A stretch of DNA of 64,000 nt, taken from NCBI RefSeq assembly GCF_034044635.1, contig NZ_JAXCLX010000001.1:1488001-1552000 (forward strand), written 5' to 3'. How positions within the stretch are numbered: the stretch's first letter is position 1; the number at the start of each line of letters is the position of its first letter. The notes below the pieces were generated by a model. It did no database searches. It had not been told where the DNA came from and saw only the letters and a program-made list of their open reading frames with translations. The DNA comes from Dongia rigui (GTDB lineage Bacteria; Pseudomonadota; Alphaproteobacteria; Dongiales; Dongiaceae). Made by a program: the position numbers and the translations under genes. Of this stretch, positions 1 to 64,000 are shown one piece after another.

Positions 1-273
1 TTCGCCGATCTTAAGCGTGTCGTTGCTGATTTCGCCCACCATGATGAAGTCGAATTCATCGACGAAGCGGATTTCGCGGCCGCGGCGGCTGTAGCGGCCG
101 CTATGGGTCGCCATGCGCACGCCCTGGTGCTTGGCATAGCGACCGTCGCTGGTGAGGAACAGCCGCACGCCGGTGTTGCGCAGGCTGATCCATTCACCGC
201 TCGGCTCGACGGCCGGGTTGTCTATGAGCGGTGTCGGCATCGGCTCGAAGCGAGCCTCGGCATGAACTGCCAT
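1..273 (-). CDS. Atu4866-domain protein, 3' end cut by window edge
   Basis: The gene reads leftwards off the window edge; 91 codons are visible without the stop. The product begins MAVHAEARFEPMPTPL and continues with a small beta-rich domain (WISLRNTGVRLFLTSDGRY, then SGRYSRRGREIRFVDE) that resembles the Atu4866 family of small proteins of unknown function. A good ribosome site (AAGGAG) sits 7 bases before the ATG at 273. It lies 42 bases downstream of an SDR gene on the same strand, so the two probably form an operon facing the divergent AraC regulator. The molecular function is not known to me; an accessory role in the oxidoreductase pathway is inference from position. Confidence 0.75.
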   Translation of the reverse strand, partial: MAVHAEARFEPMPTPLIDNPAVEPSGEWISLRNTGVRLFLTSDGRYAKHQGVRMATHSGRYSRRGREIRFVDEFDFIMVGEISNDTLKIGE

Positions 274-315
274 GTGTCATCTCCTTGAGTTTGCGTGACG
301 GCGATCTGCCAGCCG

Positions 316-1077
316 TCAGTGAGTCGTGATGGTCGGTCGCACCATGATCTCGCCAACATCGATGTCGTCCGGCTGGGCGATGGCGAAAGCAATCGCCCGC
401 GCCACGGCATCGGCCCCCATCGCCTGTTTGCGCAGGTTGGTGATCGCCGCCTTTGTAGCCTGATCGGTGATGGTGTCGGCTAGTTCCGATTCTGTAGCGC
501 CAGGCGAAATGACGGTGACGCGGATGTCATTGTTTTCGATGCGCAGCGCCTCGGACAGCGCATGCACGCCGAATTTGGTGGCGCAATAGACGCCAGCCGT
601 CGCCATCACCCGGCGGCCCGCCATGGAGGAAATATTGATGATATGCCCCATGCCTTGCGCCTTCATGAGCGGCAAGACGGCGGCGATGCCATAGAGCACG
701 CCCTTCAGATTGACGTCGATCATGCGGTCCCATTCATCGACCTTGAGGGCGGTGAAGGGCGAGAGCGGCATCAACCCCGCATTATTGACGATGACATCGA
801 CCCGGCCGAACGTGGCCTTGGCAAAATCGACGAAGGCCGCCACATCGGCGCGGTCGGTGACGTCGAGCTTGCGCCATTCCACCGTACCGCCGGCCGTCTT
901 GATCTCCGCTGCAATCTTCTCCAGCCGGTCGGTGCGGCGGGCACCCAGCACCAGTTTGGCGCCTTCTGCCCCCAACGCGCGCGCAGTGGCCTCGCCGATG
1001 CCGCTGCTGGCCCCCGTGATCAGGACGACCTTGCCCAGGACATTTTCCTTACCGGGCACATTCTCTTTGCCAGCCAT
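316..1077 (-). CDS. SDR-family oxidoreductase
   Basis: A classical NAD(P)-dependent short-chain dehydrogenase of 253 residues. The cofactor motif TGASSGIG lies at residues 21-28, the NNAG motif near 98-101, catalytic Ser near 150 and the Tyr164-x3-Lys168 pair in VYCATK, so it should be active. I start it at the ATG at 1077 rather than the GTG at 1092, because the bases of that longer version form the ribosome site AAGGAG just before 1077. The N-terminus carries a short tandem repeat, GKENVP/GKENVL, before the Rossmann fold. The substrate is unknown; the divergent AraC_N-type regulator and the downstream Atu4866 protein suggest an inducible carbonyl-reduction unit (inference). Confidence 0.9.
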   Translation of the reverse strand: MAGKENVPGKENVLGKVVLITGASSGIGEATARALGAEGAKLVLGARRTDRLEKIAAEIKTAGGTVEWRKLDVTDRADVAAFVDFAKATFGRVDVIVNNAGLMPLSPFTALKVDEWDRMIDVNLKGVLYGIAAVLPLMKAQGMGHIINISSMAGRRVMATAGVYCATKFGVHALSEALRIENNDIRVTVISPGATESELADTITDQATKAAITNLRKQAMGADAVARAIAFAIAQPDDIDVGEIMVRPTITTH

Positions 1078-1312
1078 CTTGTTCTCCTTCACGTGGGGAC
1101 CATCTTTTCGGGGATCAGGGTCGACGGGACCGGGGTCGGGTCGCCCTATGGCTGGGAAGATGGGGGCGGCAAGGGCCCAAGCGGTAGACCAGAACTGTTT
1201 CGTTCTTGCCTAATCCTCCAGGATTGAGAATTGTCACTTCTCCCCCAAAGGGAGCGCCCTATATGGTTTAGGGAGCCGTCGGGCTCTTACCTACTGATTT
1301 GTTGTAAAATTA

Positions 1313-1322
1313 TTAGATCTAA
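1313..1322. promoter_or_regulatory. 10-bp palindrome before the AraC gene
   Basis: TTAGATCTAA is a perfect palindrome 13 bases upstream of the AraC-type start codon, within the AT-rich end of the divergent SDR/AraC spacer (1078-1335). It could be part of an operator or of the regulator's own promoter. A palindrome this short can occur by chance. Confidence 0.25.
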
Positions 1323-1335
1323 AAGGACCATATTC

Positions 1336-2253
1336 ATGGACCGACAGGCCGAATTCGCCGCCTTGATTGAACAATACACCAGCGGAGACGGGATGCTGGA
1401 GACCGCCCTGCCCCGGGTGGCCCTGGCCAAATTGAGCAAACCGTCCGAGCCGATGCACGGCGTTCACCAGCCGGCCTTGTGCATCATTGCGCAAGGGCGC
1501 AAGCAGGTGATCCTGGGCGACAGCATCTATTTCTATGACGCCAGCCAATATCTGGTGGCCTCGGTCGACGTGCCGGTGGTGGGCCAAGTGGTCGAGGCCA
1601 CGCCGGAGAAGCCTTATCTGAGCTTCAAGCTCAACCTCGATCCGCATCTCATCAGCGAATTGATCCTGGAGACCGGCCTCACCGACGAGATCGAGCGCGA
1701 GGGGGCGGGTGGGACGCTGAGCACATCGCTGAGCCTTGCCACCGTGACGCCGGAACTGCTCGATGCCGTCATGCGCATGCTGCGCCTGCTGGACAAGCCC
1801 CGCGACATCGCCGTGCTGGGGCCCTTGGCCGAGCGGGAGATTCTCTATCGCCTGCTCAACGGCCCGGATGCCGCGCGCCTGCGCCAGATCGCCCAGGTCG
1901 ACAGCAAGCTGCAGCGTGTGACCCGCGCCATCGCCTGGATCAAGCAGCATTTCACCGAGCCGTTCTCGATCGAACTCCTCGCCTCGGAAGCGCGCATGAG
2001 CGCCTCGGCACTGCATCACCATTTCAAGCAGGTGACGGCGATGAGTCCGCTCCAATACCAGAAGCAGCTGCGCCTGCAGGAAGCGCGGCGACTCATCCTC
2101 ATCCAGGGATCGGATGCAGCGAGTGCGGGGCACCAGGTCGGCTATGAATCGCCCTCGCAATTCAGCCGCGAATACAGCCGGCTCTTCGGTGCGCCGCCTT
2201 TGCGCGACGCCAACCGGCTCAAGGCGACGCCGGGAGCACTTGTGCCGGCTTGA
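1336..2253 (+). CDS. AraC-family transcriptional regulator (AraC_N type)
   Basis: The 305-residue protein has an N-terminal effector domain of the AraC_N type (HGVHQPALCIIAQGRKQVILGD, here quoted only in part) and a C-terminal double helix-turn-helix from about residue 195 (FSIELLASEARMSASALHHHF, then YQKQLRLQEARRLIL and VGYESPSQFSREYSRLFG). The ATG at 1336 follows AAAAGGA and gives the usual family length; the longer open frame from 1231 is unnecessary. Such regulators commonly sit divergent to, and activate, the neighbouring dehydrogenase gene, here the SDR at 316-1077; that target is inferred. Its 3' end overlaps the convergent BTLCP gene by 35 bases. Confidence 0.9.
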   Translation: MDRQAEFAALIEQYTSGDGMLETALPRVALAKLSKPSEPMHGVHQPALCIIAQGRKQVILGDSIYFYDASQYLVASVDVPVVGQVVEATPEKPYLSFKLNLDPHLISELILETGLTDEIEREGAGGTLSTSLSLATVTPELLDAVMRMLRLLDKPRDIAVLGPLAEREILYRLLNGPDAARLRQIAQVDSKLQRVTRAIAWIKQHFTEPFSIELLASEARMSASALHHHFKQVTAMSPLQYQKQLRLQEARRLILIQGSDAASAGHQVGYESPSQFSREYSRLFGAPPLRDANRLKATPGALVPA

Positions 2254-2884
2254 TCTCGGGCATCTGCCCGTTCCGGTGCCGCCACCAGGCCTGGTCGTTG
2301 ATCGAATAGACCGGCTGGTAGGCGGTGACCAGGTCCGCCGGCACCACATCCTTGATCTGGTTGTCGAGGAGATAAGCGGTGCCGCCGTCATAGACCACCA
2401 GCACGGCATGGCCCTCGCCACCGAGGGCCATGTTGCGCACGGCGACAATGCGCATCTCGGATGACGGCACGCCCGCTGCCTTCAGCGCCATGAATTTGGC
2501 GATGGCGTAATCCTCGCAATCACCGTTGCGGGCGAGGAATTCATAGGGTGTTTCCCAGTAATCGTCGCGGCCCCAATTCCTGGCATCGCCGACATAGCGG
2601 CGCTGGTTGAAGGCGGCATTGACCGTGCGAAGCTGCGCGGCGCGGTCCTTTCCCAGCAGAGACGCGGTTATCGCATCCCAAGCGGCCACGGCACAATCGG
2701 GCGCTTCACATGCGCCTTTGCGCCAGCGCGACAGCATGGACACCCATTTCGGAAACTTGCCGAGGTCCGGCCCTTGAAACTCTTGCGAGCCGAAGAGCGA
2801 TGGATATAGGCGGCCCTCGGCCAGCGGCAACGATGCCACGGTGCCAAGGAGTAACGCCATTGCCAGTCGACGGTATACACGCAT
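2219..2884 (-). CDS. Transglutaminase-like cysteine peptidase (BTLCP), copy 1
   Basis: A 221-residue exported protein of the bacterial transglutaminase-like cysteine proteinase family (Peptidase_C93). A signal peptide is visible at residues 1-24 (MRVYRRLAMALLLG...). The triad expected of the family is present: Cys123 in GDCEDYA, His159 in EGHAVLV and Asp174 in LLDNQ. The family includes periplasmic proteases such as LapG, which clips surface adhesins, but no LapD or adhesin gene is nearby, so the substrate is unknown. The ATG at 2884 follows GGGGGAAGG and begins the signal peptide; the very long open frame that extends upstream runs antisense through the aminotransferase and is not real. A paralogue lies at 4367-4975. 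Confidence 0.88.
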   Translation of the reverse strand: MRVYRRLAMALLLGTVASLPLAEGRLYPSLFGSQEFQGPDLGKFPKWVSMLSRWRKGACEAPDCAVAAWDAITASLLGKDRAAQLRTVNAAFNQRRYVGDARNWGRDDYWETPYEFLARNGDCEDYAIAKFMALKAAGVPSSEMRIVAVRNMALGGEGHAVLVVYDGGTAYLLDNQIKDVVPADLVTAYQPVYSINDQAWWRHRNGQMPEIKPAQVLPASP

Positions 2885-3040
2885 CCTTCCCCCGGGGAAC
2901 CGCTGCGGAATGCGGTGACATTGTCGGGGGTGGTCGCTTGCCAAGACGTTAACCGGTCGTGCCGGAAAATCCGAATATGCAAGGCGGGTCGGCCTCGCTA
3001 TGAAGAATGCCAAGAAAAACGACCGCTGGGATGGAAGAAC

Positions 3041-4219
3041 ATGCTCGATCTTGACCGCATCCGCGCCGAGACGCCGGCCACTTCCCGTCGCGCCTATCTC
3101 CACAATGCCGGCGCCGCCCTCACCCCCGCGCCCATCGTCGCCGCGATGAAGGATTATCTCGACCTTGAGGCCGAGATCGGCGGCTATGCCGCGGCAACGC
3201 GCGAAGCGCCAAGGCTCGACGGCGTCTATGCCTCGGTGGCGCGCCTCCTCAATGCGGCCCCGGCAGAGATCGCGCTGGTCGAGAACGCGACGGTGGCCTG
3301 GCAGATGGCCTTCTATGGCCTGGCGCAAAGTTTCAAGGCCGGTGACCGCATCCTCACGGCGGAAGCCGAATACGGCGCCAATTACGTGGCGTTCCTGCAG
3401 ATCGCCAAGCGCAGTGGCGTCGTCATCGATGTCGTGCCCTCCGATGCCAGCGGCGCGCTCGATGTCGCGGCGCTGGAGCGGATGATCGACAACCGGGTAA
3501 AGTTGATTGCCGTCACCTGGGTCCCCACCAATGGCGGCCTTGCCAACCCGGCGGCAGCGATCGGGCGCATCACCCGCACCCACAACATCCCCTATCTGCT
3601 CGATGCCTGCCAGGCGGTGGGGCAGATGCCGGTCGATGTGCAGGCCCTGGGTTGCGACATGCTGTCGGCGACGGGACGCAAGTTCCTGCGCGGGTCGCGC
3701 GGGTCGGGCTTCCTCTATATCCGGCGCGCCTTCATGGAGACGTTCGAGCCTCCGATGCTCGATCACTTTGCCGCCGAATGGGTGGCGCGGGATCGCTATG
3801 AATTGCGCCCCGATGCGCGCCGCTTCGAGAATTGGGAGAACAATTATGCAGCGAGGCTGGGTCTCGGCCTTGCCGTCGACTATGCGCTGGCGATCGGCCT
3901 CGAGACAATCGAGCGGCGCTGCCGCCTGCTCAGCACCCGCCTGCGCGATGGCCTGCAGGCGATCCCCCACGTCACGGTCCGCGATCTGGGGCCGAACCCG
4001 TCGGCGATTGTCAGCTTCACCCATGACAAGGTGGAGGCGACCGATATTGTGAAACAGGCGGCCGCAAACAACATCATCATCGGCGCCTCGGACCCCGCCA
4101 GCACCCGCATCGACGCCGAACGCCGCCGCCTGCCCATGCTGGTGCGCGCGAGCCCGCATTACTACAACACGGAAGCGGAAGTGGACCGGCTGGTGGAGTT
4201 GGTGGCGGCGGTGAGGTGA
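3041..4219 (+). CDS. Class V aminotransferase-fold PLP enzyme
   Basis: A 392-residue fold-type I PLP enzyme of the aminotransferase class V / cysteine desulfurase superfamily. Visible features are the cofactor-binding Asp188 and Gln191 in LLDACQAVGQ and the Schiff-base lysine, Lys214 in SATGRKFLRG. It lacks the conserved Cys loop expected of IscS-type desulfurases, so a transaminase, lyase or epimerase role is also possible. The ATG at 3041 has GGAAG 5 bases upstream. It sits between two BTLCP paralogues on the opposite strand and shares a 156-bp divergent spacer with the first. The substrate cannot be told from the sequence. Confidence 0.88.
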   Translation: MLDLDRIRAETPATSRRAYLHNAGAALTPAPIVAAMKDYLDLEAEIGGYAAATREAPRLDGVYASVARLLNAAPAEIALVENATVAWQMAFYGLAQSFKAGDRILTAEAEYGANYVAFLQIAKRSGVVIDVVPSDASGALDVAALERMIDNRVKLIAVTWVPTNGGLANPAAAIGRITRTHNIPYLLDACQAVGQMPVDVQALGCDMLSATGRKFLRGSRGSGFLYIRRAFMETFEPPMLDHFAAEWVARDRYELRPDARRFENWENNYAARLGLGLAVDYALAIGLETIERRCRLLSTRLRDGLQAIPHVTVRDLGPNPSAIVSFTHDKVEATDIVKQAAANNIIIGASDPASTRIDAERRRLPMLVRASPHYYNTEAEVDRLVELVAAVR

Positions 4220-4238
4220 GGTGAAACCCGTCGCTTCT

Positions 4239-4350
4239 GCCCCCCTCCCTACCTCCCCCCTAAAGGTGGGAGGAGTTTGACGCGAGGGAGTTCGACCGGT
4301 CCCCGATCCAAAGCCCTCCCACCTTTAGGGGGGAGGGTTGGGTGGGGGGC
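4239..4350. repeat. 112-bp intergenic inverted-repeat element, copy 1
   Basis: Two arms of about 35 bases (4239-4273 and 4315-4350) are near-perfect reverse complements, with cores CCCCCCTAAAGGTGGGAGG and CCTCCCACCTTTAGGGGGG, around a 41-base loop. It lies between the convergent ends of the aminotransferase and the second BTLCP gene. A homologous element in opposite orientation lies at 7005-7117. The transcript would fold into a long hairpin, so it may act as a bidirectional terminator or mRNA-end stabiliser as well as being a dispersed repeat. Confidence 0.8.
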
Positions 4351-4366
4351 ACGACTCTCACCCCCC

Positions 4367-4975
4367 TCACTTCCGGTGCAGCCACCAGCCGGTTTCGCTC
4401 AAGGAGAAAATCGGCATGTAGTGTTTGACGCTGTTGGCCGGCACCACGGTCTTGATCTGGTTGTCGAGCAGCAAGGGCGTGTCGCCGTCATAGACGATGA
4501 GCACGGCATGGCCGACATCGAGATTGAGGTCGCGCAGGGCCAGCACGCGCATGTCTTCCGTGGGCACGCCCAGCGCCTTCAGCGCCATGAATTTGGCGAT
4601 GGCGTAATCCTCGCAATCGCCGTCCATCTTCAGGAACTGGTAGGGTGTCGCCCAGTAATCCTCGATGCCCCAGTTCTTCATGTCGATGATGTAGCGCTCG
4701 CCGTTGAAGAAGCGGTTGACCTCCTTGATCTGGGTCATCCGATCCTTGCCCTTCAATTCGTCGAGCAGATCCGCCCAGCCGTCGACCGTGCATTCATCGT
4801 CGTCGCAGGGTGCTGCGTTGTTCCAGCGTTTGAGCATATCGCCCCATTTGGGGAATTTCTTGATGCCCTGGTTGGCGAATTCCTTGGAATTGAAGATCGG
4901 CGGATACATGCGCGCCTGCGCCGGCAACGACACCAGCATCAGCGCGCAGGCAGCGATGACAGCGGCGCGCATCAT
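4367..4975 (-). CDS. Transglutaminase-like cysteine peptidase (BTLCP), copy 2
   Basis: A 202-residue paralogue of the 2219-2884 product, with a signal peptide over residues 1-21 (ending PAQA) and the same triad: Cys121 (GDCEDYAIAKFM), His156 (VGHAVL) and Asp171 (LLDNQIK). The mature proteins are closely similar over NWG..DYW.TPY.FL and GDCEDYAIAKFMALKA. Its ATG at 4975 overlaps the TGA of the upstream HxlR regulator (ATGA), so the two are translationally coupled; a second in-frame ATG at 4972 is equally possible. Coupling a cytosolic redox-type regulator to an exported peptidase is unusual. Likely periplasmic; substrate unknown. Confidence 0.88.
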   Translation of the reverse strand: MMRAAVIAACALMLVSLPAQARMYPPIFNSKEFANQGIKKFPKWGDMLKRWNNAAPCDDDECTVDGWADLLDELKGKDRMTQIKEVNRFFNGERYIIDMKNWGIEDYWATPYQFLKMDGDCEDYAIAKFMALKALGVPTEDMRVLALRDLNLDVGHAVLIVYDGDTPLLLDNQIKTVVPANSVKHYMPIFSLSETGWWLHRK

Positions 4976-5340
4976 TCCGCCGCCGGGCGCAGGGCATGGC
5001 CGCGCGCCTTCAGTTTGTGGCCGACGGCGACGATGGCCTCGATCGCCGGCACCAATTCGCGCCCGAGATCGGTCAGCGCATAATCGACCGAGGGCGGCGA
5101 CGTCGGGCGCGCGATGCGGGTGACGACCCCCTTGGCTTCGAGATCCTTCAAGCGCGCACTCAGCATTTTGGGCGAGATCGGCGGCATATCACGCCGGAGT
5201 TCGCCAAAGCGGCGCGGCCCGCCGGAGAGATGCCACACGACATTGGGCGTCCAGGCACCGCCCAGCAGCGCCATGCATTCACCGACCGCGCATTTTTCCG
5301 GAACCGGTGCGGCAGTGCTGCGGCGTTGTTTCAAAGCCAT
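4972..5340 (-). CDS. HxlR-family winged-helix regulator
   Basis: At 122 residues this has the typical HxlR length and signature: a conserved Cys near the N-terminus (EKCAVGECMALLGGAWTPNVVWHL), the winged helix with FGELRRDMPPISPKMLSARLKDLEAKGVV, and a C-terminal dimer helix. Members bind DNA as dimers and often respond to electrophiles or oxidants through the N-terminal Cys. It is divergent from an NTF2-like protein and nitronate monooxygenase at 5480-6983, and three GGTTACC sequences lie in the shared spacer as likely operators. Its stop overlaps the start of the BTLCP gene downstream. Confidence 0.92.
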   Translation of the reverse strand: MALKQRRSTAAPVPEKCAVGECMALLGGAWTPNVVWHLSGGPRRFGELRRDMPPISPKMLSARLKDLEAKGVVTRIARPTSPPSVDYALTDLGRELVPAIEAIVAVGHKLKARGHALRPAAE

Positions 5341-5365
5341 GGCGGGCCTCGGGCGATGTTGGCGC

Positions 5366-5426
5366 GGTTACCGTTCGGTTACCTGAAAATGAGACCGCGG
5401 TGGTGACATAGTATACATCGGTTACC
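5366..5426. promoter_or_regulatory. Candidate HxlR operator cluster (3x GGTTACC)
   Basis: The heptamer GGTTACC occurs at 5366-5372, 5377-5383 and 5420-5426, in the HxlR/NTF2-like divergent spacer. The first two are 11 bases apart, about one helical turn, and the third follows GTATACATC. Repeated GTAAC/GTATAC-like elements are a pattern I associate with HxlR-family sites, so autoregulation plus control of the 5480-6983 operon is likely. Confidence 0.5.
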
Positions 5427-5479
5427 ATATCCCTCTAAGCTCTCTTTTTCAGCAACAGCCCTGTCGGAGTTTTGTCAAA

Positions 5480-5866
5480 ATGGATCCGCGCTTTCAGGAA
5501 GTCGCCGCCGCCTTAGAGACCTATTTCGACGGCCTTTATCACTCCGACATCAAGCGGCTGGGCGCGGTCTTCCACCCGCAGGCGATCTATGCCTGCGCCA
5601 CCGATGGCACGCTCACTTATCACACGATGGCGAGCTATTTCCCGATCGTTGCCGCCAGGCCGGCGCCCGCGGCCAGCAACGCGCCGCGCGCCGACCGCAT
5701 TGTCTCGATCCAATTTGCCGGGCCGGTCACCGCGCTCGCCACCGTCAATTGCGCCATCGGCCCCAAATTCTTCACCGATCTCCTCACCTTCGTGAAGCTC
5801 GATGGGCGTTGGCAGATCATGGCGAAGGTGTTTCACTTCGACCTGCAACCGGAGAAGGCGGCGTGA
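5480..5866 (+). CDS. NTF2-like (SnoaL/lumazine-binding type) protein
   Basis: This 128-residue protein has the cone-shaped NTF2-like fold pattern: an N-terminal helix pair (VAAALETYFDGLYHSDIKRLGAVF), then strands ending WQIMAKVFHF. Such proteins may be small enzymes or binding proteins; no catalytic residues can be assigned with confidence. It is the first gene of a two-gene unit, its TGA lying one base before the ATG of the nitronate monooxygenase, which suggests a shared pathway, perhaps detoxification of nitro compounds or quinones (inference). Likely controlled by the divergent HxlR regulator. Confidence 0.82.
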   Translation: MDPRFQEVAAALETYFDGLYHSDIKRLGAVFHPQAIYACATDGTLTYHTMASYFPIVAARPAPAASNAPRADRIVSIQFAGPVTALATVNCAIGPKFFTDLLTFVKLDGRWQIMAKVFHFDLQPEKAA

Positions 5867-5867
5867 C

Positions 5868-6983
5868 ATGAGCAAGCCCGACGCTGGCAAGACTTGGCCG
5901 GATCAGCGCGTCACCCAATTGTTCGGCATCGAGCACCCCATTCTGCAGGGTCCGATGGCGGGGCCGTGCTATGCCGACATGGCGATTGCGGTCGCGGAAG
6001 CGGGCGGTCTCGGTTCCCTGCCGACGGCGACCTTCAGCGCCGACCAGGCCCGCGCGGAATGGCAGATCATCCGTCAGCAGACCGATAAGCCGATCAATCT
6101 CAATTTCTTCTGCCACACGGCACCGAAAGTCGACGCCGCGCGGGAAACGGCCTGGCGCCAGCGGCTGGCACCCTATTACCGGGAGTTCGGCATCGATCCC
6201 ACTGTCCCCATTCCCACCAGCAACCGCACGCCCTTCGATGACGGCCTCTGCCGCATGGTCGAGGAGTTCCGCCCCGCGGTGGTGAGCTTCCATTTCGGCC
6301 TGCCGGAAAAGGCGCTGCTGGCGCGCGTCAAGGCAACGGGCGCCAAAGTCATTGCCTCCGCCACCTCGGTCGACGAGGCGCTCTGGATCGAGGCGCAGGG
6401 CGCCGATGCCGTCATCGCGCAAGGAGCCGAGGCCGGCGGCCATCGCGGCATGTTCCTGAACGGCGATCCGCTCGACGTGGCGCTGACGCAATCCGGCACC
6501 ATGGCCCTGGTGCCGCAGGTGGTCGATGCCGTGAAAGTGCCGGTGATCGCCGCCGGCGGCATCGCCGATGCGCGCGGGATCGCCGCGGCCTTTGCGTTGG
6601 GCGCATCCGGCGTACAGATCGGCACCGCCTATCTCTTCACGCCGGAAGCGCGCATCAGCGCGCCGCACCGGGCGGCATTGACGGGTGCCAAGGACGGGCA
6701 GACGGCGCTCACCAACATCTTCACCGGGCGCCCGGCGCGGGGCCTCATGAACCGCGCCATGCGCGAGTTGGGGCCGTTGAGCCGCGACGTCCCGGAATTT
6801 CCGCTGGCGGGCGGCGCCCTGACGCCGCTCAAGGCCAAGGCGGAAGCGGCCGGTTCCGGCGATTTCGGCTCGCTCTGGGCGGGGCAGGCGGTGGCCCTGG
6901 GAAAGAGACCGCAACAGCCGCTGGGTGCGGCGGATTTGACACGGAAGCTTGCAGTGGAAGCGCTGGAGAGGATCGGGGTGTAG
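5868..6983 (+). CDS. Nitronate monooxygenase-family flavoprotein
   Basis: The 371-residue TIM-barrel FMN enzyme belongs to the nitronate monooxygenase / 2-nitropropane dioxygenase family. Seen are QGPMAG near the N-terminus, FHFG, the active-site His in AEAGGHRG, and the phosphate-binding AAGGIADARGIAAAFALGASGVQIGTAYL region (quoted in part). Known members oxidise alkyl nitronates such as propionate 3-nitronate; related NADH:quinone reductases share the fold. The ATG at 5868 begins one base after the previous stop, preceded by GGAGAAGG within that gene. A 112-bp repeat element follows the stop. Confidence 0.88.
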   Translation: MSKPDAGKTWPDQRVTQLFGIEHPILQGPMAGPCYADMAIAVAEAGGLGSLPTATFSADQARAEWQIIRQQTDKPINLNFFCHTAPKVDAARETAWRQRLAPYYREFGIDPTVPIPTSNRTPFDDGLCRMVEEFRPAVVSFHFGLPEKALLARVKATGAKVIASATSVDEALWIEAQGADAVIAQGAEAGGHRGMFLNGDPLDVALTQSGTMALVPQVVDAVKVPVIAAGGIADARGIAAAFALGASGVQIGTAYLFTPEARISAPHRAALTGAKDGQTALTNIFTGRPARGLMNRAMRELGPLSRDVPEFPLAGGALTPLKAKAEAAGSGDFGSLWAGQAVALGKRPQQPLGAADLTRKLAVEALERIGV

Positions 6984-7004
6984 CGGCGGGACCCGTCACT
7001 CGGC

Positions 7005-7117
7005 GCCCCCCTCCCCAACCTCTCCCCCTGAAGGGAGAGGGGCGTTGGCGCCAAGCTTGATCGAACACCCTCGCTAGAAAACCCTCTCCCTTCAGGGGGA
7101 GGATAGGGAGGAGGGCT
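7005..7117. repeat. 112-bp intergenic inverted-repeat element, copy 2
   Basis: Arms 7005-7041 and 7083-7117 are near-perfect reverse complements (core CCCCCTGAAGGGAGAGGG / CCCTCTCCCTTCAGGGGG). Its 41-base loop matches the reverse complement of the copy-1 loop (shared TCGAAC-CCCTCGC), so the two are homologous and inverted relative to each other. It follows the nitronate monooxygenase stop and may terminate transcription. The rest of the spacer (7118-7236) shows nothing I can name. Confidence 0.8.
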
Positions 7118-7236
7118 GGTGGCGCGTGACGGCCATCACCAGCAACCCACTTCACGTCGCGCTCGCCCTAGTGTTGCGCACGTCACTGCCGCTAGAATGG
7201 CCGCTGACTCGTCATTCAAGTCGCAAGGATCCCGCC

Positions 7237-7719
7237 ATGTCGTTCAATCTGCGTCCCGTTTTCATCGCCGCCGCCTTTCTCATCGCCGGCTGTGCCGCCA
7301 GTGTTGCCGAGGAAGGCTTCGACAGCCCGCAGGCGCTGCTCGAGGAACTTTATGGCCATTACGCCGGCAAGCCCGCCGGCAGTGGTGTCGATCTGGGCGA
7401 CCAGAAGATGATCGAAAAATATTTCACGCCGGAACTGGCGGCCAAGATCGTGGCCGACGATGCCAAGGCTGCCGCCGCCAATGAGATACCGGCCCTCGAT
7501 GGCGATCCCTTCGTCGATTCCCAGGATTGGGAGATCACCGAACTGGCGACCGCCGTCGGCAAGTCATCGACCCCTGACACGACCACTGCCAAGGTCCATC
7601 TCAAAAGCTACGGCGAAGAGAAGAACCTGACGCTGATGCTGCAGAAGACGGCCAAGGGCTGGCAGATCGCCGACATCGATTGGGGCTACGACAAGCTGTC
7701 CCACCTCTACGCGGAGTAA
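7237..7719 (+). CDS. DUF3828-like lipoprotein
   Basis: A 160-residue lipoprotein: the signal peptide ends in a lipobox, FLIAGC, giving a predicted lipidated Cys21. The mature part (PQALLEELYGHYAGKPAG, EKYFTPELAAKI, LDGDPFVDSQDW, KGWQIADIDWG) resembles DUF3828 proteins, an NTF2-like domain of unknown function with a terminal W-x-I-x-D-I motif. The ATG at 7237 is chosen because it begins a canonical signal peptide; an open frame extends upstream to 7126 without sense. It precedes the ABM gene by 6 bases, probably in an operon. Confidence 0.8.
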   Translation: MSFNLRPVFIAAAFLIAGCAASVAEEGFDSPQALLEELYGHYAGKPAGSGVDLGDQKMIEKYFTPELAAKIVADDAKAAAANEIPALDGDPFVDSQDWEITELATAVGKSSTPDTTTAKVHLKSYGEEKNLTLMLQKTAKGWQIADIDWGYDKLSHLYAE

Positions 7720-7725
7720 GAACAC

Positions 7726-8022
7726 ATGGCGCAAAAACCCCTCACCATCATCGCCCAGGTCCAGGCCCATCCCGGCAAGGAAAACGAACTGCTCGCCGCC
7801 CAGCGGGAGCTGGTGGCCGGCGTCGTCAAGGAGCCGGGCTGCATCCGCTATGAGCTCCATGTCTCGAACGAGAAAAAGGGCCGCACCATCTTTGTCGAAA
7901 GCTGGGAAAGCTTCGATTTGTGGCAGGACCACATGAAGGCACCGGCCCTGGCCGCCTTCCGTGCCAAGGCGGGGCATCTGGTGGCGGAGACGATCCTCGA
8001 CCAGATGACGCCGGACCGCTAG
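7726..8022 (+). CDS. Antibiotic biosynthesis monooxygenase (ABM) family, putative quinol monooxygenase
   Basis: A 98-residue dimeric ferredoxin-like ABM protein with the family pattern TIIAQVQAHPGKENEL, EPGCIRYELHVS and FVESWESFDLWQDHMKAPAL. Members such as YgiN act as cofactor-free quinol monooxygenases, and others are of unknown function. The start follows the DUF3828 stop by 6 bases. A perfect 9-bp hairpin (8026-8047) begins 4 bases after the stop. Confidence 0.9.
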   Translation: MAQKPLTIIAQVQAHPGKENELLAAQRELVAGVVKEPGCIRYELHVSNEKKGRTIFVESWESFDLWQDHMKAPALAAFRAKAGHLVAETILDQMTPDR

Positions 8023-8025
8023 AGG

Positions 8026-8047
8026 CTGGATGGCTGCGGCCATCCAG
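8026..8047 (+). terminator. Stem-loop after the ABM gene
   Basis: CTGGATGGC and GCCATCCAG form a perfect 9-bp stem with a 4-base loop directly behind the ABM stop codon. No T-run follows, so it is either a non-canonical terminator or an mRNA 3'-end hairpin. Confidence 0.5.
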
Positions 8048-8133
8048 CGCGCACACGCCGCTTGCGCTCCTTCGGGTATTTTTCCCACGCCCCGACCCTC
8101 GACAGAGTCAGTGACTGAGGTCATGCTGGGGAC

Positions 8134-8649
8134 ATGGCGACTGTGCGCATTCTTGCCGGCAGCATCGAAGCTCTGCACAGCTATTGGCGGAGCCTCGCCG
8201 GTGGCGCGGTACCACAACGCAGCGATGTCGATCCGACGGCGATCAAGCAATTGCTGCCCTATCTCTACATCGTCAAATTCGAGACCGATCCTTTTCGCGT
8301 GCGCTACATGCTGGTCGGCACCGAGGCCGACCGGTGGAACGACCTCAGCCTGACGGGGCGTTATCTCGACGAGTTCCTGCCGGTCGATCGCAACAGCGCC
8401 AACCACACGCTGCTCGCCTGCTATCAACGCGCCTTCGAAACCGGCGCGCCGGTCTTTGGCAGCTATACCTGGCCGACCCGGGCCGGCTATACGCTGGAGG
8501 TGCGCTTTGGCATGTTCCCCTTGCGCGTTGGCGAGAAGATCGAGCAATGCCTCGCCATTGAGGACTATTCCGGTTTCCCGCCGGATATCGCCGATGACGG
8601 CATCCCGACGCAAGACCCGGTGAAGGACGCTGCCGCGCCCAAGGATTGA
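8134..8649 (+). CDS. PAS_5-type single-domain protein 1
   Basis: A stand-alone PAS-like protein of 171 residues. It shares with two others in this window the architecture LHSYWRSLAGG..P.RSDVDPTAIKQLLPYLYIV (quoted in part), R-V-R-Y-M-L-V-G-T-E, GRYLDEFLP and a C-terminal strand with IEDYS. These PAS_5 proteins are common in Rhodospirillales and related groups; ligand and partner are generally unknown. No catalytic or output domain is attached. It stands alone between the ABM gene and an MFS gene on the same strand. Role uncharacterised. Confidence 0.85.
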   Translation: MATVRILAGSIEALHSYWRSLAGGAVPQRSDVDPTAIKQLLPYLYIVKFETDPFRVRYMLVGTEADRWNDLSLTGRYLDEFLPVDRNSANHTLLACYQRAFETGAPVFGSYTWPTRAGYTLEVRFGMFPLRVGEKIEQCLAIEDYSGFPPDIADDGIPTQDPVKDAAAPKD

Positions 8650-8782
8650 GCGGCGGGGTTACGCCGGCGCCCCATTTCACACCGGCAAGGCGCCGGTTCC
8701 CTCGTTTCGGCATGCAAGCGATGCGTTGGCGTGGGTTCCGCCAGCATGCATCGCCACCTATGTTGCAGCGCATCCAAGGATG

Positions 8783-10018
8783 GAACAGTCAGCGATGCGC
8801 CCGGAACCGCCAACTCACGCGACCAATGACCTGACGTCACATAAGGACGGCACCGGCATCTCGCGCTGGATGACGTTCCTGATGGCGATGTCCTGCGGGC
8901 TCATTGCCGCCAATCTCTATTACGCGCAGCCATTGGTGAAGCCGATCAGCGAGAGCCTTGGCCTGTCGCCGCATATCGCCGGCTTCCTCGTCACCATGAC
9001 GCAGATTGGTTATGGCATCGGCCTCCTGCTGATCGTGCCCTTGGCCGATCTCATCGAGAACCGGCGCCTCATCCTGGGGGTCATGGCGCTGGGCACGCTG
9101 GCCCTGGTCACCGCTGCCTTCTCGACCCATGCGGCGCAGTTCCTGCCGGCGGCGCTCTTTATCGGCATCGGCTCCTGCGCCGTGCAGATCCTGGTGCCCT
9201 TTGCCGCCCATCTGGCACCTGAAGCCAAGCGTGGCCAGGTGGTCGGCAATGTCATGAGCGGGCTGATGTTCGGCATCATGCTGGCGCGGCCCATTGCCAG
9301 CTTCATCACGGAAGTGAGCTCGTGGCATGTGGTCTATTTCTATTCGATCGCGGTGATGGTGGCGCTCGGCCTCCTCCTCTCGCGCGCGTTGCCGCAACGC
9401 TTCCCGGCCTCGCAGATGAAGTATGGCGATTTGCTGCTCTCGATGGCGCATCTCGCCTTGAAGACGCCGGTGCTGCAGCGCCGCGCGCTCTATCAGGCCT
9501 CTATGTTCGGCGCCTTCAGCCTGTTCTGGACGGCGACACCCTTGCTGCTGGCGAGCCCTGCTTTCGGCATCAGCCAGGCCGGCATCGCGCTTTTTGCCCT
9601 GGCCGGCGTCGCCGGCGTCGTGGCGGCTCCCATTGCCGGGCGCCTCGCTGATCGCGGATTGACGCGGCCGGCCACCGCCTGCGCCATGGCATCCGTCGCC
9701 ATCGCTTTCCTGATGACCGAGATCGTGGCGCCCGGCAGCACGTTGTCGCTGGGCCTTCTGGTTGCGGCGGCGGTCGTGCTCGATTTCGGTGTCACCGCCA
9801 ATGTCGTGCTGGGCCAGCGCATGATCTACAGCCTGGGTGCCGAATATCGCGGCCGCCTCAACGGCCTCTATATGGCGACCTTCTTCATGGGAGGTGCGGC
9901 AGGCTCGGCGCTGGGTGCCTGGGCCTTCGCGCAAGGCGGCTGGTCCTTGACCGCCTGGATCGGCCTCGGCCTGCCGGTCGCGGCCATGCTCTATTTCGCC
10001 ACCGAGAAGCGGCGCTAG
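8783..10018 (+). CDS. MFS exporter
   Basis: A roughly 411-residue major facilitator superfamily transporter with twelve predicted membrane segments, starting at FLMAMSCGLIAANLYYAQPL. The loop 2-3 motif is present as PLADLIENRR, and ADRGLTRPAT is its repeat in the second half. It resembles drug or sugar efflux permeases of the YnfM/AraJ type. Start choice is uncertain: ATG at 8783 (AAGG directly adjacent) or ATG at 8795 (GGAA upstream). Its TAG overlaps the stop of the convergent PAS_5 gene. Substrate unknown. Confidence 0.88.
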   Translation, partial: EQSAMRPEPPTHATNDLTSHKDGTGISRWMTFLMAMSCGLIAANLYYAQPLVKPISESLGLSPHIAGFLVTMTQIGYGIGLLLIVPLADLIENRRLILGVMALGTLALVTAAFSTHAAQFLPAALFIGIGSCAVQILVPFAAHLAPEAKRGQVVGNVMSGLMFGIMLARPIASFITEVSSWHVVYFYSIAVMVALGLLLSRALPQRFPASQMKYGDLLLSMAHLALKTPVLQRRALYQASMFGAFSLFWTATPLLLASPAFGISQAGIALFALAGVAGVVAAPIAGRLADRGLTRPATACAMASVAIAFLMTEIVAPGSTLSLGLLVAAAVVLDFGVTANVVLGQRMIYSLGAEYRGRLNGLYMATFFMGGAAGSALGAWAFAQGGWSLTAWIGLGLPVAAMLYFATEKRR

Positions 10019-10503
10019 GGCGCCGTCACGGGCTTGCGTTCGATCGGCAGCATGACGATGGCAAGCATGCCGATCTCGTCGGGTTGTTTGGCATCGGCAA
10101 GCGGCAGCGTGAGCACTTTATAGATGAGGCGCTGCTGGTTCATCACCAGGTCGCGCGCCGCGTAACGCGGTACGCGACCTTCGACGGCGGCAGTGTAGGC
10201 CTCCACCACGAAAGGCGCATAATCGGCCGGCAGCAATTCATCGGCATATTTGCCGGTATAGTCGCCATCGCCGAAATAATTCACCAGACCGCTGCCATAG
10301 AGGCGGAAGCGGAAGCGCAACGGGTGCCGCTCGACATCGACCAGCACGACATAACCGAGGGCGTAGCGGAAATCGATCGGGTCGAGATCGGCGCGCGTCG
10401 GCATGTCGCGACCGCCGGCCTTGGCACGCCAATAGGCAAAGAATCTTTGGAGATGCGGATGGTGGATTCCCGCAGCAAACGCATCGGCATCAAATCCGCC
10501 CAT
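10015..10503 (-). CDS. PAS_5-type single-domain protein 2
   Basis: Second of three PAS_5 paralogues, 162 residues: LQRFFAYWRAKAGG, PTRADLDPIDFRYALGYVVLV (quoted in part), RFRFRLYGSGLV, TGKYADELLP and a C-terminal strand IGMLAIVMLPIE. It is convergent with the MFS gene (stops overlap within CTAG) and diverges from the histidine kinase gene. Function unknown; a sensory or scaffold role for the nearby kinase is conceivable but unsupported. Confidence 0.85.
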   Translation of the reverse strand: MGGFDADAFAAGIHHPHLQRFFAYWRAKAGGRDMPTRADLDPIDFRYALGYVVLVDVERHPLRFRFRLYGSGLVNYFGDGDYTGKYADELLPADYAPFVVEAYTAAVEGRVPRYAARDLVMNQQRLIYKVLTLPLADAKQPDEIGMLAIVMLPIERKPVTAP

Positions 10504-10837
10504 ACACCCGTCCAGTTGTCATCCCTTCGATTCTTGTTCGAAGGATAAGCCCGCCGACCGACCTCTTCAACCATGGGTCTTGCATCTTCGTGGCGCATGC
10601 ACGCCCAGGGATATGCGTTGGGGAAGACCTCGTCTGGCGGCCGATCGCAACAACAACAGGATACTGCTCCTAACACGCACATCGCATGCTGGCGGCAGGC
10701 GAAGCGCGTCGCGGCGCCAAGGCCGCGATGTCGAGAGTAAGGCGCCGTTAACGGAACGAGACTATAAAAATCTTTCCACACCGACCATTTGCGGGGCAAT
10801 CGCCGATGCGTGGATAGGGTCGGGCGGAGGAGGCATC
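10504..10837. promoter_or_regulatory. 334-bp divergent spacer, PAS_5 / histidine kinase
   Basis: No convincing gene is present. The kinase reading frame stays open upstream to 10580, but that translation (rich in Arg, Gly and Ser) looks non-coding. An AT-rich stretch ACTATAAAAATC (10761-10772) is the best -10-like element, and GGAGGAGG at 10825-10832 is the ribosome site of the kinase. Confidence 0.4.
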
Positions 10838-12577
10838 TTGGCGTACCGACTTCTCTATCGGCTTGCCGGCGTTGAGTGGTGGCGCAAGCCGGGACGACCC
10901 GCAGCCGTTTTCACCCTCACCGTCCTGGTCGCCATTTGGGTGACGTTCGCCTCCTACGCGATCAATGTCTGGTACTCGATCGAAGATGAGGCCAATCAGG
11001 AACTCTATGGCGCCAAGAACGTCATGGGTGCCCATACCAACGCTGTGTTTCGAGCCGCGCGTACCATGCAGAGCGTTACGGATCACTGGCTCGCGGAAGA
11101 CTTCTCGATCGCCCAGCAACATCCGCTCGACGAGCTTCGCAATCTTCTCGCCAAGCTTCAGGGCAACGGCCGGCAACTCGTCACCCTTGGCCTGGTTGAC
11201 GCAGAGGATCACGGATTCTGGCGATTGACCCTGGGCAAGGTCTTTGCCGACAGGATCTATCTGGGGGATCGCGATTACATCGAGGCCTTGCGCGACAAGC
11301 CGGCCGGCCAGGAATTCATCGGCTTGCCCATCCTTGGTCGTGGCGGTGGATTGAGGACCGTACCCATTGCCATGCGGGCCCAGCCAAATGACGCGGGGGT
11401 CAAATATATCGGCGCCTATATCACCGAAAAGACCTTCAACGACGCCTTTTCGCATCTCACAGATATTGCGCCTGCCGTGGTCGGCATAACGCGGAGCGAC
11501 GGCAGAATCCTGTTCGTTTGGCCGCCGAATGACGCGCAAAGAGGAAACCTCATCGCGGGGTTCAGCGACGTGATCGTGAAGAACCAGACCGATCTGATGG
11601 CAGCCAGTTTGCCGTCGCCGGATGGCTCCGGGGAAATGCTGGCCGCGTTCGGGCCCGTACCGGAAGAGCCGCTTCACGTCTTCGCCGCGATCAAGCGCGC
11701 TGACCTCCACGCGCTGTTCCTGGCTACACTGGCATTTCCGACGCTGCTGGCATGCCTGACGACAATCGTCATCGCATTGCTGGGAAGCTGGGTCATGAAG
11801 CTGATGGTCAGTCAGGCGCGCAGATCGGCAGAGCTGTCAGCAGCCCTCGTCAAGGCAGAGGCCGCCAACGAGTCGAAGTCGCAGTTCCTGGCCAATATGA
11901 GCCACGAGCTGCGAACGCCGCTCAACGCCGTCATCGGTTTCTCGGAAGTCATTTCAAAGGAGATCTATGGCCCCTTGGGCGTCACGCAGTATCGCGAGTA
12001 TTCCAAGGACATCACCGACGCCGGCCACCACCTGCTGGGCATCATCACGCAGATATTGGACATGGCCAAGCTCGAGTCAGGAACGCTTGCCGATACGCAG
12101 ACGCCGGCCGATATCGGCGAGAATATCGAGGCCTGCCAGAGATTGCTGTTCGGCAAGGCGGCGGAACGGCGCATCGATATTGTGTGCGGCGACATGGCGG
12201 ACCTGCCGCCTGTCCGGATGGAACCGGTCCATCTGCGGCAGGTCATCATAAACCTCATCGGCAATGCGATAAAATTCTCCCATGCCGGTGGCCGTATCGA
12301 TGTCTCGGCCGTCGTCACGCCGAAGGGAGACCTGCAGATCACCGTCGCGGACGAAGGTATCGGCATCAAGCCAGAATCGATGGCGGAACTTTTCCAGCCG
12401 TTCGGCCAGGTCGAAAAGGCCATCAGCCGCCAGTATGGCGGTGTCGGCCTTGGCCTGGTCAATGCCAGGCGCCTGGTCGAAGCCTATGGCGGCAAGATCT
12501 GGCTGGAAAGCGAATATGGGGTCGGCACCAAAGCGATCGTCTCGCTGCCCATCGCGGCGCTCAACAGCGCGACTTAA
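10838..12577 (+). CDS. Membrane-bound sensor histidine kinase, orphan
   Basis: A 579-residue hybrid-free kinase. From this start, transmembrane segment 1 is near residues 22-44, a periplasmic Cache-like sensor covers about 45-290 (containing FADRIYLGDRDYIEAL and KYIGAYITEKTF), and segment 2 is near 291-320. A linker follows, then HisKA with His356 in SHELRTPLNAVIGFSE, and HATPase_c with NLIGNAIKFS, DEGIGI and YGGVGLGL. I chose the TTG at 10838 because GGAGGAGG lies 5 bases before it and the frame upstream looks non-coding. No response regulator is adjacent, so the partner must lie elsewhere. The ligand is unknown. Confidence 0.85.
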   Translation: MAYRLLYRLAGVEWWRKPGRPAAVFTLTVLVAIWVTFASYAINVWYSIEDEANQELYGAKNVMGAHTNAVFRAARTMQSVTDHWLAEDFSIAQQHPLDELRNLLAKLQGNGRQLVTLGLVDAEDHGFWRLTLGKVFADRIYLGDRDYIEALRDKPAGQEFIGLPILGRGGGLRTVPIAMRAQPNDAGVKYIGAYITEKTFNDAFSHLTDIAPAVVGITRSDGRILFVWPPNDAQRGNLIAGFSDVIVKNQTDLMAASLPSPDGSGEMLAAFGPVPEEPLHVFAAIKRADLHALFLATLAFPTLLACLTTIVIALLGSWVMKLMVSQARRSAELSAALVKAEAANESKSQFLANMSHELRTPLNAVIGFSEVISKEIYGPLGVTQYREYSKDITDAGHHLLGIITQILDMAKLESGTLADTQTPADIGENIEACQRLLFGKAAERRIDIVCGDMADLPPVRMEPVHLRQVIINLIGNAIKFSHAGGRIDVSAVVTPKGDLQITVADEGIGIKPESMAELFQPFGQVEKAISRQYGGVGLGLVNARRLVEAYGGKIWLESEYGVGTKAIVSLPIAALNSAT

Positions 12578-12611
12578 GATTGGCCGCCATGGATGCCGCG
12601 GGCGAACCGCC

Positions 12612-13454
12612 TCAGACCGGCCAACCCAGCGCGCGCATGAAGGCCTCGACGCGCTCGGTATAGGCACCCGGGAGGCCGAGCGTGCTGTTGATCTCGCCAT
12701 GGGTGATGGCTTCTGGCTGCACCTCCATCTTGCCCCCGAATTGGACGGCCTTGCGGGCGAGTTGCCGGTTCTGCGGGCAGGCATCGGCCGAGCGCTGGCG
12801 GCAGATGCCGAGCAGCGGCTGTGTCGGCCCTTTGAGGCGGTGATAGGGCGAGGCGGCCTCCCACGCAGCGGGGTCCTTGCCGAAGGCGTCGTCATAGAGC
12901 CTGAAATGGCGCCCCTGCATGATCTCCGGCACGTTCATGGCGCCGCTGTCGAGCGAGATGGTGCCCCGCCACATCCGCGCGCCCTTCGCAGTGGCGATCT
13001 CGGGCGCGCTGTTGATCAGCGTCACCAGATGGGCGCCGGCGGAATGTCCCATCAGGATGACATTGCCGGGATCGCCACCCCAACCCGGCGCCAGTTGCTG
13101 CACCTTGACCAGCGCCGCCGCGACATCGTCGGCTTCCATCACGGGCGTCACGGTTTCGTCCATGCGGTAGTTCACCGTGACGAAGATGATGCCCTTCGGC
13201 AACCAGCGCGCCACCTTGTTGTCGACGACGCGGTCCATGTCCTTGTCGCCTCTGCGCCAGCCACCGCCATGCACCATGAACAGAATCGGCGCATTCTTGG
13301 CATGAGCCGGCAGATAGACATCAAGTTTCTGCGCCCGGTCGGTGCCGTAGGCGATGTCCTTCTCGAGCTTGGCGCCGGCCGGCAGATTGTCTGCCAGGGC
13401 CGGGGCGGCAAGGCCCAGGAAAGCGGCGAGAAATGCGGCACAAAGCGGTTTCAT
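12612..13454 (-). CDS. Exported alpha/beta hydrolase (HSL/BD-FAE-like esterase)
   Basis: 280 residues with a signal peptide (1-21, ending PALA) and the hormone-sensitive-lipase-like signature: HGGGW at 62-66 for the oxyanion hole, nucleophile Ser138 in GHSAGAH, and a C-terminal His in AITHGEI. Likely a periplasmic carboxylesterase. It lies 74 bases behind an SDR gene on the same strand and may be the last gene of the phytanoyl-dioxygenase/LacI/SDR unit. Substrate unknown. Confidence 0.88.
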   Translation of the reverse strand: MKPLCAAFLAAFLGLAAPALADNLPAGAKLEKDIAYGTDRAQKLDVYLPAHAKNAPILFMVHGGGWRRGDKDMDRVVDNKVARWLPKGIIFVTVNYRMDETVTPVMEADDVAAALVKVQQLAPGWGGDPGNVILMGHSAGAHLVTLINSAPEIATAKGARMWRGTISLDSGAMNVPEIMQGRHFRLYDDAFGKDPAAWEAASPYHRLKGPTQPLLGICRQRSADACPQNRQLARKAVQFGGKMEVQPEAITHGEINSTLGLPGAYTERVEAFMRALGWPV

Positions 13455-13528
13455 CAGGCCTGTCCCCTGAGTGATGAATGGTACGACTTGAAGTATGTCA
13501 CGCCGCGAAACCGGAATCCCTGCGCGCC

Positions 13529-14299
13529 CTACTGTGCCGTATTCCCGCCATCGACCAGCATGGCGTGACCGGTGATAAAGCTGGCTTCGTCGGAAGCGAC
13601 GAAGGTGACGGCGTTGGCGATTTCGTGGGGCTGGCCGACGCGGCCCATGGGAATGCCTTCGCCGTTTTTCTGGAGGCCCGCTTGCTTTTCATCGCCGCGA
13701 TGCAAGATCCCGCCGACCAGCATCGGCGTCTCGACGTCACCCGGACAGACGGCATTGACGCGGATGCCTTGCCTGGCATGGTCGATGGCCATCGCCTTGG
13801 TCAGCATGATGATGGCCCCTTTCGAGGTGCAATAGGCAAGTTCACCCCGCCCTGCCACGAAGGCCCAGTCGGAGGCGATGTTGACGATGGCGCCGCCTTT
13901 GCCGCCGACATCGAACTGCGCCACCATCTGCTTCACGGCGGCTCGGCTGAAGCGGAACACGGCGTCGACATTGACGCCCATGACGCGCGCGAAATCATCG
14001 TCGGTGGTTTCGAGGATGTTGCCCCGATGGACGATGCCGGCATTGTTGACGAGAATGTCGAGACGGCCAAGCTTGTCGACAGCCAGCGCCGTGATTCTTT
14101 CGGCAAGGCCCTTCTGCGTCACGTCGCCGGCCACGAAGATGCCGCCGGTCTTTGCCGCCAAGGCTTCGCCCGCCGCCGCATTGCGCCCGGTGAGGATGAG
14201 CTTCGCACCCTCGGCCGCAAACTTCTCGGCGATGGCAAGACCGATGCCCGATGTGGCGCCCGTGATCAGCGCGACCTTGCTCTCCAACCTTCTTGTCAT
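13529..14299 (-). CDS. SDR-family oxidoreductase
   Basis: A 256-residue classical SDR with TGATSGIG at 13-20, NNAG, and the catalytic pair in AYCTSKGA followed by DHARQGIRVNAVCPGDVETPM (quoted in part). The C-terminus ITGHAMLVDGGNTAQ is the usual SDR ending. It lies 54 bases behind the LacI gene on the same strand, within the locus headed by the phytanoyl-CoA dioxygenase-like gene. Sugar or polyol oxidation would suit a LacI neighbour, but that is inference. Confidence 0.9.
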   Translation of the reverse strand: MTRRLESKVALITGATSGIGLAIAEKFAAEGAKLILTGRNAAAGEALAAKTGGIFVAGDVTQKGLAERITALAVDKLGRLDILVNNAGIVHRGNILETTDDDFARVMGVNVDAVFRFSRAAVKQMVAQFDVGGKGGAIVNIASDWAFVAGRGELAYCTSKGAIIMLTKAMAIDHARQGIRVNAVCPGDVETPMLVGGILHRGDEKQAGLQKNGEGIPMGRVGQPHEIANAVTFVASDEASFITGHAMLVDGGNTAQ

Positions 14300-14353
14300 G
14301 ATATCCCCTTGCGCGACTGGTGGTGCGGACCGGCGCGGGATCCTAGCGCATCG

Positions 14354-15355
14354 TCAGCGCTTGCGCACGGATTCGCGGATCACCAATTCGGCCGCAAGCT
14401 TGACCTGTTCGCGCGCTGTTTCCTCTTCTTCCGCCAGGCGCTTGCGGATGAGGCGCAGCGCATGCTGGGCGAAGGCTGCCACCGGCTGGCGCGCGACGGT
14501 GAGGCCGGGGCGGAAGGCACCGGCCCAGGGGAAGTCGTCGATGCTGGCGACCGAGATGTCATCCGGCACGTTCAACCGGCGGTCATGGAGGGCGCGCATC
14601 ACGCCGATCAGCATGTTGTTGTTGGCAACGAAGATGGCGCTGGGCCGGCGCGGCAGGTCGAGGAGCGCGTTGGCGGCATCGTAGCCACCGGCTTCGCGGA
14701 AGTCGGCATGGCGGATGAAATCGGCGGGAGCGTTTAGGCCGCCCTTGCGCAGCGCCTGCAGGAAACCATTGAGGCGATCATCGCTCGCAAAATTGCCTCG
14801 TGGCCCGGCGATGATGGCAATCTCGGCATGGCCGAGGCCCATGATGTGCTGCGTGATGGCAAGCCCCGCGCCGGCATTGTCGAGGGCCACCGTGTCGAAG
14901 GGCGTGTCGTTCCAAGCATTGTCGACGACGACCAGCGGGAAGTTTTCCGGCCAGTCGTCGAAGGGATAGTCGTCGCGTCCGCCTGCCGGGCACAGCACGA
15001 CGCCGTCGACGCGCTGCTGGCGCATCAGATCAAGCATCTTGCGTTCGGTCGCCACGTCATAGCCGCTGTCGCCCAGGATCGTCGCATAGCCATAGGCCTT
15101 GGCCATCAGCTCCACTTCGCGCACGAATTCGGTGAAGAAGGGATTGCTGATATCGGGGATGACCAGCCCTAGGAGATCGGTGCTGCCGGTGCGCAATGAC
15201 CGCGCCACCGCATCGGGACGGTAGCCGAGGCTCGAGATCGCTTGCGTGATGCGGGCCTTCAGCTCCGGGCTGACGAAGCGGCGGCCGGAGAGGCTGGCCG
15301 AGACCGTCGCCACCGAGACACCGGCCTCTTGGGCCACATCGCGCATCGTTGCCAT
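14354..15355 (-). CDS. LacI-family transcriptional regulator
   Basis: A 333-residue repressor. The helix-turn-helix is at residues 3-23 (MRDVAQEAGVSVATVSASLS), the hinge follows (LGYRPDAVARSLRTG), and the periplasmic-binding-protein-like effector domain begins LLGLVIPDISNPFF. It lies 9 bases downstream of the phytanoyl-dioxygenase gene. A perfect 26-bp palindrome with a central CG step in the divergent spacer at 16283-16308 has the form of a LacI-family operator, so this protein most likely controls its own operon and the divergent MFS gene. Effector unknown. Confidence 0.93.
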   Translation of the reverse strand: MATMRDVAQEAGVSVATVSASLSGRRFVSPELKARITQAISSLGYRPDAVARSLRTGSTDLLGLVIPDISNPFFTEFVREVELMAKAYGYATILGDSGYDVATERKMLDLMRQQRVDGVVLCPAGGRDDYPFDDWPENFPLVVVDNAWNDTPFDTVALDNAGAGLAITQHIMGLGHAEIAIIAGPRGNFASDDRLNGFLQALRKGGLNAPADFIRHADFREAGGYDAANALLDLPRRPSAIFVANNNMLIGVMRALHDRRLNVPDDISVASIDDFPWAGAFRPGLTVARQPVAAFAQHALRLIRKRLAEEEETAREQVKLAAELVIRESVRKR

Positions 15356-15364
15356 GAGTTGCTC

Positions 15365-16243
15365 TTACGCCCACCAATCCTTCGAGGCGCCGGGGGCGCG
15401 CGCCGATTGCAGGATGGCGCCGGGCGCCATCGGCTCGATGTCGAGGAGATAGCGGTGCACGTCGCTCATCCGCTCATAGGTCGCGGGGAGGAGATGCTCG
15501 CGCTGCACCAGCTGCTGCGGCAGATCGCGGCGGGTATAGGTCAAGTGCAGCACGCGGCGGCGCGCACCATCCTTGTTGCGCGTGCCCGAATGCCAGATCG
15601 ATGAATTGCAGATGATGACCGAACCCGCCGGGGCGGTCACCAGCACCTCGCCGGGATAGGGCGCCCCGGCATCCTGCGGCACACGCGCTTGGTCTTGCGC
15701 CGACAAGGGCTGCGGCTGCCAGTCGAATCGGTTGACGATCGAGCAGTTCAAAGGCGCCCAGTGATGCGAGCCGGGCACGACGCGCGTCGGACCGTTGTCG
15801 AGCGTCATGTCATCAAAGCAGATGATGGCGTTGAGGACCCACCAATCGCCGTCGAAATGCTTGGGCACGTCGACATGGAGATCCTGCTGGCCCTTGCCCT
15901 GCAACGGCTCGCGCAGATTGGCCCCATGTACCTTGATCTCGCCCAGGAGATAGGCGGCCGAGGCCAGCACCGGCTTGATCTCGAGGCAACGGTCGAAGGC
16001 GGTCGACTTGTTGAAGATGTTGGAGACGCGGGGAGCACCGGGTTCGATATGGACCTCATGCCCGCCCTGCTCGCCCTCGGCGGCCGAGAGCTTGTCGAAG
16101 GCCTCGGCCATCTCGCGGCACTCGGCCGGGGTGAACATGTTGGTGCGCAGATAGAAGCCCTGTTCGTCGAGCTGCCGGCGTTCCGATTCCGTGAAATCGG
16201 CGCCCGTGACGCCGAGGCTGTGAAGGGCCCTCTTGGTGTACAT
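15365..16243 (-). CDS. Phytanoyl-CoA dioxygenase (PhyH)-family protein
   Basis: A 292-residue Fe(II)/2-oxoglutarate oxygenase. The iron facial triad is visible: His123 and Asp125 in LHVDVP and the distal His218 in IWHSGTRN, with an Arg near 229 for 2-oxoglutarate. PhyH proteins hydroxylate diverse small molecules; the substrate here cannot be inferred. It is the first gene of a leftward unit with LacI, SDR and hydrolase, and the operator-like palindrome lies 40 bases upstream of its ATG. Confidence 0.88.
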   Translation of the reverse strand: MYTKRALHSLGVTGADFTESERRQLDEQGFYLRTNMFTPAECREMAEAFDKLSAAEGEQGGHEVHIEPGAPRVSNIFNKSTAFDRCLEIKPVLASAAYLLGEIKVHGANLREPLQGKGQQDLHVDVPKHFDGDWWVLNAIICFDDMTLDNGPTRVVPGSHHWAPLNCSIVNRFDWQPQPLSAQDQARVPQDAGAPYPGEVLVTAPAGSVIICNSSIWHSGTRNKDGARRRVLHLTYTRRDLPQQLVQREHLLPATYERMSDVHRYLLDIEPMAPGAILQSARAPGASKDWWA

Positions 16244-16282
16244 CCGCGTCTCTCCCGAAATGGCTGTTTTTCGCCAGCTAAT

Positions 16283-16308
16283 CGTATAGCTAATCGATTA
16301 GCTATACG
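16283..16308. promoter_or_regulatory. Perfect 26-bp palindrome, likely LacI operator
   Basis: Each half-site reads CGTATAGCTAATC and the two halves are exact reverse complements with a central C-G step, as in LacI-family operators. It sits in the 245-bp spacer between the PhyH and MFS genes, 40 bases from the PhyH start, and would block or gate the leftward promoter. Confidence 0.75.
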
Positions 16309-16356
16309 TTTTGCCGGACTTTTTCATAACCCGTCCCCGGTCGCAAGCGACAAGTG

Positions 16357-16366
16357 GTTAGCTAAC
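16357..16366. promoter_or_regulatory. Second short palindrome, possible auxiliary operator
   Basis: GTTAGCTAAC is a perfect 10-bp palindrome that shares the TTAGCTA core of the 26-bp site and lies about 66 bases centre-to-centre from it, on the MFS side of the spacer. It could be an auxiliary operator, though it lacks the central CG. Confidence 0.4.
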
Positions 16367-16488
16367 AATCTGCGCGCTTTGCAGGGCACCCCGCAGCTTT
16401 GGTATGACGAATTAACTTTTCCAATTTTGCTGCACATGCGAAATCTATGTTCTGCTCCCTAGCACCCCTTTAAGAGTGCCGACCCGCC

Positions 16489-17691
16489 ATGGCCCTGCCG
16501 CGTTCCATCCTCGCCCTTTCCGCCGGATGCTTCGGCATCGGCACGACCGAATTCGTGGTCATGGGACTCTTGCCCGATGTGGCGCGGGACCTCCAGGTCG
16601 ACATCCCGCAGGCGGGCCTGCTGGTCACCGGCTATGCCGTGGGTGTCATCATCGGCGCACCGATCCTCGCCATCCTCACCGCCAGCCTGCCCCGGAAGGG
16701 CGCCCTCCTCGGCCTCATGGGCATCTTCATGCTCGGCAACATCTTCTGCGCGCTGGCACCGAGCTATGAGCTGATGATGGCCGCCCGCGTCTTCACCGCC
16801 TTTGCGCATGCGGCCTTCATGGGCATCGCCGCGGTGGTGGCCGCCGATCTTGCCGAACCGCATCAACGCGCCCAGGCGATGGCACTCACCATGGCCGGCC
16901 TCACCGTCGCCAATGTGCTGGGCGTTCCCGGCGGCACGGCCTTCGGCCAGGCCTTCGGCTGGCGCTTCACCTTCGTCGCCGTTGCCGTCATCGGCGGCAT
17001 CGCCGCCCTCGCCGTGGCACTGATGGTGCCGAAGATGAAGGCGCATAAGGCCCAGTCGATGCTGCGCGAATTTGCCGTGCTGAAGCGGCCGCAGGTTGTT
17101 ATCGGCATGGCGATGAGCGCCATGTCGGCGGCAGCGATGTTCGCGGTCTATACCTATATCCGCCCCATCCTCACCGATGTCACCGGCATCGCCGTCAGCT
17201 CGGTCACCTATGTGCTGGTGGTGTTTGGCATCGGCCTCACCATCGGCAATCTCATCGGCGGGCGTCTTGCCGATTGGAAGCTGATGCCCTCGCTCATTGG
17301 CCTGTTCCTTTTCATCGCCGGCCTGCTGGCGCTCTTCACCGTCACCTCGGCCTATCCGGCGGCAGCGATCGCCACCCTCATCGTCTGGGGCATGGCGGGC
17401 TTTGCCGTGGTGGCGCCGTTGCAGATGCATGTGGTGAAGGAAGCCAAGGGGGCGCCGAACCTGGTCTCGGTCCTCAATCATGCGGGCTTCAATATCGGCT
17501 GCGCTTCGGGGGCGTTCCTCGGCGGCCTCCCCATCTCATATGGCCTGGGCTACCAGACGATCCCCTGGGTCGGCGCCATCGTCGCCCTCGCCGCCTGCCT
17601 CACCGGCCTCTTCTCGCTGTGGCTGAGCCGACGCCAGGGTGACGCAGAGCCCGATTACGTCCCGGAAGCCGACACGGTTCCCGCCGAATAA
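16489..17691 (+). CDS. MFS efflux permease (AraJ/PbuE-like)
   Basis: A 400-residue twelve-segment MFS protein of the AraJ-like group, beginning LALSAGCFGIGTTEFVVMGLLPDVARDL (quoted in part), which is the standard opening of that family with the T-E-F-V motif in segment 1. These proteins export sugars, nucleosides or drugs. It is divergent from the PhyH/LacI/SDR unit and shares the operator region, so it probably moves that pathway's substrate or product. A strong hairpin terminator follows at 17719. Confidence 0.9.
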   Translation: MALPRSILALSAGCFGIGTTEFVVMGLLPDVARDLQVDIPQAGLLVTGYAVGVIIGAPILAILTASLPRKGALLGLMGIFMLGNIFCALAPSYELMMAARVFTAFAHAAFMGIAAVVAADLAEPHQRAQAMALTMAGLTVANVLGVPGGTAFGQAFGWRFTFVAVAVIGGIAALAVALMVPKMKAHKAQSMLREFAVLKRPQVVIGMAMSAMSAAAMFAVYTYIRPILTDVTGIAVSSVTYVLVVFGIGLTIGNLIGGRLADWKLMPSLIGLFLFIAGLLALFTVTSAYPAAAIATLIVWGMAGFAVVAPLQMHVVKEAKGAPNLVSVLNHAGFNIGCASGAFLGGLPISYGLGYQTIPWVGAIVALAACLTGLFSLWLSRRQGDAEPDYVPEADTVPAE

Positions 17692-17718
17692 AGCCCTTCG
17701 TTTCAGGTTGGGTGGGAG

Positions 17719-17756
17719 ACGGCCCGCAGCGCTTCGGCGCGCGGGCCGTTTCTTTG
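17719..17756 (+). terminator. Rho-independent terminator after MFS gene
   Basis: ACGGCCCGC pairs with GCGGGCCGT around a short GC-rich loop and is followed by TTTCTTT. It lies 28 bases after the MFS stop. Confidence 0.85.
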
Positions 17757-17826
17757 CTGACCGTTTTCTTATGCGCCAATGAATGCTAGTGGATGTCGCG
17801 CAAGATCGGCCGATCCAGGATCCATC

Positions 17827-18717
17827 ATGACCACCGACCACGCCAGGCAGCACCGGCTGGGCCTCGCCTATGTCGCCCTTTCGGCCCTGCTGTGGTCGCT
17901 CTCGGGCCTCTTCATGCTGTCGATCAAGGCCGACCTCATGACCATCATCTTCCTGCGTGGTCTTGTTTCCGGCACGGCCATCATGGCGATTTTCGCCCTG
18001 GTCGAGAAGCGCCAGGCCCTTGCTACACTGAAGGCGATGCGCGGGCCGACCTTGGCGGCAGCCGTTCTTGCCGGTGCCAGCATGATCTTCGGCCTCAGCG
18101 CCATTCACTATGCCTCGGTGGCCGAGGCGATGGTGATCTATGCCACCGCGCCCTTCATGACCGCCGGCATCGCCTATCTCTTCATCCGCGAGAAGGCGAG
18201 CCTCGCCACGCTCATCGCCAGCTGTGTGGCTGTCTGCGGCGTCCTCTTCATGGTGACGGGCGATGGCGGCAGCGGCTCACTCCTGGGCAAGATCCTCGCC
18301 GTGCTGATGTCGCTCGCCGTTGCGGGCCTTGCCACCGTCATGCGCCACTACCGCAACATCCAGATGCTCCCCGCCATGGCCGGCGGATCGTTCATCTGCG
18401 CACTGGCGGCGGTGCCGTTCATCCATCTGGGTTCCGTGACACCGACCGATTTCGGCCTCATCCTCCTCTTCGGCATCGTGCAGAATGCCTGCGGCCTCGC
18501 CCTCTATGTGGTGGGTGCAAGGCGCATCTCGGCTGCCTCCGCCAGCCTCATCACCGCGCTCGAAGTGCCCTTCACGCCGCTCTGGACCTGGATCTTCATG
18601 AATGACGCACCGTCACAAGCGACCCTCATCGGCGGCGCCATCGTGCTGGTGGCCTTGTTCGGCCACATCCTCGCCGAACTCCGCCGCCCGCATGCGCCCG
18701 TGCTGGGGGCGGTCTAG
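17827..18717 (+). CDS. EamA-family (DMT) transporter
   Basis: A 296-residue drug/metabolite transporter with ten predicted membrane segments in two EamA repeats, beginning LGLAYVALSALLWSLSGLFML and including ATAPFMTAGIAYLFIREKAS (both in part). The ATG at 17827 directly follows a GGATCC-rich leader and gives the usual family length; the earlier in-frame ATG at 17779 overlaps the terminator region. Such proteins export metabolites or amino acids. Substrate unknown; it stands alone. Confidence 0.88.
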   Translation: MTTDHARQHRLGLAYVALSALLWSLSGLFMLSIKADLMTIIFLRGLVSGTAIMAIFALVEKRQALATLKAMRGPTLAAAVLAGASMIFGLSAIHYASVAEAMVIYATAPFMTAGIAYLFIREKASLATLIASCVAVCGVLFMVTGDGGSGSLLGKILAVLMSLAVAGLATVMRHYRNIQMLPAMAGGSFICALAAVPFIHLGSVTPTDFGLILLFGIVQNACGLALYVVGARRISAASASLITALEVPFTPLWTWIFMNDAPSQATLIGGAIVLVALFGHILAELRRPHAPVLGAV

Positions 18718-18779
18718 CGAACCTTCACCGGGCAGCGCCCCGGCCTTAAGATAAAACCGTGGCTTGAGGAGATGAGGCG

Positions 18780-19499
18780 ATGCCGAGCGAAATCATCAAC
18801 TATACGGGTAGCGGGCTGAACCTGCGCAGCGAGCTTTATCTGCCGGCAGGCCCCGGCCGTAAGTCGGCCGTGTTTGTTTTCCCCGACGTCTTCGGGCTGG
18901 GCGATCATGTGCGCGAGCGCGCCGAACGCCTCGCCAAGCTGGGCCATGTGGCGCTGGCCTGCGATATTCATGGCGAGGGCTTCCTGTTCGACGACATCAA
19001 TGCCGCGGTCGATAAGCTGCAGCCGCTCTACGACGACGTCGCGCATTTCCGCGGGGTCGGGCTTGCAGCGCTGGCGGCCCTCGCTGCGCGACCGGATGTC
19101 GACCCAGCACGGATGGCCTCGATCGGGTTTTGCTTCGGCGGCACCATGTCGCTGGAACTGGCGCGCGCCGGCGCCGATATCAAGGCGGCGGTCTGTTTCC
19201 ATGGCGGCCTGGAGAGCAAGGCGCCGGCCGCGCCCGGCGGGGTCAAGGCGCGCATCCTCGCCTGTATCGGCGCGGACGACCCCTTCATTCCCCCGGCAGA
19301 ACGCGCCGAATTCGAAGCCGAGATGCGCAGCTGCGGTGCCGACTGGCAGATGCACCTCTACGGCAACACCGTCCACAGCTTCACCAACAAACAGGCCGCC
19401 AAACGCCAGTTGCCCGACGTCGTCCGCTATGACGCCGCCGCCGACGCCCGGTCCTGGGCCGCGATGCTGGAACTCTTCGACGAGGTGCTGGTGGGGTGA
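18780..19499 (+). CDS. Dienelactone hydrolase family protein
   Basis: A 239-residue alpha/beta hydrolase of the dienelactone hydrolase group, with the Cys nucleophile Cys118 in GFCFGG, an acidic residue in GADDPFIP and the terminal His in TVHSFTN. In aromatic degradation this enzyme opens dienelactones to maleylacetate, but no other chlorocatechol-pathway gene is nearby, so the natural substrate is open. The ribosome site GAGGAG stands 6-9 bases before the ATG. It is convergent with an SDR gene; the two stops abut inside a 14-bp palindrome. Confidence 0.9.
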   Translation: MPSEIINYTGSGLNLRSELYLPAGPGRKSAVFVFPDVFGLGDHVRERAERLAKLGHVALACDIHGEGFLFDDINAAVDKLQPLYDDVAHFRGVGLAALAALAARPDVDPARMASIGFCFGGTMSLELARAGADIKAAVCFHGGLESKAPAAPGGVKARILACIGADDPFIPPAERAEFEAEMRSCGADWQMHLYGNTVHSFTNKQAAKRQLPDVVRYDAAADARSWAAMLELFDEVLVG

Positions 19500-20351
19500 T
19501 CACCCCTTCTTGGCAAATTCCGCAAACGCCGCGCCGTAATCAGGGTGCCAGCGTGAGAGCGGCGGGCGGTTCTCCACGATGTCGCCGGCGGCCCAGAGGA
19601 TGCGGCGTTCGTCGAGGCTGCGCGGGACGTCGTTGTCGGGGCAGAGGATGTAGAAATCGCCGGCCGCGAGGCGCGTCATCATGAAGGCAGCGAGTTCATC
19701 GGGCGTCCAGGCGCCGGCCGGCTTTTCGGTGCGGCCTTGCGCAGCAAGTTCGGTGAAGACGAAGCCGGGGATGAGGAGATGTGCGCTGATGCGACAGCCG
19801 GCCGTGTTGCGCAGCTGGTGCTGCAGCGCTTCCGTCACCACCTTCACGCCGGCCTTCGAGGTGTTGTAGGCGGGATCGCCCGGCGGCGTGGTGATGCCTT
19901 GCTTCGAGCCGGTGTTGATGACGAGGCCGGGGCGGCCACGCGCGATCATCGCCGGCACGAAGGTCTGCACGCCATGGATGACGCCCCAGAGATTGACCCC
20001 GAGGATCCGCTGCCAGTTGTCGGTGCCGTCCAGGATCGTGCTGCCGGGCTGGATGCCGGCATTGTTGACCAGCACATCCGTGCCGCCGAAGGCCGCCTTC
20101 ACCCGCACCTCAAGACGTTGCACATCGGGGAGCTTCGAGACGTCCGTCTCGACACCCAGCACGGCGGCGGTCCCTTTGGGCGCCTCAGCCGCGATCGTCG
20201 CAACCGCGCGGGCGATTTTGTCGGCCCCGAGATCGGCGATGACGATGCGCAGGCCCAGTTGCGCAAACTGCTTGGCGATAGCGAGGCCAATACCGGCAGC
20301 ACCGCCGGTGATGACGGCGACGGAATCGGATGTGAGAGCGGGATGCGTCAT
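19500..20351 (-). CDS. SDR-family oxidoreductase
   Basis: A 283-residue SDR with TGGAAGIG as its glycine motif, NNAG at mid-length and the Y-x3-K pair in DPAYNTSKAG. The C-terminal part (LDERRILWAAGDIVENRPPL) is longer than average. The ATG at 20351 follows AGGAACC. It lies 25 bases behind the HPP-CBS gene, and both follow the acetolactate synthase-like gene, so they form a leftward operon. Reduction of an acetolactate- or acetoin-derived ketone would be a reasonable guess, not shown. Confidence 0.88.
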   Translation of the reverse strand: MTHPALTSDSVAVITGGAAGIGLAIAKQFAQLGLRIVIADLGADKIARAVATIAAEAPKGTAAVLGVETDVSKLPDVQRLEVRVKAAFGGTDVLVNNAGIQPGSTILDGTDNWQRILGVNLWGVIHGVQTFVPAMIARGRPGLVINTGSKQGITTPPGDPAYNTSKAGVKVVTEALQHQLRNTAGCRISAHLLIPGFVFTELAAQGRTEKPAGAWTPDELAAFMMTRLAAGDFYILCPDNDVPRSLDERRILWAAGDIVENRPPLSRWHPDYGAAFAEFAKKG

Positions 20352-20376
20352 GGATCGGTTCCTGGGTCTAAGCTGT

Positions 20377-21468
20377 TCAGTCGGCGACTGGCACACGGCC
20401 GAGGGTGGCCAGAAGATCGGTCTGCGTCACCACGCCGACCAGATGATGCGCCGCATCGGTGATGACGGCGGCGTGGGTCTTGCCATCGGTCAAGGGGGCG
20501 ATGAGGTCGATGGCCGGCTTTTCCGCGGTTGTCGTCCAGGCCGCCGACATGACGGCAGCGACATCGGCATCTGCCTTGAGCAATTCGCGTAGGCCCACGG
20601 TGCCTAAGACCTTTCCCGCAGAATCGACGACCGGCAGCATGCGCAGGTTCCGCTGCAGCAGCAAGGCGCGCGCCTCGTCGATCGCTGTCGTCGGCGCCAC
20701 ATGGACGATGTCGCGCGACATGATATCGGCGCAGGTGAGGTTGCCATGGCTGCGTTCGAGAGCCCGCAGTTCCACGCGCGAGAGCAGCTGGTCGAGATCG
20801 GCGCGGTCGATGTCGAAGGCTTCGCCGAGATCGGCCAATGCCCCGTCGATATCGCCAGCGGTGAAGCCGATGCGCAGGCCGGGTACGGCATCCGTGGTAC
20901 CATGGGTGTTGACCGGCGCCGCCAAGGGCTTGTGCGGATAGTTGTGCTTCAGCAGCCGGTGATAGCCAAGACCCACCAGCGTGATCAGCACCGCATTGAT
21001 CGCCACCGGATCGAGCGCGAAGAGCAATCCGGCATCGGTGACGTTGTGCCCGCCCAGCACGGCGAGGAGTGCTGCCGCCCCGCCCGGCGGATGCAGGCAG
21101 CGGCAAAGCGACATGACGGCGATGGCCAGTGCCACGGCGATGCCGGCAGCGAGGATCGGATCCGGCAGGAGAAGCGCCACCAGAATGCCGATGGCGGCCG
21201 AGATGGTGTTGCCGCCGATGATCGGCCAGGGCTGGGCGAGGGGACTGGCCGGCACGGCAAAGAGCAGCACGGCACTGGCCCCCATCGGCGCCACCAGGTA
21301 AGGGAGATGCGCCATGTCACCCGTGAGGCTGCCCGGGGTGAGGCGGCACAGCAGATAGGTGACGCAGATGCCGGCAAACGCACCGAGGCAGGCGATGACG
21401 CGGTCGCGCCAGGTGGCCCCGGCGAGAATCGGCAGGAAGAAGCCGGGCTTTTGCGGCGCGGTGGGCAT
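20377..21468 (-). CDS. HPP-family membrane protein with C-terminal CBS pair
   Basis: A 363-residue protein. The N-terminal half has four predicted transmembrane segments and the family HPP signature in LHPPGGAAALLAVLGG. The C-terminal half carries two CBS motifs (TCADIMSRDIVHVAPTTAID in part, and DLIAPLTDGKTHAAVITD), which bind adenosyl ligands in other proteins. HPP proteins in cyanobacteria and plastids have been implicated in nitrite transport; for this CBS-fused form the cargo is unknown. The ATG at 21468 lies 25 bases past the stop of the acetolactate synthase-like gene. Confidence 0.87.
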   Translation of the reverse strand: MPTAPQKPGFFLPILAGATWRDRVIACLGAFAGICVTYLLCRLTPGSLTGDMAHLPYLVAPMGASAVLLFAVPASPLAQPWPIIGGNTISAAIGILVALLLPDPILAAGIAVALAIAVMSLCRCLHPPGGAAALLAVLGGHNVTDAGLLFALDPVAINAVLITLVGLGYHRLLKHNYPHKPLAAPVNTHGTTDAVPGLRIGFTAGDIDGALADLGEAFDIDRADLDQLLSRVELRALERSHGNLTCADIMSRDIVHVAPTTAIDEARALLLQRNLRMLPVVDSAGKVLGTVGLRELLKADADVAAVMSAAWTTTAEKPAIDLIAPLTDGKTHAAVITDAAHHLVGVVTQTDLLATLGRVPVAD

Positions 21469-21493
21469 CAGGACAACTTTCTGCGCGGGATGA

Positions 21494-23134
21494 TTAGTCG
21501 AGGCTGGCCGGCACGTGGTTGGCGAGTTCCTGATTGAGGACGCGGGTGTTCTCACTGTAATCGATCGGCACCGTCACAAGATGCACGCCGCCGGCCTTGA
21601 AGGCCGCCTCCAAAGTCGGCACGAAATCGCCAATCGCCGTCACCCGGTGGCCCTTGGCGCCATAGCTTTCGGCATAGCGCACGAAATCCGGGTTGTTGAA
21701 GGTCATGCCGAAATCGGGGAAGGCGTCGACCGATTGCTTCCAGCGGATCATGCCATAGGCGCCGTCCTCGAGGATGAGGACGACAAGGTTGAGCTTCAGG
21801 CGCACAGCCGTTTCCATTTCCTGGCTGTTCATCATGAAGCCGCCATCGCCGCAGACCGCGAGCACCCGGCGCTGGGGATAGAGAATGGCGGCCATCATCG
21901 CCGAGGGGAGCCCCGCGCCCATCGTGGCCAGCGCATTGTCGAGCAACAGCGTGTTCGCCATGGTCGTGCGGTAGTTGCGCGCGAACCAGATCTTGTACAT
22001 GCCGTTGTCGAGGGCGACGATGCCGTCGGCCGGAATCACCTGGCGCACGTCATGGACGATGCGTTGCGGCGTGAAACGATCTTCGGTCGCGCGGTCGGCG
22101 AGGCGTGCCAGAATCGTCTGGCGCAGGGGCAATAGCGCGCCGGCCTGCGGCAGCTTGCCCTCAAGACGGTCGGCGAGGAGGCGCAGGCTGGGGCCTATAT
22201 CGCCCACCACCTCGGCTTGCGGGAAATAGACCTGCTCGACAGTTGCCGGCTGGTAGCCCACGTGAATGACCTGCGGTCCCTGCGGCCCCATGATGAAGGG
22301 CGGCTTTTCGATCGTGTCATGGCCGATGGTGATGATGAGGTCGGCGCGGTCGATGGCGTCGTGCACATAGTCGCGTTCCGACAAGGCGGCCGTCCCCATA
22401 TAGAGTTCGGTCCCGCCGGGGACGGTGCCCTTGCCCATCTGCGTCGTGAAGAAGGGAATGCGCGTGCGGATGACGAATTGCGCGAGATCGGCTGTGGCGC
22501 GCGGGCGCGAGGCCGCGGCCCCCAGCATCACCAGCGGGCGTTTCGCCGCCTTGATCATCGCCGCCGCGCGGTCGAGGGCTTCTGCGCCGGCCACGGGCAG
22601 TTCCAGCGCATGGGGCGGGATGATGGCGGCATCCGCCTCCTCCGCCGCCACGTCTTCGGGGAGTTCCAGATGTACCGGGCCCGGGCGCTCGTCCATGGCG
22701 ACACGGAAGGCTTCGCGCACGGTGGTGGGTATGGTGCGCACCGAGACGATCTGGCGCGTGAGCTTGGTCAAGGGACGCATCGCCGACACCACATCGACGA
22801 TCTGGAAGCGCGCCTGGCGCGAGGATTTCACACCCTTCTGCCCGGTAATCATCACCAGTGGCATGCCGCCCAGCAGCGCATAGGCTGCAGCCGTGGTGAA
22901 ATTGAGGGCGCCGGGACCCAGGGTCGCGATGCAGACGCCGGGCTTGCCGGTGAGGCGCCCATAGGTTGCCGCCATGAAGGCCGCCGCCTGTTCGTGGCGG
23001 GTGAGGACCAGCTGGATCTTGGATTTGCGTAAGCTCTCGACGACATCGAGATTCTCCTCGCCCGGCACACCGAAGATGCGCTCGACACCCTCATTCTCCA
23101 GCGCCGCCACCAACAGATCCGAACCCTTGCCCAT
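21494..23134 (-). CDS. Acetolactate synthase-type ThDP enzyme
   Basis: A 546-residue thiamine-diphosphate enzyme with three domains in order: ThDP-binding PYR (FGVPGEENLDVVESL, catalytic Glu in RHEQAAAFMA), central FAD/DHAP-like domain, and PP domain with GDGGFMMNSQEMETAVRLKL (in part) followed by ILEDGAYGMI, whose Asp matches the metal ligand of catabolic acetolactate synthases. No regulatory small subunit is adjacent, which fits a catabolic AlsS-like enzyme rather than biosynthetic IlvB. It likely condenses two pyruvates or a related 2-oxoacid. It heads a three-gene unit with HPP-CBS and SDR. Confidence 0.87.
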   Translation of the reverse strand: MGKGSDLLVAALENEGVERIFGVPGEENLDVVESLRKSKIQLVLTRHEQAAAFMAATYGRLTGKPGVCIATLGPGALNFTTAAAYALLGGMPLVMITGQKGVKSSRQARFQIVDVVSAMRPLTKLTRQIVSVRTIPTTVREAFRVAMDERPGPVHLELPEDVAAEEADAAIIPPHALELPVAGAEALDRAAAMIKAAKRPLVMLGAAASRPRATADLAQFVIRTRIPFFTTQMGKGTVPGGTELYMGTAALSERDYVHDAIDRADLIITIGHDTIEKPPFIMGPQGPQVIHVGYQPATVEQVYFPQAEVVGDIGPSLRLLADRLEGKLPQAGALLPLRQTILARLADRATEDRFTPQRIVHDVRQVIPADGIVALDNGMYKIWFARNYRTTMANTLLLDNALATMGAGLPSAMMAAILYPQRRVLAVCGDGGFMMNSQEMETAVRLKLNLVVLILEDGAYGMIRWKQSVDAFPDFGMTFNNPDFVRYAESYGAKGHRVTAIGDFVPTLEAAFKAGGVHLVTVPIDYSENTRVLNQELANHVPASLD

Positions 23135-23255
23135 GTCCTTGTCGCTCCTGCCGCTTTCCGGGGCGGAATATTAGGGCAAGAGTGGCGCCAAGGGCCATGC
23201 CGATCCGGCGCGTGAGCCATGCGTGGGCCTGGATGCGCTGGGCGATTTCTGGGGG

Positions 23256-23777
23256 TCAGCCGCGCAGTCGGGCCGTTGGCAATGTGCGCAGGTCGATGCC
23301 GTGGGAGAGGAGGTAGTCCTCCAGCACAATGGCCTGGCTGGGCTTCCCTTGCGCATCGAGCAGCGGGCAGATGATGTATTCGGTGCGCAGCAGGCGCTTG
23401 CCCTGGATCGCATATTCGGCAACGCCCTGGACCGGCCAGCCATCGTCGCGTTGCTTCCGGTAGACAGCGAGCAGTTCCGCTTCGCTGAAGTCGTCGATCT
23501 CCAATTCGTCAAGATAGTGGCCGGTGATTTCGATGCCGGTGAAGCGCACGACCTCGGTGCCGACCAGGCGATAGCGGATGCGCAAGGGTTCCGGGCTGAG
23601 GTCGACGATCATCAGATTGGGGAGCAGCGATTTGATTGCCGCCGGATCGACCAGAGAGCGGGCGGGGACGGTGCCGGGCACGCCCAGGCTGCGCCAATAG
23701 TTGAACAGCGCGCGGACGCGCGCTGAGGCAATGCGCGGGTCGACCTCGTCGCCTGCCGGGAGATACCAGCTGTTCAT
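23256..23777 (-). CDS. PAS_5-type single-domain protein 3
   Basis: Third PAS_5 paralogue, 173 residues: VRALFNYWRSLGVPGTVPARSL, DPAAIKSLLPNLMIVDL, IRYRLVGTEVVRFTGIEITG (in part) and VLEDYLLSHG. It is closest in pattern to the 8134-8649 protein (RYxLVGTE and a C-terminal EDY). Starting at the ATG at 23777 (GAGGG upstream) avoids an unlikely Arg-rich extension. It is monocistronic between the acetolactate synthase-like and EamA genes. No function can be assigned. Confidence 0.85.
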   Translation of the reverse strand: MNSWYLPAGDEVDPRIASARVRALFNYWRSLGVPGTVPARSLVDPAAIKSLLPNLMIVDLSPEPLRIRYRLVGTEVVRFTGIEITGHYLDELEIDDFSEAELLAVYRKQRDDGWPVQGVAEYAIQGKRLLRTEYIICPLLDAQGKPSQAIVLEDYLLSHGIDLRTLPTARLRG

Positions 23778-23873
23778 GGCCCTCGCTTCGCGTGTTGCCC
23801 AGCGCCTACCCGCTATCGTACAGGGTTGAGATGCGTGCCGACAAGGCGCCATGCCGGTCTGTCGTGCCTTGCG

Positions 23874-24767
23874 TCAGCCCCTCGGCCGATGGCGCTGCAT
23901 GAGGACGATGGCGACACCGCCCAAGGTGGCCATGGCGGCGAAGATGAGGCGCTGGGTCAGCATCTCGCCCAGGAACAGCACGCCGCCCAGGGCGGCGATG
24001 GCCGGCACCGAGAGCTGCAAGGTGGCGGCGCGCATGGCGCTGAGATGCGGCAGCAGCGCGTACCAGACGACATAGCCGCAGCCAGAGGCGAGCGCACCGG
24101 ACGCCAATGCCAGCAGCACGCCCCGCGTTTGGGCATGCGCTATGCCGGGCGCCAGCAGCAGGCTTGCCAGGCTGACGGCAAGCACCGGCGGCACGGCCAT
24201 GAGGAAGTTGCGCGCGGTCGCCAGCAGTGGATCGGCGGCGTGGCGGCCGAGCAGCGAATAGAAACCCCAGCCGAGGCCGGCGATGACCATCAGCAGCGCG
24301 CCAAGAGGATCGGGCGCATGGAGACCCGGCAGCACCAGATAGACGAGGCCGGCAAAGGCCAGGGCAAGGCCACCCCAGGAGAGGGCGGAGAAACGTTCGC
24401 CGCCGAGCAGCGCCACCGAGAACATGGTGAGCTGCACGGCGCCAAAGAGAATGAGGGCGCCCGTGCCGGCGCCCAACGACAGATAGGCGAAGGAAAAACA
24501 GGCCATGTAGAGAAAGAGCATCAGTGCCGGGCGCGCGGCAGCGCGCAATGCCATGACGCCGCCCGCCGTCACCGAGCCACCACGCAGGCGCAGGATGAGC
24601 GCCAGGACAGCGGCACCTGAAACCATGCGCAGGCTGGCAAAGCTCGCGGCATCGATGCTGCCGGCGCCCAGCGCCAAGCGGCACAGCAGCGAATTGGCGG
24701 CAAAGGCCAGCATGGCGACGTTCGCAAGGCAGGCGATGCGCCAGGTAAGCGTGGTCGGGACGGGCAC
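23874..24767 (-). CDS. EamA-family (DMT) transporter
   Basis: A DMT permease of about 297 residues with ten predicted segments and two EamA repeats (ALILFGAVQLTMFSVALLGGE and ALGGVLFLGEMLTQRLIFAA, each at the end of a repeat, both in part). No ATG lies near the first segment, so I use the GTG at 24767, which has GGAG 8 bases upstream; this gives the common family length. Substrate unknown. Confidence 0.82.
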   Translation of the reverse strand: MPVPTTLTWRIACLANVAMLAFAANSLLCRLALGAGSIDAASFASLRMVSGAAVLALILRLRGGSVTAGGVMALRAAARPALMLFLYMACFSFAYLSLGAGTGALILFGAVQLTMFSVALLGGERFSALSWGGLALAFAGLVYLVLPGLHAPDPLGALLMVIAGLGWGFYSLLGRHAADPLLATARNFLMAVPPVLAVSLASLLLAPGIAHAQTRGVLLALASGALASGCGYVVWYALLPHLSAMRAATLQLSVPAIAALGGVLFLGEMLTQRLIFAAMATLGGVAIVLMQRHRPRG

Positions 24768-24894
24768 GCGGAAAACTCCGGGAGATGGGGACGTGGCTGT
24801 CGTTCGCGACCCTATGCCGCAGCGGCTGCATCGTAAATGGCAGCAGGCTAAAATGGGGAATTGTCCCCATCCTATCGTTCCAGCGTTTGCCGCC

Positions 24895-26073
24895 TCAGCG
24901 CATCTGCGCGGCAATGACCCGGGCACTTAGCGGAACGACCAGAACCAGCGCACCGATCAGGCCGAAGGCGAAGCTGAGGCTGGTCCAGTCGGCAACCGGG
25001 CCGATCGCCGCCGGCCCCACCAGGATGCCGGCATAGCCGATGGTGGTGATGGCAGCGACCGCGTGGCTTGGCGACATCACCTTTTGCGCGCCGGCGGCGG
25101 TATAGAGCACCGGCACGATGTTGGAGGCGCCGAGCCCGATGAGCACGAAGCCGAGCAAGGCGGCTTCGTCGACGGGCGCCAGCACGGCAAGGAGGAAACC
25201 CAGCGTCACGCCGCAGCCGCCCAGCAGCAGAATTCGGGAGCGCCCGAGATGCGCCACGATCCAATCGCCGGCGAAGCGCCCCACGGTCATGGCGATGGCG
25301 AAGGCACTGTAGCCGGTGCCAGCGGCCGTCGCCTCGAAGCCGCGCTGGCTGACCAGGAACTGGCCGCTCCAATCCAGCATCGCCCCTTCGGCGAGGAAGA
25401 TGACGAAACAGAGGAAGCCGATGAAGAGGACGATGCCATGCGGCAGGACGAAGAGCGGTGAACCGCCGCCACCTTCGTTGCCGTAAGCGATGTTGCGCCG
25501 ATGCGCCAGCGCCAGGATGACGATGAGGGCGATGACGATCGCCAAGGTCGCGGTGAAAGGTGCCACACCCAGCGAGAGCAGCAGGCTCATGCTGCCGGCA
25601 CCGGCAAAGCCACCCAGGCTGAAGCAGCCGTGAAAGCCCGACATCAAGGGCCGGTCGGCGCCCTTTTCGACGATCACCGCCTGGATGTTCATCGCCACCT
25701 CGCAGGCACCGACCGCGGCACCGAAGGCAAAGAGCGAGACCGCCATCAGCACGCCGCTGGCAAGAAAACTGAGCGGCAACAGCAGCAGGGCAACAGCCAA
25801 GCCGCACACCAGGATCACCGCACGGCAGCCGAAGCGGGTGGAAAGCGCCCCCGAAATCGGCATGGCGATGATCGACCCGGCACCCAGGCACAGCAGCAGG
25901 AAGCCCAGCCACGTATCGTCAAGCCCGGTGCGCAGCTTGGCGAAGGGGACCAGCGCCGCCCAATTGGCCAGCGTCACGCCAATGAAAAAGAAGGACAGGC
26001 GGGTCGCCAATTGTTCGGGGCGGCCGGGCTTGGCATGGCCGTTCGGGGAAGTCGCGTCGGTCAAGAAAATCAC
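24895..26073 (-). CDS. MFS transporter, YbjJ-like
   Basis: A twelve-segment MFS protein of about 392 residues, with GADRPLMSGFHGCFSLGGFAGA (in part), a signature I associate with the YbjJ group of inner-membrane proteins. The first segment begins near LATRLSFFFIGVTLANWAALV. The start is uncertain: GTG at 26073 gives a sensible length but has no clear ribosome site; a TTG at 26064 is the alternative. Substrate unknown. It is divergent from the DUF1223 gene. Confidence 0.82.
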   Translation of the reverse strand: MIFLTDATSPNGHAKPGRPEQLATRLSFFFIGVTLANWAALVPFAKLRTGLDDTWLGFLLLCLGAGSIIAMPISGALSTRFGCRAVILVCGLAVALLLLPLSFLASGVLMAVSLFAFGAAVGACEVAMNIQAVIVEKGADRPLMSGFHGCFSLGGFAGAGSMSLLLSLGVAPFTATLAIVIALIVILALAHRRNIAYGNEGGGGSPLFVLPHGIVLFIGFLCFVIFLAEGAMLDWSGQFLVSQRGFEATAAGTGYSAFAIAMTVGRFAGDWIVAHLGRSRILLLGGCGVTLGFLLAVLAPVDEAALLGFVLIGLGASNIVPVLYTAAGAQKVMSPSHAVAAITTIGYAGILVGPAAIGPVADWTSLSFAFGLIGALVLVVPLSARVIAAQMR

Positions 26074-26247
26074 ATGGAACGAGGTGGCAGCAGCGGGGCG
26101 CCATCGCCCCGGTGCGGAAGGGGCGCATCTTATGAGCGAAGCGGGCCCCGGATCAACCCAGCGCCAAGCACGGCCCGGGCAAGGCCACGTAACAAAGCCC
26201 GACAACGACACGTAACCGCCATCAGGCATGCATCAGGGAGATTTGCC

Positions 26248-26961
26248 ATGTGGCAAAGGCAGGTGTTTCGGGCGCAAGTGTTGATGGCCCTGGCTTTTGC
26301 GGGGTTGTTCGCTGGCCCGGCCGTGGCCGAGACACGCCCGGTGGTGGTCGAGTTGTTCACCAGCCAGGGCTGTTCGTCCTGCCCGCCGGCGGATGCCAAT
26401 CTGATCCGCTTGATGGACCGGCCGGATATCCTGGCGCTGAGCTTCGCCGTCACCTATTGGAACGATCTGGGTTGGGACGACACATTCTCAAAGCAGGCCT
26501 TCACCGACCGTCAATTCGCCTATGAAGGGCCGCTTGGCCGCCAGAGCGCCTACACGCCGCAGATGGTGATCGATGGGACTGCCGACAGCGTTGGCCATGA
26601 CTTGTCTGAAGTGGAAGCATTGGTCACCCGCGCCGCCGCTGCGCAATCAAGTGAACCAGCGATCGATGTGGCGGGCGAGAAGATCGTCGTCGCGGCTGCG
26701 GCATCGCCGGCACGGGCCGCCGATGTGTGGCTGGTGCGTTACGACCCTGGCATTGCCGAGGTACCCGTGGCGCGCGGCGAGAATCGCCGGCGCGTGCTGC
26801 AGATCGGCCATGCGGTGCGGGAACTGACGCGTCTTGGCACCTGGTCAGGTGCTGCGCTGAGCCTCGATCTGCCGCCGGCGCAGGAAGGGCGTGAATTAGC
26901 CGGCGCCATCCTGGTGCAGGATGGCCCTGGCGGGCACATCCTCGCTGCACGCAAGCTCTAG
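26248..26961 (+). CDS. DUF1223 exported thioredoxin-like protein
   Basis: A 237-residue secreted protein with a signal peptide (about 1-27, ending AVAE) followed by the DUF1223 opening VVVELFTSQGCSSCPPAD. The Cys-x2-Cys pair sits as in thioredoxin-fold oxidoreductases, and SFAVTYWNDLGWDDTFS and AYTPQMVIDG are family hallmarks. Probably a periplasmic thiol-disulfide protein of unknown partner. CAGGGAG lies 7 bases before the ATG. Convergent with the chemoreceptor gene, 8 bases apart. Confidence 0.9.
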   Translation: MWQRQVFRAQVLMALAFAGLFAGPAVAETRPVVVELFTSQGCSSCPPADANLIRLMDRPDILALSFAVTYWNDLGWDDTFSKQAFTDRQFAYEGPLGRQSAYTPQMVIDGTADSVGHDLSEVEALVTRAAAAQSSEPAIDVAGEKIVVAAAASPARAADVWLVRYDPGIAEVPVARGENRRRVLQIGHAVRELTRLGTWSGAALSLDLPPAQEGRELAGAILVQDGPGGHILAARKL

Positions 26962-26969
26962 ATTGATCG

Positions 26970-28685
26970 TCAGCCGGCGCGGATCTGGCGCAGAAAGTCG
27001 CTGACCTGCTGCTGCAGCAACGCGCCATTGCGCGCCAATTCGCTGGCGGCACTCAAGACCTGGGTCGAACCGGCGCTGGTCTGCTGCGAGGCTTCGGTAA
27101 CACCGGCGATATTGGTGGAAACCTCGGTGCTGCCGGTCGCCGCCTGTTGCACGTTCCTGGAAATCTCCTGCGTCGCCGCCCCCTGCTCCTCCACCGCCGA
27201 GGCGATGGTGGTGGCGATTTCCGAGACGCGGCCGATGGTCTGGGTGATGCCCTGGATGGCCTGGGCCGAACTGTCGGTCGAATCCTGGATCGAGCGCACC
27301 TGTTCGGCGATGTCGTCGGTGGCTTTGGCCGTTTGCGTGGCGAGATTCTTCACCTCGGAGGCGACAACGGCGAAGCCCTTGCCGGCATCACCGGCACGGG
27401 CGGCCTCGATGGTCGCGTTAAGCGCCAGCAGGTTGGTCTGGCCGGCAATGTCATTGATGAGCGTCACCACCTCGCCGATCTTCTGCGCGGCGGCTGAGAG
27501 CAGCTGAACTTTGGCATTGGTTTCGTCGGCCTGGGCGACGGCGTCGCCGACGATGCGGGTCGATTCCGTCACCTGGCCGCTGATCTCGTGGATCGAGGCG
27601 GAAAGCTCCTCGGTGGCGGATGCCACGGTTTGGACGTTCTGAGTCATTTCCTCGGCCGCCGCGGAGACGACGCCGGACTGGCGCGAGGTCTCCTCGGCCG
27701 TCGCCGACAAGGTTTGTGCCGTCTTCTGCAGTTCGGTGGCGGCGGCGGTCACGGCGCTGACGACGCCACCCACGCTGGCCTCGAACTTGTCGGCCATCTC
27801 CAGCATGGAACGGCGCCGTTCGGCTTCGGCGCGGGCCTTCGCCTCTTCCTGTTCGGCGCGCAGGCGATCGGCCTCGATCATGTTGTCCTTGAAGACCTGG
27901 ATGGCGGCTGCCATGGATCCCAATTCGTTGCGGCGGTCGGTATAGGGAATGGCGACCTGCTTGTTGCCGCCGGCAAGATCACCCATGGCGCGGACAACGC
28001 GCTGGATCGGCTTCACGACGCCGGCCATGGCAAAGATGATGAGACCGGCAACGAGCAAGATCAGCGCGCCCACCAGGCCAGCGACGGTCCACCAGGTGCT
28101 GGCATAGGTCGCGTCGTTGTCATCGTTGACGCCGTCCGCATCGCCATTGTTGTCATCGATGAGGCCGTCAAGTTCGGTGCCGACTTCATCGTAGATCTTT
28201 TTCATCTCGCCGCGAAACAGGGCGCCGGCTTCATCGTCCTTGCTGGCACGCGACAACGCCACAAATTTTTCATTCAGCTGCTCATAGGTTTCGAAGCCGC
28301 CGGTGATTTTATCGAGGGTCGCCTTTTCGCCGGCGAGATCGGCCGCATCCGAGGCAGCGGCGGTGTCTCCGGTGAGGGTCGCCTCATATTTCTTCGCCCA
28401 TTCGTCGAAGGTGGCACCGGCCGCGGTGATGTCCTTTTCGGCCGTGTCCTGCTCGGCATCGGTCGAGGCCATCAGATGCTCGGCGCCGGCGATGCGCAGA
28501 TCGCCGAAGGCGACATTCATTTCCTCGGCCGCCTGGATGCCCGGCAGAATATCGTCATAGAGCGTGTTGGCGCCGTCATTGAGGGTCTTGATGCTTGTCA
28601 TCACGATGCCGCCCACAGCGAGCGACAGCAGCAGGACTGCCGATGAAACAGCCAGCAAGGCGGTACGAATGGTGAGCGACTTCAT
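26970..28685 (-). CDS. Methyl-accepting chemotaxis protein (4HB sensor)
   Basis: A 571-residue chemoreceptor. Segment 1 spans about residues 7-30, a periplasmic four-helix-bundle sensor about 31-195, segment 2 about 199-222, HAMP about 222-275, then the coiled-coil signalling domain with the conserved hairpin tip [20 protein letters not shown] (in part). No C-terminal CheR/CheB tether pentapeptide is present. Just before segment 2 is an acidic loop, [15 protein letters not shown] (177-191), like calcium-binding DxDxDG loops. No che genes are adjacent, so it feeds a distant pathway. Confidence 0.93.
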
Positions 28686-28867
28686 GAGCGTGACCTCAGG
28701 GACGAAAGAATGAATGCTCAGGGGGATTTACCACTAAATATCTAAGGTTCTGTTAAATACATGGGTTTCGTTCAGTTCAAATCAGGACAGCAGACCCAAA
28801 AGTGCCACATAACCTCCATATCTTGGCGGCCCTCACATCGACACCGCGTTAACCGCCCAGGGCTGCC

Positions 28868-30136
28868 ATGACGACGAAGATACTGAACGGCACGAAGATC
28901 ACGGCGCAGATGATGCCGCCACCTTTACCGCTGGCCTGGGTGCCGCTGGCCAACGCCACCGGCACGGTCGACGCCCTGCATCACGCGCATTACCGCGCCA
29001 TCTGGCAAAGTCGGGGAATTTTCGATCGTCTGATGATCGTGGCGCTGCTGGCCCTGTGGCCGGTCTTCACGCTGGTGCGCATCATCCTCGCGACCGTTCC
29101 CCATGCCGGCATGGCACGGGCGGCAAGCGGCAAGGGCATCCTGCGCCAGGCCTGGGAGCAACTGGTGCTGGCGGCACGGTTCGGCTTTCGGCCGGACTAT
29201 TACTACAAGCTGGAACTCTATCTGCCGCAATGCTATGCGCGCGCCGCCGGCTATGTGCATCGCTTTGCGACCAAGGACACGCTCTATCGTCTGTTGAAAC
29301 CGCCTGCTGGCACAACGACCCCGCTCAGCGACAAAGTCGGCTTTGCCCAATATGCCGCCAGCAAGGGCATCAAGGTGGCCCCGGTGATTGCGGCCTTTGC
29401 GAAGGGTCGCATCGTCGGCACCAGCCGCGACCTGCCGCCCAAAGATCTGTTCATCAAGCGCACGCGCGGGCGGGGTGGCAGCCGGGCCGAACTATGGCGC
29501 TATGCCGATGGCCGCTATCGGCACCAGGATGGGTTGGAATGCGACGCGGCGGGCCTGCTGTCGCGTCTTTCGACACTGTCAAAGCGCGAACCCTATCTGG
29601 TGCAGGAGCGCTTGGTGAACGACCCGGCCTTGCGCGACCTCGCCCAGGATGCCTTGGCCACCGTGCGCGTCGTGACGGCGATCAACGAGGAGGGTGCCGC
29701 GGAAGCCATTCGCGCGGTCTTTCGCATGCCGAGCCGCAAGGGCAGCATCGTCGACAATTATCATGCCGGCGGCATTGCCGCGGCCGTCGATCTGACGACC
29801 GGCAGGTTGGGTGCCGCGACAGACAAGGGTTTCCTGAAAAGCGTCGGCTGGGTCGACCGGCATCCGGTTTCGGGCGCCCTGATCAAGGACCGTGTCCTGC
29901 CGCACTGGCCGGAGATGTTGGCCTTGGTCCTCGATGCCCATCAAGCCTTCGCCGACCGCGCCATCATCGGCTGGGACGTGGCGCTGACCGACCAGGGTCT
30001 CGTCATCATCGAAGGCAACGCCGCCTCCGACACCGATATCATCCAGCGCTGCCACCGGGCACCGCTCAGCGAGACGCGCTACCCCGATCTCATGTACTGG
30101 CACATCATGCGCGCGGGCCGGCTCGACCAGCCTTAG
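28868..30136 (+). CDS. Sugar-transfer-associated ATP-grasp protein
   Basis: A 422-residue protein. A hydrophobic stretch at about residues 54-76 (DRLMIVALLALWPVFTLVRII, in part) precedes an ATP-grasp fold of the ATPgrasp_ST type: KDLFIKRTRGRGGSRAEL for nucleotide binding, EPYLVQERLVNDPALRDLAQDALATVRVVT (in part), and the metal-binding GLVIIEGNAASDTDIIQ. This family is found in polysaccharide gene clusters, but no glycosyltransferase is adjacent. It is divergent from the chemoreceptor gene. A ligase joining a carboxylate to an amine is the expected chemistry; the substrate is unknown. Confidence 0.85.
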   Translation: MTTKILNGTKITAQMMPPPLPLAWVPLANATGTVDALHHAHYRAIWQSRGIFDRLMIVALLALWPVFTLVRIILATVPHAGMARAASGKGILRQAWEQLVLAARFGFRPDYYYKLELYLPQCYARAAGYVHRFATKDTLYRLLKPPAGTTTPLSDKVGFAQYAASKGIKVAPVIAAFAKGRIVGTSRDLPPKDLFIKRTRGRGGSRAELWRYADGRYRHQDGLECDAAGLLSRLSTLSKREPYLVQERLVNDPALRDLAQDALATVRVVTAINEEGAAEAIRAVFRMPSRKGSIVDNYHAGGIAAAVDLTTGRLGAATDKGFLKSVGWVDRHPVSGALIKDRVLPHWPEMLALVLDAHQAFADRAIIGWDVALTDQGLVIIEGNAASDTDIIQRCHRAPLSETRYPDLMYWHIMRAGRLDQP

Positions 30137-30149
30137 GCGCGCTGGGCGC

Positions 30150-30560
30150 CTACATCGGCTTTTCGCAGTTCACCATCCAGGGAATGCCGAACTTGTCGGT
30201 GAACATGGCGAAGGCATGCGACCAGAAGGTCTCGGCGAGCGGCATGGTCACCTTCCCGCCCGCGCCGAGCTCGTTATAGATCCGCGTCGCCTCGGCCGGC
30301 GTGTCGACATTCAGCGACACCATCATGCCCTGGGTCTGGCACTCCATGCCTTCCGGGCTGTCGGAGGCCATCAGCACCTGGTCGCCGATGACAAGGCGCG
30401 TATGCGCAATGCGCGCGAGGCCGGTGGGTGAGCATTGGTCGCGCATCGGCGTTTCGCCATTGGTCAGCATCATGACGATCTTGCCGCGCAGGACCTTGGC
30501 ATAGAACTCGAACGCCTCGCGGGCATTGCCGTGAAAGGTCAGATAGGGGTTGAGCTTCAT
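30150..30560 (-). CDS. VOC-family (PhnB-like) protein
   Basis: A 136-residue vicinal-oxygen-chelate protein of the PhnB/3-demethylubiquinone-methyltransferase-like subgroup: MKLNPYLTFHGNAREAFEFYA, HTRLVIGDQVLMASDS and WSHAFAMFTDKFGIPWMVN (the last near-invariant in this group). GGGAG precedes a pair of ATG codons; I use the inner one at 30560, the outer at 30563 being equally possible. It follows the DUF1428 gene by 77 bases on the same strand and likely shares its promoter. Function unknown. Confidence 0.87.
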   Translation of the reverse strand: MKLNPYLTFHGNAREAFEFYAKVLRGKIVMMLTNGETPMRDQCSPTGLARIAHTRLVIGDQVLMASDSPEGMECQTQGMMVSLNVDTPAEATRIYNELGAGGKVTMPLAETFWSHAFAMFTDKFGIPWMVNCEKPM

Positions 30561-30637
30561 CATCGTCTCCCATTTAGCGGTCTTGTTGCAGGATTGCCGC
30601 GCGGCGGCGCTTAGAAGCAGCAGCATCGTGAATCGGA

Positions 30638-30994
30638 TCAGCCCGCGACGAGGAGCTTGAAGCCACCCATGCACATGCGCTTCACGTCGAAGGGCAGCTT
30701 CGACATGTCCATGCCGGACGTCAGCGGATCCTTGAAGAATTCGGCATTGACCTTGTCGCGATGCGCCTTCGATTTGAAGACCATCCAGGAGAAGATCACG
30801 GTCTCGCCTTTTTTTATCTTGGCAAGCTTTGGGAAGGGAACGGCGTATGTGACATCAAGATCGTCGCCGACATATTCGTAGACCTCCAGCGCACCATGCT
30901 TCTTGAAGATCTTGGCCGTCTTGCGGGCGAGTTTCTGATAGGCGGCGAGGTTCTTCTTCGGCACGGGCAGCACGAAAGCTTCGATGTAACGCAT
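30638..30994 (-). CDS. DUF1428 protein
   Basis: A 118-residue ferredoxin-like-fold protein of the DUF1428 family: MRYIEAFVLPVPKKNLAAY, ALEVYEYVGDD, VIFSWMVFKSKAHRD and a C-terminal MSKLPFDVKRMCMGGFKLLV (in part), which is the family signature. Related to dimeric alpha-beta barrel proteins but without known activity. It is preceded by a good sigma70-type promoter whose -10 overlaps a palindrome (31066-31095), so it is probably regulated, perhaps by the TetR protein encoded 120 bases upstream. Confidence 0.9.
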   Translation of the reverse strand: MRYIEAFVLPVPKKNLAAYQKLARKTAKIFKKHGALEVYEYVGDDLDVTYAVPFPKLAKIKKGETVIFSWMVFKSKAHRDKVNAEFFKDPLTSGMDMSKLPFDVKRMCMGGFKLLVAG

Positions 30995-31065
30995 CGTTTC
31001 CTCCGACTTGGGTTTGGGCGGTCTGTTGCACGTCCGCGGTCGGCGGCCTGCCGCTGCGATAAAAG

Positions 31066-31095
31066 GTTGATATCAACATATTGACCGGTTGTCAA
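31066..31095 (-). promoter_or_regulatory. Promoter and operator of the DUF1428-VOC unit
   Basis: On the minus strand TTGACA (31095-31090) is separated by 17 bases from TATCAA (31072-31067), a good sigma70 match. The perfect palindrome GTTGATATCAAC (31066-31077) covers the -10, and TTGAC-N5-GTCAA (31081-31095) covers the -35. This is a natural place for a repressor such as the neighbouring TetR protein. Confidence 0.6.
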
Positions 31096-31114
31096 ACGTC
31101 GCGCGGGGACAAAA

Positions 31115-31750
31115 CTACTGCGCGACGATCTGATCGACGAGCCCGGCCCAGGGACGCAGGCGCTTTGCCGTCTCGATCAGGGCGTCGCCTTCTTGCCGCG
31201 GCTGCGCGATGGCCGCACGCACGATGGCCGCGATCAGCTGCATGGTGAGAAACGCGGCGCGGTCGCGTTCGTCGCGCTGCCGCTTGGCGCTTTTCAGGCG
31301 GTGCAGCAGATCGGCCAGCTGTTCGCCATGGGCACGGCAATCGGCGGCGTCGATTTCCTGCAGCGCCTTGTCGGCCAAGGTCGCCGACCAGATGTCGCGC
31401 ATCACCGGCTCCGCGCAGAACATGCGGTAATAGCCGTCGAGTGTCGCAACGAGCGCCGCTTCAAGATGGGCAGGCTCCGTGACGCCAGCGAAGATCGCCG
31501 CCACGCAGGCCTGCCCTTCGGCGTTATAGCGCTCGGCCAACGTCCCGATGATGGCGGCCTTGTCAGGGAAGTATTGGTAGAGCGAGCCGATCGAGATGCC
31601 GGCCTCAGCCGCGATGTCGCTCATGCGCAGCGCATCGCTGCCTGATGCCGCGATGCGCGCCTGCGCGATCGACAAGATCAGCTCGACCCGCTCCTTGGCC
31701 CGGGCCTGCGTCGGCTGGCGCCGTCCTGCCGTCGTCATCGCGTCGCTCAT
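31115..31750 (-). CDS. TetR-family regulator
   Basis: A 211-residue TetR repressor: N-terminal helix-turn-helix with MSDIAAEAGISIGSLYQYFPDK (in part) and a helical ligand domain with conserved Trp/Cys positions in the middle. It lies between the leftward DUF1428-VOC unit and the rightward cytochrome c-DUF1772 unit. Two copies of AATATGAG and an inverted CTCATATT occur in the spacer to the cytochrome gene, so it likely controls that unit and itself; the palindrome before DUF1428 differs in sequence. Confidence 0.92.
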   Translation of the reverse strand: MSDAMTTAGRRQPTQARAKERVELILSIAQARIAASGSDALRMSDIAAEAGISIGSLYQYFPDKAAIIGTLAERYNAEGQACVAAIFAGVTEPAHLEAALVATLDGYYRMFCAEPVMRDIWSATLADKALQEIDAADCRAHGEQLADLLHRLKSAKRQRDERDRAAFLTMQLIAAIVRAAIAQPRQEGDALIETAKRLRPWAGLVDQIVAQ

Positions 31751-31781
31751 CGCCCGTCTCCAGATTCTGCTTGCCGGGAAT

Positions 31782-31827
31782 AATATGAGGGTTTATCACT
31801 TTCTGCAATATGAGGATTGCTCATATT
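31782..31827. promoter_or_regulatory. Candidate TetR operator (AATATGAG repeats)
   Basis: AATATGAG occurs at 31782-31789 and 31807-31814; the second pairs with CTCATATT (31820-31827) as an 8-bp inverted repeat with a 5-base spacer. It lies between the TetR start (31750) and the cytochrome c start (31840), where binding would block both promoters. Confidence 0.6.
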
Positions 31828-31839
31828 TTGGAGAGACTG

Positions 31840-32211
31840 ATGAAACGGGCGTTTTTGGCGGCAATCTTGTTCCTTTTCATGGCCTTGCAGGCGCCGTCGG
31901 CTGAAGCGGCGGGCAATCCGGCGCGCGGCGCCGCGCTTTACGCCGAGGATTGCAGCGCCTGTCACGCGGCAGACACGGACCAGCGCGGGCCGCATCATCG
32001 CGGCCTGTTCAGCCGGCAAGCCGGCTCGGTCCCCGGCTTCGATTATTCGGATGCCTTGCGCGGTGCAGGCTTTATCTGGAGCGACCAATTGCTCGATGCC
32101 TGGCTTGCCGACCCCGAAGCCCTGCTGCCGGGCCAGGACATGAATGTCTCGGTCGAGGACGCACAAGACCGGGCCGACCTCATCGCCTATCTCAAAACCC
32201 TGCAACCTTGA
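31840..32211 (+). CDS. Exported class I cytochrome c
   Basis: A 123-residue periplasmic cytochrome with a signal peptide (about 1-23, ending AEAA), haem site Cys38-Ser-Ala-Cys41-His42 and axial Met101 in LPGQDMNVSV, typical of the small c-type electron carriers related to cytochrome c2 and c550. The ATG at 31840 follows GGAGAG by 5 bases. It precedes a DUF1772 membrane protein by 17 bases, so the two may form a redox unit under the divergent TetR regulator. Confidence 0.9.
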   Translation: MKRAFLAAILFLFMALQAPSAEAAGNPARGAALYAEDCSACHAADTDQRGPHHRGLFSRQAGSVPGFDYSDALRGAGFIWSDQLLDAWLADPEALLPGQDMNVSVEDAQDRADLIAYLKTLQP

Positions 32212-32228
32212 ACGGGTGGATAACGACC

Positions 32229-32714
32229 ATGTTGGATTGGCTCACCACATCCCTCACCTTTCTGCTGGCCCTGGGGTCCGGCCTGATCGCCGGTGTGTTC
32301 TTCGCATTCTCGAGTTTTGTCATGGGCGCGCTCGGCCGCTTGCCGGCAGCCCAGGGCATCGCCGCGATGCAATCGATCAATGTCGTCGTCATCAATCCGA
32401 TCTTCCTCGGCGTCTTCATGGGCACGGCCTTGCTGGCGTTGCTGGTGGCGGGGTATGCGCTCAGCCACCTGTCGATGCCAGGCATGGGCTATGTCGCCTT
32501 GGGGAGCGTGCTCTACGTGATCGGCAGCTTCGCCGTCACTGTCTTCGGCAATGTGCCGCTGAACGAGGCGCTGGTCCCGCTCCAACCCGACAGCGCCGAT
32601 GCCGCCCTGTTCTGGCCCCGCTATCTCAAGGATTGGGTCATGTGGAACCATGTGCGGACCGTGGCGTCGCTCGCGGCCAGCGGCGCCTTCATCTGGGCCA
32701 TGCGGACCCTGTAG
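32229..32714 (+). CDS. DUF1772 membrane protein (anthrone oxygenase-like)
   Basis: A 161-residue protein with four predicted transmembrane segments: LTFLLALGSGLIAGVFFAFS, NPIFLGVFMGTALLALLVAG, MGYVALGSVLYVIGSFAVTV and a C-terminal segment, plus the conserved NVPLNEAL and WNHVRT motifs of DUF1772. Some family members act on anthrones; most are uncharacterised. Cotranscribed with a cytochrome c, it may be a membrane redox partner (inference). Convergent with alkB, 18 bases apart. Confidence 0.87.
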   Translation: MLDWLTTSLTFLLALGSGLIAGVFFAFSSFVMGALGRLPAAQGIAAMQSINVVVINPIFLGVFMGTALLALLVAGYALSHLSMPGMGYVALGSVLYVIGSFAVTVFGNVPLNEALVPLQPDSADAALFWPRYLKDWVMWNHVRTVASLAASGAFIWAMRTL

Positions 32715-32732
32715 CTGGCGCCAGTGCCGTCC

Positions 32733-33371
32733 TTAAGAACCCTGCCGACGGAAGGTGAGGTTGAAGCGGAGATTGCCGGTGAGCGGATGATCCGCCGATT
32801 TGAGCGGGGCGATACCGTGAAAGCGCAGCCGGGACGGACCGCCCCAGACGACGACATCGCCATGGTAGAGTGCATAACGCCGGGTCTTGTCGCCGCGCGC
32901 CAAGCCGCCCCACAGGAATGTGGCGGGGACGCCGAGGGAGATGGAAACGATGGGATGCGCAAAATCGCCCTCGTCCCGGTCCTGGTGCAAGGTCAGCCTT
33001 GTTCCGGGGGTGTAGCGGTTGACCAGGCAGACATCCGGATTGAACTGGGCATAGCCGGCGGCCTGCGCCGCTTCCCGCCCGAGATCGAGGAAGGAAGACG
33101 GCATCGCCGGCCAGGCCCGACCCGTGTCGGGATCAACCGCGTCATAGCGATAGCCGCGCCGGTCCGAGACCCAGCCATAGGCGCCGCAATTGGTCATCGC
33201 GACCGACATGCGAAAGCCGCCCGGCGTCACCAGATGGCGAAAGGGTGCCGCCTTTGCCACCGCCTCGATCGCCGCGATGAGCGGCACGGCCTTCTCCAGC
33301 GCAAAGCCGCGCAGGAGCCAGGCGCCGTCGTCGAGCTGTTCGGTGCTGTCGGAGAAAAGGTCCTGGATCAT
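32733..33371 (-). CDS. alkB: DNA oxidative demethylase AlkB
   Basis: A 212-residue Fe(II)/2-oxoglutarate dioxygenase that removes 1-methyladenine and 3-methylcytosine damage. Iron ligands His129 and Asp131 (LTLHQDRDE) and His185 (RLRFHGIAPL) are present, with the 2-oxoglutarate-binding Arg202 in NLRFNLTFR and substrate-loop MTNCGAYGWVSDRRGYRY (in part), a bacterial AlkB hallmark. Its ATG overlaps the stop of the oxygenase gene (ATGA), making it third in the ada operon. Confidence 0.95.
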   Translation of the reverse strand: MIQDLFSDSTEQLDDGAWLLRGFALEKAVPLIAAIEAVAKAAPFRHLVTPGGFRMSVAMTNCGAYGWVSDRRGYRYDAVDPDTGRAWPAMPSSFLDLGREAAQAAGYAQFNPDVCLVNRYTPGTRLTLHQDRDEGDFAHPIVSISLGVPATFLWGGLARGDKTRRYALYHGDVVVWGGPSRLRFHGIAPLKSADHPLTGNLRFNLTFRRQGS

Positions 33372-34057
33372 GTCGCGTCGTGAAAAATGATGCCCATCGT
33401 ATAACGTTGCCCGGCGGTGACACGGCTCACCCCATGGCGCAGGTTGACGCGATAGGTGCCGCGCGTACCCGCCACCGGCCGATGATGCACGGCAAAGAGC
33501 ACGGCGTCACCCTTTTGCAGCGGCACGACCATCGGCCTGGATTGCTGGCGCGGGCGCTGTTCAGTCAGCACGAAGTCGCCGCCCTCGAAATCGGCACCGG
33601 GTTGCGACAGCAGGACCGCGATCTGCAGCGGAAAGGCAAGCGCACCATATAGGTCCTGGTGCAGGCAATTATAGTCGCCAGGGTTGTAGCGCAGGATGAG
33701 CGGCGTCGGCCGCACCTGCCCGGCCTGGTGGCATTGCCCGAGGAAATCGGCATGGGTTTCCGGATAGCGCAGACCCAGCCCCATCGCCGCGTTCCAGCGG
33801 TTGGCGATGGGAACCAGCTGGGCATAGAGCGTCGCCCTCTGTTGCGCAATGAGCGGCGGCAGCGGATAGCTGAAGTATTTGTATTCGCCGCGGCCAAAGC
33901 CATGCCGCTCCATCACCACGCGGCTGCGATAATGCCGCTCATCGTCATAGCCGGCGATGAGGGCGGCGCAATCTGCCGCCGCCAGGAAACCAGGCAGCAC
34001 GGCATGGCCGTCGGAATCGAGCGCAGTGCCGACCGCCTGCCAGTCAATGCGCTTCAT
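33368..34057 (-). CDS. 2OG-Fe(II) oxygenase, Oxygenase-NA type (DNA repair-associated)
   Basis: A 229-residue dioxygenase of the family described as acting on damaged nucleic acid (Oxygenase-NA). The iron motif His133-Gln-Asp135 in CLHQDLYG and a distal [21 protein letters not shown] (in part) are visible. The ATG at 34057 overlaps the TGA of ada, and its own TGA overlaps the ATG of alkB, so it is coupled on both sides. Activity of this family is not firmly established; position between two alkylation-repair genes supports a repair role. Confidence 0.88.
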
Positions 34058-34797
34058 GAAGCCCACTCTCGTGCCAGCAGCGCGCGCTTGCGTGCGACAC
34101 CCCAGCGATAACCCGTGAGCGCGCCATTGCTGCCGATGACACGGTGGCAGGGAATGGCGACGGCGATCGGATTGGCACCGCAGGCCCGTGCCACGGCCCG
34201 CACCGCGCGCGGCCGGCCGATGGCGGCGGCAAGTTCGCTATAGCTTGCGGTGCTGCCAGCCGGGATCGCCAGCAATGCCTGCCACACCCTGCGCTGGAAG
34301 GGCGTGCCTTGCGGATCGAGCCGCCCCATCGCCGTGCCCGCTGGATCGGCCAGCAAGGCCAGCGCCAGCGCCAGCGATGCCGAACCAAGCGTCTCAACCA
34401 GCTGCGCTTTCGGAAAACGCTGCTGCAGGTCCTCAATCAACGCGGCTTTGTCATCGCCCAGGGTCAAGGCACAGATGCCATTGTCGCTCTCAGCCACCAG
34501 CAAGATGCCAAGATCGATCTGTGCCGTCGCATAGCGCGTCACTGCCCGCAGCAAATCCGGCTTGCACCGTTTGCAGGGGCGAAAGCCGGCAGCCTCGGCC
34601 GCCGCCGCATGGTCGTGAAAGGCGACATTCTCCGGGCGCGCCGGTCGGGCCTTGCAGCCCGGCCGGCAATAGACGCCGCTGGTCTTGACGGAATAGAAGA
34701 AACGGCCATCGGCCGTGGCATCGCGCGCCACGACAGCGGCCCAGCGCGGATCGTTGAGGGTCGCTGCAGCGCGATCTGTCTTTTCGGTCCTGGTCAT
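34054..34797 (-). CDS. ada: Ada-type methyltransferase lacking the AraC domain
   Basis: A 247-residue two-domain protein. The N-terminal zinc/methylphosphotriester domain carries Cys44, Cys48, Cys75 and Cys78, with the spacing of Cys38, 42, 69 and 72 in E. coli Ada. The C-terminal O6-alkylguanine transferase has Cys217 in AIPCHRVIG. In E. coli Ada an AraC-type HTH of about 100 residues separates them; here CKRCKPD joins almost directly to [18 protein letters not shown]. So both methyl acceptors are kept and the DNA-binding activator part is gone. It heads the ada/Oxygenase-NA/alkB operon. Confidence 0.93.
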
Positions 34798-34864
34798 CGC
34801 TCGTCCTTTCAGTCGCGAAGGTGATGGACCTTAATCTGGCGAACGGGCGATCGACACGCACTCC

Positions 34865-34906
34865 GGTTCTTGTGCTGGGGTTCTTGTGCGGGGGCTCTTG
34901 CGCTGG
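34865..34906. repeat. Three 14-bp tandem repeats before ada
   Basis: Units GGTTCTTGTGCTGG, GGTTCTTGTGCGGG and GGCTCTTGCGCTGG abut at 34865-34878, 34879-34892 and 34893-34906 in the 163-bp spacer between ada and the divergent LysR gene. They could be protein-binding iterons controlling either gene, or simple slippage repeats. Confidence 0.75.
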
Positions 34907-34960
34907 CGCAGATATCAACTTTCGCCATAATGCCGCAGGAACGACAAGCGGGAGCGCCGG

Positions 34961-35875
34961 ATGGACAGGATCGATGCGATGCGCGTCTTCGTGACGGCAC
35001 TCGATGAAGGCAGTCTTGCGGGGGCGGGCCGTAAGCTCGGCCATTCGGCGGCGGCTGTCACGCGTGCCATCGGTTTCCTGGAAAGCCATGTCGGGACGCC
35101 GCTGCTGCACCGCACCACACGTTCCATTCGCCTCAGCGAAGCGGGGGAGCGCTATGCCGCCGCCTGCCGCCGCGTGCTGTCTGAACTCGACGAGGCCGAT
35201 CTGCTGGCATCCGGCGAAGGTGCCGCGCCACGCGGGCTCCTCACACTGACCGGTCCGCTGTCCAGCGGCGGAACGGTGCTGCGCCCAGTGCTCGATGCGT
35301 TCTTGGACGCACATCCGGAGATCCGCGCGCGGCTCCATCTGATGGACCGGAAAGTGTCGCTGATCGAGGAAGGCATCGACGTGGCACTGCGCATCGCGCA
35401 TCTGCCGGATTCGAGTTTGATCGCGATCCGGCTCGGCGAGGTGCGGCGGGTCGTGGCGGCATCGCCTGCCTATTTGCAGGGCCGCCCCAGGATCCGATTG
35501 CCCAAAGATCTGGCCGACCATCAATGCATCGCCATGACGGTGTTCGGCGCCGACAATTGGGCCTTTCCGCAAGGGAGGCCAGGGCGGAAGGCTGAAAGCA
35601 TCGATATCGCCCCCCGCCTCGTGGTCAACACGGTCGAGGCGGCGGTGGCCTCCGCCGTCGAAGGGCATGGATTGACACGGGTCTTTTCCTACCAGGTCGC
35701 CGAGGAGGTCCGCGCCGGCCGGCTCGTCCATGTGCTGGTCGATCCGCCGGAAGCGGCCCTGCCGGTGCATCTCCTGACACCGGAGGGCCGCCTCGGCGTT
35801 CCCAAAGTGCGCGCCTTCTTCGACTTCGCCGTGCCCCGGCTGAAGGCGGATCTGGCGCGTATGGCAAAGCTCTGA
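34961..35875 (+). CDS. LysR-family regulator
   Basis: A 304-residue LTTR of the single-letter 'MDRIDAMRVFVTALDEGSLA' class: N-terminal helix-turn-helix (GRKLGHSAAAVTRAIGFLES), then an effector domain with RIAHLPDSSLIAIRLGEVRR (in part). It is divergent from ada and convergent with the tautomerase-SDR pair, 9 bases away. Regulators of this class often control neighbouring short oxidoreductase genes, so the SDR at 36122 is a candidate target, although the layout is not the usual divergent one. Confidence 0.93.
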   Translation: MDRIDAMRVFVTALDEGSLAGAGRKLGHSAAAVTRAIGFLESHVGTPLLHRTTRSIRLSEAGERYAAACRRVLSELDEADLLASGEGAAPRGLLTLTGPLSSGGTVLRPVLDAFLDAHPEIRARLHLMDRKVSLIEEGIDVALRIAHLPDSSLIAIRLGEVRRVVAASPAYLQGRPRIRLPKDLADHQCIAMTVFGADNWAFPQGRPGRKAESIDIAPRLVVNTVEAAVASAVEGHGLTRVFSYQVAEEVRAGRLVHVLVDPPEAALPVHLLTPEGRLGVPKVRAFFDFAVPRLKADLARMAKL

Positions 35876-35884
35876 GGCGCGGGG

Positions 35885-36100
35885 TCAGCTCTTTTCGCCG
35901 GCCTGCCGGCGATAGTCTTCGACCGGCAGGCCGCCCACACCCCAATCCTCAAGCTCCACCTCGTTGATGACGACGAAGGTGGCGCTGAGCGGCTTGCCCA
36001 AGACATCGCGCAGGACTTCGCTGATGCCCTTGATCACCTGGGCCTTCTGTTCGCGCGTGGTGCCACCCTCGCGCGTGATCTTGACGTTGACGTAAGGCAT
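35885..36100 (-). CDS. 4-oxalocrotonate tautomerase-like protein
   Basis: A 71-residue tautomerase-superfamily protein with catalytic Pro2 (MPYVNVKITREGGTTREQK) and ISEVLRDVLGKP. The C-terminus EDWGVGGLPVEDYRR is typical of the small 4-OT-like enzymes often found beside SDR genes. It likely forms a homohexamer that interconverts keto-enol tautomers. It lies 21 bases downstream of the SDR gene and is cotranscribed. Confidence 0.9.
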   Translation of the reverse strand: MPYVNVKITREGGTTREQKAQVIKGISEVLRDVLGKPLSATFVVINEVELEDWGVGGLPVEDYRRQAGEKS

Positions 36101-36121
36101 TCACATTCTCCCCTTCTTCTT

Positions 36122-36841
36122 TTAGCTGGCGATCTGCCATTGGCCGGCATGGGCGCCGCCATCGACATGGATGATCTCACCGGTCACGAAAGCGGCGCGG
36201 TCGAGATAGCGCACAGCTTCGACGATCTCGTCCGTTTCGCCAAGCCGTCCCATGGGCTGGAGCTTGGCCAGGAAGTTGCGGTCCGCACCTTCGTTCATCG
36301 ACGTCTTGATGATACCCGGCGAGACGGCATTCACGCGAATGCCCTTGGTTGCATATTCGGTGGCGAGCGATTTGGTGATGGCGGCGAGCCCGCCCTTGCT
36401 GAGCGCGGCAAGACCCGTGGGCACCGCACCGATCGGTTGATCGACCAGCGAGGTCGTCACGTTGACGATATGGCCGCTGCCCTGTTTCAGCATCTGGCGC
36501 GCCACGCGCTGGGTGATGTGGAAGAAGCCAGCGACATTGGTCGACATGACGGCGTTGTAATCCTCAGCCGTGTAGTCGACGAACGGCTTGCCGATGAAGA
36601 TGCCGGCATTGTTGACGAGCGTGTCGATGCGCCCCCAGCGCTCCAGTGTCGCCGCCACGATACGGTCTGCCACGGCGGGGTCGGCAACGTCGCCGGCGAT
36701 GCTGAGGATATGGGTATCGTTGGCCGGCTGCAGGTTGCGGGAATTGGCGACAATGCGGTGGCCATCGGCCTGAAGCCCCGCGACCAAAGCGGCACCGATG
36801 CCGCGCGAAGCGCCTGTAATGACAATGACTTTCTCACTCAT
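36122..36841 (-). CDS. SDR-family protein lacking the catalytic Tyr
   Basis: A 239-residue SDR with the glycine motif TGASRGIG (9-16), NNAG (77-80) and Ser131. The active-site lysine Lys149 is present in ALSKGG, but the residue four before it, normally Tyr, is Ala145 (GLAALSK). The rest of the fold, including VSPGIIKTSM and the C-terminal GEIIHVDGG, is intact. I recall a natural SDR subgroup with this pattern (SLVDQP....LASLTKGG), so this is probably not a sequencing error. Catalytic mechanism is therefore uncertain. Operon with the tautomerase gene. Confidence 0.88.
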   Translation of the reverse strand: MSEKVIVITGASRGIGAALVAGLQADGHRIVANSRNLQPANDTHILSIAGDVADPAVADRIVAATLERWGRIDTLVNNAGIFIGKPFVDYTAEDYNAVMSTNVAGFFHITQRVARQMLKQGSGHIVNVTTSLVDQPIGAVPTGLAALSKGGLAAITKSLATEYATKGIRVNAVSPGIIKTSMNEGADRNFLAKLQPMGRLGETDEIVEAVRYLDRAAFVTGEIIHVDGGAHAGQWQIAS

Positions 36842-37037
36842 GATCGGTTCTCCTGATGGCGTGGGTGGTGGTGTTCCATGAGTAAGGGATGGGGCCCTGC
36901 GCGCTGTAGCCGCGCTGGCGGGAAGTCAGTCTTGCTGGAAATGGCATAATGGCCCCTGAGGCCGGGAACCGGGGGATTTTCCGGGCGTTGATTGGCGTGG
37001 CCCGGGATGCGGGTCCCACCCATGAGGGAAGCTAGTC

Positions 37038-37406
37038 ATGCGCTGGATCGCCGACGGCATTATCGCCTTGTTGTGGTTCTCACCCGTCGTTGTAGGGATT
37101 GCCGCCTTGCCGGCCGATGCCGGCGACGACAAGGTCGACCTCGCCCCCGCCATCTGGGCAGACTACCAGATCTACCTCAACAATCTTGGCAGCGACGAAG
37201 CCTATTATGCGGTGACCGAGGATGGACTAGGCGGTGCGCCGTCGGGCTGCGCCTTGACCAAATGCCTGCCCAGTGCGGGCAAGGCCGGCGCCACCCGTGA
37301 AGAGGCATTGAAGCGCTGCGAGGATATCTCGCCGCCCAGCCGAGACTGCGTGATCTTCGCCGTGCGCGATGAAATCGTCGCCGATTACGAGATGCGCGAT
37401 TATTAG
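37038..37406 (+). CDS. Exported small protein, unknown function
   Basis: A 122-residue protein with an N-terminal hydrophobic signal (residues 6-27, ending PADAG). The mature part has a four-Cys pattern (SGCALTKCLPSAGKAG, then ALKRCEDISPPSRDCVIFAV), with the second pair followed by an aromatic/hydrophobic strand, a layout seen in some small exported proteins of alphaproteobacteria. Two disulfides in the periplasm are likely. I cannot name a function. It overlaps the convergent DOPA-dioxygenase gene by 4 bases. Confidence 0.75.
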   Translation: MRWIADGIIALLWFSPVVVGIAALPADAGDDKVDLAPAIWADYQIYLNNLGSDEAYYAVTEDGLGGAPSGCALTKCLPSAGKAGATREEALKRCEDISPPSRDCVIFAVRDEIVADYEMRDY

Positions 37407-37810
37407 GGAACCAGCGTGGGTGCGGTATTGGGCGGGCGCGCTTCTTCCGCCTCAGTCTCTTCCTGCAACATGTCTTGGTTGACGATCGGCAGGATTTCGC
37501 CGAGCCACAGGCCTTGCTCGAGATGGTCGATGCGCTCGCGGCCGGTATTGGGGTGGACCAGCACGGCAAGGCCCTGCCGGTTCAGCATCAGCCAGGGGAC
37601 GAACAGGGCAAAGGTCGGCACGTCGAAGCTGACCTGATACATCGCGCGGGCGTGTGGACCGATGCGGCGGTCATGGACGCGCCCCAGTGCCACCGTGAAG
37701 CGCTCGGCGATGCGGTCACGCAAATCCATCGCAATGGCCCGCTGTTCCGGCCCGTCGAAATAGATGTGGGCGTGGTAGCTGGCGATCTCGGCTATCGGGC
37801 GCAGGCTCAT
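37403..37810 (-). CDS. DOPA 4,5-dioxygenase family protein
   Basis: A 135-residue protein of the DOPA 4,5-dioxygenase-like family, marked by YHAHIYFDG, a Tyr-rich centre MYQVSFDV and VLVHPNTGRERIDH. The two His-containing motifs should bind iron for ring cleavage of catechols. In bacteria these enzymes act on unidentified catecholic substrates. It starts 4 bases after the LysE-type gene and is probably cotranscribed with it, though a functional link is not obvious. Confidence 0.88.
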   Translation of the reverse strand: MSLRPIAEIASYHAHIYFDGPEQRAIAMDLRDRIAERFTVALGRVHDRRIGPHARAMYQVSFDVPTFALFVPWLMLNRQGLAVLVHPNTGRERIDHLEQGLWLGEILPIVNQDMLQEETEAEEARPPNTAPTLVP

Positions 37811-37814
37811 GATG

Positions 37815-38426
37815 TCAGCGCGTGGCCACGGCGACGGCCACGCCGGCCATGACGCCGCCGGTCGTGCGGTTGACGATCTTCATCTGCTTGGGCGAGGCGA
37901 TGAAGGCCCGTGCCTTCGCCGCCAGCACGGCATAGACCATCATGACGGCAAAGAGGATGAGCGGCATCAGCACGCAGAGCTCGAGGATGGCGGGCCAGCG
38001 CATCTCTTCCAGCACCACGAGTTGGGGCAGGATGGCGAGGAAGAACACCATGGTTTTCGGATTGCCGACGGTCATGGAAAAGCCCGAGAGCGCCAGGCGC
38101 AGGCCCTCGCCGCGGGCATAATCCTGGTCTTCCGGCATCTTGGCGGGCGCCCGCCACAGCTTCCAGGCGAGATAGAGGAGGTAGGCGGCGCCGACATATT
38201 TGATGGCGGCGAAGACGTAATAGAAATTGTGTGCCAGCACCGTGAGGCCGCTCACCACCAGGCCGAACCAGAACAGATCGCCGCAGACGATGCCGGCGAT
38301 GAAGGGCATGGTGCGGCGATGCCCGGTGGCTAGTGCCCGCGCCACCACGGCAGCGACGCCCGGTCCCGGCGAGAGAACAGCCAGGGCATAAACGCCGGAA
38401 AAAATGAGCAGCGCCATGGGGGTCAT
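37815..38426 (-). CDS. LysE/RhtB-family exporter
   Basis: A 203-residue membrane protein with six predicted segments and the LysE-family opening ALAVLSPGPGVAAVVARAL, where SPGPG is the family hallmark. NPKTMVFFLAILPQ in the middle is likewise typical. These export amino acids or their derivatives such as homoserine. The ATG at 38426 follows GGAG by 11 bases and gives the usual length; an upstream extension is Arg/Ser-rich and unlikely. Upstream partner of the DOPA-dioxygenase gene. Confidence 0.9.
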   Translation of the reverse strand: MTPMALLIFSGVYALAVLSPGPGVAAVVARALATGHRRTMPFIAGIVCGDLFWFGLVVSGLTVLAHNFYYVFAAIKYVGAAYLLYLAWKLWRAPAKMPEDQDYARGEGLRLALSGFSMTVGNPKTMVFFLAILPQLVVLEEMRWPAILELCVLMPLILFAVMMVYAVLAAKARAFIASPKQMKIVNRTTGGVMAGVAVAVATR

Positions 38427-38580
38427 GCGATAGGACTCCAGGGATAGCGGGCCGGCTGGCCGCGAGCTTCCATCTTCTAGAACAGAAAAAGACTGAAGGC
38501 GACCCTTGTGAGCGAAGGAACGGGGTCGCGTCCGGCGCATTCCTTGCTAGAATCGGCAAGCAGGAGGACCATCCCAAAGA

Positions 38581-39183
38581 ATGTCCAAGCCCATCAAGGT
38601 GATCAGCTGGAATCTGTGGCATCGCGGGGGCGCGCTGGTCGGCGACCTTGCCAGCCTCATCGAGGCGGAACAGCCGGACCTGCTGTTGATGCAGGAGGCC
38701 AAGCGCCCGCTGGAGGCCTTGCCGCAGCTGGTCGGCGGCCACTTCCACTGGCAGGAAATGCAGAAGCGCGTCTATGGCCTGGCCTTCTGGTCGCGCCATG
38801 AACTGGGTGAGGGCTACTCCATTCCCTTGCCCATCTCACCCTTTCCCATCCGTGTGCCGCCACGTCTGGCGCAGATTCTGAAACTCGACGGCATCTCCAT
38901 CGCCAATGTGCATCTTTCCCATGGGCAGGTGCTCAATCGCCGGCAGCTCAAGGCCATAGCCGAGGCGACGCATGGCCCCACGGTCATCATCGGCGATTGC
39001 AATGCCGTGGGGCCGATCGCCTTGGGTGGATTTGCCGAAGTGGGCCCGCGCAACCCGACACACAAGCTTAAAACCCGTCTCGACCGCTGCCTCATCCGCG
39101 ACCTGCATTGCACCCAGGCCCGCGTGCTGGGACGGGGTCCCTCTGATCATCACCCGATCGAGGTGCTGCTAAGCCGGGCTTAG
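38581..39183 (+). CDS. Endonuclease/exonuclease/phosphatase family protein
   Basis: A 200-residue EEP-fold protein with the standard order of catalytic motifs: ISWNLWHRG, LLMQEAKRP, ANVHLSHGQ, IGDCNAVGP, LDRCLIRD and a final SDHHPIEV. At 200 residues it is a minimal version of the domain without signal peptide or added module, so it acts in the cytoplasm on a phosphodiester or phosphomonoester. Substrate unknown. A REP-like palindrome follows at 39215-39261. Confidence 0.9.
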   Translation: MSKPIKVISWNLWHRGGALVGDLASLIEAEQPDLLLMQEAKRPLEALPQLVGGHFHWQEMQKRVYGLAFWSRHELGEGYSIPLPISPFPIRVPPRLAQILKLDGISIANVHLSHGQVLNRRQLKAIAEATHGPTVIIGDCNAVGPIALGGFAEVGPRNPTHKLKTRLDRCLIRDLHCTQARVLGRGPSDHHPIEVLLSRA

Positions 39184-39214
39184 CGACATTTTTCTCTGTC
39201 ACTACGGCCGCTAC

Positions 39215-39261
39215 TTGTCATCCCCGCTTATTTGTCATCCCCGCGAAAGCGGGGATGACAA
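39215..39261. repeat. REP-like palindrome (GTCATCCCCGC family)
   Basis: TTGTCATCCCCGC (39232-39244) and GCGGGGATGACAA (39249-39261) form a perfect 13-bp stem around GAAA. A further half-copy, TTGTCATCCCCGC, lies at 39215-39227. This type of palindrome is widespread between proteobacterial genes. Here it separates the convergent ends of the EEP and cardiolipin synthase genes and may terminate both transcripts. Confidence 0.85.
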
Positions 39262-39288
39262 GACTGGATTGCGCAAGAAGCGGCGAAA

Positions 39289-40707
39289 TTAAAGATACGG
39301 CAGCAGCAACCTCGCCGCCCTGTCCCGCAATCGGACAAGGAACGGCCGCCGGCGCAATTGCTTCAGGGTGAAGCCCTTGCCGCGCTTGCGTTCGAACTCC
39401 GCCTCGATCTGGCGGGCGAAGATGCGGTCGTAGATCTCGAGATTGATTTCAAAATTGAGACGCATGGACCTCGCATCCCAATTGGCGCTGCCGATCAGCG
39501 ACCAGCGGCCGTCGATGGTCAGCAGCTTCGAATGTTCGAAGGGCTTGGGCGCCCGCCACAGCCGCCCACCCGACACCAGCAGCGGCTCGACATGCGCCCG
39601 CGTCGCCCAATCGATGAAGGCATGGTCGGATTCCGCCGGAATGACGACATCGACCGAAACGCCCCGCATGGCGGCAAGTGAAAGCGCGGTGATGAGCCGG
39701 TCCTCGGGCAGGAAATAGGGCGTTACGATCTTGATCGAGGCGCGCGCGGTGCTGATCGCCTGCAGGAACATGAATTCGATCTTGTCGATATCCTGGTCGG
39801 GGCCTGACGTGACGACACGTGCCTCGGCGCGGCCGGCGGGATCGATGACCGGAAACCACAGCGGGCCTTTCAACTCTTCGCCTGTCGTGAAGATCCAATC
39901 GGTGGCGAAGGCTTCCATGATCTGCGCCACGACCGGACCCTCGACCGAGAAATGTTCGTCGCGGATCGGATTGTCAGTCTGGTGCGCCAGCAGATTGTCA
40001 CTGCTGATGTTGATGCCGCCGATGAAGGCCTGGCGGCCGTCGATGACGAGAATCTTTCGGTGACTGCGCAGATTGAGGAAGGCCATGCGCCACGGCACGA
40101 AGGAATGCAGGAAGCGCGCGGCCTTCAGGCCCTCGGCCCGCATGCGATGATAGGCCGGTGACAACAGGTAGCCGCTGCCGACGCCGTCAACGATGATGCG
40201 CACATCGACCTTGCGCTGTTTTGCGTCCGAAAGGGCGGCAATGAAAGCCCGCCCGATCGCATCGTCATCGAAGATGTAACTGGACAGCGCAATGCTGCTG
40301 CTGGCGCCGTTGATCGCCGCCAGCATCGCTGGATAGGCTTCGTCGCCATTCCTTAACAGCTTGATATTATTGCCAGATTGGGTGGGCCGCTCGGTGATGC
40401 GGGCGACCGCCTGCTGGAGTGGGGCAAGATAGTCACGCCGTGGCGGCGACTCGAGATAGGGATGCTTGTGCAAGGCGCGGCGACGCCGTCGCTTGATGCG
40501 GAAGGCCTTGCGCTGCACCCGGTTGATGCCGAACAGCGCATAGAGCAGACAGCCGATGATGGGTGAGAGCCAGGCAAGGCCCATCCACCCCACCGCAGAG
40601 CGCACGTCGCGTTTATAGAGGAGGACATGAAAGGTGACGATCAGCGCCAGCGGTATGTGCACCACCGAGAGCCATTCGCCGATGCTGCGAAAAATCTGAT
40701 CGTTCAT
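39289..40707 (-). CDS. Cardiolipin synthase (PLD superfamily)
   Basis: A 472-residue membrane enzyme that joins two phosphatidylglycerols or related lipids to cardiolipin. Two N-terminal segments (about 12-34 and 42-63, with LYALFGINRVQRKA after them) are followed by two phospholipase D motifs: HRKILVIDGRQAFIGGINIS (in part) and HSKLLTIDGRWSLIGSANWD. The ATG at 40707 overlaps the stop of the small membrane protein upstream (ATGA). The longer open frame to 41097 overlaps that gene and is rejected. Confidence 0.93.
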   Translation of the reverse strand: MNDQIFRSIGEWLSVVHIPLALIVTFHVLLYKRDVRSAVGWMGLAWLSPIIGCLLYALFGINRVQRKAFRIKRRRRRALHKHPYLESPPRRDYLAPLQQAVARITERPTQSGNNIKLLRNGDEAYPAMLAAINGASSSIALSSYIFDDDAIGRAFIAALSDAKQRKVDVRIIVDGVGSGYLLSPAYHRMRAEGLKAARFLHSFVPWRMAFLNLRSHRKILVIDGRQAFIGGINISSDNLLAHQTDNPIRDEHFSVEGPVVAQIMEAFATDWIFTTGEELKGPLWFPVIDPAGRAEARVVTSGPDQDIDKIEFMFLQAISTARASIKIVTPYFLPEDRLITALSLAAMRGVSVDVVIPAESDHAFIDWATRAHVEPLLVSGGRLWRAPKPFEHSKLLTIDGRWSLIGSANWDARSMRLNFEINLEIYDRIFARQIEAEFERKRGKGFTLKQLRRRPFLVRLRDRAARLLLPYL

Positions 40708-41042
40708 GGGAACCACTGCGGCCGCTTCACCGCGAGCCAGTTGATGAAGCGATAGAGCAAGTGTTTGAGCAGTGGAATGTCGACCGCCAGCAACAGCAGC
40801 CCCAGTGGCAGCATCCACAATCCGAACACAGGCAGGAAGCTGAGGAAGCCGCCGGGAATGAGCAGCGCCGCAACAGGCAAGCGCACCCAGCGCGCATGCG
40901 GGCGGCGCAGACCACGGATCGCGCGCGCCAGCCAAGACGGCAGTCGCGCCAGAAGTTTTTCGATATTCGCTTCCGCCAGCGCCGCTGCGTCGCGCTGCGG
41001 GAGGTGCTGGCGCACCGCCGAGTCCGCCATGAGACAGGTCAT
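40704..41042 (-). CDS. Small membrane protein upstream of cardiolipin synthase
   Basis: A protein of about 112 residues. The N-terminal half is a soluble helix (LLARLPSWLARAIRGLRRPHA), followed by a hydrophobic hairpin LLIPGGFLSFLPVFGLWMLPL (in part) and a final amphipathic tail rich in Trp. It resembles small tryptophan-containing membrane proteins of unknown function known from alphaproteobacteria. ATG at 41042 or 41030 are both possible; neither has an ideal ribosome site. Coupled by ATGA to the cardiolipin synthase gene, so a role in membrane lipid handling is plausible. Confidence 0.72.
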   Translation of the reverse strand: MTCLMADSAVRQHLPQRDAAALAEANIEKLLARLPSWLARAIRGLRRPHARWVRLPVAALLIPGGFLSFLPVFGLWMLPLGLLLLAVDIPLLKHLLYRFINWLAVKRPQWFP

Positions 41043-41168
41043 CCTTGCTGCACCGCGTGCATAACGGAATCGACTGCCGCCGGTTCCGGCCAGCCATGCA
41101 TCAAGCTGGTGCGCGCCATGCAAAACGCGCTAGATGTTATCCACAGGTCCAGGTCCGCAGATTGCATC

Positions 41169-41456
41169 ATGGTTGCCGTCAAAGAGCCATCGCCTTGTTT
41201 CGTCTATATTCTAGGCTGCGAGACCCCACGTGGCTACCGAACCTATGTCGGCTGGACGCTCGATCTGGAACGGCGTCTCGCGCAACATAATAACGGCAGC
41301 GGCGCCAAGTCGACCCGCGGCCACGTTTGGACATTGCTCTATCACGAACAATATGCGACACGACGCGAGGCCATGAGCCGGGAATGGCACCTGAAACGGG
41401 ACCGTGCGTTCCGAAAAAAGATCCGGCCAAGCACAAGCGATGATGACAACCAGTAG
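41169..41456 (+). CDS. GIY-YIG domain protein (UPF0213 type)
   Basis: A 95-residue single-domain GIY-YIG protein: FVYILGCETPRGYRTYVGWTLDLERRLAQHN (in part) with the two Tyr of the motif as VYIL...TYVG, the catalytic Arg in LERRLAQHNNG and the Glu in REAMSREWHLK. Stand-alone members such as YhbQ have been linked to nucleic-acid cleavage, but their biological role is unclear. ATG at 41169 is chosen because the domain begins at once afterwards; the longer open frame upstream runs antisense to the previous gene. Confidence 0.85.
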   Translation: MVAVKEPSPCFVYILGCETPRGYRTYVGWTLDLERRLAQHNNGSGAKSTRGHVWTLLYHEQYATRREAMSREWHLKRDRAFRKKIRPSTSDDDNQ

Positions 41457-41516
41457 GGGATGACTGGGCGTTGCGCGTGCAAAGACACAGATCAGTGTCA
41501 GACAAAGGGTAGGGAT

Positions 41517-41705
41517 ATGAGCATCGACACCGTCGAGACCTATGACAAGGCCGCCGCAGAACTGATTGCTCGCTATCGCGAAAGCGCCTTGATGATCGCC
41601 AAGAACCGCGTTGCGCAGTTCGAGGGCGAAGGCGATTGGAAGATGCATCGCCGTTCGCTGATGGTCCTCACCTCGGTCGAGCGATTGATCGGCGAAGCGC
41701 GCTGA
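41517..41705 (+). CDS. Small conserved-looking protein, unknown function
   Basis: A 62-residue, probably all-helical protein (ETYDKAAAELIARYRESALM, then HRRSLMVLTSVERLIGEAR). The ribosome site AGGG stands 2 bases before ATG. It contains no Cys and no membrane segment. It ends just before the GNAT reading frame (tandem overlap with its ribosome site), so the two may be translationally coupled. Function unknown. Confidence 0.65.
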   Translation: MSIDTVETYDKAAAELIARYRESALMIAKNRVAQFEGEGDWKMHRRSLMVLTSVERLIGEAR

Positions 41706-41710
41706 AGGCG

Positions 41711-42274
41711 TTGCCCCTCCAGCCCATCGAAACGGCGCGACTGCTGTTGCGCAATTGGCGGGATGAAGACCGCGCGCCCTACGCCGCCTTTCTGGCCGAT
41801 CCCATCCTGCGCAAATTTTTTCGCGGCGTGATCGACGCGGCCACCGCATCCGCCTGGATCGACGGCTATATCGACACGCTTGACGCGACCGGCCTGGGCT
41901 GGCGCGCAATCATACGCAAATCGGACGGCGCGCTGATCGGCGATGCCGGCGTCGGCGTCATCGACGATGCCAGCCGGGCCGTCATGCGCGGCGCCCCGGC
42001 GCTCGAAGCCGGCTGGACCATCGGCCGCGCCTATTGGGGGCAAGGATATGCCACCGAGGCTGCCAGAGCCTGTATCGCCGCAAGCTGGTCGCGCACGGAC
42101 GCCGCCGAAATCGTTGCGGCAGCGCATGTCGAAAACACCCCTTCGCACCGCGTCATGGAAAAACTCGGCATGCGGCGCGATCTGGCAGGCGATTTCGAGG
42201 ATCCGCGCTTCGATGCCGGCCATTGGCTGCGACCGCATGTGCTCTATCGCCTCGGACGGCCGGCAAGTCACTAA
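41711..42274 (+). CDS. GNAT-family N-acetyltransferase
   Basis: About 187 residues of the RimJ/RimL-type GNAT fold: IETARLLLRNWRDEDRAPYAAFLADP, ALEAGWTIGRAYWGQGYATEAARACI (both in part) with the acetyl-CoA loop as GRAYWGQGYATEA, then HVENTPSHRVMEKLGMRRD. The family modifies N-termini or small amines; substrate unknown. No ATG lies near the domain start, so I use the TTG at 41711 (GAAGG, short spacing), probably translated by coupling to the preceding small gene. It converges on DUF938. Confidence 0.8.
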   Translation: MPLQPIETARLLLRNWRDEDRAPYAAFLADPILRKFFRGVIDAATASAWIDGYIDTLDATGLGWRAIIRKSDGALIGDAGVGVIDDASRAVMRGAPALEAGWTIGRAYWGQGYATEAARACIAASWSRTDAAEIVAAAHVENTPSHRVMEKLGMRRDLAGDFEDPRFDAGHWLRPHVLYRLGRPASH

Positions 42275-42873
42275 CGGCGGCGAAACACGACGCTGAGATT
42301 ATTGGCCGGCATCTCCAAGACGTCCGGTACCGAAAACCCGGCAGATGCGGCGCAAGCTGCAACATCGTCGAGATCCCGCACGCCCCATGCCGGGTCCCGC
42401 GCGCGCAAATCCGCGTCGAAGGCTGCGTTGCTGGGGGCCGTGTGTAGCTGCCCGCGCTTGTAGGGGCCATAGAGGTAAAGCACGCCGCCCGCCGACAACA
42501 GCTTGGCTGTGCCGCGCATCAGTCCTGCGGTCGCGGCCCAGGGCGAAATGTGAATCATGTTGATGCACAGAACCGCCTGCACGGCATCTACCGGCCAAAT
42601 ATCCTGCGTCACGTCAAGATGAAGCGGTGGCAAGATATTGGGGACGCCGCTGGAGGCGACCCAGGCGGCGATGCTTTTCAAGCTCTCGAGCGACATGTCG
42701 CTCGGCTGAAAGGTCAAGTCGGGCAAGGCACGGGCAAAATGAATGACATGCTCGCCGCTGCCGCTGGCGATTTCCAGCACAGTGCCGTCTTTGGGCAGCA
42801 CGCGCCCCAGCACATCGAGAATGGGATCGCGGTTGCGTTGGACGGCCGGGGCCTGCAGGCGTTGATCCGTCAT
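42271..42873 (-). CDS. DUF938 methyltransferase-like protein
   Basis: A 200-residue protein of the DUF938 family, a predicted SAM-dependent methyltransferase: the SAM site is VLEIASGSGEHVIHFARALP, followed by WQPSD-like TFQPSDMSLESLKSI, CINMIHISPW and a C-terminal ANNLSVVFRR. Function unknown beyond fold. Its ATG shares one base with the stop of the hydrolase-OsmC gene (TGATG), so it is second in that operon. Confidence 0.9.
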   Translation of the reverse strand: MTDQRLQAPAVQRNRDPILDVLGRVLPKDGTVLEIASGSGEHVIHFARALPDLTFQPSDMSLESLKSIAAWVASSGVPNILPPLHLDVTQDIWPVDAVQAVLCINMIHISPWAATAGLMRGTAKLLSAGGVLYLYGPYKRGQLHTAPSNAAFDADLRARDPAWGVRDLDDVAACAASAGFSVPDVLEMPANNLSVVFRRR

Positions 42874-44078
42874 CAATTGCGTCCAGATTCGCGCGTGGTG
42901 ATGCGGGCGCCGGCCGTCAATGTCTTGTGCACCGGGCATTTCTCGGCGATCTCGATGAGGCGCTGGCGCATCTCCGCATCGAGATCGCCGCTGATGGTGA
43001 TGTCGCGCGTAAAAAGATCGGGCGGTGTCGTCCCCTTCTCTGTCACATGCCTGACCTCGGTCCGGATATGCGCCACCGGCCAGCCCTTGCGCTCGGCATA
43101 CATGCGCAGGGTCATGGTGGTGCAGGCACCGAGCCCCGCCGCCACCAATTGATGTGGGCTGGGCCCGGAGCCCAAGCCACCCACATCCTTCGGCTCGTCG
43201 GCGATGAAGCGGCTGTGGCCGGTCTTGACCGCCACCTGGAATTTGCCGCCGCCGGTCTCTTCGACCACCACGTTCTTCTCCGGCATCTCTTCCGCCCATT
43301 CTGAACCGGTGGCCAGATCGGCGCCGAGATAGCGCGAGGCCCAGGCCGAAATCACATCGGCTGCGTAAGCCGCGTCACTGGGCCTGGTCAGCAGGTGATC
43401 GGCCGTGTCGAGGGAGACGAAGCTCTTGGGATGCTTGGCGGCCTGGAAGATGGCGCCGGCATTCTCCGCACCAACCGTCTGGTCGACCGGGGAATGCAGC
43501 ACCAGCAAGGCACGGCGCAGGTCGGCGATGCGGGATTTCTGGTCGTGCCGATCGAGATCGTCGATGAACGATCGGCGCATGTTGAAGGGCCGGCCGCCGA
43601 GATCGACCTCCGCCTCGCCCTTCTCCATCAGCTCCGGCAACCGGTCGCCGAACTGCAAGGTCACATGCTTGACGTCGAAGGGTGCGCCGATGACGGCGAC
43701 TGCGGCGACGCTGGCGATATCGCCGGCTGCCGCGAGGACTGCGGCGCCGCCCAGGCTGTGGCCGATGAGAAGACGCGGCACCATGCCCTTTTCAGCCATG
43801 CCTGCCGCCGCCGCCACGACGTCGCGCACATTGCCGCTGAAGGTGCTGTCGGCAAAATCGCCCTCGCTCTCGCCCAATCCGGTGAAATCGAAGCGCAGGA
43901 CGCCAATGCCGCGCTGGGTCAGCGACCGGGCGATGCGCACGGCGGCAATCGATTGCTTGGTGCAGGTGAAGCAATGGGCAAAAAGCGCATAGGCCCGTGG
44001 CGCGCCATCCGGAAGGTCGAGCCGGCCGGAGAGATGATGGCCATCGGCGCTGCGGAAATCGAATGGTGCGGTCGCCAT
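42873..44078 (-). CDS. Bifunctional alpha/beta hydrolase - OsmC fusion
   Basis: A 401-residue fusion. Residues 1 to about 255 are an alpha/beta hydrolase with nucleophile Ser108 in GHSLGGAA and His in ADHLL; residues about 265-401 are an OsmC domain with redox Cys319 (GACTTMTLRMYAERKGWPV, in part) and Cys381 (EKCPVHKTL). OsmC reduces organic hydroperoxides, so this may hydrolyse a lipid ester and reduce a peroxide product. The fusion is found in many bacteria. DUF938 follows in the same operon. Confidence 0.92.
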   Translation of the reverse strand: MATAPFDFRSADGHHLSGRLDLPDGAPRAYALFAHCFTCTKQSIAAVRIARSLTQRGIGVLRFDFTGLGESEGDFADSTFSGNVRDVVAAAAGMAEKGMVPRLLIGHSLGGAAVLAAAGDIASVAAVAVIGAPFDVKHVTLQFGDRLPELMEKGEAEVDLGGRPFNMRRSFIDDLDRHDQKSRIADLRRALLVLHSPVDQTVGAENAGAIFQAAKHPKSFVSLDTADHLLTRPSDAAYAADVISAWASRYLGADLATGSEWAEEMPEKNVVVEETGGGKFQVAVKTGHSRFIADEPKDVGGLGSGPSPHQLVAAGLGACTTMTLRMYAERKGWPVAHIRTEVRHVTEKGTTPPDLFTRDITISGDLDAEMRQRLIEIAEKCPVHKTLTAGARITTRESGRN

Positions 44079-44116
44079 CGTGCAAACCCTTCTGGTTGAT
44101 CTGGTCGGTGGTTATC

Positions 44117-45331
44117 CTAAGCCGCGACCAGCCGCCCTGGCGAGCGGCGCATGAGCAGCCACAAGGCGATCGCCATGTTGACCACGTTCCAGGCAATGCC
44201 GTTCAAGAAAGCCATGTGATAGGAATGCGTCAGATCGTAGATGGCGCCCGACATCCAGCCACCCAGTGCCATGCCGACGACGGTCGCCATCAGCACCAGG
44301 CTGACGCGCACGCCCGCCTGATGGGCCGGGAAATTGTCGCGCACGATGAGGGCATAGCTCGGCACGATGCCGCCTTGGCTGAGGCCGAACAGCCCCGAGA
44401 CGATGTAGAGCGACATCAACCCATCGAAGGGCAGATAGAAGATGAGCGCCAGGCATTGCAGGGTGGAACCCAGGATGAGGGTACCGAGCCCACCGATCCG
44501 ATCGGCGATCATGCCGGAGGCGAGGCGACTGATGACGCCGGTCAGCAGCATGATGCCGAGCATCTGGGCACCCGCCGCGGCACCGTAACCGAGATCGCCG
44601 CAATAGGCGATCATGTGAACTTGCGGCATCGACATGGCGACGCAGCAGGCGATCCCGGCGAACATGAGGAGGCCCTGCAAGTAGAACGGCGCTTCTTTTT
44701 TTGAACCGATCGGCTTGGCGGCGGGCGTGTCGCGCGGCACGGCCGTCTCGAAAGTCGGGCGCCGGCGCAGCAGGTAACAAAGCGGCAGCATGGTGACGAG
44801 GCAGATGATGCCGATGCCTGCATAAGCGACGCGCCAGCCGTAAGCCTCGATCGCCGGCAACAGCAGCCGCGGCCAGATGGCGCCGGCAAGGTAATTGCCG
44901 CTGGCGACGATGGCGACCGCGATGCCCCGCCGCCGCATGAACCAGAGCGATATATCGGCCACCATCGGCCCGAAGGTGCTGGACGAGCCCAGCATGCCGA
45001 TGAGCAATGCCTGCGCCAGGATGAACTGCCAATAGGTCTGCGAGAGGGACGCGGCAACAAAGCCCAGGGCCAGCATGAAACTGCCCAAGACCAGCGGCAC
45101 CATGATGCCGCGCCGGTCGGCCAAGCGCCCCATCAAGACGCCGCCCGCGGCGAATCCGATCATCGTGGCGGTATAAGGCAGCGACGCGCCACCACGCCCC
45201 AGGCCGAATTCGGCCTCGATGGTGGGCAGAACCGCCACCGGCGACCACAGGCCGACGCCGCCGATGGTGGCGATGACCAGGCCGGCCAGCAGCCGGCCCC
45301 AGGCATAGCGGCTGTCATAACCGATGGTCAT
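44117..45331 (-). CDS. MFS transporter
   Basis: A 404-residue twelve-segment MFS transporter related to the monocarboxylate/oxalate antiporter group (OFA-like), with LMGRLADRRGIMVPLVLGSF after segment 2 and WFMRRRGIAVAIVASGNYLA (both in part) at segments 4-5. It could move a carboxylate or amino-acid derivative. It stands divergent from dadA, 175 bases apart, without clear operator. Substrate unknown. Confidence 0.88.
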   Translation of the reverse strand: MTIGYDSRYAWGRLLAGLVIATIGGVGLWSPVAVLPTIEAEFGLGRGGASLPYTATMIGFAAGGVLMGRLADRRGIMVPLVLGSFMLALGFVAASLSQTYWQFILAQALLIGMLGSSSTFGPMVADISLWFMRRRGIAVAIVASGNYLAGAIWPRLLLPAIEAYGWRVAYAGIGIICLVTMLPLCYLLRRRPTFETAVPRDTPAAKPIGSKKEAPFYLQGLLMFAGIACCVAMSMPQVHMIAYCGDLGYGAAAGAQMLGIMLLTGVISRLASGMIADRIGGLGTLILGSTLQCLALIFYLPFDGLMSLYIVSGLFGLSQGGIVPSYALIVRDNFPAHQAGVRVSLVLMATVVGMALGGWMSGAIYDLTHSYHMAFLNGIAWNVVNMAIALWLLMRRSPGRLVAA

Positions 45332-45506
45332 GTGACTTTATCCCCTGATATTTTGCCCACCTTGGTAGCGGATGCGGCGGGTTGCCACAATTCATCTCGC
45401 GGCATGCCTGTCATGCCGGTGGCGACGGCTTGGCCCCCTGGGCCTTGGCAATGCGATCGGCTAAAACACGCTCGATCGTTATGGGTATCGACGGGAGTTC
45501 CGTGTC

Positions 45507-46766
45507 GTGAAGATCATCATCTTAGGGAGCGGCGTCATTGGCGTGGCCAATGCCTATTTTCTGGCGCAAGCGGGGCATGAGGTCATCGTGCTCGACCGGC
45601 AGGAAGGCCCGGCCCTCGAAACCAGCTTTGCCAATGCGGGTGAGGTGTCGCCTGGCTATTCGGCACCGTGGGCAGCGCCCGGCATTCCCGTGAAAGCCCT
45701 GAAATGGCTGTTCATGCGCCATCGGCCGCTGGTGATCTGGCCCAAGCTCGACCCCGCCATGTGGCTGTGGGGCCTGCGCATGCTGCGGAACTGCACCGCC
45801 GCGCGCTACGCCCATAACAAGAGCCTGATGTTGCCCATTGCGCATTACAGCCGCGACGTGCTCCAGGAACTGCGCCGCGACACCGGCATCGCCTATGACC
45901 AGCGCATGCAGGGGACACTGCAGCTCTTTCGTTTGCCCAAGCAGATGGACGGCATCGCCGCCGACACGGCCGTGCTGGCGCAGACCGGCATTCCTTACGA
46001 AGTGCTCGATGTCGATGGCTGCTTGAAGGTCGAGCCAGGCCTGAAGCATGTGCGCGAGAAATTCGTCGGTGGACTGCGTTTGCCGATGGACGAGACCGGC
46101 GATTGCTTCAAGTTCACGCAAGGCCTGCGGCAGCTCGCCGAACAAGCCGGCGCCGTCTTCCGTTACCAGGTGACGATCAACGGCCTGGTGCATGACGGCA
46201 ACCGCGTCACCGCCGTCGACACCACCGGCGGCCGCGTTACCGGCGACGCCTATGTCGTGGCCCTTGGCAGCTATTCGCCGCAGCTGTTGCGCCCATTGGG
46301 ACTGCAGCTGCCGGTCTATCCGGTCAAAGGCTATTCCCTCACCTTGCCGGTGCGGGATGATGGTGGCGCCCCGCAATCGACCGTGATGGACGAAACGCAT
46401 AAGGTCGCCATCACGCGCCTGGGTGACCGCATCCGTGTCGGCGGCACGGCGGAACTCGCTGGCTTCAACCTCGCCTTGCGCGATGGCCGGCGCGAGACCC
46501 TCACCCATGTGGTGAGCGATCTCTTCCCGCAAGGCGGCAATGCCGCCGAGGCCGCCTTCTGGTGCGGCCTCCGTCCCATGACGCCGGACGGCCCACCCAT
46601 TATCGGTGGCACGCGCTACGCCAACCTCTATCTCAACACCGGCCACGGCACCCTGGGCTGGACCATGGCCTGCGGGTCGGGCCGCATCATGGCCGATCTC
46701 CTTTCCGGCCGGCGACCAGAGGTGGACATCAGCGGCCTCGGCCTCGAGCGCTATCGCGGGCTGTAA
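45507..46766 (+). CDS. dadA: D-amino acid dehydrogenase
   Basis: A 419-residue FAD enzyme that oxidises D-amino acids to 2-oxoacids and passes electrons to the respiratory chain. The N-terminal dinucleotide motif [20 protein letters not shown] and [20 protein letters not shown] (both in part) with the C-terminal [16 protein letters not shown] and [17 protein letters not shown] are close to DadA. The GTG/ATG choice is simple: ATG-equivalent start at 45507 is a GTG with weak GGGAG upstream. No alanine racemase gene is adjacent. D-alanine is the standard substrate. Confidence 0.92.
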
Positions 46767-46816
46767 CCGCCCCCATTCGTGCTAGGATCGGGCTTCTCCC
46801 ATTGAGAGGCTACGCC

Positions 46817-47527
46817 ATGCGCCTGCAACATCGGATTGTTCTCGCCGCCTGCCTGCTCGCGCTTGGCAGCTGCGCCGAAAATGCGCCGCAGCGGACCACC
46901 GCGGCCGCCGCAACCTTCGGGCCTGACCAGACCTATCTGGTCGGCGAGACGGCGTTCACCTTTGTGCCGGGCGCCGTGCTCCAGACCTGGCCGCTCATGC
47001 CCCGGCAGGAGCCGTTGCGCTATGCGCGCATCGCCCTGCAGATGCCGGCAGATGCGCTGGATCCCGCCCTCACGGCAGCCCGACCGATCCAGATCGATGT
47101 CCTTGGCCCGCAGCAAAGTCCGCTCCCCTCCGGCATACTCGCAGCGGTCTTCACCGATTGGCGCGGGCGCGAGGCAGCGCCCGTCGGCAGCGGTTACCAT
47201 TACGACCCCCGCTCCAAGCTGAAAGCCAATGGCGGCCGGCAGACGTATCGGCGCGATATGGGACCGGCGGACCTCATCGCGCTGTTGCCGACCGGCGGTG
47301 CCGACGCGCCGTCCTTCTTCCTTCATCTCGACGGCAACACCGTCGACCGCGTCATCGAATGCCGCGCAGACGTGCCACCGTCCAAGAATGTCGGCGCCTA
47401 TTGCGCCCTGCGCCCCGATCCCGGACCGCGGTATGGCTACCGCGTCTTCTTCCCCAGCGCGCTGCTGCCGCAATGGCAGACGCTCGACAAGGCCGCCCGC
47501 ACCTATATCGAGGCCGCGCGCAGATAA
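46817..47527 (+). CDS. Lipoprotein, unknown function
   Basis: A 236-residue lipoprotein with a signal sequence ending in lipobox LLALGSC (lipidated Cys about 19). The mature part is beta-rich (TYLVGETAFTFVPGAVLQTW, SFFLHLDGNTVDRVIECRAD) and has a single further Cys pair (C near IEC and GAYC). It follows dadA by 50 bases on the same strand with a GAGAGG ribosome site. I do not recognise a family. Confidence 0.78.
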   Translation: MRLQHRIVLAACLLALGSCAENAPQRTTAAAATFGPDQTYLVGETAFTFVPGAVLQTWPLMPRQEPLRYARIALQMPADALDPALTAARPIQIDVLGPQQSPLPSGILAAVFTDWRGREAAPVGSGYHYDPRSKLKANGGRQTYRRDMGPADLIALLPTGGADAPSFFLHLDGNTVDRVIECRADVPPSKNVGAYCALRPDPGPRYGYRVFFPSALLPQWQTLDKAARTYIEAARR

Positions 47528-47575
47528 AACACGTCTAGGTGGTGAAGGGCCTGAAGCGGCACGGGTAAGGGGCGC

Positions 47576-47767
47576 TCAGCGGCGGTCTGGTCGTTTCAGC
47601 TGTCGATAGTCTATCACCTCGCGGCGGGCGTGATGGTCGCGCAGGAAACAGCGCAGCGCCACGATGGCACTGCCGATGAGGCCCAGCGCCAACATCAGCG
47701 TTGCCGGCCAGCAGGCGGCGTATCCTTGCAGGATGATCGAGATGATCCCACCCTCGGTCGACGGCAT
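47576..47767 (-). CDS. Small single-pass membrane protein
   Basis: A 63-residue protein with one predicted segment (ATLMLALGLIGSAIVALRCF) and a basic cytoplasmic tail. The ATG at 47767 has GGAGG 7 bases upstream and is preferred over two upstream ATG codons. It lies 80 bases behind the XRE-type regulator gene on the same strand. Unknown function. Confidence 0.65.
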   Translation of the reverse strand: MPSTEGGIISIILQGYAACWPATLMLALGLIGSAIVALRCFLRDHHARREVIDYRQLKRPDRR

Positions 47768-47847
47768 CGTTTCCTCCATAGCCTTGGCGATGAAGGAAGT
47801 ATGGCGGCCAACCAGCGCGTGCTGAAGAGCACGAGTGGGAGAGTGAT

Positions 47848-48639
47848 TCACATTGCGGACAGGCGGTGCAGGGCCGCAGCGGTTGCGGCATCCGCCGGCA
47901 GAAAGGTCTCGATCGCCAATTCCGACAGGGTGATATCGCGTGGCGTGCCGAAGACCATCGTGGTGCTGAGGAAGGAGAGATCGCCTTCCGTCGTGCGCAG
48001 CCGCAACGGCACGGCGATGGCATTTTCAGTCGGTGACGCATGAGGTGCCGGCGCCGGATAAGCGGTCAATTCAGCCAGCAAGGCGCCAAGAACCGTATCG
48101 CCGGTCTCCGCGATCTGGTGTTTGAGCCGTTCCAGCAGATGATGGCGCCAGTCACCAAGATTGAGAATGCGCGGCGCCAGCCCGTCCGGATGCAGGCTGA
48201 CGCGCAGCGCATTGACTGGCCCCGCCATGAGGTGGGGCGCCGCGCCCGCAAGGAGCGGCGCCACGGCGTCATTGGCCATGACGATCTGCCAATGGCGGTC
48301 GATGGCGAGGGCTGGAAAAGGAGCATGCGCCGTGAGTAGCGCCTTGACGGCAGAGCGGGCCGACGCCATCGCCGGATCGTCGAGCCCGCGCTCCGGATAA
48401 AGCGGCGCAAAGCCCGCCGCCAACAGCAGGCGGTTGCGATCGCGCAAGGGAATCTGCAACCGCTCGGCCAGGCGCAGCAGCATCTCGCGGCTGGGCATGG
48501 CGCGTCCCGTCTCGATGAACGAGAGATGCCGGGCGGAAATCTCGGCATCGAGCGCGAGGTCGAGTTGGCTGAGGCGCCGCTGCTGGCGCCAATGTCGCAG
48601 GTGATCGCCGGTGGTGCGGGGGAGCGTTGCTATCTGCAT
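47848..48639 (-). CDS. XRE-type regulator with MmyB-like ligand domain
   Basis: A 263-residue transcription factor: an N-terminal Cro/C1 HTH (GDHLRHWRQQRRLSQLDLAL, ISARHLSFIETGRAMPSREM; both in part) followed by a MmyB-like PAS-type ligand domain (residues about 95-255) with HWQIVMANDAVAPL, GDLSFLSTTMVFGTPRDI (in part). These regulators often control one divergent neighbour; here a SnoaL-like gene at 48756 lies 116 bases away. The ATG at 48639 fits the domain; an upstream ATG at 48675 is unlikely. Confidence 0.92.
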   Translation of the reverse strand: MQIATLPRTTGDHLRHWRQQRRLSQLDLALDAEISARHLSFIETGRAMPSREMLLRLAERLQIPLRDRNRLLLAAGFAPLYPERGLDDPAMASARSAVKALLTAHAPFPALAIDRHWQIVMANDAVAPLLAGAAPHLMAGPVNALRVSLHPDGLAPRILNLGDWRHHLLERLKHQIAETGDTVLGALLAELTAYPAPAPHASPTENAIAVPLRLRTTEGDLSFLSTTMVFGTPRDITLSELAIETFLPADAATAAALHRLSAM

Positions 48640-48755
48640 GGCGGGATCATAGCGGGTGCAAATAAGCGCCGCCATTACCTCCGACGTAATCGACCCGCCT
48701 CCCCTTCCGGCACATCTTCCCTCTCGTCCAACCTTCCTGTGAATGGAGAGATACG

Positions 48756-49130
48756 ATGACGACGAACGCCCTGGACGTTGCCCGCACCTATATCGCCTGC
48801 TGGAACGAGATCGATATCGACCGCCGCCGCGCCCTCCTTGAAACGCATTGGCAGGCCGAAGCGGGCTATGTCGATCCGCTGATGGTGGGGCGCAATCTCC
48901 TCGAGATCGACGCCCTCATCGCCGCCGTGCAGGCACGCTTTCCCGGTCACAGCTTCACGTTGAAGGACGGCGCCGACGGTCATAACGGCCGTGTGCGCTT
49001 TTCCTGGAGCCTTGGCGACAACAATGCGCCGGGGAGTGCGGCGATCGCGCACGGGACCGATTTCGTCACCCTCGGCGATGACGGCCGGATCGCACAGGTC
49101 ACCGGCTTTCTGGACCCGGTCTCGGCCTGA
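48756..49130 (+). CDS. SnoaL/NTF2-like protein
   Basis: A 124-residue NTF2-like protein: VARTYIACWNEIDIDRRRALLETHW, YVDPLMVGRNLLEIDALIAAVQARFPGH (in part) and GRIAQVTGFLDPVS. SnoaL-like proteins can be cyclases, isomerases or ligand-binding proteins; the substrate cannot be told. GGAGAG lies 5 bases before ATG. Divergent from the MmyB-type regulator, which is its likely controller. Confidence 0.88.
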   Translation: MTTNALDVARTYIACWNEIDIDRRRALLETHWQAEAGYVDPLMVGRNLLEIDALIAAVQARFPGHSFTLKDGADGHNGRVRFSWSLGDNNAPGSAAIAHGTDFVTLGDDGRIAQVTGFLDPVSA

Positions 49131-49186
49131 CGGGCGGGAGCCCCGGGCGGCAGATGCCGTCCGGGGCGCATCCCGCGGCGGTCCGC

Positions 49187-51064
49187 TTACTCGGCGGCTT
49201 TCACTTGGATGAGCGGCAGTTCGGCCTGGGCGCGGCCCTGGGCATTGGCCCAGAGTGTTGCAATGTCGGCACGCGACATCGGTTTGCCGAGCAGATAGCC
49301 CTGGGCCTGGTCGCAATCTTCCGCCTGCAGCCAGGCAAGCTGGGTGGGTGTCTCGACACCCTCCGCCGTGACGGTGATGCGCAGCGACCGGCCAAGCGCG
49401 ATGACGGCGCGGACGATCGACATCGAATCCGAGTTCTCCTCCATCGCCCAGATGAAGGAGCGGTCGATCTTGATCTTGTCGAACGGAAAGCGGTGCAGAT
49501 AGCTCAAGGATGAATAGCCGGTGCCGAAATCGTCGAGCGAGATGCGGATGCCGTGGGCCTTCAGGGCCTTCAGCGTCGCCAGCACGCGCTCGGTATCCTC
49601 GATGAGGACGCCTTCGGTGATCTCAAGCTCGAGCCGATGGGGCGCGAGGCCGGTCTCGGCGAGGATCCCCAGGATCTGGTCGGCGAGATCGGATTGGCGG
49701 AATTGTATGGGCGACAGATTGACGGCGACGATCTTGTCGTCGGGCCAGCTGGCCGTTTCGCGGCAGGCCGTGCGCAATACCCACTCGCCGAGCTGCATGA
49801 TGAGGCCGCATTCTTCCGCCAGCGGAATGAACGTGCATGGCGAGATGGGGCCGCGTTCCGGATGGTGCCAGCGCAACAGCGCCTCGCAGCCAGTGACGGT
49901 GAGATGCGCGCAATCGACCAGCGGCTGGTAGTGGAGCTCAAGCTGGTCGTTATTGACCGCATGCCTGAGATCGCGCTCGAGCCGACGGCGTTCCTGCAGC
50001 CGCAGGTCCATTTCTGATTCGAAGAAGCGATAGGCGCTGCCGCCGGCTTCCTTCGCACGGCCCAGTGCCGTGTCGGCAGCGCGCAGCAATTCGTCACCGC
50101 TCATGCCGTCGCTGGGAAAGAGCGCAATGCCGATGCTGGTGCCGATGTTGATGTGATGGCCGCAGATGACGAAGGGTTCCGAGATCGCTTTCACCAGCCG
50201 GTCGGCCATGAAGGCTGGACCATCGGGATGGGCGAGCCCCACCTGGATGAGGGCAAATTCATCGGCGCCGAGACGCGCCACGGTGTCGTCGGCGCGGGTC
50301 GATTGGGTGAGGCGGAGTGCTACCTGGCGCAGCAGTTCATCGGCGATCTCCGGCCCCAGCAGATCGTTGACCGGCTTGAAGCGGTCGAGATCGAGGCACA
50401 GAACGGCAACGGTCGAGCCGCTGCGCCGCGCCCGTGCCATGGCCTGCGCCAAGCGATCGCGAAAGAGGTTGCGGTTGGGCAGGCCCGTCAGCGCGTCGTG
50501 ATGCGCCAGATGCAGGATGCGTTCCTCGGCGGCCTTGCGCTCGCGGATGTCGCGCACGGCGATCACGCGCGCATCGCCCGTCTCGAACGGCAGGGTGCGG
50601 GCATGGACTTCGACCGGAATGGTGCTGCCATCGGCGTGGCGCAGCTGAAACTCGACCGGCGCGTCGCCGGCCTCGGGACCGCGCCCGCACCGGATTTCGA
50701 AGAGCTCGGCGCGCAGCGCGTCATGGGTCGCCGGCGGGCAGAGGTCGTAGAGGCTGCGCCCGATCAGCAATGCCTGCGGCCAGCCAGTGATCGCCGCCAT
50801 CGCGGTGTTGGCGTCCAGCACGATACCATCGCGGTGAATGATGAGGCCCTCGAAGGTCGCGTCGGCCAATTGCCGGAACCGGCCTTCGCTGGAGCGCAGC
50901 CGCGCCTCGCTTTCGCGCAACGCCGCGGTCTCAGCCTTGGCTTGCGCCGAACGCAGCATGAAATGGACAAGCAGGCAGCACACCGCGACGATCGCGAGGA
51001 TGATCGCCAAACAGAGGGCCGGAACCAACGGTTCGGCAGCTATCGTCTCGAAGAGCGGCGACAT
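49187..51064 (-). CDS. Membrane PAS-GGDEF-EAL protein (GGDEF degenerate)
   Basis: A 625-residue cyclic-di-GMP protein: one membrane segment (residues about 13-37), PAS (60-175), GGDEF (185-345) and EAL (360-610). The diguanylate cyclase signature reads GADEF (266-270), altered from GGDEF, but the inhibitory RxxD site is kept at 257-260. The phosphodiesterase side looks whole: EAL at 394-396, DDFGTGYSSLSYL and KIDRSF. So it is probably a c-di-GMP phosphodiesterase tuned by its PAS and GGDEF parts. The ATG at 51064 starts just before the membrane segment. Confidence 0.92.
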   Translation of the reverse strand: MSPLFETIAAEPLVPALCLAIILAIVAVCCLLVHFMLRSAQAKAETAALRESEARLRSSEGRFRQLADATFEGLIIHRDGIVLDANTAMAAITGWPQALLIGRSLYDLCPPATHDALRAELFEIRCGRGPEAGDAPVEFQLRHADGSTIPVEVHARTLPFETGDARVIAVRDIRERKAAEERILHLAHHDALTGLPNRNLFRDRLAQAMARARRSGSTVAVLCLDLDRFKPVNDLLGPEIADELLRQVALRLTQSTRADDTVARLGADEFALIQVGLAHPDGPAFMADRLVKAISEPFVICGHHINIGTSIGIALFPSDGMSGDELLRAADTALGRAKEAGGSAYRFFESEMDLRLQERRRLERDLRHAVNNDQLELHYQPLVDCAHLTVTGCEALLRWHHPERGPISPCTFIPLAEECGLIMQLGEWVLRTACRETASWPDDKIVAVNLSPIQFRQSDLADQILGILAETGLAPHRLELEITEGVLIEDTERVLATLKALKAHGIRISLDDFGTGYSSLSYLHRFPFDKIKIDRSFIWAMEENSDSMSIVRAVIALGRSLRITVTAEGVETPTQLAWLQAEDCDQAQGYLLGKPMSRADIATLWANAQGRAQAELPLIQVKAAE

Positions 51065-51209
51065 GCTTGGCCTGATCAGGGTGTCCCAAGATACGAATCT
51101 TCCCCGGTCGGAAAGGATCGGGTCCCGTTTTATAGCCAACCGAATCTGAATCAGAGATTAACGTGCCTATATTATAGTGTGTGCTGACAGAATTCCTTTT
51201 CGGCGCACA

Positions 51210-52073
51210 TCAGGAGAGACGGAGAAAGGGATAGCCAAGGGCCGCCTGGGCGAGGGTCGCTGCGACCAATGCCAGCAGAAGGACCGCCTCGCCCCAGACC
51301 AGGCGCCGCGCGTCATGGGGTCGCCACCGGTCCGCGAGCCAGCCGAGGAGTGGCAAGGCCTGCATGATATGGGTGGCAAAGAAGTGCGGAACGCGCAGAT
51401 CGCCGCCGTTGGTGGACCAGCCAAGGAGCGGCAGGCCGCCGGCATCGCTCAAGCTGCCGCCCACCCAATGGCCTTCCGGATAGCCCAAGGCCAGCGGCAC
51501 GGCCCCGGAACCCAGCAGTCCCGCCGTCACCAGGGTGGCTGCGGATCCTAGTGTGAGGCCGATGCCGGCGCCAAGGCGCACACCCAGCCCCAAGCCCGGC
51601 CGCGGCGATTTCAGGATTCGCCACCCCAGATCGAAACTGACCGCCACCAGCAGGACGGCGCCCACGCCCATGACCGCGTAAAGGATCGATTCTGTGGGCG
51701 TGGCGTGGTTGAAATGCGAAGCGCGGCCGCGCGCGGCCTGCAGGCTGATATAGGCCATCTCGAAAATGCCGGCGCCAAGCGCCAGCAGGAAACTGCGCCG
51801 CATATAGATGCCGTGCCGCCATTCCGGGGCCAGCAGGCCGACGGCCCAGGCCAGCGTGGCAAAATGCAGTGTCAGCGACAGCGCGAATTTCGTCGGCTTC
51901 ACCCAGACGCTGATATCGTTAAGCGTACGCGGGTCGAGTTGTTGCAGCACCAGGGCCGGCAACAGGAAGACCAGCATCAAGGCAACACCTTGCAGGGCCA
52001 AGAGGCGGGCATCGTTCTGTGCGCTTGGCTGCGGGACTTGTGCCCGCGTCGGCGCGGCCAGCATCGAGATCAT
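51210..52073 (-). CDS. Multi-pass membrane protein, unknown function
   Basis: A 287-residue protein with about seven predicted segments (ALQGVALMLVFLLPALVLQQL, FALSLTLHFATLAWAVGLLAP, ILYAVMGVGAVLLVAVSFDLG; all at the limit of quotation) and a conserved-looking loop LRVPHFFATHIMQALPLLGW. The ATG at 52073 has GGAG 8 bases upstream. It lies 13 bases downstream of the ABA4-like gene and belongs to its operon. I do not recognise a characterised family. Confidence 0.8.
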   Translation of the reverse strand: MISMLAAPTRAQVPQPSAQNDARLLALQGVALMLVFLLPALVLQQLDPRTLNDISVWVKPTKFALSLTLHFATLAWAVGLLAPEWRHGIYMRRSFLLALGAGIFEMAYISLQAARGRASHFNHATPTESILYAVMGVGAVLLVAVSFDLGWRILKSPRPGLGLGVRLGAGIGLTLGSAATLVTAGLLGSGAVPLALGYPEGHWVGGSLSDAGGLPLLGWSTNGGDLRVPHFFATHIMQALPLLGWLADRWRPHDARRLVWGEAVLLLALVAATLAQAALGYPFLRLS

Positions 52074-52086
52074 CGGGATTTCTCCA

Positions 52087-52524
52087 TCAAGCGAGGGCAG
52101 CGCCACGCCGACCGACGCGGTCGGCGGCAAGCACGGCATAGAACAGGGCGAGGCCGAGCGGCCCGAACATGAAGGTGGCAATCAGGATCGGCGCCTGCAG
52201 GAAGCGGTTGAGGCCCATCGCATCGGCACGGCGTGCGATCCAGATGCCGACGAAGAGATCGAAGGCGAGATAATGGACCCAGCCGGCGACCAGCACCGGG
52301 TCGCTGGCGAACAAGGCGCGGACCTGGGCAATCGACTGGAATCCGCCACCGTCGACGCCGAAGAAGAAGCCAAAGATCAGCGTCACATAGAGCAGCGCCA
52401 GGACGCCCGGAACACCGAAACGCAAGATGTCGACCAACCTCCGCCAACGCGGCAGCAGGACGAGGGCGCCCCAGGCCACCAGCGCCAGGCTGCTCGCCCC
52501 CTTGAAAACGATATTCCAATCCAT
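52087..52524 (-). CDS. ABA4-like (DUF4281) membrane protein
   Basis: A 145-residue protein with four predicted segments and the ABA4-like signature GWVHYLAFDLFVGIWIARRAD followed by FGPLGLALFYAV. Plant ABA4 takes part in neoxanthin synthesis; bacterial homologues are uncharacterised. The start at 52524 is close to the inverted repeat at 52540-52592, and the operon (with the multi-pass gene at 51210) is divergent from a TetR gene that most likely represses it. Confidence 0.88.
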   Translation of the reverse strand: MDWNIVFKGASSLALVAWGALVLLPRWRRLVDILRFGVPGVLALLYVTLIFGFFFGVDGGGFQSIAQVRALFASDPVLVAGWVHYLAFDLFVGIWIARRADAMGLNRFLQAPILIATFMFGPLGLALFYAVLAADRVGRRGAALA

Positions 52525-52539
52525 GGCGGCCTCGCTCGA

Positions 52540-52592
52540 TATCTTGACACTGACTAGATCATCTATCGAGAAATCTAGTCAGTGTCAAGATA
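52540..52592. promoter_or_regulatory. Perfect 20-bp inverted repeat, likely TetR operator
   Basis: Arms TATCTTGACACTGACTAGAT (52540-52559) and its exact complement (52573-52592) flank a 13-base spacer, in the 123-bp region between the ABA4-like and TetR genes. Each arm carries TTGACA, and on the minus strand TTGACA is followed after 17 bases by TAGATG, a usable promoter for the ABA4-like operon. Confidence 0.8.
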
Positions 52593-52647
52593 CCATTTGA
52601 CCGGAATCCGGTCGCCGCGCTATGCCGGGCTGGGAATGGAGAGGATC

Positions 52648-53253
52648 ATGGCCAGGAAACCGGCGGCAAAGGCCAGCTATCATCACGGCAATCTGCGAGC
52701 AGCCCTGCTCGATGCCGCCTTGGCGATCCTCGAGCGCGAGGGTCTGTCGGGCCTCACCTTGCGTAAGGTGGCGGCGAAGGCGCGCGTTTCCCATGCCGCA
52801 CCCGCGCATCATTTCCCGACCATCAAGGCGTTGGAAACCGCCTTGGCCGCCATTGCCTTCGAGCGTTTTCACGATGCCATGGCAACAGCACGTCGGGCGG
52901 CCCCAGCGGATCCTGCGGCACAGGTTCGGGCCGCGGGCGACGGCTATCTGGCATTCGCGCGCGCCAACCCCGCCCTCTTTCGCCTGATGTTCGCGGCCAG
53001 CCAGCTCGACTGGTCCGATGCGGCACTTAAAGACGCGGCAACGGCCAGCTTCCAGCAGCTCACCGATATCACGGCACCGTTCGCCGACCAGCTGGGCCTG
53101 AAGAGCGACGCGGACCGCGCCGCGCTGCAGCGCCTCATTTGGTCCAACGCCCACGGCTTTGCCCATCTCTATATCGACGGCAAGATGCCGGCAGACGCCA
53201 AGGCGCCGGATTTGGCGCGCTTCCTCGCACCCGCCGGCAGCAAGCGACCCTAA
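52648..53253 (+). CDS. TetR-family regulator
   Basis: A 201-residue TetR repressor: HTH with LTLRKVAAKARVSHAAPAHHF (in part), preceded by the YHHGNLRAALLDAAL opening typical of the YcdC-like/WHG-domain group, whose C-terminal domain this matches (ANPALFRLMFAASQLDW). The ATG at 52648 follows GGAGAGG by 4 bases; the ATG at 52636 is possible. It is divergent from the ABA4-like operon and likely binds the 20-bp repeat between them. Confidence 0.92.
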   Translation: MARKPAAKASYHHGNLRAALLDAALAILEREGLSGLTLRKVAAKARVSHAAPAHHFPTIKALETALAAIAFERFHDAMATARRAAPADPAAQVRAAGDGYLAFARANPALFRLMFAASQLDWSDAALKDAATASFQQLTDITAPFADQLGLKSDADRAALQRLIWSNAHGFAHLYIDGKMPADAKAPDLARFLAPAGSKRP

Positions 53254-53376
53254 AAGAACGCTAAGCGCTACAGCGCCTGAATCGCCTGTGCGCGCCGTCA
53301 CTGACCTATTCGGCCGATGCCCCTAGACCGATCGCACGAACCGCCCGTCCGGCGGCGAGCTATAAACAGGGGAAAC

Positions 53377-53574
53377 ATGATTTCAGGACGCATCAGCTTC
53401 GTGGCCGGCATGGTCGGCCTCGGCCTCACAGGCCATCGCGCCGAGCAGCAGCAGCAGCAGAAGCATCATCCGCTGCCATTGGCCGAATCGGCGAAAGACG
53501 ATGCCGAAGCCACACCGATGCAAACCGGCCGCCGCTATCGCCTGCTCAGTCTGCTGAAAGGCACGACGTTCTAA
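53377..53574 (+). CDS. Possible small protein with Gln run
   Basis: A 65-residue frame with a strong ribosome site (AGGGGAAAC) before ATG. The N-terminus is mildly hydrophobic (ISFVAGMVGLGLTGH), then comes QQQQQ encoded by a CAG repeat, and a basic tail RRYRLLSLLKGTTF. On the other strand the same region encodes a run of Leu followed by a lipobox-like GAMAC, so the coding strand is not certain. No family recognised. Confidence 0.4.
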   Translation: MISGRISFVAGMVGLGLTGHRAEQQQQQKHHPLPLAESAKDDAEATPMQTGRRYRLLSLLKGTTF

Positions 53575-53581
53575 GCGGCCG

Positions 53582-54358
53582 TCAGGCGCCTTCGCCCGCG
53601 CGCCGATACTGATCGACGAAGGCAGCGAGCTGCAGCAGGCGGAAGATAAGCGGCAAGATAGCGACACCCAGTGCCGCAGCAAGGAGTGCCGCGAAATCCG
53701 TCACCACGGCGAAGACTGCGATACCGACGACAAGCACCCCGACGCATAACACGCCGATGCCGAGCGACATATCAAAGAGCGCATTGTTGCGTTCTGCCGT
53801 CGCCCGCCAAGCCGTCTCTAGGTCCAATAGACGGCCCGTGGCGAGGACATGGATCGGCCACAACACCAGGCGATAGCGTATCCAGCCCAGGAGAAAAGCA
53901 GGCGCACCGATCAAGCACACGACAATGAACGGAGCCAACTCGAACGGCCGGCTTTCATCATTCTGATACCCATCGAAGGTATGCGAGATCAGGATGAAGG
54001 CGCCGATGAAAAGCAGGTCAATGAGGATCCAGGCAAAAGCGAACTGCCAGAAACGAGGGTGCAGCGGCGAGACCAGCAGGTCGCGCCATTTGGCACCGAG
54101 CAGGCTGGCACTCCAGCCCGCGTCGAGAATCAGGAGGGCAAAGGCCCCGTTGAAAAGATAAGCCGCGATCAGCGGCTTGTCCTTCACGATGAGTGCCACA
54201 TCCAACAGGGATGGATGGAAGCCCAACCGGATCAGCCCAAGGCCAAGCGCAAAGCTCATGCCTGCCATCAGCATTGAAACCAGGAGTTCGCGCCAAAGAT
54301 GAAGCGGCGCCAGCCAGGGCTGGCCGACCGGACGCATCATCTCTCCAGCAACGCTCAT
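53582..54358 (-). CDS. Multi-pass membrane protein, unknown function
   Basis: A 258-residue protein with six predicted segments, such as LLVSMLMAGMSFALGLGLIR, LIAAYLFNGAFALLILDAGW and DMSLGIGVLCVGVLVVGIAV (each in part). Between segments 4 and 5 is a polar stretch RLLDLETAWRATAERNN. No conserved motif I can name. It stands alone between the small frame at 53377 (convergent) and the DUF2336 gene. Confidence 0.75.
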   Translation of the reverse strand: MSVAGEMMRPVGQPWLAPLHLWRELLVSMLMAGMSFALGLGLIRLGFHPSLLDVALIVKDKPLIAAYLFNGAFALLILDAGWSASLLGAKWRDLLVSPLHPRFWQFAFAWILIDLLFIGAFILISHTFDGYQNDESRPFELAPFIVVCLIGAPAFLLGWIRYRLVLWPIHVLATGRLLDLETAWRATAERNNALFDMSLGIGVLCVGVLVVGIAVFAVVTDFAALLAAALGVAILPLIFRLLQLAAFVDQYRRAGEGA

Positions 54359-54423
54359 GTCGCTTCCCCCGCGCTGAGGACGATGCTACCCGCAAGAGAT
54401 GTAGGGGTCAATCAAGCCCGCAC

Positions 54424-55623
54424 TCACCCCGTGAACAGCTCCAGCTGCCACTCCATCTCGCGGTCGGTCAGCGGGTAGTCTGTGCCGCCGCGCGGGTTGA
54501 GCACCTGGTGCGGCGGGATGCCGGCGATCTTCAACTGCAATTGCAGCGCCTGGCGCATGCTGAGCTTCGCCTTCCATGCCAGCGCCGTGACCGCCTTGGC
54601 GCTCATCGAGGTCATGATCTTCTTGACGATGACGCCGTCGAGCTTGGCATCGCGCCCCAGCGCTTCCATCACCTGCTCGCGCTTGCCGCCGGCGATGGCG
54701 GCGTTCATCGCTTCCTCATCGCCGGGTGGCGGTGCCGCCGGGCTGTCAGCCGTCGCTTTCTGCTTGGCCTCGGCCGCAAGGCGCTTCTTCACGGCCTTCG
54801 CCACGGCCTTCGCCGTCGACTTGTCGAGATCGGGCCGCGAGGTGAGGAGATCGAAGAGCGATGTCGAGACGAACTCGGCGAGGCGCTTCACCGCATTCAT
54901 CGGCAGGAGCGGCCGTTTCACCAGCGGTTCCTGCCATTCTTCGATGGCGGGCGCCTTTTCCAGGATGAGGTCCAGCGTTTCCTCGCGGATCTGGGCCGAG
55001 CGGTTGTTGAGGAGATCGGTGATCGTGCCCGTTTCCTCCGGCACCTCGACCGCTGCCGAGACGATGGCGTCGGCCAGCCGGTCGCCCACCCGCCGCCGCT
55101 TGGCGATAGCGGTGAGCGCACCGCGGATGGGCCCGCTGCTGATGATTTCCAGCAAATCGTCATCGGTGAGGATGGGCGAAAACTGCAGGACCGGGCCGGC
55201 GACCTTGATCTCGAGATCGCGCGCCAGTTCCTGGATGATATGCGGCGGCGCGTCGGTCAGATCCTTCAATGCTTCGGCAACGATGCGCCGGACCTTCATG
55301 GCTTCGTCGCGCGCCAGCGTCTCCAGCACCTCGATGGTGAGGTCGCGAATCTGCGCGCGCGTTTCCTGCGACAGCTGCGGGGCGAGATGCGCGATCTTCT
55401 GCGCCAGCAATTCGCGCACACTGAGGTCGCTGTCGCGGGCCAGCAACAGATCGGCCTGGCGTGGCGTCTTCTCATTGCCGGCGATGGCGCGGCGCACATC
55501 GGCGGATTTGTCCTCGGCCAGGAAATAGAGAATTTCCGGCCGTGCATCCTTGCTGGCGGCCAGGGCCCGGCGCTGTGCGTCGCTGCCGGCCGCTGCCAGG
55601 CGTTTTGCCTCTTCGTATTCCAT
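54424..55623 (-). CDS. DUF2336 HEAT-like repeat protein
   Basis: A 399-residue all-helical protein of the DUF2336 family, built of HEAT-like repeats with the recurring pattern EILYFLAEDKSADVRRAIAGN, LLAQKIAHLAPQL and ALTAIAKRRRVGDRLADAIV (each in part). These proteins are typical of Rhodospirillales and relatives and are often next to GGDEF genes; their molecular role is unknown. The ATG at 55623 opens MEYEEAKRLAAAG and lies 4 bases from the stop of the GGDEF gene, so the two are cotranscribed. Confidence 0.9.
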   Translation of the reverse strand: MEYEEAKRLAAAGSDAQRRALAASKDARPEILYFLAEDKSADVRRAIAGNEKTPRQADLLLARDSDLSVRELLAQKIAHLAPQLSQETRAQIRDLTIEVLETLARDEAMKVRRIVAEALKDLTDAPPHIIQELARDLEIKVAGPVLQFSPILTDDDLLEIISSGPIRGALTAIAKRRRVGDRLADAIVSAAVEVPEETGTITDLLNNRSAQIREETLDLILEKAPAIEEWQEPLVKRPLLPMNAVKRLAEFVSTSLFDLLTSRPDLDKSTAKAVAKAVKKRLAAEAKQKATADSPAAPPPGDEEAMNAAIAGGKREQVMEALGRDAKLDGVIVKKIMTSMSAKAVTALAWKAKLSMRQALQLQLKIAGIPPHQVLNPRGGTDYPLTDREMEWQLELFTG

Positions 55624-55627
55624 GCCC

Positions 55628-57298
55628 CTAATCCACCACCACGTAACTGCCCTTGCCGCCATGCTTGATGCGGTACATCGCTTCATCGGCGCGCGTCATC
55701 AGCGCATCGAGGCTGTCGGCTTCATCCCGGCGCAGCATGGCGATGCCGATCGAAAAGCCAACCGGTTTCTCGGTGCCCGGCGCAAAGCGCGTCAGATCCC
55801 GGCCCGCCGCCTGCAGCGCCTTTGCCCGCGCCACTGCTTCCTCGCGGTCGATGCCGTCGAGCCAGGCCACGAATTCATCGCCCCCTAGGCGCCCCACCGG
55901 ATCGCGCGCGCGGAGCTGACCGCGCAGGATGTCGGCGGTGGCGACCAGGGCGGCGTCGCCCTGGGCATGGCCGAAGTGATCGTTGATCTGCTTGAAATTG
56001 TCGACATCGACATAGACCAGGGCGCCACCCTGCTGTTCCTGGCGCGCACGCTCGACCACGCGTGCCAATGTTGTCTCGAAGCCGCGCCGGTTGAGGAGCC
56101 CGGTCAGCGCGTCGGTGGTAGAAAGATGTTTCAGCGCCTCATGGCCCTTCAATTGCTCGATCAGCACGGCCAGCTGTTCGGCAAGTTCGCCGAGCAGGAA
56201 AAGATCATCGGCCAGCCAATCGCCCCGCGCCATGTCGCGCCACAGCATCAAGAGGCCGACGCGCCGGGTCTCATGTCGGCAGATGAACGCGAGGCCTAAG
56301 CGATGGCCGTCCTGGGTGATGGCGACACCTTCGGGTGCCGTGCTGGCCGCCTGGATGAGAACCGGGTCGGCCGGTGTCACCTCGCCGCCCAGCGCCTTGA
56401 CCGAGCCGTCCGGGGACAGCTCAGCGACGCGGCCGATATCGGCGCCGACTGCCTGGATCGCGGTGTTGAGCGCCATGGCGATCGCCTCGGCCGGGTCGAT
56501 CGCGCGCCGCAGCGAGCGCAGGAGATGCACCACCAGCCGCTCGCGATGCCGCGCCTCGGCCAGTTCGGTCTCCCGCGCCTTTTGGGCCGTGATGTCGCGT
56601 GCCAGCCCCCTTGCACCACGGAAAGGTCCGCCGGGTGTCAGTGGCTGGCCCTGGACGAGGAGGCAGACCGGCCGCTCGGTCGCATCGCGCATCCACAGCT
56701 CGGCGCCGCCATGGGGGCCGCTGCCGTTGAAGATGATGTCGGCACCTTCCGCCAGGGCAAAATCCTGGGGTGCCCGGCCGATGAGGTCGCTGGGCGGATA
56801 GCCCAAAGCAAGCGGGCCGGAGACGAACGAGAATTTCCCCGCCGCGTCGACCTCCCAGGTGAAGTCGGCCGCAGCGTCGATGAGTTCCTTGAAGCGCTGC
56901 CGGGAATCGATGAGGGCACCGCGCAAGGCCCGTTCCAGGCTGATATCGCGCCCGAGGATCAGCACGCCGCGGTGCGATTCCGGGCCGCAGGGCAGCAAGG
57001 TGATATCGAGGAATTGCGGCTTGCCGTCGGCGCCGGTGGCCTCAAGGGCGGCGATCCGCCCGGGATTTCCCTCGGCTGCCCCGGCTATGGCCGCCCGGAG
57101 ATCCGGCCCGGCAGACCCCGCCAGCAGCGCGCGGAGCGGTGCCGCCGCCATATTGGCGGCGGCGACGGCGCCATCGGGTCCGACCAGCAAGGCCGGGTTG
57201 CGATCGAGCGCCAAGGGACCCTCAGGCGCAAACAGGGCGAGCGCCGCGCCGAAGGGCGTGCGGTCGAGGTCGGATGGCGGTTCGGACGAGCTGGCCAT
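55628..57298 (-). CDS. PAS-PAS-GAF-GGDEF diguanylate cyclase
   Basis: A 556-residue soluble protein: degenerate PAS (about 30-120), PAS (130-240), GAF-like (255-385) and GGDEF (390-556). The active site GGDEF (472-476) is intact and an inhibitory RxxD site (463-466) stands five residues before it, so it should make c-di-GMP with product inhibition. The stop lies 4 bases before the DUF2336 start; the pair is divergent from the nucleotidase-dapD-dapE genes. Confidence 0.92.
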   Translation of the reverse strand: MASSSEPPSDLDRTPFGAALALFAPEGPLALDRNPALLVGPDGAVAAANMAAAPLRALLAGSAGPDLRAAIAGAAEGNPGRIAALEATGADGKPQFLDITLLPCGPESHRGVLILGRDISLERALRGALIDSRQRFKELIDAAADFTWEVDAAGKFSFVSGPLALGYPPSDLIGRAPQDFALAEGADIIFNGSGPHGGAELWMRDATERPVCLLVQGQPLTPGGPFRGARGLARDITAQKARETELAEARHRERLVVHLLRSLRRAIDPAEAIAMALNTAIQAVGADIGRVAELSPDGSVKALGGEVTPADPVLIQAASTAPEGVAITQDGHRLGLAFICRHETRRVGLLMLWRDMARGDWLADDLFLLGELAEQLAVLIEQLKGHEALKHLSTTDALTGLLNRRGFETTLARVVERARQEQQGGALVYVDVDNFKQINDHFGHAQGDAALVATADILRGQLRARDPVGRLGGDEFVAWLDGIDREEAVARAKALQAAGRDLTRFAPGTEKPVGFSIGIAMLRRDEADSLDALMTRADEAMYRIKHGGKGSYVVVD

Positions 57299-57448
57299 GA
57301 TGGCCGGCAGATTGCCGCGTTTAGGATTAATAGGGTGTTAAACCGCGCCCGTTCCGGCCCCGCGCGCTTGCAGGCAAAGCGGTGAGGCCATAAGGTCCGA
57401 TCCGGGCAAGGGATGCCCTGGGAATCCTGTGGAAAGTCTTTGGGCGTC

Positions 57449-58141
57449 ATGTCGTTAGCGGCGAAAAATGCGGGACTGGGGACAAAAGCGGTCGGTACCT
57501 GGATTTTCGACCTCGACAACACGCTCTATCCTGCCTCGTGTCGGCTGTTCGACCAGGTGCAGCTCCGCATCCGGCAGTATATCCGCGAAAATCTAGGGCT
57601 TTCGGAGACGGAAGCCCTGGCCCTGCAGAAGCGCTATTTCCAAGAGCACATGACGACCTTGCGTGGCCTCATCGTCAATGACGGGATCGATCCGCATCAC
57701 TTCCTGGATTTCGTCCATGAAATCGATCTTTCCGGCCTCCATGCCAATCCGGCGCTGGATGCGGCCATTGCCGCGTTGCCCGGCCGGAAGGTGATCTTCA
57801 CCAACGGCTCCGTCCCGCATGCGGAACGCGTCATGAAGAAGGTCGGCATCGGCCATCATTTCGAGGCCGTCTTCGACATCGTCGCCTCGGATTTCGTGCC
57901 GAAGCCCGATATCGGCGTCTACCGGCGCCTCTGCGAGACCTACCAAATCGACCCCAGCCGCGCTGTCATGATCGACGACATGCCGCGCAACCTGGTACCG
58001 GCCCATGACCTCGGCATGACCACGGTGCTGGTCAAGACCGACGATGAATGGGCAGGTCCCGCGGGCGATCCAACCTATATCCATCACGTGACCGAGGATC
58101 TGGCGAGCTTCCTCGCCCCCTTCGGCACGGCCAAAATCTAA
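57449..58141 (+). CDS. Pyrimidine 5'-nucleotidase (HAD family)
   Basis: A 230-residue HAD hydrolase of the SDT1/pyrimidine 5'-nucleotidase type: motif I DLDNTLYPAS, motif II FTNGSVPHAERV, motif III Lys in DFVPKPDIGVYRR and motif IV MIDDMPRNLVPA. It would dephosphorylate UMP, CMP or modified pyrimidine nucleotides. The ATG at 57449 is used; an upstream ATG at 57413 gives a non-homologous extension. It lies 12 bases before dapD, an order common in this bacterial group. Confidence 0.9.
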   Translation: MSLAAKNAGLGTKAVGTWIFDLDNTLYPASCRLFDQVQLRIRQYIRENLGLSETEALALQKRYFQEHMTTLRGLIVNDGIDPHHFLDFVHEIDLSGLHANPALDAAIAALPGRKVIFTNGSVPHAERVMKKVGIGHHFEAVFDIVASDFVPKPDIGVYRRLCETYQIDPSRAVMIDDMPRNLVPAHDLGMTTVLVKTDDEWAGPAGDPTYIHHVTEDLASFLAPFGTAKI

Positions 58142-58153
58142 GGGGGAAATTCA

Positions 58154-59002
58154 ATGAGTGATCTCATCCAAGTCATCGACACCGCCTGGGAAAAGCGCGC
58201 CGACATCAGCAGCGCCACCAAGGGCGAAGTGCGCGATGCGGTGACCCAGGCGCTGGCCGATCTCGATGCCGGCAAGCGCCGTGTGGCCGAAAAGATCGAC
58301 GGCAAGTGGCAGACCAACCAGTGGCTCAAAAAAGCCGTGCTGCTCAGCTTCCGCCTCAATGATTCCTATCTGGTGCCGGGCGGCGGCGATTTCCCGGGCG
58401 GTGACGCCGCCTGGTTCGACAAGGTGCCCTCGAAATTCGCCGGCTGGGACGAGGCGCGCTTCAAGGCCGCGGGCTTCCGCGCCGTGCCCGGTGCCGTCGT
58501 GCGCCAGAGCGCCTATGTCGCCCCCAGCGTCGTCGTGATGCCGAGCTTCATCAATGTCGGCGCCTATGTGGATTCCGGCACCATGGTCGATACCTGGGTG
58601 ACCGTCGGTTCCTGCGCACAGGTGGGGAAGAACTGCCACATCTCCGGCGGCGTCGGCCTCGGCGGCGTGCTCGAACCCCTGCAGGCCGGCCCTGTCATCA
58701 TCGAGGATGATTGCTTCGTCGGCGCCCGCTCGGAAGTGGTCGAAGGTGTCGTCGTCGAGACCGGCTCGGTCATCTCGATGGGTGTCTTCATCGGCGCCTC
58801 CACCAAGATCATCGACCGCGTGAGCGGCGAGGTGCATTACGGGCGCGTGCCGGCCTATTCGGTCGTCGTCCCCGGCTCGCTCCCGGGCAAGCCGTTGCCC
58901 GACGGCACACCCGGCCCCAGCCTCTATTGCGCGGTCATCATCAAGCGCGTCGATGAAAAGACCCGCTCCAAGACCTCGATCAACGATCTGCTGCGGGACT
59001 AA
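58154..59002 (+). CDS. dapD: Tetrahydrodipicolinate N-succinyltransferase
   Basis: A 282-residue homotrimeric transferase that succinylates tetrahydrodipicolinate in the lysine/meso-diaminopimelate pathway. The N-terminal helical domain is followed by a left-handed beta-helix of hexapeptide repeats with [20 protein letters not shown] (in part), [20 protein letters not shown] and [16 protein letters not shown], and ends in a C-terminal SINDLLRD. Length is normal. GGGGGAAA precedes the ATG. First of the dapD-dapE pair. Confidence 0.96.
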
Positions 59003-59008
59003 AGCATC

Positions 59009-60154
59009 GTGGACCCCGTCAAGCTTGCCCAAGACCTCATCCGCCGTCCTTCCGTCACCCCGAAGGACGAAGGCGCCATCGGTGTCCTGGAGGCGGCCTT
59101 GAAGACAGCCGGGTTCACCAATCACCGCCTGGCCTTCGCCGCCCCCGGCACGGCGGAGATTCAGAATCTCTACGCCGTCCGGAAGGGCGACCGGCCGGGG
59201 AAGAACATCTGCTTTGCCGGCCACACCGATGTCGTGCCGGTGGGCCGCGTTGAGAATTGGAGCGTCGATCCCTTCGCGGCCGAGATCCAGAACGGCAAGC
59301 TCTATGGCCGCGGTGCTTCGGACATGAAGAGCGCCATCGCGGCCTTCGCGGCTGCGGCGGCGCGTTTCACGGCGAAGCGGAACGGCAAGTTCGCCGGCGC
59401 CATTTCGCTGCTCATCACCGGCGATGAGGAAGGCCCGGCCGTCAATGGGACGAAACCGGTGCTGGATTGGCTGCAGTCGAAGGGTGAAAAGCTCGACGCC
59501 TGCATCGTCGGCGAGCCGACCAATCCCACCAAGCTGGGTGAGATGGCAAAGATCGGCCGGCGCGGGTCGTTCACCGGGCGCCTCGTTGTGCATGGCATCC
59601 AAGGCCACACCGCCTATCCGCATCTCGCCGACAACCCGATTCATCGCTTGGGCCAGATGATCGCGGTCCTGACCCAGCCCCTCGACAACGGCTCGGACCA
59701 TTTCCCGGCGACGACCCTGCAGTTTGCGACCGTCGATGTCGGCAACCCGGCCAACAACGTCATCCCAGCCGAAGCCAAGGCCGTCTTCAACGCGCGCTTC
59801 AACGATCTTTATACGGCGGCGAGCCTGGAGACGGAGATCCGCCGCCGCCTCGACACCGTGGGCGGGCGCTATGACCTCACCTGCGAATGCTCGGGCGAAT
59901 CCTTCCTGACGCCGCCGGGCGATCTCTCCCGCCTGCTGGTCGAGGCGGTCGAGGCCGAAACCGGCCTGACCCCGGAGCTTTCGACCACCGGCGGCACCTC
60001 GGATGCGCGCTTCATCAAGAATTACTGCCCGGTCATCGAATTCGGCCTCGCTGGCGCCACCATGCACAAGGTCGACGAGCATGTGCCGGTGGCCGATATC
60101 GAGGCGCTGAGCCGCATCTATGAGCGCGTCTTGGATTGCTACCTAGATGCCTAG
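59009..60154 (+). CDS. dapE: Succinyl-diaminopimelate desuccinylase
   Basis: A 381-residue di-zinc amidohydrolase that removes succinate from N-succinyl-LL-diaminopimelate. Metal and catalytic motifs are in place: [35 protein letters not shown], and the C-terminal [11 protein letters not shown] with [13 protein letters not shown]. The GTG at 59009 lies 6 bases after the dapD stop. Its 3' end overlaps the following membrane-protein gene by 8 bases. Confidence 0.96.
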
Positions 60155-60725
60155 CTGGATCGAAGCGCAGGCGGCAATCACTGGATTGAAACGGCTCCTG
60201 CGCTTCGACGCCGGCTTCGTCAACTGGTTCGACGGCAGACCGAGTGGCGCCCGGCGCGCATTCTGGCTGATGCTGCCGATGCTGCCGATGTCCCTGTTCA
60301 ATCTATTTGTGCCGCTTGATGCCAAGCTGGACGATGGCTGGCTTGCGGTCATCGCCCATGTTCTCGTCTGGTATGTGCTGAGCTGGGTCATGTTCCCGCT
60401 CATCTTGATCGTGATCGGCCAAGCCATCCGTCGTGAATCGCAGACGATCGGCGCGATCACGCCGTTCATCTGGTACAATTTCTTCCTTGGGCTGCTGTCC
60501 TGTACGCTGACATTGCTGTCGCTGGTGCCGCAAATCGGCAGCCTCATAGACGACCTGACATGGCCCATTATCATCATCTCATTGATCTATGAGGTCTTTC
60601 TTTTGCAGGTCGTCATTGGAGTCGGTTATGTCGGCGCCGGACTGATCGCCATCGTCGATTTTGCGCTGTCGCGCAGCCTGCTGTTCCTGCTCATCATGCC
60701 TGTGGTCGTCTTGCCGACGAGCTGA
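60147..60725 (+). CDS. Multi-pass membrane protein, Yip1-like
   Basis: A 192-residue protein with five predicted segments, among them [39 protein letters not shown] and [13 protein letters not shown] (the last at the C-terminus). The N-terminal cytoplasmic stretch [17 protein letters not shown] and the layout remind me of Yip1-type membrane proteins found behind dapE in related bacteria. No catalytic motif. The 8-base overlap with dapE suggests translational coupling. Confidence 0.8.
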
Positions 60726-60734
60726 AACGTTGCC

Positions 60735-61226
60735 TCAGCAATCCTGCGGCAGGGTCAGCGACTGCTTCTTCATGTCGATGCCGAAGCTGCACTCATAGGG
60801 ATGCTCCGCCGGCGAGCCATCGCCATTGGCTCCGTAGCAGACAATGCCGTTGCCGTATTTCGAGAGGCGCCCCACGCATTCATCCTCGATCGGCTGCATC
60901 GGGAAAGCATCCCACATCCGCTGCGCCGCATCGCCGGTCACATAGAAGACCGCGATATCCTTGGGTGCGCCGTCCGGCGCATCGAGCGGCGCCAGCATAT
61001 CGAATTCGCCCTCAAGCGTCGTGCTGGTCTGTTCCTGGGCGATCGCCGGCACATGATCGAACGGGCCGAAGAAGGCAACACCCGCCGCCAGGGCCGCGAC
61101 GATACCCAGATAGAGCGCGCATTGCTTGCCGACATTCATGACCGGCTCCATGCGGTTGGCGATCGGATTCTGATCGGCACCGGCGCTTGCGTCCCTGGCC
61201 GGGCTCGGATCTTGTTGGGTCGACAT
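60735..61226 (-). CDS. Single-pass membrane-anchored protein downstream of mltG
   Basis: A 163-residue protein: polar N-terminus, one segment (about 35-53, ALYLGIVAALAAGVAFFGPF) and a periplasmic domain with four Cys (ECVGRL, IVCYGA, YECSF, and the terminal PQDC), probably forming two disulfides. Its ATG shares one base with the stop of mltG (TGATG), so it is cotranscribed and coupled. Function unknown; envelope location fits its operon. Confidence 0.78.
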   Translation of the reverse strand: MSTQQDPSPARDASAGADQNPIANRMEPVMNVGKQCALYLGIVAALAAGVAFFGPFDHVPAIAQEQTSTTLEGEFDMLAPLDAPDGAPKDIAVFYVTGDAAQRMWDAFPMQPIEDECVGRLSKYGNGIVCYGANGDGSPAEHPYECSFGIDMKKQSLTLPQDC

Positions 61227-62227
61227 CAATTGGCCTGCTTGTTCTGTTTCTGGATCTTGCGCCATTTGGCGACGTTCTTGACGTGGCCATCCATGGTCTC
61301 GGCAAAGGCGTGGCCGCCCGAGCCGTCGGCAACGAAATAGAGCTCTTTGGTCTTCTTGGGGTGCAGCACGGCGGTCAGGGCCGCGACACCCGGATTGGCG
61401 ATCGGCGCCGGCGGCAGGCCGGCAACGACATAGGTGTTATAGGGGCTGTCGATCTTCAGATCGGCATAGGTAAGGTCGCGGCCCAAGGGCGCCTTGCCCA
61501 GCGTCACCGCATAGATCACGGTCGGGTCCGACTGCAGCGACATGCCCTTCTTGAGGCGGTTGTGGAACACCGCGGCGACGCGCGCGCGCTCGTCCTTCTG
61601 TCCGGTTTCCTTCTCGACGATCGAGGCCAGAATGACGGCGTCGCTCGGCGTCTCCACCGCAAGGCCCTCGTCGCGCTTGGCCCAGAGGGCTGCCAGCGTG
61701 TCGGTCATGTTGGTCTTCATGCGATCGACGAGCGCCCCGCGGCTGTCGCCCCGCACGAAGAAATAGGTTTCCGGCAGCAGCGTGCCTTCGGCCGGCATGG
61801 GCGGCAGCGGGCCATCGAGCAGCGGTGATTGTTCAAGGACGTCGAAGATTTCCTTCACCGTCCAGCCTTCGGCAAAGGTGATGCGGTGGAGGACCGATTT
61901 TCCGTCGATCAGCACCTGCATGGCGCCGCGCGGGGAGGCCGCGGTCGGGAAGCGGAATTCGCCGGCATGGAGCGGCTGGTTGTCGGAGAAGAATTTGACC
62001 CCGATCTTGAAGACCAGCGCGCTCTCAATGACGCGTTCCTTGGCCAGCAGATCGGCAATGGCGCCGACACCACTGCCCTTGGGGATGACCAGGACCGTCT
62101 CGTCCTGCAACGGGCCGTTGGCGTTGAAGGCGTTCCAGAACCAGGCGACGCCGCCGCCGCCCACCAGCAGAACGAGGAACAGCAACCCGCCGACGATCTC
62201 CGCCAGCGTCTTGCCGCTCAATCTCAT
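61226..62227 (-). CDS. mltG: Endolytic murein transglycosylase MltG
   Basis: A 333-residue inner-membrane enzyme that cleaves nascent glycan strands and helps end peptidoglycan polymerisation. One N-terminal segment (about 10-30), a LysM-like part (DETVLVIPKGSGVGAIADLL, in part) and the YceG domain with catalytic Glu in ASIVEKETGQ, LQSDPTVIYA, SPYNTYVVAGLPPAPIANPG (in part). Length is normal. It follows fabF, as in many proteobacteria, with a possible micro-ORF between. Confidence 0.95.
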   Translation of the reverse strand: MRLSGKTLAEIVGGLLFLVLLVGGGGVAWFWNAFNANGPLQDETVLVIPKGSGVGAIADLLAKERVIESALVFKIGVKFFSDNQPLHAGEFRFPTAASPRGAMQVLIDGKSVLHRITFAEGWTVKEIFDVLEQSPLLDGPLPPMPAEGTLLPETYFFVRGDSRGALVDRMKTNMTDTLAALWAKRDEGLAVETPSDAVILASIVEKETGQKDERARVAAVFHNRLKKGMSLQSDPTVIYAVTLGKAPLGRDLTYADLKIDSPYNTYVVAGLPPAPIANPGVAALTAVLHPKKTKELYFVADGSGGHAFAETMDGHVKNVAKWRKIQKQNKQAN

Positions 62228-62295
62228 GACAACACCGACAGCATCATCATCACCAGGACGATGACGGGTGCCAGCATCGGCAGGTGGCCGGTCAT
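62224..62295 (-). CDS. Possible 23-residue hydrophobic micro-ORF before mltG
   Basis: In the 93-bp fabF-mltG gap an ATG at 62295 opens MTGHLPMLAPVIVLVMMMLSVLS and ends in a TGA that overlaps the mltG ATG (ATGA). A GGGG stretch lies 10 bases upstream as a weak ribosome site. It would be a single hydrophobic peptide or a leader that couples mltG translation to fabF. Short enough to be chance. Confidence 0.35.
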   Translation of the reverse strand: MTGHLPMLAPVIVLVMMMLSVLS

Positions 62296-62320
62296 GGCGT
62301 GCGCCCCAAAGGCCGCCGGC

Positions 62321-63583
62321 TCAGTTCACACCGGTGAAGATGACGCTGGCATTGGTCCCGCCAAAGCCGAAGGAATTCGACAAGGCGGCGCGGATCTTGC
62401 GCGGCTTGGCCTGCTTGGGTGCCAGATCGATGTCGCAGCCCTCGCTGGGGTTGGTGAGGTTGAGGGTCGGCGGCGCCACCTGGTCGCGGATGGAGAGGAT
62501 CGAGAAGATCCCTTCGACCGCACCGGCGGCCCCCAGCAGATGGCCGGTCGCTGATTTGGTCGACGACATGGTCAGCTTATAGGCGGAATCGCCGAACAGC
62601 CGCTTCACCGCCCCAAGCTCGATCTCGTCACCGAGCGGCGTCGAGGTGCCATGGGCGTTGATGTAGTCGATGTCCTCGGGGTTCATCTTGGCGCGCTTCA
62701 GGGCGGCGGTCATGGCGCGGAAGCCGCCATTGCCGTCTTCCGACGGCGCCGTGATGTGATAGGCATCGCCCGAGAGGCCATAGCCGACGACCTCGGCATA
62801 AATCTTGGCGCCGCGCTTCTTGGCGTGTTCGTATTCCTCGAGCACGACCATGCCGGCACCTTCACCCATGACGAAGCCGTCGCGGTCCTTGTCCCAGGGG
62901 CGCGAGGCAGCGGTGGGGTCGTCATTGAACGAGGTCGACATGGCACGCGCGGCGCAGAAGCCGGCATAGCCGATGCGGCCGATCGTGGCTTCGGCACCCC
63001 CGGCAACCATCACGTCGGCATCATCGAGCATGATCATGCGCGCCGCATCGCCGATGGCATGGGTGCCGGTGGCACAGGCCGTGACCACGGAATGATTGGG
63101 ACCGCGGAAGCCGTATTTGATCGAGACGTGGCCCGAGACGAGGTTGATGAGGCAGGACGGCACGAAGAACGGGCTGACGCGGCGCGGGCCCTTTTCCTTG
63201 AGGATCAGCGCTGTGTCGTAGATGCCATTGAGGCCGCCGATGCCCGAACCGATGAGGACGCCGGTACGGTCCAGGTCTTCCTGCTCGGTCGGTGCCCAGC
63301 CGGAATCCGCCACCGCCTCGGTCGCCGCGGCGATGCCCATGATGATGAACGGCTCCATCTTCTTCTGATCTTTGGTGGAGACGTATTCGTCCGGGTTGTA
63401 TTTGCCCGAAGACTTGTCACCGAGCGGCACCTGGCCGCCGATCTTGCAGGGTAAGTCGGAGACATCGAAGCTCTGGATGCCGCTGATACCGGATTCGGCA
63501 TTCAATAGCCGCTTCCAGACATGTTCCACACCAACACCCAGGGGCGATACGATACCCATTCCGGTGACGACCACGCGACGCAT
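62321..63583 (-). CDS. fabF: Beta-ketoacyl-ACP synthase II
   Basis: A 420-residue condensing enzyme of fatty acid elongation. Catalytic Cys in VTACATGTHAIGDA, His in NAHGTSTPLGDEIE and His in KSATGHLLGAAGAVEG give the Cys-His-His triad; the C-terminal NSFGFGGTNASVIF is standard. The ATG at 63583 follows GAGGAC by 5 bases and matches family length; the longer frame to 63655 adds basic residues without homology. It lies downstream of acpP and upstream of mltG. Confidence 0.97.
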   Translation of the reverse strand: MRRVVVTGMGIVSPLGVGVEHVWKRLLNAESGISGIQSFDVSDLPCKIGGQVPLGDKSSGKYNPDEYVSTKDQKKMEPFIIMGIAAATEAVADSGWAPTEQEDLDRTGVLIGSGIGGLNGIYDTALILKEKGPRRVSPFFVPSCLINLVSGHVSIKYGFRGPNHSVVTACATGTHAIGDAARMIMLDDADVMVAGGAEATIGRIGYAGFCAARAMSTSFNDDPTAASRPWDKDRDGFVMGEGAGMVVLEEYEHAKKRGAKIYAEVVGYGLSGDAYHITAPSEDGNGGFRAMTAALKRAKMNPEDIDYINAHGTSTPLGDEIELGAVKRLFGDSAYKLTMSSTKSATGHLLGAAGAVEGIFSILSIRDQVAPPTLNLTNPSEGCDIDLAPKQAKPRKIRAALSNSFGFGGTNASVIFTGVN

Positions 63584-63689
63584 GATGTCCTCGCTCACTC
63601 TTTGCCGTTTAACTTCACGCCTCGGTCCACGCATGCGCCGCCACAAGCGACGCAAATGTCCCGAAAATGCTCATCGCTAGAAATCGTTT

Positions 63690-63777
63690 GGGCCCCGAAA
63701 CCGGGGCCCGCACGTGATTTCTCAATCGTTCCGGCCGCCGCCAGAGATCAAATATTTGGTGATCAAATACTTGATCA
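63690..63777 (-). promoter_or_regulatory. acpP-fabF intercistronic hairpins
   Basis: Two stem-loops lie in the 216-bp acpP-fabF gap: TGATCAA-ATAC-TTGATCA (63760-63777), and further from acpP an 8-bp GC stem GGGCCCCG-AAAC-CGGGGCCC (63690-63709). No T-run follows either. They may partly end or stabilise the abundant acpP message ahead of fabF. Confidence 0.5.
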
Positions 63778-63799
63778 ACAGCATCGGCCGGAAAAAATC

Positions 63800-64000
63800 T
63801 TAGGCAGACTTCGACTTGATATAGTCGATGGCGTCCTTGACGGTCAGGATCTTCTCGGCGGCGTCGTCCGGAATCTCGCAACCGAATTCCTCTTCGAACG
63901 CCATCACCAGCTCGACCGTATCGAGGCTGTCCGCGCCCAGATCGTCGATGAAATTCGCACCTTCGGTGACCTTGGCTTCTTCCACGCCGAGGTGCTCGAT
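63800..64000 (-). CDS. acpP: Acyl carrier protein, 5' end cut by window edge
   Basis: The visible 66 residues (of about 78 in the full protein) start [20 protein letters not shown] and contain the phosphopantetheine Ser in [20 protein letters not shown] (in part), then the acidic helix and terminal DYIKSKSA. It carries acyl chains for fatty acid synthesis. The gene begins beyond base 64000. It is first in the acpP-fabF-mltG series visible here. Confidence 0.96.

Follow-up and report, generated by a model that had tools for sequence, protein, structure and literature searches.

An Ada protein lacking the helix-turn-helix in an ada-Oxygenase-NA-alkB operon, and a candidate Zn-less regulator encoded elsewhere in the genome

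The Zn domain of Ada is the textbook case of DNA repair and chemical sensing combined in one domain. In Bacillus, the Zn domain and the helix-turn-helix (HTH) are held together in AdaA, and the transferase stands alone as AdaB. For Caulobacter, Kamat et al. 2024 (PMC10957082) describe the parts of N-Ada as split between two proteins. Cada1 (CCNA_00746) has the A-box domain and a transferase and shares its operon with a 2OG dioxygenase gene; Cada2 (CCNA_03845) has the B-box HTH and a transferase without the Zn domain. In that study, cada2 alone was required for induction and the deletion of cada1 had no effect; Cada2 was activated by methylation of its PCHR cysteine, and in its operator a B-box GCAA and an X-box CGG are separated by 3 bp. 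The HTH-less architecture is thus already known from Cada1. Among the papers listed by literature searches, no other dealt with the Caulobacter Cada proteins.

In the window, i.e., the whole 64,000-nucleotide stretch of DNA analysed here, three genes lie on the minus strand: ada (34054..34797, 247 aa), the gene of an Oxygenase-NA (PF09859) 2OG-Fe(II) dioxygenase (33368..34057, 229 aa; Pfam 5e-85), and alkB (32733..33371, 212 aa). The initial annotation had described this order with two ATGA overlaps, and the open reading frames and profiles bore it out at both the ada/Oxygenase-NA and the Oxygenase-NA/alkB junctions. The ATG of Oxygenase-NA is at 34057, with an alternative GTG start at 34066. 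The alkB product scored 340.7 bits with PRK15401, above the cut-off of 267, and 181.4 with the shorter TIGR00568, under its cut-off of 231.05.

The ORF, Pfam, and alignment indicated that the window Ada is composed of a Zn domain and an O6-alkylguanine transferase and lacks the HTH. Pfam placed Ada_Zn_binding at residues 18-81 (5e-31; 34555..34746, minus strand), Methyltransf_1N at residues 88-126 (5e-4, at the cut-off), and DNA_binding_1 at residues 166-244 (1e-35), and no HTH profile was matched at E 0.001. The transferase part, carrying the PCHR cysteine Cys217, covers residues 86-244 (34066..34542, minus strand) and matched 1sfe with an E of 1e-46. When the window Ada was aligned with E. 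coli Ada (L298) and a full-length Ada of the same family (L146), a single block was missing. This block corresponds to A77-G184 of E. coli Ada, 108 residues containing the AraC HTH, and is absent after window residue 82 (junction residues 82-83, 34549..34554, minus strand). Cys44/48/75/78 and Cys217 were aligned to E. coli 38/42/69/72 and 321, and the Cys78-Cys217 gap was 139 residues vs 249 in E. coli. The intact Zn cysteines and Cys217, the gap lengths, and the absence of an HTH of about 100 residues had all been claimed earlier and were confirmed in this alignment. Judged from the sequences, the loss of the HTH from the window Ada is real. The classical-Ada profile NCBIfam PRK15435 gave a score of 269.8, under the cut-off of 345. 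R51 and R77 of the window Ada occupy the positions of R45 and R71 of E. coli Ada, which contact the A-box (PMC4437013). The transferase part of the AlphaFold model was poor (mean pLDDT 68.6) and the model was unused. Among plasmid records, none covered 80% of the window Ada in one place.

The search for HTH-less homologues and a conserved gene order suggested in the initial annotation yielded six genomes with this Ada architecture, the window's own (G000) and, at 49-73% identity, G005, G007, G222, G756, and G030. G756 (L034) is an alphaproteobacterial MAG, and L033 and G005 (coordinates same as G757) are apparently one genome. The ada-Oxygenase-NA-alkB order was found in five of the six; in G030, ada was followed by Oxygenase-NA, and alkB was not found within the 12 kb examined. 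Within the window's family, a search with an E-value limit gave HTH-less Ada in 3/17 genomes (G000, G005, and G007). With E-value limits on the searches, the counts for the class and the phylum are minimum numbers for HTH-less as well as Zn-only Ada: HTH-less Ada was present in at least 5 of 385 genomes of the class (G000, G005, G007, G222, and G030) and at least 2 of 398 genomes of the phylum sample (G000 and G005). From a contig scan, the best 80 of 552 Ada loci were taken, a sample biased toward the window Ada as the query. The Zn domain and transferase were in one frame in 75 of these best 80; two of the 75 were without the HTH, one (L037) had a shortened gap, and 72 were full length, a call based on a Zn-transferase gap of 90 residues or more and not on a match to an HTH profile. 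The Ada with the shortened gap is that of Massilia psychrophila (L037:3188-4876), in which the AraC HTH lacks its second half.

For the three pairs of the window genus, dN/dS was 0.08-0.19 in the Zn domain vs 0.19-0.31 in the transferase, with synonymous sites near saturation, and identity was 73-83% in the Zn domain vs 54-66% in the transferase. The order was reversed in the G222-G756 pair (Zn part 70%, transferase 77% identity). By these measures, purifying selection acts on both halves of the window Ada, the Zn domain included. The initial annotation had considered that a sequencing error might have deleted the HTH; such an error, or an assembly join, was ruled out by the architecture shared among six genomes. 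It is barely credible that the window ada is an artefact of assembly or a decaying pseudogene, since the same architecture recurs in six genomes with open frames and dN/dS well below 1, and no support for either was found.

In the tree, the window-genus trio of HTH-less Ada had a support of 100 and the G222-G756 pair a support of 97. The hypothesis that the HTH was lost once gave an AU value of 0.65 in the Ada-domain tree (G030 left out) and 0.244 in the Oxygenase-NA tree (G030 in the tree, outside the tested group). Such a common origin is neither shown nor rejected, and one to three losses are therefore possible on these trees.

The Zn domain was also encountered alone. Among the Zn domains listed, at least three belonged to Zn-only genes. 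That of G379 (L294, G379:C61) encodes 87 aa from the ATG, without HTH or transferase; the gene has an ATGA overlap with Oxygenase-NA, is followed by alkB, and is preceded by the promoter box described below. The Oxygenase-NA gene of G379 is split into two frames by an internal stop codon. The stand-alone Zn genes of G096 (L291, G096:C14) and G203 (L295, G203:C1) encode 79 and 80 residues when read from possible start codons, and neither Oxygenase-NA nor alkB was found within the 13 and 12 kb examined around them. The Ada Zn domain folds alone, as the solved structure of E. coli N-Ada10 (1adn) demonstrates. It is also able to repair by itself. The residues equivalent to E. coli R45 and R71 were invariant in the two alignments examined. 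The retention of the Zn domain without the HTH, and even alone, suggests selection for phosphotriester repair itself, which is hard to tell apart from signalling in E. coli.

The Oxygenase-NA of the window matched the PF09859 profile and the HxD...H...R motif with intact catalytic residues (H133, D135, H208, and R218), which we take from the motif to be the iron and 2OG ligands. H133, H208, and R218 were present in 35/35 aligned sequences, and D135 in 29/35. The six copies without D135 (L075, L079, L085, L090, L094, and L107) are located directly behind full-length ada, with another copy having the Asp in the same locus; the Asp-less copies are possibly non-catalytic paralogues. The Oxygenase-NA model had a pLDDT of 94.4, and its top structural match was the prolyl hydroxylase 4j25 (Z 16.5, rmsd 3.2, 174 aligned); AlkB was in the Foldseek list at 5.6e-7. 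The predicted fold is accordingly described as prolyl-hydroxylase-like, and a shared fold shows no substrate. No solved structure matched Oxygenase-NA by sequence at E 0.01, and a literature search on Oxygenase-NA, DUF2086, and PF09859 gave no related paper, judged by title. An action of PF09859 on damaged DNA is stated in the Pfam description line alone. Among the best 80 of 552 loci, Oxygenase-NA was directly behind ada at 2/2 HTH-less and 31/72 full-length loci, and alkB came next at the two HTH-less and five full-length loci. With these 31 occurrences and the intact catalytic residues, the earlier argument from gene context for the middle enzyme was a fair one.

The initial annotation had allowed for an HTH protein, adjacent or elsewhere in the genome, that completes a split Ada. 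Beside ada, the sole HTH neighbour checked was a LysR gene, and the candidates lie elsewhere. Two such proteins were found in the genome: a Zn-less HTH-transferase (G000:C1:1418431) and an AdaA-AlkA fusion (G000:C3:643755) with Zn, HTH_18, AlkA_N, and glycosylase domains. An Ogt-like transferase gene is situated behind the fusion gene (G000:C3). The window Ada and the fusion account for the two Ada Zn domains of the genome, and Zn, HTH, and transferase therefore occur there in three different pairings.

The Zn-less HTH-transferase was present in 9/9 genomes with HTH-less (6) or Zn-only (3) Ada vs 5/21 genomes with full-length Ada (Fisher 1.4e-4, uncorrected for kinship, the nine including three genomes of one genus). 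The table excludes G284, which has no full-length Ada match, and G758 (L037). Among the full-length-Ada genomes, it was found in 2/18 outside the window's family and 3/3 inside. In 17/17 HTH-transferases of the window's family, RVYER occupies the position of RLHD of Cada2 and PCHR is intact; in that of the window genome, the two arginines are 46 residues apart, the same as the R68-R114 spacing of Cada2. RLHD was found in the HTH-transferases of G222, G756, G030, G379, G096, and G203, the G756 contig ending before the PCHR. The RLHD group was separate in the tree (100), and the RVYER group was placed among full-length Ada with weak support (81-92); the union of both groups was not rejected (AU 0.249).

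Promoter comparison revealed an operator-like box, ACAAGAACCGGAGTGCG, 59 bp before the ada ATG (34857..34873, minus strand), which differs from the consensus GCAAGNNNCGGA by a single mismatch in the B-box (ACAAG). The B-box half is present in three tandem 14-bp copies, GCGCAAGAGCCCCC, GCACAAGAACCCCA, and GCACAAGAACCGGA (34862..34903, minus strand), and this row of RCAAG copies in 14-bp steps ends in the ada box. Among six other ada promoters, those of G005 and G756 each carried one further RCAAG copy, differently spaced, and no further copy was present in the others. The box GCAAG-N3-CGGA was exact before 16/17 HTH-transferase genes of the family (controls 1, 0, and 2 of 17), and 6/6 HTH-less ada genes were preceded by it, three exactly and the other three, the window ada included, with one mismatch (composition controls 0, 1, and 1 of 6). 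If GCAAG is read as the B-box, the core fits the B- and X-boxes already published. Within one mismatch, the box was also located before 66/73 full-length ada outside the family, 43 of them exact (controls 8, 8, and 5 of 73), and before 3/3 full-length ada of the family. It preceded 1/3 Zn-only genes, 1/5 distant RLHD cada2 genes, and 0/10 adaA-alkA genes. These promoter counts exclude L037 (half HTH) and L039, L078, L080, and L088 (Zn not in frame with the transferase). Since the box is also found before full-length ada, it is a general Ada-type operator, wider than Cada2, and the Zn-less protein is not singled out as its reader. A weight matrix built from the HTH-transferase promoters gave p values of 0.011-0.065 for the six ada promoters, 0/6 below 0.01, with a null that contained the sites; the matrix had learned the TAG tail of the family, and the control-backed counts given above were used in its place. 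A sigma-70 consensus scan did not find a promoter.

A longer 17-bp form, RCAAGNNNCGGANNGCG, had four copies in the window genome, a count that is not independent, the pattern having been drawn from these promoters; the reversed pattern occurred twice. Three of the four sites precede genes (the HTH-transferase gene, the window ada, and, at 55 bp, a DUF1203 gene), and the fourth is located within a frame. The box 55 bp before the ATG of the DUF1203 gene (G000:C2:376158; L220:1659-2207) reads GCAAGCGCCGGATAGCG, and the pairing of DUF1203 and box was repeated in G003 (L238). The DUF1203 gene is a candidate for addition to the regulon.

We consider it probable, at roughly 0.7, that the window Ada is a Cada1-type repair unit without a transcriptional role and that the Zn-less HTH-transferase induces the operon. 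The window Ada would perform a double suicide repair, accepting methyl groups from methylphosphotriesters on Cys44 and from O6-methylguanine on Cys217, and we infer that its Zn domain still repairs phosphotriesters. The Zn-less HTH-transferase would bind the box before ada, and its PCHR cysteine would take a methyl group and thereby activate the protein, as shown experimentally for Caulobacter Cada2 (PMC10957082). If activation proceeds through this PCHR, operon induction would follow O6-alkylation, not phosphotriester repair, and the HTH would be dispensable in the repair protein. Several observations count against this reading. The window box has the mismatch ACAA, and the regulator lacks the RLHD of Cada2. 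The full-length-Ada genomes inside the family all have the Zn-less regulator too, none of the six matrix p values was below 0.01, and few RLHD cada2 and Zn-only genes are preceded by the box. Between G222 and G756 the Zn part has a lower identity than the transferase, and in Massilia psychrophila (L037), with half of the HTH lost, the Zn-less regulator was not found in the genome.

The A-box core ATT was found at -8..-6 of the box in 51/66 full-length ada promoters elsewhere with the box and in 3/3 of the family, but in 0/16 HTH-transferase promoters with the box. It was present in 0/3 HTH-less ada promoters of the window genus and absent from the ada promoter of G030 and the Zn-only gene of G379. 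The HTH-less ada promoters of G222 and G756 (2/2) have kept it at perfect spacing, GAATTCGACC-GCAAG. Overall, the A-box was found in 2/7 HTH-less and Zn-only vs 54/69 full-length promoters (Fisher p 0.012), and within the family in 0/3 HTH-less vs 3/3 full-length promoters (p 0.10). The retention in G222 and G756 counts against a pure-repair reading, which leaves the A-box unexplained. It would be expected if Ada worked as two proteins, the HTH-less Ada reading the A-box via its methylated Zn domain and the HTH-transferase sitting on the B-box, and the invariant equivalents of R45 and R71, which are A-box contacts in E. coli (PMC4437013), point the same way. However, neither the window genus (0/3) nor G030 has an A-box, and in Caulobacter the deletion of cada1 leaves induction unaffected (PMC10957082), and we regard a two-protein Ada as quite unlikely. 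The initial annotation had left the choice between a pure repair unit and another way of signalling; the repair unit is the better option, and other signalling is unsupported in the window genus, with the A-box gone and, in Caulobacter, the cada1 deletion without effect (PMC10957082).

The AdaA-AlkA fusion, joining Zn and HTH, might alternatively sense phosphotriesters and activate the window operon, as a split Ada resembling that of Bacillus. The fusion is found in all three window-genus genomes with HTH-less Ada and also in G030. Nevertheless, none of its own genes has the box, the A-box is missing from the window promoter, and G222, a 99% complete genome, has the HTH-less operon with no further Ada Zn domain, all of which makes such control unlikely. 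A conserved stretch, CATGTCCGAAAACCGCGAGC, lies before adaA-alkA in L140, L141, and L142, is unlike the ada box by eye, and is possibly the AdaA operator. Control of ada by the divergent LysR regulator (34961..35875, plus strand) is very improbable: the two genes are head-to-head in the window and in G005 (88% identity), but in G007 its relative (82%) and ada are about 2.4 kb apart, and the 12.0, 7.0, and 12.0 kb examined of G222, G756, and G030, whose ada promoters have the box, yielded none.

Beyond the repair-unit reading of the window Ada, we tentatively propose a reciprocal domain loss in the window's family, a history that we would sooner doubt than accept. One Ada lineage would have lost the Zn sensor and become a regulator (RVYER, not Cada2), and another would have lost the HTH and become a repair enzyme, with its promoter losing the A-box. 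Sensing would thereby have shifted, independently of the Cada2 path, from phosphotriesters to O6-alkylguanine, and in other lineages the freed Zn domain would have been reduced to a separate protein roughly 80-90 residues long.

Where the Zn and transferase parts align, the window Ada is 51% identical to E. coli Ada (b2213), and the two have the same catalytic cysteines and the same ada-alkB order; E. coli Ada, however, contains the HTH and is an activator of its own promoter, and E. coli has no Oxygenase-NA gene between ada and alkB. As in Bacillus AdaA/AdaB, the Ada functions are split over two proteins, but the split point differs in the window genome. Set beside Cada1 (PMC10957082), the window Ada likewise has Zn and O6-transferase parts without the HTH and a 2OG-Fe dioxygenase in the operon, and the separate HTH-transferase regulator of Caulobacter has a candidate counterpart in the window genome. 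Of the promoter features looked for in a Cada1-type gene (GCAA, CGG, and no A-box), the window ada promoter has ACAA, with one mismatch, and the CGG box, and it has no A-box. The points of difference from Cada1 are an operon with two dioxygenases, Oxygenase-NA and AlkB, a regulator candidate bearing RVYER in place of RLHD, and the additional AdaA-AlkA fusion. Cada2 (PMC10957082) resembles the window HTH-transferase in its HTH and transferase, PCHR, 46-residue arginine spacing, GCAA/CGG box, and lack of Zn; the window protein differs by its RVYER and its place among full-length Ada in the tree. The variant features of the window system are thus a different candidate regulator, the absent A-box in the window genus, and an operon with two dioxygenases.
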